From positions 1-20,160 of IMG/VR virus record IMGVR_UViG_3300044959_000068: DNA of 20,160 bases, one strand, 5' to 3'. The notes beneath the pieces are model-generated. The model was not told the DNA's origin, made no database searches, and saw nothing but the letters and a program-made list of their open reading frames with translations. The position numbers and the translations under genes were made by a program. Shown piece by piece: positions 1-20,160 of the stretch. The DNA is from a virus. Each line of letters begins with the position of its first letter. Within the stretch, counting starts at the first letter, position 1.

Positions 1-1605
1 AGATAAGACAAGTGAATTATCAATCTTAACATATGTGCTACCAGCCTCTATTGCACTCTTCCCAATGGGCCTGTTTATAACTGCGTATCCTGGCGTACCA
101 CTTGAATCTGCGCCAGCTTGGTCAATACGACCTGAGCCCCTAATCGCCGCTTTCTCTTGCTCTGAGCCGCCAATCCTAGTCCGTATGCTCAAAAGCTTTG
201 ATTCAGCATTAACGTAAGTGTCAATCTCAGTAGTGCCTACCTTTACTGCAACGTGGCCTGAGCTTGACCCCAATGATGAAGAAATGGCCATCGTTGTATT
301 ATTTGGTGCATCAAGTCTAGATTGACCACTATCCTGATTCAGGAGGCCGCCCGACGTATTGTTGGACCATCTAAGCGTACCACCAGCAACAAAATTGCCA
401 GATGAGTAAGCAACACCGCTAGTAGTATTAAGAGCAAGGACACTTGTATTAGAAGAATTATAAAACCCAATATCATTAGACATTTGGTTATATTTAACCC
501 CGCTACCGACACCGTTTAGATCATCAAAATCCCCAAGTACAATGTTGTTACTTGTGGCAACAATTGAGCCACTCTTGCGTATATAAAACTTCTCGAACTC
601 AGCGCCACCAATTCCAGTACGTATTGATAATAATTTCGCTCCTGCATTAACTGAATCATCAGCCAAAGTTGTACCAGCTTTAACAGTTACGCTACCAGCA
701 ACAGCACCACGAGATGACACAATGGAACCATCATTATGAATACGCAATACTTCTATCGTATTGTTGTAAAATCCAGCAATCGCACCATCTATCAGTGTGG
801 TAAGCGATTTGAACTGTAATGCACGGGTGGAGGAATCGTCTATCAACCCCCACCCAGAATTAAGTACCAGCGGGAAACTGCTTGCGGTGACACCAACTCC
901 AGTGCTACCAACACGCACACCATAACTGCCACCTGTACTGACATTGCCGGCCACGCTGAAGGAGCCATCGTTCAGCAAGCTTGCAAGTTCTATGTTATTG
1001 CTCATCCAGCGCATGTGCTTCTGACCAGACTGCAGGGCACTCCCAGTTCGGAAGTCGAAGGCCGGGATGGTGGCTGGCACCTGAGTAGTCAATACCACAT
1101 CCCAGCGCATCAAGGCTTCCTGGCTGTAAGCGTTGGCGAGCTGCGCAAATCGAAGCGGGCGATTGGTGGCTTCAATAGTGAATGACGGAACTGTTGAAAT
1201 CCCGAAAAATCCTTGCCCGGCTGGCCCAGTCATAAAAATGCCGGTACTTCCTGGACCTTGATTGAACAGATTAAGGCCTCGCGTGTTTGCGCCGCCTTGA
1301 TTATCCACAGTTAAAACTCCAATCCCGTAGTCGTATGACTGTGGTCTGCGGACTGCGAACACTTCAAATTCGTTACCTGTACCTATACCAGTACGCACCG
1401 AGAGCAACCTTGCGTTCGAATTCACGCTGTTGTCAGCAACACGCGTACCAAATAGCGCGGCTATGTCGTTGGCGCCTGCCGTGCCGATGTGCGCGGCGAT
1501 GCCGTCGCGGAACGTTTTGAGGCCCGCGAAGGACTGCGCAGCCAGGGAGATGAGACCGCGCCTAGTTTCTGATGCATCAGGCGGAGGTGACTGTAGTATG
1601 TTCAT
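1..1605 (-). CDS. Tail fibre-like / receptor-binding structural protein, partial (C-terminus off left edge)
   Basis: The minus-strand frame is open from an ATG at 1605 to the window edge, giving 535 codons without a stop. The N-terminus contains a segment ending SLAAQSFAGLKTF (residues 20-32), a pattern I recognise from phage fibre proteins. The rest is rich in Gly, Ser, Thr and Asn, as beta-structured fibres usually are. Three diverged internal repeats share a core like KLLSIRTGIGG followed by a charged strand, at about residues 53-88, 308-346 and 454-493. There are no obvious membrane segments or enzymatic motifs. A weak AGGATGG stretch lies upstream of the start at longer than usual spacing. 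It is the last visible gene of the leftward block, after the 153-aa gene. By eye, the 5' third (about 1020-1560) is clearly more GC-rich than the distal part, which suggests mosaic origin. A host-adhesion role is inferred from architecture only. Confidence 0.8.
   Translation of the reverse strand, partial: MNILQSPPPDASETRRGLISLAAQSFAGLKTFRDGIAAHIGTAGANDIAALFGTRVADNSVNSNARLLSVRTGIGTGNEFEVFAVRRPQSYDYGIGVLTVDNQGGANTRGLNLFNQGPGSTGIFMTGPAGQGFFGISTVPSFTIEATNRPLRFAQLANAYSQEALMRWDVVLTTQVPATIPAFDFRTGSALQSGQKHMRWMSNNIELASLLNDGSFSVAGNVSTGGSYGVRVGSTGVGVTASSFPLVLNSGWGLIDDSSTRALQFKSLTTLIDGAIAGFYNNTIEVLRIHNDGSIVSSRGAVAGSVTVKAGTTLADDSVNAGAKLLSIRTGIGGAEFEKFYIRKSGSIVATSNNIVLGDFDDLNGVGSGVKYNQMSNDIGFYNSSNTSVLALNTTSGVAYSSGNFVAGGTLRWSNNTSGGLLNQDSGQSRLDAPNNTTMAISSSLGSSSGHVAVKVGTTEIDTYVNAESKLLSIRTRIGGSEQEKAAIRGSGRIDQAGADSSGTPGYAVINRPIGKSAIEAGSTYVKIDNSLVLS
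127..1452 (-). repeat. Three diverged internal protein repeats in the fibre-like gene
   Basis: The repeats lie at about 1342-1452, 568-684 and 127-246. They share a core G-T-x-x-x-D-x-x-V-N-(x)4-(K/R)-L-L-S-(I/V)-R-T, followed by a Gly- and Glu-containing turn. Copies 2 and 3 begin 146 residues apart; copies 1 and 2 about 258 residues apart. They are similar at protein level but not tandem at DNA level, so they look like repeated structural modules rather than a recent duplication. Confidence 0.65.
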
Positions 1606-1666
1606 AATATAAACACCATCCTATTAAAAGTAGCGCTAATTACAAATATTTGATAGAAGCGTACTA
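1606..1666. other. Short AT-rich intergenic gap
   Basis: This 61-base spacer separates the stop of the 153-aa gene from the fibre-like gene. I see no convincing hairpin followed by a T tract and no good promoter pair; it may only hold the ribosome binding site of the fibre-like gene. Confidence 0.4.
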
Positions 1667-2128
1667 TTAATTAACCCTTATATTAAACCCATTACCAATA
1701 CCACCAAATACTAACGGCTGAGCAAAATCAGCTGAACCTTCATTACTTCTATTACCTGCATCAAATATGGTCTCTGGGAAAATATCAAGTATATATATAC
1801 CTGGTTGCCATGTACCTGATACTGATAGTGTCACATACGAATCTGGCGACGTCCAGCTAACACTATTAATTGTTATTACAGATGGTCCAGAAATAGAATA
1901 CCTAGTTATATTTGTATTTACTGATGCCAAGGGATAAGTAAAGAACACCCGCACAGTGGATAAGTCTATTGCAGCTGCAACAAACTTAATGCCAGCCTCA
2001 AAGAAGGCTGCGTCTACATACGAGTTAGTTAAATGTATAAGTTTTACAGTAGGTATATCTGTACCTACTGGCCCAACACCGAATGGATCAAATACTTCTC
2101 TATTACCTAAATCACCTACAATCGGCAT
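1667..2128 (-). CDS. Hypothetical beta-rich virion-associated protein, 153 aa
   Basis: I do not recognise this protein. The product has 153 residues, no cysteines and no predicted membrane segment. It alternates Val, Ile, Thr, Ser and aromatic residues in the way all-beta proteins do, and ends in a Gly-rich tail (FGGIGNGFNIRVN). Its ATG lies 6 bases after the stop of the 355-aa gene, so the two are probably translationally coupled; I see no strong Shine-Dalgarno site. It sits between a probable virion protein and the fibre-like protein, which suggests a structural or fibre-assembly role, but nothing in the sequence proves this. An Ig-like or fibre-tip accessory domain is the main alternative. 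The gene is confident, the function is not. Confidence 0.7.
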   Translation of the reverse strand: MPIVGDLGNREVFDPFGVGPVGTDIPTVKLIHLTNSYVDAAFFEAGIKFVAAAIDLSTVRVFFTYPLASVNTNITRYSISGPSVITINSVSWTSPDSYVTLSVSGTWQPGIYILDIFPETIFDAGNRSNEGSADFAQPLVFGGIGNGFNIRVN

Positions 2129-2134
2129 ATACCA

Positions 2135-3202
2135 TTATACTTTAATAAGTACGTCAGGGAATGGGATTATTAAATTACCAACAACTACGCCAACCTGCTG
2201 ACCACCAACCATATATATAGAGCCACTATGATATGAACCAATCACATTAATACTAGTTGCCCATAAGTCTTTAATCCTGCCTCTATAAGCGCCATATGTT
2301 TGTGTCTTAGTATTCCATATGAGCAATGGGAACGCAAGATATTCTTTAATCATATTGTCATATACATAAGTATATGTGTCACCACCAAACGTCGGCTTAA
2401 AAATACCAGTGCCAACTGAATTATTATTAACAGTTAAGCTACCGTCATATGACACACCACCAAGGTAAAATGAGCCTGCATTTAATACACCAGCTGCGTT
2501 CGTCCCACCACCACCAAATATCCATGTGTTGTATATATCGTTAGGATGCGCATCAACGGCTTTACGTATCCCTACATAAGAGAAAAAATATGCGCTATCA
2601 GCACGGGCATTAACTCGGTTTACAAGGAAATTAAACCCGCCATCCAAATCTACTGAAAAATGAGTCTGATAACGTCCATTCACTACTGCATCAGCACTAG
2701 CACCAAGATCTACGTTAGTTGTTGTACCAAAAGACGTGGTACTACCTAAAAACCCAACAACAGCTGGTATTGGTGGGTTAGTTGGCGTAAGCCCAGATAA
2801 AGACGGGGCAGCATATGAAAATGCAACCCCTGCATGATATAGCCAGGACGGGTGATTCAAATTAATCAGTAAGTAAATGGGGCCCAGCGCGTCAGGTGAC
2901 CTCGCTATGTACCAACTGTGGGCAGTGCCCGCACTGGCGTTGACCAGCTTACTTGGGTTGAAGGTGGAGCCCCACAGATCCGTGGTCGAGCTGGCACTAA
3001 CCCCATCGCTGGAGGCGTAATGGGTCCAAGTATTTCCCGCAGTACGAGCGGCGCCCCCAGTCTGGCCAGTGGTAATCTCGTTAAGCAAATGGGCCTTCAA
3101 AGACCACCACCATGACTTAGCAACATTTGCTGCAGATGATACATCTGGAAATGGGCAATTCCCACGTGCAGACCAGGTGCCTGTAAATACCGGTGCGCCC
3201 AT
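2135..3202 (-). CDS. Probable phage virion (tail/fibre-associated) protein, 355 aa
   Basis: The product has 355 residues and is rich in Gly, Ser, Thr, Asn and aromatic residues, with many short predicted beta strands. Notable spots are a WWW cluster at residues 31-33, a GGGGTN turn near the middle and a hydrophobic C-terminus. I see no signal peptide, membrane helix or catalytic motif. The ATG follows the stop of the 108-aa gene by 3 bases, which points to coupled translation. Together with the two genes behind it, it forms a structural-looking group ending in the fibre-like gene. The first hundred or so codons (about 2890-3200) look more GC-rich than the remainder, as in the fibre-like gene. 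I assign a virion role by composition and neighbourhood, not by recognised homology; a head or tail-tip protein is equally possible. Confidence 0.75.
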   Translation of the reverse strand: MGAPVFTGTWSARGNCPFPDVSSAANVAKSWWWSLKAHLLNEITTGQTGGAARTAGNTWTHYASSDGVSASSTTDLWGSTFNPSKLVNASAGTAHSWYIARSPDALGPIYLLINLNHPSWLYHAGVAFSYAAPSLSGLTPTNPPIPAVVGFLGSTTSFGTTTNVDLGASADAVVNGRYQTHFSVDLDGGFNFLVNRVNARADSAYFFSYVGIRKAVDAHPNDIYNTWIFGGGGTNAAGVLNAGSFYLGGVSYDGSLTVNNNSVGTGIFKPTFGGDTYTYVYDNMIKEYLAFPLLIWNTKTQTYGAYRGRIKDLWATSINVIGSYHSGSIYMVGGQQVGVVVGNLIIPFPDVLIKV

Positions 3203-3205
3203 AAC

Positions 3206-3532
3206 TTATCTAAGCGGCCTACCTATAAATTGAGATTCCCATCTATTACCATAGGATACATTAGTATTTGCACATGACAATATATCATCTATATAGTGAA
3301 GATTATCTATCACATCTGGTGGTGTGTGTATACCGGCTGATTCTATAATGTCAACAAGACGCTTAGCTGTTGCAGCCAGCGACGCAAGCCTATTCACAAA
3401 ATTTGGATGTTTTATATAATGAGGTGACTTATCGTATGCGGCAAGCATCCTTGCCGCCTGCTTATTAAGATTAGACAATTGCCCAATAATTATTGTATAT
3501 TTTCTGTCCATACAATAATGATTAGACATCAT
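3206..3532 (-). CDS. Hypothetical small protein, 108 aa
   Basis: I do not recognise this gene. The product has 108 residues and looks mainly helical through the middle (about residues 14-66, with repeated Leu and Ala positions), followed by a Pro-containing turn and a second short helical stretch. There is no signal peptide or clear membrane segment. Its ATG overlaps the TGA of the dCMP deaminase as ATGA, so it is almost certainly co-translated with that gene. Two adjacent ATG codons (3532 and 3529) make the exact start uncertain by one residue, and a third in-frame ATG lies at 3511; none has a strong Shine-Dalgarno site. Coupling to a nucleotide-metabolism gene upstream and a virion gene downstream gives no clear guess at function. 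Confidence 0.7.
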   Translation of the reverse strand: MMSNHYCMDRKYTIIIGQLSNLNKQAARMLAAYDKSPHYIKHPNFVNRLASLAATAKRLVDIIESAGIHTPPDVIDNLHYIDDILSCANTNVSYGNRWESQFIGRPLR

Positions 3533-3969
3533 TTCACAGCAGTATTGAGTACGACAACAGATGGCAATGTATTCAGATTACCACCTAAAATCTTATAGTC
3601 AACATCACCATACTGTTCCAGTATTACAATTCTTTTCACGCCTGCGTTAACCAGCGATTTATAGCATGCTAGACACGGACTTGCTGTTACATACATTATA
3701 GAGTACGATGTATCAACCCCATTCTTAGCAGCCTGCAAGATTGCATTCAACTCTGCATGTACAGTCCTTACACAATGACCATTATCAATTATACAACCCT
3801 TATCGGAACAGTGATCGCCGCCATAAATAGAACCATTATAACCAGTAGCCAATATCCTACGATCCCTTACTAGGACTGCACCGACTTGTTTCCGCGGACA
3901 CGTCGACCTTGTTGCAACAACTTTTGCAATTGACATAAAATATTCGTCAAATGACTGACGTGGCTGCAT
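3529..3969 (-). CDS. Deoxycytidylate (dCMP) deaminase
   Basis: This zinc enzyme deaminates dCMP to dUMP, feeding dTMP synthesis in the infected cell. The catalytic motif HAE (in RTVHAELNAI) supplies the zinc histidine and the proton-shuttling glutamate, and SPCLACYK supplies the two zinc cysteines. A second Cys/His cluster (HC...GC...HC just before HAE) resembles the structural zinc site of T4-type dCMP deaminases. The segment YFMSIAKVVATRSTC and the GYNG turn are family hallmarks. I chose the ATG at 3969 because family members typically begin a few residues before SFDEYFM. An in-frame ATG at 4053 would add 28 residues that look unlike the family, and neither start has a clear Shine-Dalgarno site. 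It is the first gene of the left block, and its stop overlaps the next start as ATGA. Confidence 0.92.
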   Translation of the reverse strand: MQPRQSFDEYFMSIAKVVATRSTCPRKQVGAVLVRDRRILATGYNGSIYGGDHCSDKGCIIDNGHCVRTVHAELNAILQAAKNGVDTSYSIMYVTASPCLACYKSLVNAGVKRIVILEQYGDVDYKILGGNLNTLPSVVVLNTAVK

Positions 3970-4078
3970 ATTGGATTCACAAATATCTAAGCCTGTAACT
4001 GCAGATTGTATGATTGTAATGCCATTACCCATAAAACCAGCACATGAAAGCATTTATGTGAATACAATAGCGCAACTA

Positions 4079-4108
4079 TTGCAATTATAAATCCTGCAAC
4101 GCTACAAT
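4079..4108 (+). promoter_or_regulatory. Candidate sigma70-type promoter for the plus-strand zinc protein
   Basis: TTGCAA at 4079-4084 and TACAAT at 4103-4108 are separated by 18 bases, each a near match to the bacterial -35 and -10 consensus. The predicted start point falls near 4115, just ahead of the GC-rich leader. It points toward the only plus-strand gene. It is a pattern match by eye, with no transcript evidence. Confidence 0.4.
4084..4089 (-). promoter_or_regulatory. Candidate -10 element facing the dCMP deaminase
   Basis: On the minus strand these six bases read TATAAT, a perfect -10 hexamer, 30 bases before the in-frame ATG at 4053. No convincing -35 box sits 16-18 bases upstream, so the site could need an activator or be a chance AT-rich match. 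It overlaps the rightward candidate promoter, so the two could exclude each other. Confidence 0.25.
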
Positions 4109-4109
4109 A

Positions 4110-4193
4110 TGTACAACACTGGCGGCGCGTGGCCCGCCGCTTGCAGCGGCGCGCGGCGCGCAGCACAGCGCGCGCATGGTGTACAACTATGGC
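4110..4193 (+). repeat. Direct repeat flanking a GC-rich hairpin-forming block
   Basis: TGTACAACACTGGC at 4110-4123 is repeated as TGTACAACTATGGC at 4180-4193 (12 of 14 identical), exactly 70 bases apart. Between them lies a roughly 60-base block of almost pure G and C in an otherwise AT-leaning genome. It can form a 7-bp stem (4135-4141 with 4145-4151) and a second GCGCGC stem (4156-4161 with 4168-4175). In the predicted rightward transcript this would be a structured leader ending just before the ATG at 4189. Confidence 0.6.
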
Positions 4194-4380
4194 TAAACAA
4201 ATCATGCAAAAACATCTGTGCGCAAAATGCCAGCATAGGAAGGCAATCTATAATTACAATAATCGATGGAAAGCTGATAGGCTACACACTTTATGTACGC
4301 GATGCTACAGGTCTGAAATGGACCGCATGCGCGCAAAGAACTTAACCATTATATACAGCACGCAATACGAATGCAGATAA
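4189..4380 (+). CDS. Small CxxC/CxxC zinc-finger-like protein, 63 aa, only plus-strand gene
   Basis: The frame from the ATG at 4189 encodes 63 residues. A CAKC pair and a CTRC pair, about 24 residues apart, enclose a basic and aromatic segment containing YNYNNRWKADRLHTLC, and CYRSEMDRMRAK follows. I recall small bacterial hypothetical proteins with this KADR-x-HTLC-x2-CYRS pattern, but could not search for them. A treble-clef or zinc-ribbon fold binding nucleic acid or protein is the natural guess. The frame could extend to a GTG at 4129, but those residues come from the GC-rich block and are an unlikely Arg/Ala run. No clear Shine-Dalgarno site precedes the ATG. A candidate promoter lies upstream and the hairpin at 4387-4415 starts 7 bases after the stop, giving a cassette of about 300 bases. 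It opposes every neighbour, which suggests an acquired accessory gene. Confidence 0.6.
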   Translation: MAKQIMQKHLCAKCQHRKAIYNYNNRWKADRLHTLCTRCYRSEMDRMRAKNLTIIYSTQYECR

Positions 4381-4386
4381 AATGAA

Positions 4387-4415
4387 CCCCGCCCAAGTGG
4401 TACACTTGGGCGGGG
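4387..4415 (-). terminator. Strong hairpin terminator after the major capsid gene
   Basis: CCCCGCCCAAGTG at 4387-4399 pairs perfectly with CACTTGGGCGGGG at 4403-4415 around a 3-base loop. Read on the minus strand, the stem is followed by a broken T tract (TTCATTTTATC), as expected for a factor-independent terminator of the leftward capsid operon. On the plus strand it directly follows the stop of the 63-aa gene but lacks a T tract, so it would be weaker there. It could also protect the 3' end of the capsid mRNA. Confidence 0.85.
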
Positions 4416-4442
4416 CTGCACTTAAACTACTAAGATATAGTA

Positions 4443-5657
4443 TTACTTATGACCACGTGCGACTGCGCGGCTATTTGGTACTACGAATCCAACAATCTCA
4501 CCAAATGCCCAGCCCTTCACCATCTCGCGGTGGCTAAACTTGTTGAAGGGCTCCGAGAATAGCTCGACACGAACGCCCATTTCGCCGAGGTACTCGCTAG
4601 CGGTAACCGCGTAGACAGTACCTGCAGGCACAACCTCCTGAACGTTCGTGCCAGCTGCAGTGATAATCTGCGCATTGAGCACGTTCCCAACATAACCAGC
4701 GAGGATTAACTCGCGCTGCGTTACTGGGTCAACAGTCTGCGAGCCGTTCAGACCAACTGACGTCTTGACAAGGTCAGTTAGCTCACGACGGTTGATGAGG
4801 AACTTGTCGACAACAAGGCGGTGACGCTCAACCTGATACCTTATATCTTCAAGAGCCGCAACACCAAGCGTTGAGAAAATGGTATCAGCATTGACGGTGG
4901 TTGCAGCACGATCAAGTAGTGCTAGGCACCGCTTGTCTTCCTCAAGCTCAATTTCCTGACGCGCCGTGTCCTGCGCACGGTCTAGGACATCGAAGTTCAT
5001 CTGATAGATGTCCTCGATGTCAACAGTAGGGAACGAGGCGATCTTGAACTCTGACGGCATGACATACTTGCCGCTTAGCCGAGATTCAATACCCTGGCCA
5101 TCCTGACCAATTACCCAGGCCGTGGCGCGAACGTCCTTCGCAACACGGAACAATTCGCCCTGAGCTAGTGGACGCACCCGTAGTATCTTACGGGCCCATC
5201 CCTCATAGTCAATGATGTCCTTAATGGGGAGGAGCAGCTCCTGCCCTACAATTGCAAAACCCTCACCAGTAGGGTCACGCAACGCAGCAGCAAGAATCTT
5301 ACGCCGCTCCTCTGCCTTTAGAGGCGACGGTTCGCGATAGAGCGAGCCTGCAGTCTTCTTGGTAACGTTATTCAACAGATACGCGATCTGTTGCAGGGCA
5401 TCCTTCTTATCGTATGCATTAAGCTCGCCAGACGCATCAAACATTCTTGACTTGGGATTACCAAGTGCCGCACGAATGTCTGCGTGGCCAGCATCCGTGT
5501 ACCCCCCAAATGAAGGCGGATTAAAATTGCCCTTATCATCAACCATGGCCTCGGTCTCCTTATTGGAAACCTTGACCTTTGTTGTAGTAGCAAGGGCAGG
5601 ATGAGCCTTCTGCACTGACGCGTTCTTTATTTGCCGATAAGGATTGATAACACCCAT
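4443..5657 (-). CDS. Major capsid protein (HK97-fold type)
   Basis: This is the shell-forming head protein. The 404-residue product has family features: a charged N-terminal region suited to be a scaffold-like delta arm, a helix-rich middle with a spine-helix-like DTARQEIELEEDKRCLALLD, and a C-terminal axial-domain segment near VPAGTVYAVTASEYLGEMG. I assign it from these patterns, from its place after the protease/scaffold gene and from the strong terminator behind it; fold identity is inferred. I place the start at ATG 5657, because GGAG sits 9 bases upstream; a TTG at 5672 in the same frame would overlap that ribosome site. By eye its isoleucine codons are mostly ATC and ATT, whereas TerL uses ATA often, consistent with selection for high expression. 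N-terminal processing by the upstream protease is plausible, but I cannot place the cleavage site. Confidence 0.88.
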   Translation of the reverse strand: MGVINPYRQIKNASVQKAHPALATTTKVKVSNKETEAMVDDKGNFNPPSFGGYTDAGHADIRAALGNPKSRMFDASGELNAYDKKDALQQIAYLLNNVTKKTAGSLYREPSPLKAEERRKILAAALRDPTGEGFAIVGQELLLPIKDIIDYEGWARKILRVRPLAQGELFRVAKDVRATAWVIGQDGQGIESRLSGKYVMPSEFKIASFPTVDIEDIYQMNFDVLDRAQDTARQEIELEEDKRCLALLDRAATTVNADTIFSTLGVAALEDIRYQVERHRLVVDKFLINRRELTDLVKTSVGLNGSQTVDPVTQRELILAGYVGNVLNAQIITAAGTNVQEVVPAGTVYAVTASEYLGEMGVRVELFSEPFNKFSHREMVKGWAFGEIVGFVVPNSRAVARGHK

Positions 5658-5677
5658 TTTACTTATCTCCAATCATA

Positions 5678-6463
5678 TTAAGCTGCAATAGCTGACTTGA
5701 ACAGTCTCACACCCAGATACGGATCTGATGCCGTCGGGACCTGCATCACGCGCCCAACGAACTTCGCACCACCAGCAGGATCAGTAGTAAACAATCCCTC
5801 TTTGCCAGCGGCTGTGGATGCATACAGGTTGCTAGTGGCGCCAGTTAACGTATAGACGCGAGAAGTGTCATACTGAGTTGTAAACAGTAGCTCTGAGTCT
5901 GTAATCACAGTCACACGACCATCAGCCTGTGAAACCTCGTCAAGATTGTTCCAGAAATTCACACCCTGAGTCTGGTACAAATCCTGAGTTGGAATAACGA
6001 ACGTATAGGTTACATACACAGTAGAGCCGCTAGTGATTCCACCAGCAGCGACACGTGTCACAGTGCCGTTCGGACCACTAAACGTATAGTCAGTGCCCAC
6101 TGTGTAAACCGTACCACCGCCAGCAGGTGCGCTTGCTACACGCAGATTCGATACATTGCCGCGCTTTAGTGAGGACGGGTTAGTACCAGTGAGAACAATC
6201 GCCTCATCAACCTCAACCGCAAGAAGTGAGGTAGCGTGGTTCCACTTAGCAACGCCAAGGACATCAAGCCCATTTGATGGAACTACAAGGCCCGCCGAGT
6301 TCCGCATCACAAGCATGCCCTGCAGAAACGTTGCCGTAGGATCTGCAACGAACACGCCTAGATTCTCGCGGATCTGTGAGCGAGTAAGATCTAGTCCTTC
6401 ACGGAAGATCTTATTCGAAAATGCGCCTAATAGTGCGTTATTACCAAGTCCAACTGAACCCAT
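5678..6463 (-). CDS. Probable head/virion structural protein, 261 aa
   Basis: The gene lies between the protease/scaffold fusion and the major capsid gene, with 20 bases to the capsid start. GGAG at 6473-6476 precedes its ATG, a strong ribosome site. The product starts with a helical region (residues 1-40), then becomes beta-rich. Residues about 105-156 form a compact module (GGTVYTVGTDYTFSG, then a TVTRV strand and STVYVTYTF) resembling the small beta-sandwich modules found in many phage virion proteins. The C-terminus returns to FVGRVMQVPTASDPYLGVRL. Its codon choice resembles that of the capsid gene more than the rest of the operon. Together these suggest an abundant virion component such as a decoration, minor capsid or vertex protein. 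No enzymatic motifs, cysteines or membrane segments are visible. Confidence 0.8.
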   Translation of the reverse strand: MGSVGLGNNALLGAFSNKIFREGLDLTRSQIRENLGVFVADPTATFLQGMLVMRNSAGLVVPSNGLDVLGVAKWNHATSLLAVEVDEAIVLTGTNPSSLKRGNVSNLRVASAPAGGGTVYTVGTDYTFSGPNGTVTRVAAGGITSGSTVYVTYTFVIPTQDLYQTQGVNFWNNLDEVSQADGRVTVITDSELLFTTQYDTSRVYTLTGATSNLYASTAAGKEGLFTTDPAGGAKFVGRVMQVPTASDPYLGVRLFKSAIAA

Positions 6464-6491
6464 CTGTTTCGTCTCCTAAACTTTCCAAGGG

Positions 6492-9098
6492 CTACTTATT
6501 AAAAAATTTGCTTGCGGTTCTACTAACCATAGTATTACCTAAAGCTGCTCTAATGTTTCTTCTACTGTTGTTTACGGGAACAGTATCATCTACATCAGAG
6601 TCACTAAAGGATGCAGATGGATTTATTGGTAGATTCCCTTCCACCGCAGCCTTACGCACCGCCTGGCTAGGCTCATTCTTAGCCTGCCGCAATGCCTGAA
6701 CACTAATGCCAACTGGTTGCAGATGCTTAATGTCATTTTCTAGCGCATCAAATGCTTCATCACTCATTGCAACCAGTTCTGCAGCTCTATCAACCATAGA
6801 CGAGGCAGTAGCCTCAAATCCATCTGAGGTAGCCTCTATTAATGTAGAAGCAGTAACTGGGTCCATGCCAGGGTAAAATTCATCGCCGCCAAGGTCTAGC
6901 TCTGACGTCAGCACATCAAACATACGGGCCTTCATGGGGCTAGATTCCAGATTCAATGCCTGGCGCTTAGCAGCTAGCTTTAATGCCCTAGCAAATTTAG
7001 ACTTTAGTGATTCAAATACCTCAGACTTAATATTAGCAAGACGCGACTTATATAGCTTCTCAACTCGTGCAACGTGCTTCTTAGCTAAATCAGTAACTGC
7101 GGCCCTAACCTTTAGGCCTAACGCAGCTTCACGTGCAGATGCCTGCATACCAGGCTCTGTTGAGCCATCCTGTGACAGCGGATCATAATCATCTGGTATT
7201 AGTTCAAATGGCTCATCTTCTAGATCTGAAGAACCAACAATATCATCTTCAGCAGCCATCTGCGCGGTCTTAGACTTCGACTTATTATTCGACTTACTAT
7301 AAGAAAAGTCTAAATGTAGATCTTCAAGCGTAGACTTGGGCGCCTTACCATGCCCTTCATTATCTGCATGTTCCTCACCGGCCAACGGCTTCATACCAGT
7401 TGGCTGTTCAGCATTATCACGAACGGCGTCATCAAGAGTAGAATCACTCAAATCTCTCTTCTTACGCTTCTCTGCGCGATCAGAATGCTCATCATCCAAC
7501 GTACTACCAGCTGGCTTACCACGCATGTCGCCATACATATCATCATCGCCACCTTCAATTGATGGCTTCTTGTCACCCTCGCTACGCCCACCGGCAAAAT
7601 CTTCAACATGGAACTCTAAAACCTGGCCAATGCGTGGTGATGCAATAGCATTGTACTTCTCCATGGTCTCCACAAGACCACGAGACGCTATGCTGGTTAA
7701 CACTTCAACAGCTATCTTCTTTGCAGACTCCCTATCAGTAGGCTTATCCTTAGGCCTGATAAGGAAAAGACTACCACGCTTTGTACCTACAGTCACATTA
7801 CCAGCATTTGTAACAGTGACTTCAACATCATTATATGCATTCTTAAACATCAAGTTGGTACCCACAGTCTGCTCCTCAATTTTGTCAATATCAGCTTCAA
7901 TGTTTTTCAAAACAGCGCTTCTAGCCACCTCTGCCGGGGCTGGAGAAGCTGTATCACTAAGTATACCTATTTCAGCAGGCGAAACATCACCTTGGCTATC
8001 TAACTTTTTCTCTGTGTACTCGTCAATAGACATCGCACCACTAGTATAATTAGGGTCGAGCTTCTGCTTTAACTTCAGATATAGAGCAGGGTGCATGTCC
8101 TTAATTGACTCAAGCTCATTTAAAATATCTTCTTTATCAGTAGGCTCAGCGCCAGCGCCAACAGCCTGCGCATACTTCGCAACAGCCGCCTCCAATTTAG
8201 ATATCCTATTGGCTAGAATTAAATTCTCTGATTCTAGCTGCAGACTAGCTGGTGCTACCTCGAGCAATTCCTTCTGCCTTGCTGTTGGATCAGCTGGCTG
8301 ATCTACACGTGAAATTTCTGTAAATTCAACCTCACCGCACTTCTCGAAAGACATTTTCATGCTACCTGATGCGGTCTTATACTGCTTCTTCTTGTTACTG
8401 CCGCGTATGTGCTCACAAAATTGTGACGCAGATCTGGCCCTATTACCACATATACTACAGTCAGTATAGCCAGCAGTACATCCCATCGACAGCCCATCTA
8501 ATGCCCCGGTTTTAACGCCATGAGCAAACGTAGGGTCTTTCTTCGTGTCGATGGCTAGTAAAAGTTCAACAAATTCATCCTTAACTACAGTGCCACACTT
8601 CTTACAATATATACCAGTCTCATCATCTCTATTTTCACGCGCAGCAGTCTTAGTACCACAGCTAGGACACTGCTCCAACGGCGGCGATTTATCGTTATAA
8701 TATGCATCTATAACCACACCACGTGCTGTCTTAGGGTTATCAGCCTTGTGATTAATATGGTGAGGCTTACCTATAAATGTCTGGAAAACTGCAGCATTAC
8801 GCTGATGGTCAAAACGCAACAATTCATTACGTGGGAAAGCATCACCATTTTCGTTAGGTACCTCTGCAGTCACAGCCCTAACTACTTCATATAGGTAATC
8901 CTTAGGATTATTTGATATATTATATTTATCAGCCGTGATATTCAATATATCCTGTATCTTAATACTCCCCCTAGCTGCCTCCTTATAATGGGACTCCTTC
9001 GATGCATTCTTCAAGAAACGTAATGACTGCGAATCGGCATCGTATTCTGCCTCAGCAATCCATTCAAGTGGAATTTTAGCAGTCTTCCAAAATCCCAT
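6492..9098 (-). CDS. Prohead protease fused to a scaffold-like region, 868 aa
   Basis: The N-terminal third resembles phage prohead proteases: an ENGDAFPRNELL segment (residues 83-94), then GKPHHINHKAD with likely catalytic His117, and DGLSMGC with likely catalytic Ser204. VEFTEISRVDQPADPTA (257-273) matches the family's closing strand. Such enzymes digest the scaffold and trim the capsid during maturation. Two Cys clusters interrupt this domain: C144/C147/C165/C168 and C214/C217/C228 with H230, suggesting two bound zincs. Residues from about 285 onward are charged and coiled-coil-like, with a small folded segment near 417-500, an acidic linker (500-650) carrying STLDD, STLDD and STLED, and a helical C-terminus, as expected for an internal scaffold. 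Several phages encode these as separate genes. The stop is TAG at 6494-6492. A purine-rich GGGAT lies upstream of the ATG. Active-site assignment is by motif only. Confidence 0.85.
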   Translation of the reverse strand: MGFWKTAKIPLEWIAEAEYDADSQSLRFLKNASKESHYKEAARGSIKIQDILNITADKYNISNNPKDYLYEVVRAVTAEVPNENGDAFPRNELLRFDHQRNAAVFQTFIGKPHHINHKADNPKTARGVVIDAYYNDKSPPLEQCPSCGTKTAARENRDDETGIYCKKCGTVVKDEFVELLLAIDTKKDPTFAHGVKTGALDGLSMGCTAGYTDCSICGNRARSASQFCEHIRGSNKKKQYKTASGSMKMSFEKCGEVEFTEISRVDQPADPTARQKELLEVAPASLQLESENLILANRISKLEAAVAKYAQAVGAGAEPTDKEDILNELESIKDMHPALYLKLKQKLDPNYTSGAMSIDEYTEKKLDSQGDVSPAEIGILSDTASPAPAEVARSAVLKNIEADIDKIEEQTVGTNLMFKNAYNDVEVTVTNAGNVTVGTKRGSLFLIRPKDKPTDRESAKKIAVEVLTSIASRGLVETMEKYNAIASPRIGQVLEFHVEDFAGGRSEGDKKPSIEGGDDDMYGDMRGKPAGSTLDDEHSDRAEKRKKRDLSDSTLDDAVRDNAEQPTGMKPLAGEEHADNEGHGKAPKSTLEDLHLDFSYSKSNNKSKSKTAQMAAEDDIVGSSDLEDEPFELIPDDYDPLSQDGSTEPGMQASAREAALGLKVRAAVTDLAKKHVARVEKLYKSRLANIKSEVFESLKSKFARALKLAAKRQALNLESSPMKARMFDVLTSELDLGGDEFYPGMDPVTASTLIEATSDGFEATASSMVDRAAELVAMSDEAFDALENDIKHLQPVGISVQALRQAKNEPSQAVRKAAVEGNLPINPSASFSDSDVDDTVPVNNSRRNIRAALGNTMVSRTASKFFNK

Positions 9099-9111
9099 TT
9101 TAATATCCCTA

Positions 9112-9312
9112 TTATTCAGACCTAGGCTTTACATTCCCATCTGGTAAATGATTTACCACTTTCACATTCGTAGAATTTATGCCACAATTAGTGGCATCAG
9201 CATCAGCGTCACATTTAACATCAGTTTCGTCTGTGCTGTCGCCCTTAGAACGATTGCCATTAAGCGGATCTACTACGCCCAACACAAATGCCTTACCATA
9301 CTTTACAAACAT
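9112..9312 (-). CDS. Hypothetical small acidic protein, 66 aa
   Basis: I do not recognise this protein. I chose the ATG at 9312 because AGAGG sits 8 bases upstream; the frame continues to a further ATG at 9345 with no such site. The N-terminal 20 residues are hydrophobic and basic (MFVKYGKAFVLGVVDPLNG), followed by a strongly acidic, Ser/Thr/Asp-rich tail with two cysteines. It lies between the portal and the protease/scaffold gene, 46 bases after the portal and 13 before the fusion. In T4 this slot holds the small prohead-core genes 67 and 68. The position invites the same role here, but I see no sequence evidence for homology. Confidence 0.7.
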   Translation of the reverse strand: MFVKYGKAFVLGVVDPLNGNRSKGDSTDETDVKCDADADATNCGINSTNVKVVNHLPDGNVKPRSE

Positions 9313-9358
9313 GCTAAATACCTCTGCATAAATAATTAATGCCAATTACTGTCCAGCA

Positions 9359-11620
9359 TCACCCTATTCCAGTCAGAATATTGTCAGTGTTTACTGGGCC
9401 AGAATTTTTAATCTCAGCTGCAATATTTTTTACTACATCCATAAATTCTTCATCAGACATGTTTTCATTGATTCTGTCTTCTAACGATTTCAATGCGCTA
9501 AATTCCATTGGCGCACGTAGTACTGATTCTTTTTCCAATATTGTACGCAAATCGTCTATATCTACATCTGGATACCCGTGATCAACAAGGTAATCTTCAA
9601 TAAGATCCCACATCATATTAGTATCACCAGATGAAACCGCTTTCTTAAATGAACGCGTCATCCCAAGCTGCTGCCAAAAAGCAGAATCTGTCTTCCCCTC
9701 AGTTATCAAATCTTTAAGTGACGCTACTTCCTCGGCATCCCAGTTACCATACTTATCATCTACCCATATATTAGATGTTAATGACTCAATAGAAGATCTA
9801 CCAGGGGCACCATCTCGCTTCTTAGCCCCAGATCTCATGCTCCTCTTTGAAGCTCCTGGAATAGCTGGTGGTGGCTCACTTCCCGCTTCTCCAGTACCTG
9901 GGGCACCACCAGCAGGTTCGCCAATGGACTGGCCTTCTCCAGTATCACCAATATCAGCACCACCCTCACCCATACCACCACCAGTAGGTGGCGGCGGCAT
10001 ACCACCACCTCCACCGCCAACCATAGGCGCTCCGCCACCACCTTTACCCTGCTGCTGGTTAGTAGTAGGCAAAAACTGCTTCTCAAACTCCATTTCTCGA
10101 TGTATTTTCTTAGTCTCTTCCTCAAAGGAGTATCCGACAGCGGCCATCTTAGAAGTCTTAGAGAATTTCACACCGAGACTCTCTAATGCAGACATCGCAC
10201 TAATTAGACTGTCATTTATCTGTGGGTCAAGAGTCTTATCCCATACTATCTTAGGTACTATATATGCATTATCTTCAATAAGTTCTCGCTGTGACCTCTT
10301 AACCCTAAACCTATGCGTTATCTCGGACGGCTTAGGTCTAATCCAACCATTTATTTCTGCAACTATCCTAAAGAATTTAGGATACAAAAACTTTTGCTCA
10401 AAAAACATCCGTAGTGATTTCAGCCTCTGTAAAAACACTTGTAGCCCAGTAGCCGCACTCGCGTATGTAACCTCACCGTGCAAAAAGCTCTTACTAATAC
10501 CAAGCGCAACAAGTTTAATGCGTTCTAGTATATCCCACTCACGACCAATAGACAGCGACCTGTCGGTAGTGCCGATAGTTTCAAACTGTATCCCATAATG
10601 GTATACAAGCCACGCATTTGGGTCCTGCTCAGCCTGGGCCAATAGCTCCAACAACTTCTTCTCCTGCTCTGGTGGTGGTATGAATCCAGTGGCAGCGTTA
10701 CCTAATTTCGCAACCTTCAGTGGGGCCGCATGCCGTCTTGCAGTTTGTATTGTTGCATTAAATATTGCATCCTCTAGCATCAGAACTCGCCACATTCTAC
10801 TGATTATAGATGTGCCACGAGTATCATATGGATGTAATTTTCTAGGTATAAATGTACAATTTATTGGGGACAAAACTATACTCTGTTTAGAGTACAGTTT
10901 TGACAACAACTCTGGTGGCATTTTATTACGAATCTTTACCAACTGCGGGTCATCAGACAGCAATACAGCGCGCAGTTTATCGTCTGGAATAAACTGTACA
11001 ACCGGATCCATTTTAATAAATGGAGTATCTATTATTTGTATCTGGTCAGGGTTGTGGAGCGAAATATAAGTAAATATACCCTTTGAATCATCAAAAAACA
11101 AGTGCGGAATTACTTCACCTACTACCAGAAACTCACGCACGAAATATGGAAGCATCGCCAGTATCTGGGTTTCAGATACCATCCTCTCATATGTATGTCT
11201 CACCTCACCTTCAACACCCTCACCTGTAAGTTCAAAATTACTCCATGGTAGTTCAGAATACAAATCTATTGCATTACCAATTACTGGGTCTAGCTTAAAA
11301 AACAACCTCCAATATCTATTAGCTAGTATTCTGTGTACTGGATACTGCTGACGATCTGGGCTTGCAAACTCTGGTTGATATGGAGTCTGTTGTGTTATGA
11401 GCGTATTTGATGCATTGCCACCGGTGTTATTTACATTTAGTGATTGCGCAGTCCTACGCACATCCCACGATGCGCCCTCAGGAAGCTCAGATTCAAATAA
11501 TGACCTAAACCTATAAGACACATCACAGCTATTAACTATAGCCGGATCAAGCTTAGACATGCGCTCATGTAACTCAGCTACCTGCTGTGGCGTAAGCCCG
11601 TGTATCGTATCATCACTCAT
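9359..11620 (-). CDS. Portal protein (head-tail connector), 753 aa
   Basis: The portal is a dodecameric ring at one capsid vertex, the channel for DNA entry and the docking site for terminase. Recognisable parts include an N-terminal region with HRILANRYWRLFFKLDPVIG (residues 96-115), a strand-rich wing near 165-260, FIPRKLHPYDTRGTS leading into the long helical stem, and a crown-side segment ending at about residue 515. A low-complexity Gly/Pro linker (about 522-590) follows, then a separate acidic helical domain (about 615-753) that ordinary portals lack. The start at 11620 has only a weak ribosome site. A 30-base gap separates it from the 196-aa gene. I name the family from the Arg-, Pro- and Asp-containing stem motifs, the length and the position two genes after TerL; T4 gp20-type portals are the closest comparison I can offer. 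Confidence 0.88.
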   Translation of the reverse strand: MSDDTIHGLTPQQVAELHERMSKLDPAIVNSCDVSYRFRSLFESELPEGASWDVRRTAQSLNVNNTGGNASNTLITQQTPYQPEFASPDRQQYPVHRILANRYWRLFFKLDPVIGNAIDLYSELPWSNFELTGEGVEGEVRHTYERMVSETQILAMLPYFVREFLVVGEVIPHLFFDDSKGIFTYISLHNPDQIQIIDTPFIKMDPVVQFIPDDKLRAVLLSDDPQLVKIRNKMPPELLSKLYSKQSIVLSPINCTFIPRKLHPYDTRGTSIISRMWRVLMLEDAIFNATIQTARRHAAPLKVAKLGNAATGFIPPPEQEKKLLELLAQAEQDPNAWLVYHYGIQFETIGTTDRSLSIGREWDILERIKLVALGISKSFLHGEVTYASAATGLQVFLQRLKSLRMFFEQKFLYPKFFRIVAEINGWIRPKPSEITHRFRVKRSQRELIEDNAYIVPKIVWDKTLDPQINDSLISAMSALESLGVKFSKTSKMAAVGYSFEEETKKIHREMEFEKQFLPTTNQQQGKGGGGAPMVGGGGGGMPPPPTGGGMGEGGADIGDTGEGQSIGEPAGGAPGTGEAGSEPPPAIPGASKRSMRSGAKKRDGAPGRSSIESLTSNIWVDDKYGNWDAEEVASLKDLITEGKTDSAFWQQLGMTRSFKKAVSSGDTNMMWDLIEDYLVDHGYPDVDIDDLRTILEKESVLRAPMEFSALKSLEDRINENMSDEEFMDVVKNIAAEIKNSGPVNTDNILTGIG

Positions 11621-11650
11621 ATGAACGCACCGTTATCAAGCCAAAATTGA

Positions 11651-12241
11651 CTACTTACGATATATTAGCTTGCGTTTCTTGGGATCTCTAGGTATTGAGA
11701 GGTCAGATCTATCACAGCCTGCACCATATTTATTTTCATCGGCAGCAGGCCCTTCAATAAGGGCAACACCATCCTTATCGATGTCAGCACCCTTCACTAT
11801 ATCGCCATCATCATCAAATCTGGTGCCGAGTGGGCCATAAGCATCAGAATACGGTGGCTCAACCTTACCTAGCTTAACATCAGTGTCCTCGCTCGTGTTT
11901 TCATCAATATATGAATCATCTATGTTATCGTACCCTGGTGTATGTTTGCCAGGAGACAAAATATCGTCGATACTAAACGGGCCAGATGCCGCGCTGCGCC
12001 TTCTACGCACATTAAATGCACGCCCTTCTATCCTACGCATCTGCCCAAAATCCATTTCAGCATTATCTCGCTGCATTTGTTCGCCTGATGGGAATGCATC
12101 CTCTTGTTCTAACTCATATTCAGACGGTATATCGATTGCTTCATCAACAACATTCACAGCCGCCCTTATAATACGATCCACCAAACTCTCCCTTAACATG
12201 TTAGCAAATCTGCCCTTATATAATCTATGTATCCTAGTCAT
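11651..12241 (-). CDS. Hypothetical acidic protein between terminase and portal, 196 aa
   Basis: I do not recognise this protein. It is 196 residues long, with a short basic N-terminus and amphipathic helix (about 1-38), a basic cluster RRRR near residue 80, then a long acidic region rich in Asp and Glu and probably disordered, and a basic end (DPKKRKLIYRK). No cysteine motif or enzymatic signature is visible apart from a lone Cys near the C-terminus. Its ATG overlaps the TAA of the terminase gene as TAATG, so translation is coupled to TerL. Placement between the packaging motor and the portal suggests a role in head assembly or packaging, for example an adaptor or internal head protein, but this is context only. 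Confidence 0.7.
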   Translation of the reverse strand: MTRIHRLYKGRFANMLRESLVDRIIRAAVNVVDEAIDIPSEYELEQEDAFPSGEQMQRDNAEMDFGQMRRIEGRAFNVRRRRSAASGPFSIDDILSPGKHTPGYDNIDDSYIDENTSEDTDVKLGKVEPPYSDAYGPLGTRFDDDGDIVKGADIDKDGVALIEGPAADENKYGAGCDRSDLSIPRDPKKRKLIYRK

Positions 12242-14271
12242 TACCAGCCTCGTTTAGAGAACATTGGCCTATATAGCTTGGCGCCACTTTCCCAATAATT
12301 TGATCCAATCTGCTCGCGGCGCAACCTATTTTCAATAGAATTAGAATCACTAATATCTGATACTATAGATTGTACCATCCAATTAGCATGTACAACTACA
12401 GTAGCAACGTCATCTGAATTCCAGCCCCTACGCTCACCCTTCTGTGGGTTGTACACTTTCTTAAGGTCAGGTGACCGTTCTAAATGCTCTAGTTCGTAAA
12501 AAGCAAGCCCCTGTGCAGACATAAATGGCGGATCAAGCATATGATCATTTTCCGCAGGGGGTAGCATACGCACCTTAGAATAGTTTACATCATTCAAAAA
12601 CTTCAAGAACATATCAACGGTTGTACCCTTAGACGCACAATTAATACCACGCTCCCTAAGCTGCTGTATAAGATATGTTGACTGCCATCGGTCGAAATCT
12701 ATCCTAGATATGATATAGTACTTTGACAGCTTCTCAACAGCCTTAACAACAAAATCGAACCATATGTCCCTACGTGGTGATTGTTCCGGGAGCAGTCTGT
12801 ATACCCAGTCATACACAGTAACTAACTGCTTGCCCTCTGGTGTATCAACCCACTCACCATGCGCACACGCAGCGGCAAACTGGTCAAATGAGGCGCCAGC
12901 ATCAAACGCTATATATCTCTCACCATTCCTTGATAGATTGGCAGATTCAACCACAGCAGATATATATTCACGACCAGTTTGATCTATGTGATTAATCTTC
13001 TTGAATGTGGCTGTTGGCTTTAGATCTTTTTGGATAGCAAGCTCCCTGAACCTATCTGGATCCTGTATAAATGGCGATGCAGCGGTTGGTGGACGAGCAC
13101 CAAAGTCGCGCATTGCACCTATCGGGTCTTTCGCAAAATCGTCATCAAACATCGACCTAGGCTGGTCAGGATTGAATTCCCATGTGGCATAATGTCCATA
13201 ATACATGCCATTTATTTCTGGTGCCTGGCGCAATAACCTCATGGCTTTATCAGATTCTGATATTGGAGACGACAATGAAAACATCGACCCAAACCATGGC
13301 GCATCCTTCTTAGACAATGCGGCAGACCTTACAGTCCTAAGAGAGTTTTCAAGCACACGATACGCCTCATCAGCGGACCGAGACGAATCTTTACCATCAA
13401 ATCTTGCAAGCTCATCTATAAATGCAACCACACGTGTTCTACCTGCCATCCCAGAAGAGCTTGAATTCAATGAATTAATTTTCAAATTCAAAAACCCATT
13501 AATTATATATTTATCACGCTCTTCATACGTCCATGGTCTTGCCCCATTAACTGTGGTCTGCCTCATCTCTAATGACTTAATCCATCTTATATAACGATCA
13601 AACCACGGGCTAGACCCACGAATAGCCACGAACCTAGCCCAGATGGTATCTGCAGCCTGCACCTCAGTTGCAGCAGTAAACGTCATTTCAAATGGCTGCC
13701 TAGGCAATTGATTAAAATACGATGAAATGCCACCAGGAAATGAATGACCTATATTTATTAGCCTATGCTCTACATATGTGCCAATCATCGCTGCCACAGA
13801 TGACTTCCCTGAGCGCATCCCACACACCAAATGCATCTGATTATAGATTTTCAACAAGCCATCTGCTATAAGCTCAGACCTAGTAGAGCCACATGAAGGG
13901 CAAACATCTTCACCATGGCTCTTAGACCACCTTAAGAGATTCTCTGATTCTAGATATTCTCTACCCTTACCCCAGCAGTCTTTCGCCTCGTCACTCTGGT
14001 CATTACAACTTGGCAATGGGCATCTAAGTTGGAAAAAGTCTCTTATAATCTGGTATTGCCTCACATGCCGATATAATGACTCTATTCCTAGGTACTCAGG
14101 CCGTATAACCCATTCAATTGCATTCGGCGCTGGAGTGATGAAATACTCTAGATCTTGGTCTGCAGCCTGCGTAGTATTATCTACGCGCTTATCTATATGG
14201 GCAGACGCTTCAGCTTGCAGTTTTGTTCGTAGTCCTGCTAAGAACCCATCAAGATCATGGTCCCTAGCCAT
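12241..14271 (-). CDS. terL: Terminase large subunit (DNA-packaging ATPase and nuclease)
   Basis: TerL pumps DNA into the prohead and cuts it to genome length. Walker A is at residues 150-158 (CGMRSGKSS), Walker B at 281-287 (VVAFIDE), with the catalytic Glu287 after Asp286. The C-terminal nuclease shows the RNase H-like acidic set: Asp457 in YIAFDAGAS, Asp525 and Asp527 in RIDFDRWQSTY, and Asp620 and Asp621 near the end. Before Walker A, the pairs C84/C89 and C124/C127 could hold a zinc ion, an uncommon addition for this family. The 676-residue length is at the large end for the family. GGAGA precedes the ATG, and the gene ends in a TAATG overlap with the next. The packaging class (headful or cos) cannot be told from this sequence. 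Confidence 0.95.
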   Translation of the reverse strand: MARDHDLDGFLAGLRTKLQAEASAHIDKRVDNTTQAADQDLEYFITPAPNAIEWVIRPEYLGIESLYRHVRQYQIIRDFFQLRCPLPSCNDQSDEAKDCWGKGREYLESENLLRWSKSHGEDVCPSCGSTRSELIADGLLKIYNQMHLVCGMRSGKSSVAAMIGTYVEHRLINIGHSFPGGISSYFNQLPRQPFEMTFTAATEVQAADTIWARFVAIRGSSPWFDRYIRWIKSLEMRQTTVNGARPWTYEERDKYIINGFLNLKINSLNSSSSGMAGRTRVVAFIDELARFDGKDSSRSADEAYRVLENSLRTVRSAALSKKDAPWFGSMFSLSSPISESDKAMRLLRQAPEINGMYYGHYATWEFNPDQPRSMFDDDFAKDPIGAMRDFGARPPTAASPFIQDPDRFRELAIQKDLKPTATFKKINHIDQTGREYISAVVESANLSRNGERYIAFDAGASFDQFAAACAHGEWVDTPEGKQLVTVYDWVYRLLPEQSPRRDIWFDFVVKAVEKLSKYYIISRIDFDRWQSTYLIQQLRERGINCASKGTTVDMFLKFLNDVNYSKVRMLPPAENDHMLDPPFMSAQGLAFYELEHLERSPDLKKVYNPQKGERRGWNSDDVATVVVHANWMVQSIVSDISDSNSIENRLRREQIGSNYWESGAKLYRPMFSKRGW

Positions 14272-14279
14272 AGTGTCTC

Positions 14280-16178
14280 CTATCGAGGCTGCTTATCAGA
14301 ATATAGGCGTGTCCAACACCCACCAATCCTGACTTCGAAAGTAACATTCGTCCCGTCAGATTTTATTGCACGTACAGGCCTAGAACGAAATCTAATATAT
14401 CGTAAATTATCATCAACACCATCACCACTTAATATATGGACATTAACACCCTTCTTATCATGCTTTGACTTATCTTTGTCGGAATCATCGGCATCGTTTT
14501 CGCTCCCATCATCACCGTCCTCCTCATCATCTGTATCATCATCGTCAGATTCGAACACTTCTTTATGTATTTCTGGGCCATGCTTCCGCAGCACTGACAG
14601 TTCTATATCAACAGGTGCGATACCGTCTTCCTTCATTTTTTCGACTTCTTTAAGTATGAGCTCTACCAACTCTTCTACTGAATTAAAATCAGCATCGAAA
14701 ATTTCTTTAGGTAGGTCTACACCTGTTAATTGTGCCACGAACTTACGCACACCCTCAAATACACGCTCTGGTGCATCATACGGGCGCGGCTCTTCTGGCA
14801 TGCCACGTGTGCGCCACCAATTCTTTAGCCTGTTGAAAAGGCCAACCTGGTGTGGTGGCAATGGGGGTAGCATACTTGATTCAAGTGTATTTAATTGCTT
14901 CTTTATTAACGAATACAATCTAGGGTGTTTTTCCTGCATGTATTTCGCAGCTTCTTGTATCTTAGGCACGAACATATATGATTGTCCGTGACCAGACAGC
15001 GCCAATGACCTTGCCTTATTAAATAACTTACCATATGTCTTAATGTACACTGGATTATATGACAATGCCCTTAATATTGCGTCTGCCGCAGATATCGCAG
15101 ACTTCTGATCACGCAATGCCATATTAACTTGCTGCGTATCTGTTGTAGATCGTGGGCCATGCATTTGCTGCACAGGTGACACTAATCGCCTACGATCCTG
15201 CTGTACAGCCTGCCCTGGTGGTGTAGGTGGAGCCGGTGGTGTAGGTGGAGCCGGTGGTGTAGGTGGAGCCGGTGGTGTAGGTGGAGCCGGTGGCGTAGGT
15301 GGAGGCGGTGGAGGTGGTTTCTGCTGCGCAGGCGGAAGTGGTTTCTGCTGAGCAGGCGCAGGTGCTGTCGGTGGTGTAGGTGGAGGCGGTGGAGGTGGTT
15401 TCTGCTGCGCAGGCGGAAGTGGCTTCTGCTGCGCTGGTTGAGCTGATTGCGCAGGTGGCTTCTGCTGGGCAGGCTGGGCTGGTGGCACTGGTGGTTTCTG
15501 CTGGGCAGGCTGGGCTGGTGGCGCTGGTGGTTTCTGCTGGGCAGGCTGGGCGGCAGGCTTCTGCTCCCCATCAGTCTTAGGAGCCTGCTTATTGACGGTA
15601 CCAGACTGTTCTTGCCCAGACATAGACAACATTAACAAAGCGTCATGCGACACCTTGATGAAGTGTGCAATTTTTTCAAAAACAACTCGTAGCGTACTAT
15701 CGTCATATGAGTCTATTATATCAGGCTTACTGAAAGATTCAGAGAATATTTTCTGTATACTCTTAACAAACCCATCTAATACATTTATTACTTTACGTGG
15801 ATTACTAAATTTTATTGGAACATCAATCTGAACCCGCTTCATCACATATTCAGCCGGATCCATCTCAAAAAATCTACGCATTGCCTCAGCTTCTCTCTGA
15901 CTCTGCAACGCAACAGAGTTTGGCGCCTTTGCAATTGACAATGCCGTTGACACATATGTATACGCGGCATGTACCAAATACATTATTTGTGAATATAGAC
16001 CAGGTAATTTAGTAACATGCGCCTCAGGCGTGTCCACAGCAGATACATCAAGATTCAAAAGCCACTTAAAGCTTTCATAAAACCATTTTAAGTAATGCTT
16101 AAATACATATAGCGCAGCTATATTCCTTGGTATAGGCTGCTGCGCTGGTCTTAGCTTCCTTTTTTTAACAGCAGGCAT
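14280..16178 (-). CDS. Large protein with proline-rich PAQQKP repeat tract, 632 aa, function unknown
   Basis: I do not recognise this protein. It has a basic N-terminus (MPAVKKRKLRPAQQP), a helical region to about residue 190, a Pro/Ala/Gln-rich tract (about 208-323) of repeats such as PAQPAQQKPP and PPAPPTPP, a second folded region (about 330-530), a highly acidic stretch (about 540-575, ESDDDDTDDEEDGDDG) and a short beta-like C-terminus. The proline tract probably forms an extended stiff linker joining two folded parts. The gene lies directly upstream of TerL, its TAG stop 8 bases from the TerL start, and 17 bases after the 288-aa gene. A structural or assembly role is plausible. The N- and C-terminal domains gave no motif I can name, so function stays open. 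Confidence 0.75.
   Translation of the reverse strand: MPAVKKRKLRPAQQPIPRNIAALYVFKHYLKWFYESFKWLLNLDVSAVDTPEAHVTKLPGLYSQIMYLVHAAYTYVSTALSIAKAPNSVALQSQREAEAMRRFFEMDPAEYVMKRVQIDVPIKFSNPRKVINVLDGFVKSIQKIFSESFSKPDIIDSYDDSTLRVVFEKIAHFIKVSHDALLMLSMSGQEQSGTVNKQAPKTDGEQKPAAQPAQQKPPAPPAQPAQQKPPVPPAQPAQQKPPAQSAQPAQQKPLPPAQQKPPPPPPPTPPTAPAPAQQKPLPPAQQKPPPPPPPTPPAPPTPPAPPTPPAPPTPPAPPTPPGQAVQQDRRRLVSPVQQMHGPRSTTDTQQVNMALRDQKSAISAADAILRALSYNPVYIKTYGKLFNKARSLALSGHGQSYMFVPKIQEAAKYMQEKHPRLYSLIKKQLNTLESSMLPPLPPHQVGLFNRLKNWWRTRGMPEEPRPYDAPERVFEGVRKFVAQLTGVDLPKEIFDADFNSVEELVELILKEVEKMKEDGIAPVDIELSVLRKHGPEIHKEVFESDDDDTDDEEDGDDGSENDADDSDKDKSKHDKKGVNVHILSGDGVDDNLRYIRFRSRPVRAIKSDGTNVTFEVRIGGCWTRLYSDKQPR
15217..15306 (-). 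repeat. 18-bp tandem repeat coding the PPAPPT tract
   Basis: On the plus strand the unit GGTGGTGTAGGTGGAGCC occurs four times without change from 15217 to 15288, followed by a degenerate fifth copy to 15306. Each unit encodes six residues (PAPPTP in some phase), so gain or loss of a unit keeps the frame. Identical third positions indicate recent copying rather than old protein-level selection. Confidence 0.9.
15295..15431 (-). repeat. 56-bp direct repeat in the proline-rich gene
   Basis: Bases 15295-15350 and 15376-15431 match at 55 of 56 positions, offset by 81 bases (27 codons, in frame). They encode the PLPPAQQKPPPPPPPTPP blocks. The near identity points to a recent in-frame duplication. 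Confidence 0.85.
15460..15558 (-). repeat. 36-bp tandem repeat coding the PAQPAQQKPP units
   Basis: A 36-base unit beginning TTCTGCTGGGCAGGCTGGGC on the plus strand runs 15460-15495 and 15496-15531 with one base difference, then a partial third copy to about 15558. Each full unit encodes twelve residues, so copy-number changes stay in frame. Confidence 0.85.
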
Positions 16179-16195
16179 AATTATACACCGCTACA

Positions 16196-17062
16196 TTATA
16201 TACAGTCCGCAGAAACAATCGCACTAAGCTTTGTATCAGGGAATTGCACTACAAATTGCGTCCCAGTGCCGTCTAGGTCCCTCAACACGATAACTTCAGA
16301 TCCGGCCTTATATTTATATGTTACACCGCCACGGTCCCTAACTTCAACGTCACTCTTCAACTTACGTAGCTTGCTAGAGCTATGCACACCACCTACACCA
16401 CGCTCAGCTGGGTCCCATGAATCGCATGCAAGCTTATCTATGCCAATATCTGTGCCCATACCAACTTCAGACTCATACGACCTACGATATCCACCAAGCC
16501 CTATTGCACTACGTATCTCGTTACGTAGCGCATTAATTGAAAACACATTGCCCCTATACCTAGGCATAGACTGCTTGTGCGTACCAACATTTTTATCTGG
16601 GGCTGAATACATGCTGCGAGCTGGATACCTATCTATTATAGTATTATCTGCAACTATACTATCAAAAGTAGACTGCGACAAAAGACGCGGAATACCCTTA
16701 TACACTATCACCGAAGGTTCCTGCATCTCACCACCACGTATTAATACAGGCACGTCAAACGCTACACCTATACCAGATGCAGTCTTCATACTTGCTGACA
16801 CTGTAATCACACCATCAATTATATCTATATTACCATCAACATTAGCCTTCCTAGTGCCAGAATATGATAATGATGGTATGTTAGGTAACGTATACTCAGC
16901 TAGTATTGATCTAACGAATTCAATCGCTCTTGGACCAACATTTTGAGTTGTCAATCGGTCTGTTTTATAAAACGGCGTAAACACCGACCCGGCATACTTT
17001 TGTATTCTTGCCAGCCTAGCTGCACGCCTTTGTAAACGCCTCTCACGTGAAAAATACGTCAT
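16196..17062 (-). CDS. Hypothetical protein, 288 aa
   Basis: I do not recognise this protein. The ATG at 17062 is preferred because GGAG lies 9 bases upstream; an ATG at 17077 in the same frame has no ribosome site and would contain that GGAG. The N-terminus is strongly basic and helical (RERRLQRRAARLARIQKYAG). The middle (about residues 45-130) looks beta-rich and the C-terminus ends in a small strand-rich unit (YKYKAGSEVIVLRDLDG, then FVVQFPDTKLSAIVS) that reads like an SH3 or KOW-like barrel. No catalytic motif or membrane segment is seen. It stands 24 bases after the DUF192 gene and 17 before the proline-rich gene. A nucleic-acid-binding or structural role could fit the basic start, but this is a guess. 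Confidence 0.75.
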   Translation of the reverse strand: MTYFSRERRLQRRAARLARIQKYAGSVFTPFYKTDRLTTQNVGPRAIEFVRSILAEYTLPNIPSLSYSGTRKANVDGNIDIIDGVITVSASMKTASGIGVAFDVPVLIRGGEMQEPSVIVYKGIPRLLSQSTFDSIVADNTIIDRYPARSMYSAPDKNVGTHKQSMPRYRGNVFSINALRNEIRSAIGLGGYRRSYESEVGMGTDIGIDKLACDSWDPAERGVGGVHSSSKLRKLKSDVEVRDRGGVTYKYKAGSEVIVLRDLDGTGTQFVVQFPDTKLSAIVSADCI

Positions 17063-17086
17063 ATGAGCAGTCTCCATCTACAATGG

Positions 17087-17815
17087 TTACAATGATGGAC
17101 GAACTGGAGCTATATCACCATCATCGTCATGATATCTAATAGCATCAACGCCCTCAGTCTCCATATAATTAGAATCCATTGGATTATAATCAAAAAATTT
17201 ATCTGGGAGGTCGTGACCTTTAAACCTATATTCTGGATTCCTATCTGGGTCACGAACCATCTGTGGATTAATGTCCCTCCTTGGATAATTAGGGAATTCT
17301 TCTTGTGCACCTTTCACAATTGGCTCAACCAGGCAGACGTCGTCGCCAACTGACAGTCCATGTGCACGACAAAATCCGCCATTAACTTCTATTACAGCTG
17401 CAGTATGAGGCATATACCATCTGCCAGGTGATCCAGGTTCTATATTATCAACTATCCTTGATATACGTCTGTCACTGCCAACAAATATAATATCAATGGG
17501 GAATCTAACTGACGCCATGTGGAATCCGACCCTTCTGGGTGGGTTGTACGGAAATACCATACCATCGTATGCAGCAAGACTGCTATGTTTTTGCAGACCT
17601 ATAACCTGAAGTTCTGTCGTATTAGCAATTTGACATTTAACCACTATCCTAGCATCTTTACCAAGGCCAACAAAACACTCCTCATATTTTAACGGAACCG
17701 TATCATCAAGATCATCTATAGATATATTCCATCCGTCAGCCGCGATCTTGCTTATACCGAGAAGATCGCTATGATATTTAATCAACCTCTTTGCTATTCT
17801 ATCAGATACTGACAT
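17087..17815 (-). CDS. DUF192-domain protein, 242 aa
   Basis: The segment at about residues 60-163 of the chosen product follows the DUF192 (UPF0127/COG1430) layout: a GLQKHSSLAAYDGMVF start, a strand before FPIDIIFVGSDRRISRIVD (in place of the usual small-polar pattern before LDI-hydrophobic-Phe), and AVIEVNGGFCRAHGLSVGDDV at the end. In bacteria this small beta-fold domain has no settled biochemical role and is often exported; I see no signal peptide here. The C-terminal 80 residues are charged, Asp- and Pro-rich and probably unstructured. I place the start at ATG 17815, 4 bases after the upstream stop; a longer frame to 17890 would overlap the previous gene by about 70 bases. The conserved segment supports the domain call well; its role in a packaging and head operon is unknown. 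Confidence 0.8.
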   Translation of the reverse strand: MSVSDRIAKRLIKYHSDLLGISKIAADGWNISIDDLDDTVPLKYEECFVGLGKDARIVVKCQIANTTELQVIGLQKHSSLAAYDGMVFPYNPPRRVGFHMASVRFPIDIIFVGSDRRISRIVDNIEPGSPGRWYMPHTAAVIEVNGGFCRAHGLSVGDDVCLVEPIVKGAQEEFPNYPRRDINPQMVRDPDRNPEYRFKGHDLPDKFFDYNPMDSNYMETEGVDAIRYHDDDGDIAPVRPSL

Positions 17816-17819
17816 AATA

Positions 17820-18596
17820 TTATGCCAACTTATATGTACGTGATATATCTGCCACAGCCTGCTTCGCAGTAAGAGCAACCACTTCGGCAAGCCTTAGTGA
17901 TAACTGCCTATGTATCCTATCAGCGTCCTTTGTACTCATGCCAGATTCAAGCATATCTTTACGAATCTGATCATATTCACGAACCATCTGACGCACTATC
18001 TCGAATGTATTTCTTTCAACAAGTGATTTAATAACCAGGCTGACTAACTGTTTCGAATGCCTAATTTTATTCAGATCAACAATGCATGCCCTAATTTCTT
18101 TCACTAAAGCTATGTAGCTATCGAGTGATTGCAAATCTATATATTTAACACCGTTATCATCCTCTTTAGCTACAAGGTCATCTAGTACATCGAGCTTTTC
18201 CATGAGCATCGATCTTAATCGATCGATGTTCAAATAGTCGTTTACTTCATTGCCAACACGACGCCTGACAAGCTCTTCTACATAACTACCTACTTCTGGG
18301 TTTATGTCCCTCAAAGATGGTCCGGTGTGGGCTTTTACTATTTCTGACTGTACCTTATCTGGTATAGTAATATGGGTTGAAAAATGTACAGTCATGTTCT
18401 GACTATTTAACTTAGGGCATGTCAGATGTTCTCTTTCTATACGATCATTAATAAGATTCATGGCACGAGTGTAACTCATGCCTACCTCAAGTACATTCTG
18501 ATGTAATTCCTTGAACACATCTGGATGTGTGTTCGCCATCTGGCATATCTTGCACCGATACTGCCATATAATGTCTAAAGGCCCATTAACACTCAT
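17820..18596 (-). CDS. Hypothetical Cys/His-containing helical protein, 258 aa
   Basis: I do not recognise this protein with confidence. Near the N-terminus there is YRCKICQ (C15, C18), then EREHLTCP (H57, C60) and HFSTH (H71, H75), which together could bind a zinc ion. Between them, HPDVFKELHQNVLEVGMSYTRAMNLIN reads like a helix-turn-helix-sized unit. The rest is a long, charged, mostly helical region (about 100-250). The ATG overlaps the TGA of the 69-aa gene as ATGA and has a strong GGAGGAG ribosome site. The layout of a small DNA-binding N-terminus plus helical oligomerisation region would fit a small terminase subunit, but it is separated from TerL by three genes and I have no motif that proves it. 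Confidence 0.75.
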   Translation of the reverse strand: MSVNGPLDIIWQYRCKICQMANTHPDVFKELHQNVLEVGMSYTRAMNLINDRIEREHLTCPKLNSQNMTVHFSTHITIPDKVQSEIVKAHTGPSLRDINPEVGSYVEELVRRRVGNEVNDYLNIDRLRSMLMEKLDVLDDLVAKEDDNGVKYIDLQSLDSYIALVKEIRACIVDLNKIRHSKQLVSLVIKSLVERNTFEIVRQMVREYDQIRKDMLESGMSTKDADRIHRQLSLRLAEVVALTAKQAVADISRTYKLA

Positions 18597-18802
18597 CGCT
18601 CCTCCTCAACCCTTATATAGCCCTTTACTATCATATCATAGAGCCCAGGAATATTATGACATGCATCTATGGACCCAGCAAATGGTAATATGTCAAGAGC
18701 CTGGCTACGTGGCACAACGACATGATATCCATGGCCAAGTGTACTAGTTATGTCTATTGCCACATCACCAGTTGACTGATTTATGACATAGTACCTTGCC
18801 AT
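18593..18802 (-). CDS. Hypothetical small protein, 69 aa
   Basis: I do not recognise this protein. The start is placed at the ATG at 18802; the frame continues upstream only to a TTG at 18838, without a ribosome site. The product opens with a strand-rich MARYYVINQSTGDVAIDI, carries a central PRSQALDILPFAG and ends charged (KGYIRVEEER). No Shine-Dalgarno site is evident before the ATG; a 10-bp palindrome lies just upstream. The stop overlaps the following ATG as ATGA, so it is coupled to the 258-aa gene. No function can be offered. Confidence 0.65.
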   Translation of the reverse strand: MARYYVINQSTGDVAIDITSTLGHGYHVVVPRSQALDILPFAGSIDACHNIPGLYDMIVKGYIRVEEER

Positions 18803-18853
18803 ACACAATGATTGTACAATAAACCTAACCAGAATCAATGTAATATTATATGA
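18803..18853 (-). promoter_or_regulatory. AT-rich gap with a perfect 10-bp palindrome
   Basis: ATTGTACAAT at 18811-18820 is a perfect palindrome 8 bases before the start of the 69-aa gene, in one of the few gaps of the right block. It might be a protein-binding site or a weak hairpin that hides the ribosome site. Its TGTACA core also occurs in the direct repeats at 4110 and 4180. Evidence for function is slight. Confidence 0.25.
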
Positions 18854-20160
18854 TTAATTCAACAACACCCTAGGTAACGCGTCAGCGCCCTTGGCAGTAT
18901 TGAAATATACTACTGCTACACCTGCTTCAGGATCGAACTCGTCGAATTCAATTGTCCCAAGAAAACCAAGGTCCTTGAATTCTTTGGTACTTTCTAGACC
19001 CTTAACGAATGACTTAACTGCATGTTTCAAAGCATTGTCATTCATCATCTTAGCAGCATCATGGTCAGTGTCCCAAGCAACAGTCAGCTTAGTAAGCTTA
19101 CCATGTAATTCCATGCCAGTGACTTCCATTGGTAGACGGTTAGGACGTGCCAACATAAACTCGTCACTAGCCGCAACATCATCCATCTTATCCAGCTTTA
19201 CTGCATCATTGCCACCAGTATTTATCTTTGGCATCTTTAATGACTGCGCAACCTTATTAATGTAGTCGACCAACCGCTTTGATCGCTTGACTGCCGCCAC
19301 ATATATCATTGGCTTATTTTCTGGCGTAAGTGGCACATTTGAAGACGATATGTAGTCAACAACTGCCGCTGACACCATCTTGAATACCTGGTCGTCATTT
19401 GACGCAAGCAGTATCCTATTATATAAAGGTGTTTCATAGTCTCTATTGTGTGCAGACATCATGAAATCTGTCACACTAGCAACGTCTATAGTACGCCCAG
19501 TCATATTCTCCACTGAGCTAATTATGTCAGCAAGCTTTGTGAACTTATCAATCATAGACCCGCTCTTTTTCCTAATAGAGGGACCAAATGGCCGTAATGG
19601 CTTAGAAACATTCTTCTGCAATACAGGGTCGCCAACATTAACAGGTAGTTTCCTATTGTCCCTAAGTGGTGCAACACCCCATTGTGGCTTCGGCTCACGC
19701 GGTAGCCTCACGAACTTACCTACACCCTCATTACGCTTAGCCCTCTCTAAGTTCATAACCTTGCTATACCCAGCCTTAGCACGCCTAGCAAACTCTTCAA
19801 GTATGCGTGCCCAGTGTAGTAATTCTTCATACGGCATTACATTCTTAATATTATGAGGACCACCTGCACGCTCTATCATGTGCACTATATCTGCTGGCAG
19901 TATATCGAGCAAGCGCACTTTGTCCTTATGAAATACCTCTTTAGCACGTTCGCTGAGCGGTGCCTTACCTTTTACAAGCCTTAGGGCTATTGAGGCATAC
20001 GGATCTTTTACTATTGATTTTCTCCTCTCTGGCGAGTCAGAATTCTCATCTACTATTTCATCAAGGCCAAGCTCCTCCATTACAATCTTTCTATCAAGCG
20101 CGTCACCTGGCCCTTCATACCCGATAGTGTACAAATGCCTATACTTATCTGCCTCTGGCC
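18854..20160 (-). CDS. Hypothetical protein, partial (N-terminus off right edge)
   Basis: The minus-strand frame is open from the right edge to a TAA at 18856-18854, so 434 residues are visible and the start lies outside the window; the TTG at 20134 is internal, because open codons (ending RHLYTIG) continue upstream of it. I do not recognise the family. The visible part has a charged N-terminal half with basic patches (for example PLRPFGPSIRKKSGS), a helical segment around SMIDKFTKLADIISSVENMTG, a long helical middle and a beta-rich end (FLGTIEFDEFDPEAGVAVVYF). No cysteine or enzymatic motif appears. It is the first visible gene of the right block, 51 bases before the 69-aa gene. Its neighbourhood suggests a head or tail assembly protein, which is context only. 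Confidence 0.75.
   Translation of the reverse strand, partial: PEADKYRHLYTIGYEGPGDALDRKIVMEELGLDEIVDENSDSPERRKSIVKDPYASIALRLVKGKAPLSERAKEVFHKDKVRLLDILPADIVHMIERAGGPHNIKNVMPYEELLHWARILEEFARRAKAGYSKVMNLERAKRNEGVGKFVRLPREPKPQWGVAPLRDNRKLPVNVGDPVLQKNVSKPLRPFGPSIRKKSGSMIDKFTKLADIISSVENMTGRTIDVASVTDFMMSAHNRDYETPLYNRILLASNDDQVFKMVSAAVVDYISSSNVPLTPENKPMIYVAAVKRSKRLVDYINKVAQSLKMPKINTGGNDAVKLDKMDDVAASDEFMLARPNRLPMEVTGMELHGKLTKLTVAWDTDHDAAKMMNDNALKHAVKSFVKGLESTKEFKDLGFLGTIEFDEFDPEAGVAVVYFNTAKGADALPRVLLN

Follow-up and report, generated by a model that had tools for sequence, protein, structure and literature searches.

The window, by which we mean the whole 20,160-base virus record analysed here (IMG/VR IMGVR_UViG_3300044959_000068), carries on its plus strand, at 4189 to 4380, a gene for a 63-aa zinc-finger-like protein with the cysteine spacing CxxC-x21-CxxC. 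On one side of it lies the end of the major capsid protein gene (4443 to 5672, minus strand, phrog_2522), and on the other a divergent, leftward gene for a dCMP/ComEB-like deaminase (dCMP_cyt_deam_1; 3529 to 4053, minus strand), with a 108-aa gene (3206 to 3532, minus strand) making up the remainder of the accessory module. A promoter-like sequence (4079 to 4108) and a GC-rich leader (4116 to 4180), both on the plus strand, precede the zinc-finger gene, and a hairpin with a T-rich tail on the minus strand (4385 to 4417) separates its end from that of the capsid gene. The original prediction placed the gene inside a virion operon; it does adjoin the end of the capsid gene, but its other flank is the deaminase gene, so it is not between two virion genes. 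Among annotated phage records, Virus Rctr197k has the closest capsid gene (66% identical), and the comparison drew on 35 IMG/VR loci whose capsid genes are related to that of the window. Elsewhere in the window, an 868-aa head maturation protease-like protein (6492 to 9098, minus strand) has a weak zinc-ribbon match of the TFIIB type (E 1e-4) at about residues 143 to 230.

The 63-aa frame begins with an ATG, ends with a stop codon at 4378 to 4380 and encodes MAKQIMQKHLCAKCQHRKAIYNYNNRWKADRLHTLCTRCYRSEMDRMRAKNLTIIYSTQYECR. No clear Shine-Dalgarno sequence precedes it, as is also true of several other genes in the window. We count this frame as a genuine predicted gene because of its homology: homologues keeping the cysteines are present in related phages (in L003, within its visible part) and in bacteria, chiefly Acidobacteriota, so that the plus-strand CxxC/CxxC gene proposed originally is borne out. 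Among 22 related contigs searched, three carry a homologue (L022, L003 and L004, with capsid identities to the window of 77%, 75% and 74%, respectively). All three copies run opposite to the capsid gene, with identical CxxC-x21-CxxC spacing, the L003 copy being cut by the contig end with its first cysteine outside the visible sequence. A better profile, run against 36 records including Rctr197k, gave these same three as its only clear matches, the fourth match, in L029, being short, weak and within a longer frame. The gene is thus present in three close relatives and absent, as far as the contigs reach, from those with capsid identity of 73% or less. A viral scan with the window protein alone found no members, and direct searches of phage records with the 63 residues or with the L022 homologue gave no match. 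More distant viral members are found in L045, as a 62-aa gene on a 167-kb contig, and in L046. In L046 (4536 to 5297, minus strand), the zinc-finger domain reads in frame into a longer frame, with a Shine-Dalgarno-like AAAGGAG and an ATG inside it, and this could be either a fusion or a case of overlapping starts.

In most relatives, a homologue of the 244-aa gene of L004 follows the capsid gene at a distance of 105 to 406 bases. In L004 itself three genes, for the zinc finger, a 101-aa protein and a deaminase, push it to +1159, while in L006 its homologue stands at +5319, with a homing-endonuclease-like gene intervening. The same slot in the window holds the zinc-finger gene, the 108-aa gene and the deaminase gene, which shares 56% identity with its L004 counterpart. 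From these arrangements, the region behind the capsid terminator looks like a variable insertion site, and the zinc-finger gene is, as expected of a moron, an extra gene inserted between genes that adjoin one another in relatives. Homing-endonuclease-like genes occupy the slot directly behind the capsid terminator in L022 (7357 to 8775, with a DUF4379 treble clef), L006 (7329 to 9029) and L007 (7334 onward).

The strong hairpin that was noticed after the stop of the gene is real, with z values of -5.5 and -6.9 on the two strands, but it is not the gene's own terminator. Its C-run begins 6 bases past the zinc-finger stop, and the hairpin lies 25 bases past the capsid stop. Such a hairpin (z of at least 2.6 against shuffles) recurs 5 to 43 bases past the capsid stop codon: 26 of the 29 loci compared, the window and Rctr197k included, have one, its sequence differing between loci, and the zinc-finger gene is absent from most of them. 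Because the hairpin recurs in capsid loci that mostly lack the zinc-finger gene, and because the T-rich tail follows it on the minus strand, we assign it as the predicted terminator of the capsid gene. The zinc-finger gene likewise ends against the capsid hairpin in L003 and L004, and in L022 it ends close behind the stop of a 213-aa gene on the capsid strand. A second hairpin block (TTTTACCTC...GAGAGG), with no Rfam match, follows the capsid terminator in L008, L010, L012 and L015.

The promoter fared less well. The sequence TTGCAA (4079 to 4084)-N18-TACAAT (4103 to 4108) exists as described, but the 20 kb contain 52 promoter-like matches, this one included, where shuffled sequence gives 44.9 +/- 6.5, so that the match is not above chance. 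An accessory gene on the opposite strand, patchily present and seated in an insertion slot, is what one would expect of the self-contained moron originally proposed; with a hairpin that belongs to the capsid gene and a promoter match at chance level, however, a fully self-contained unit with its own promoter and terminator seems improbable.

The GC-rich leader is a more consistent feature. The 60 bases from 4116 are 83% GC, the most GC-rich 60 in the window and 4.6 sd above its mean, and the most GC-rich 60 bases precede the zinc-finger gene in L004 (73%) and L022 (90%) as well. The leader had been described as structured, but its fold of -46.2 kcal/mol is about that expected from dinucleotide composition (z -1.5); with no excess stability and no Rfam match, we rejected it as a structured RNA. 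We also dropped the idea that the leader was inserted between 8-base repeats (TGTACAAC), since the window has 117 pairs of this kind. The L004 and L022 leaders are each related to that of the window (p about 0.001 against shuffles), and the same kind of comparison found no relatedness between these two. Since the leaders are related while the neighbouring gene differs in L022, the leader accompanies the zinc-finger gene. One might suppose that the finger binds its own leader and so controls both itself and the divergent deaminase module, as related leaders separate the divergent gene pair both in the window and in L004; the L022 leader, however, stays with its gene though no deaminase gene adjoins it, and we consider such local regulation unlikely.

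Comparison of the 63 residues with Pfam, NCBIfam and PHROGs gave no convincing family match. The Pfam families Zn_ribbon_16 (PF21957) and DUF7685 (PF24734) score 18.1 and 15.9 bits, both below the cut-off of 27, and matches to HNH endonucleases, Lar and type I specificity subunits are too weak to be credible as identities. The AlphaFold model, of middling confidence (pLDDT 71), has a beta hairpin and then a long helix that begins at the second CxxC, which is the treble-clef order of zinc knuckle, beta hairpin and helix, although a fold search with the model returned no significant match, the weak ones being RING domains and uS14. We infer zinc binding from the conserved cysteines, and the protein is probably a stand-alone, treble-clef-like finger. 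An RNA- or ribosome-binding finger, built like the ribosomal protein uS14 and modulating host translation, could account for weak but repeated uS14/S29 matches by both sequence and fold, and for the basic helix after the second CxxC in the model, but all of those matches are non-significant and RING domains score equally, which leaves this role quite unlikely. A virion or morphogenesis protein is very unlikely, as the gene is on the strand opposite the virion genes, is absent from most relatives and is found in bacterial chromosomes, even though the L046 domain runs into its longer frame within a structural-looking cluster.

The bacterial homologues give a more definite identity. A first scan of bacterial genomes with the four phage sequences found nothing, and members were retrieved by a DNA pattern for C-x2-C-x15-D-x2-H-x-L-C-x2-C-[YF], which hit 31 bacterial stretches. 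Of these, 28 are in real frames, nearly all from records titled Acidobacteria or Vicinamibacteria. The resemblance to small bacterial proteins suspected in the original prediction is therefore supported. A model made from bacterial members only scores the window protein at 64-70 bits; with the motif residues fixed, the protein scored 64.4 bits and the best of 1000 shuffles 37.1, and every phage member tested outscored its 1000 shuffles, made with the nine pattern residues fixed in place. The window protein also has the family spacing, CxxC-x21-CxxC with a D-x2-H-x-L core. Because these scores stand so far above the shuffles, the earlier hunch that the protein is of host type is borne out; very likely the protein is a member of an unnamed family that occurs chiefly in Acidobacteriota. 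With 18 candidates scored per genome, the family is present in at least 19 of 396 Acidobacteriota genomes, some of which supplied the family model, and in none of 148 Bacteroidota; within Acidobacteriota it is confined to a minority of genomes. Phage and host copies were not resolved from one another in a tree of 44 columns. The window capsid gene was not found in the 396 Acidobacteriota genomes and was set aside as host evidence, leaving the zinc-finger family as the one link to a host.

Upstream of the bacterial family genes is a candidate promoter, TGTCAC-N10-TANNNT with TGACC ahead of it. TGTCAC-N10-TANNNT is perfect in 11 of 28 bacterial loci and in none of 950 control stretches. With at most one mismatch allowed, 12 genomes picked for having the zinc-finger family contain 39 sites of the long form TGACCTNNNCTGTCAC-N10-TANNNT, against none for the reversed pattern, and 199 genomes contain 52, against 3 for the reversed pattern. 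Genes just behind these sites include recA (in two genomes, L116 and L131), ssb, rtcB, Cas3-like helicases and further zinc-finger paralogues; the radA sites were discounted, as they stand well ahead of radA, within the end of the gene before it. Small motif-controlled proteins in L103, L105, L109, L111, L117, L132, L148 and L150 share a C-terminal RRRRAQxxARHxL-like peptide, with or without a zinc finger. A gene for a WYL-type regulator lies within 500 bp of 8 of the 28 family genes, in several cases divergent from the same site, and the two whole regulators scanned have WYL and WCX domains. These adjoining genes are suggestive of WYL control and damage induction. The RecA-NDp promoter has a TGTC element and a TANNNT -10 element. 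The mycobacterial WYL regulator PafBC uses this promoter to drive recA along with further damage genes (PMC6789036, PMC8223512). On this sequence evidence, we infer that Acidobacteriota have a PafBC-like damage regulon that contains the zinc-finger family; the candidate regulon spans L103 to L159 (L131, L116 and L156, for example), and our literature search found no description of such a regulon with this family in the phylum. The phage copies stand apart from it. No TGTCAC-N10-TANNNT is found upstream in L004, L022 or L045, and the best match upstream of the window gene is imperfect, wrongly spaced and inside the deaminase gene. Nothing thus ties the phage gene itself to DNA damage, and the phage would make the protein on its own terms.

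Our best explanation is that an accessory phage gene for a finger of the Acidobacteriota family acts on the host damage or defence response, and we give this account as a whole somewhat less than an even chance. The gene would have been captured into the variable insertion site past the capsid terminator, where it points toward the capsid gene and lies beyond the control of the host promoter. During infection, its product might bind the partner of the host protein, whether nucleic acid or a damage-response regulator, and so copy or blunt the host response. That the finger taps or blunts the damage response is a tentative proposal, in which the host, fold, expression, partner and effect of the phage finger are all predicted ones. 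More broadly, it is possible, if doubtful, that small zinc fingers of a new family are part of a WYL-controlled, PafBC-like DNA-damage regulon of Acidobacteriota, and that large phages of the phylum captured such fingers, freed from this control, to steer the damage and defence response of the host. The analysis provides a function-linked context for a protein family without a name in Pfam, NCBIfam or PHROGs, and it points to a candidate host phylum for a phage that is known from metagenomes alone. On the basis of sequence only, it further predicts that Acidobacteriota have a DNA-damage promoter, one likely output gene of which is carried by phages.

Among known systems, phage morons and late-operon accessory genes resemble the window gene in their insertion slot, opposite strand and patchy presence, but the window gene differs from morons in that its promoter match is at chance level and its end lies at the terminator of the capsid gene. 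Zn_ribbon_16 and DUF7685 share the paired CxxC zinc-binding layout, with scores below the curated cut-offs, as do ribosomal uS14 and the RING fingers, with weak, non-significant profile and fold matches. The Acidobacteriota set differs from the PafBC/RecA-NDp regulon of the Actinobacteria in its extra TGACC half, is read from sequence alone and concerns the bacterial homologues rather than the phage gene, but is like that regulon in its WYL-type regulators, recA, and the TGTC and TANNNT elements. The unnamed Acidobacteriota CxxC-x21-CxxC[YF]R family assembled here agrees with the phage copies in cysteine spacing, size, the D-x2-H-x-L-C core and the basic helix after the second CxxC. The TGTCAC-N10-TANNNT promoter is missing from the phage copies, as are the C-terminal extensions that many of the bacterial ones have.
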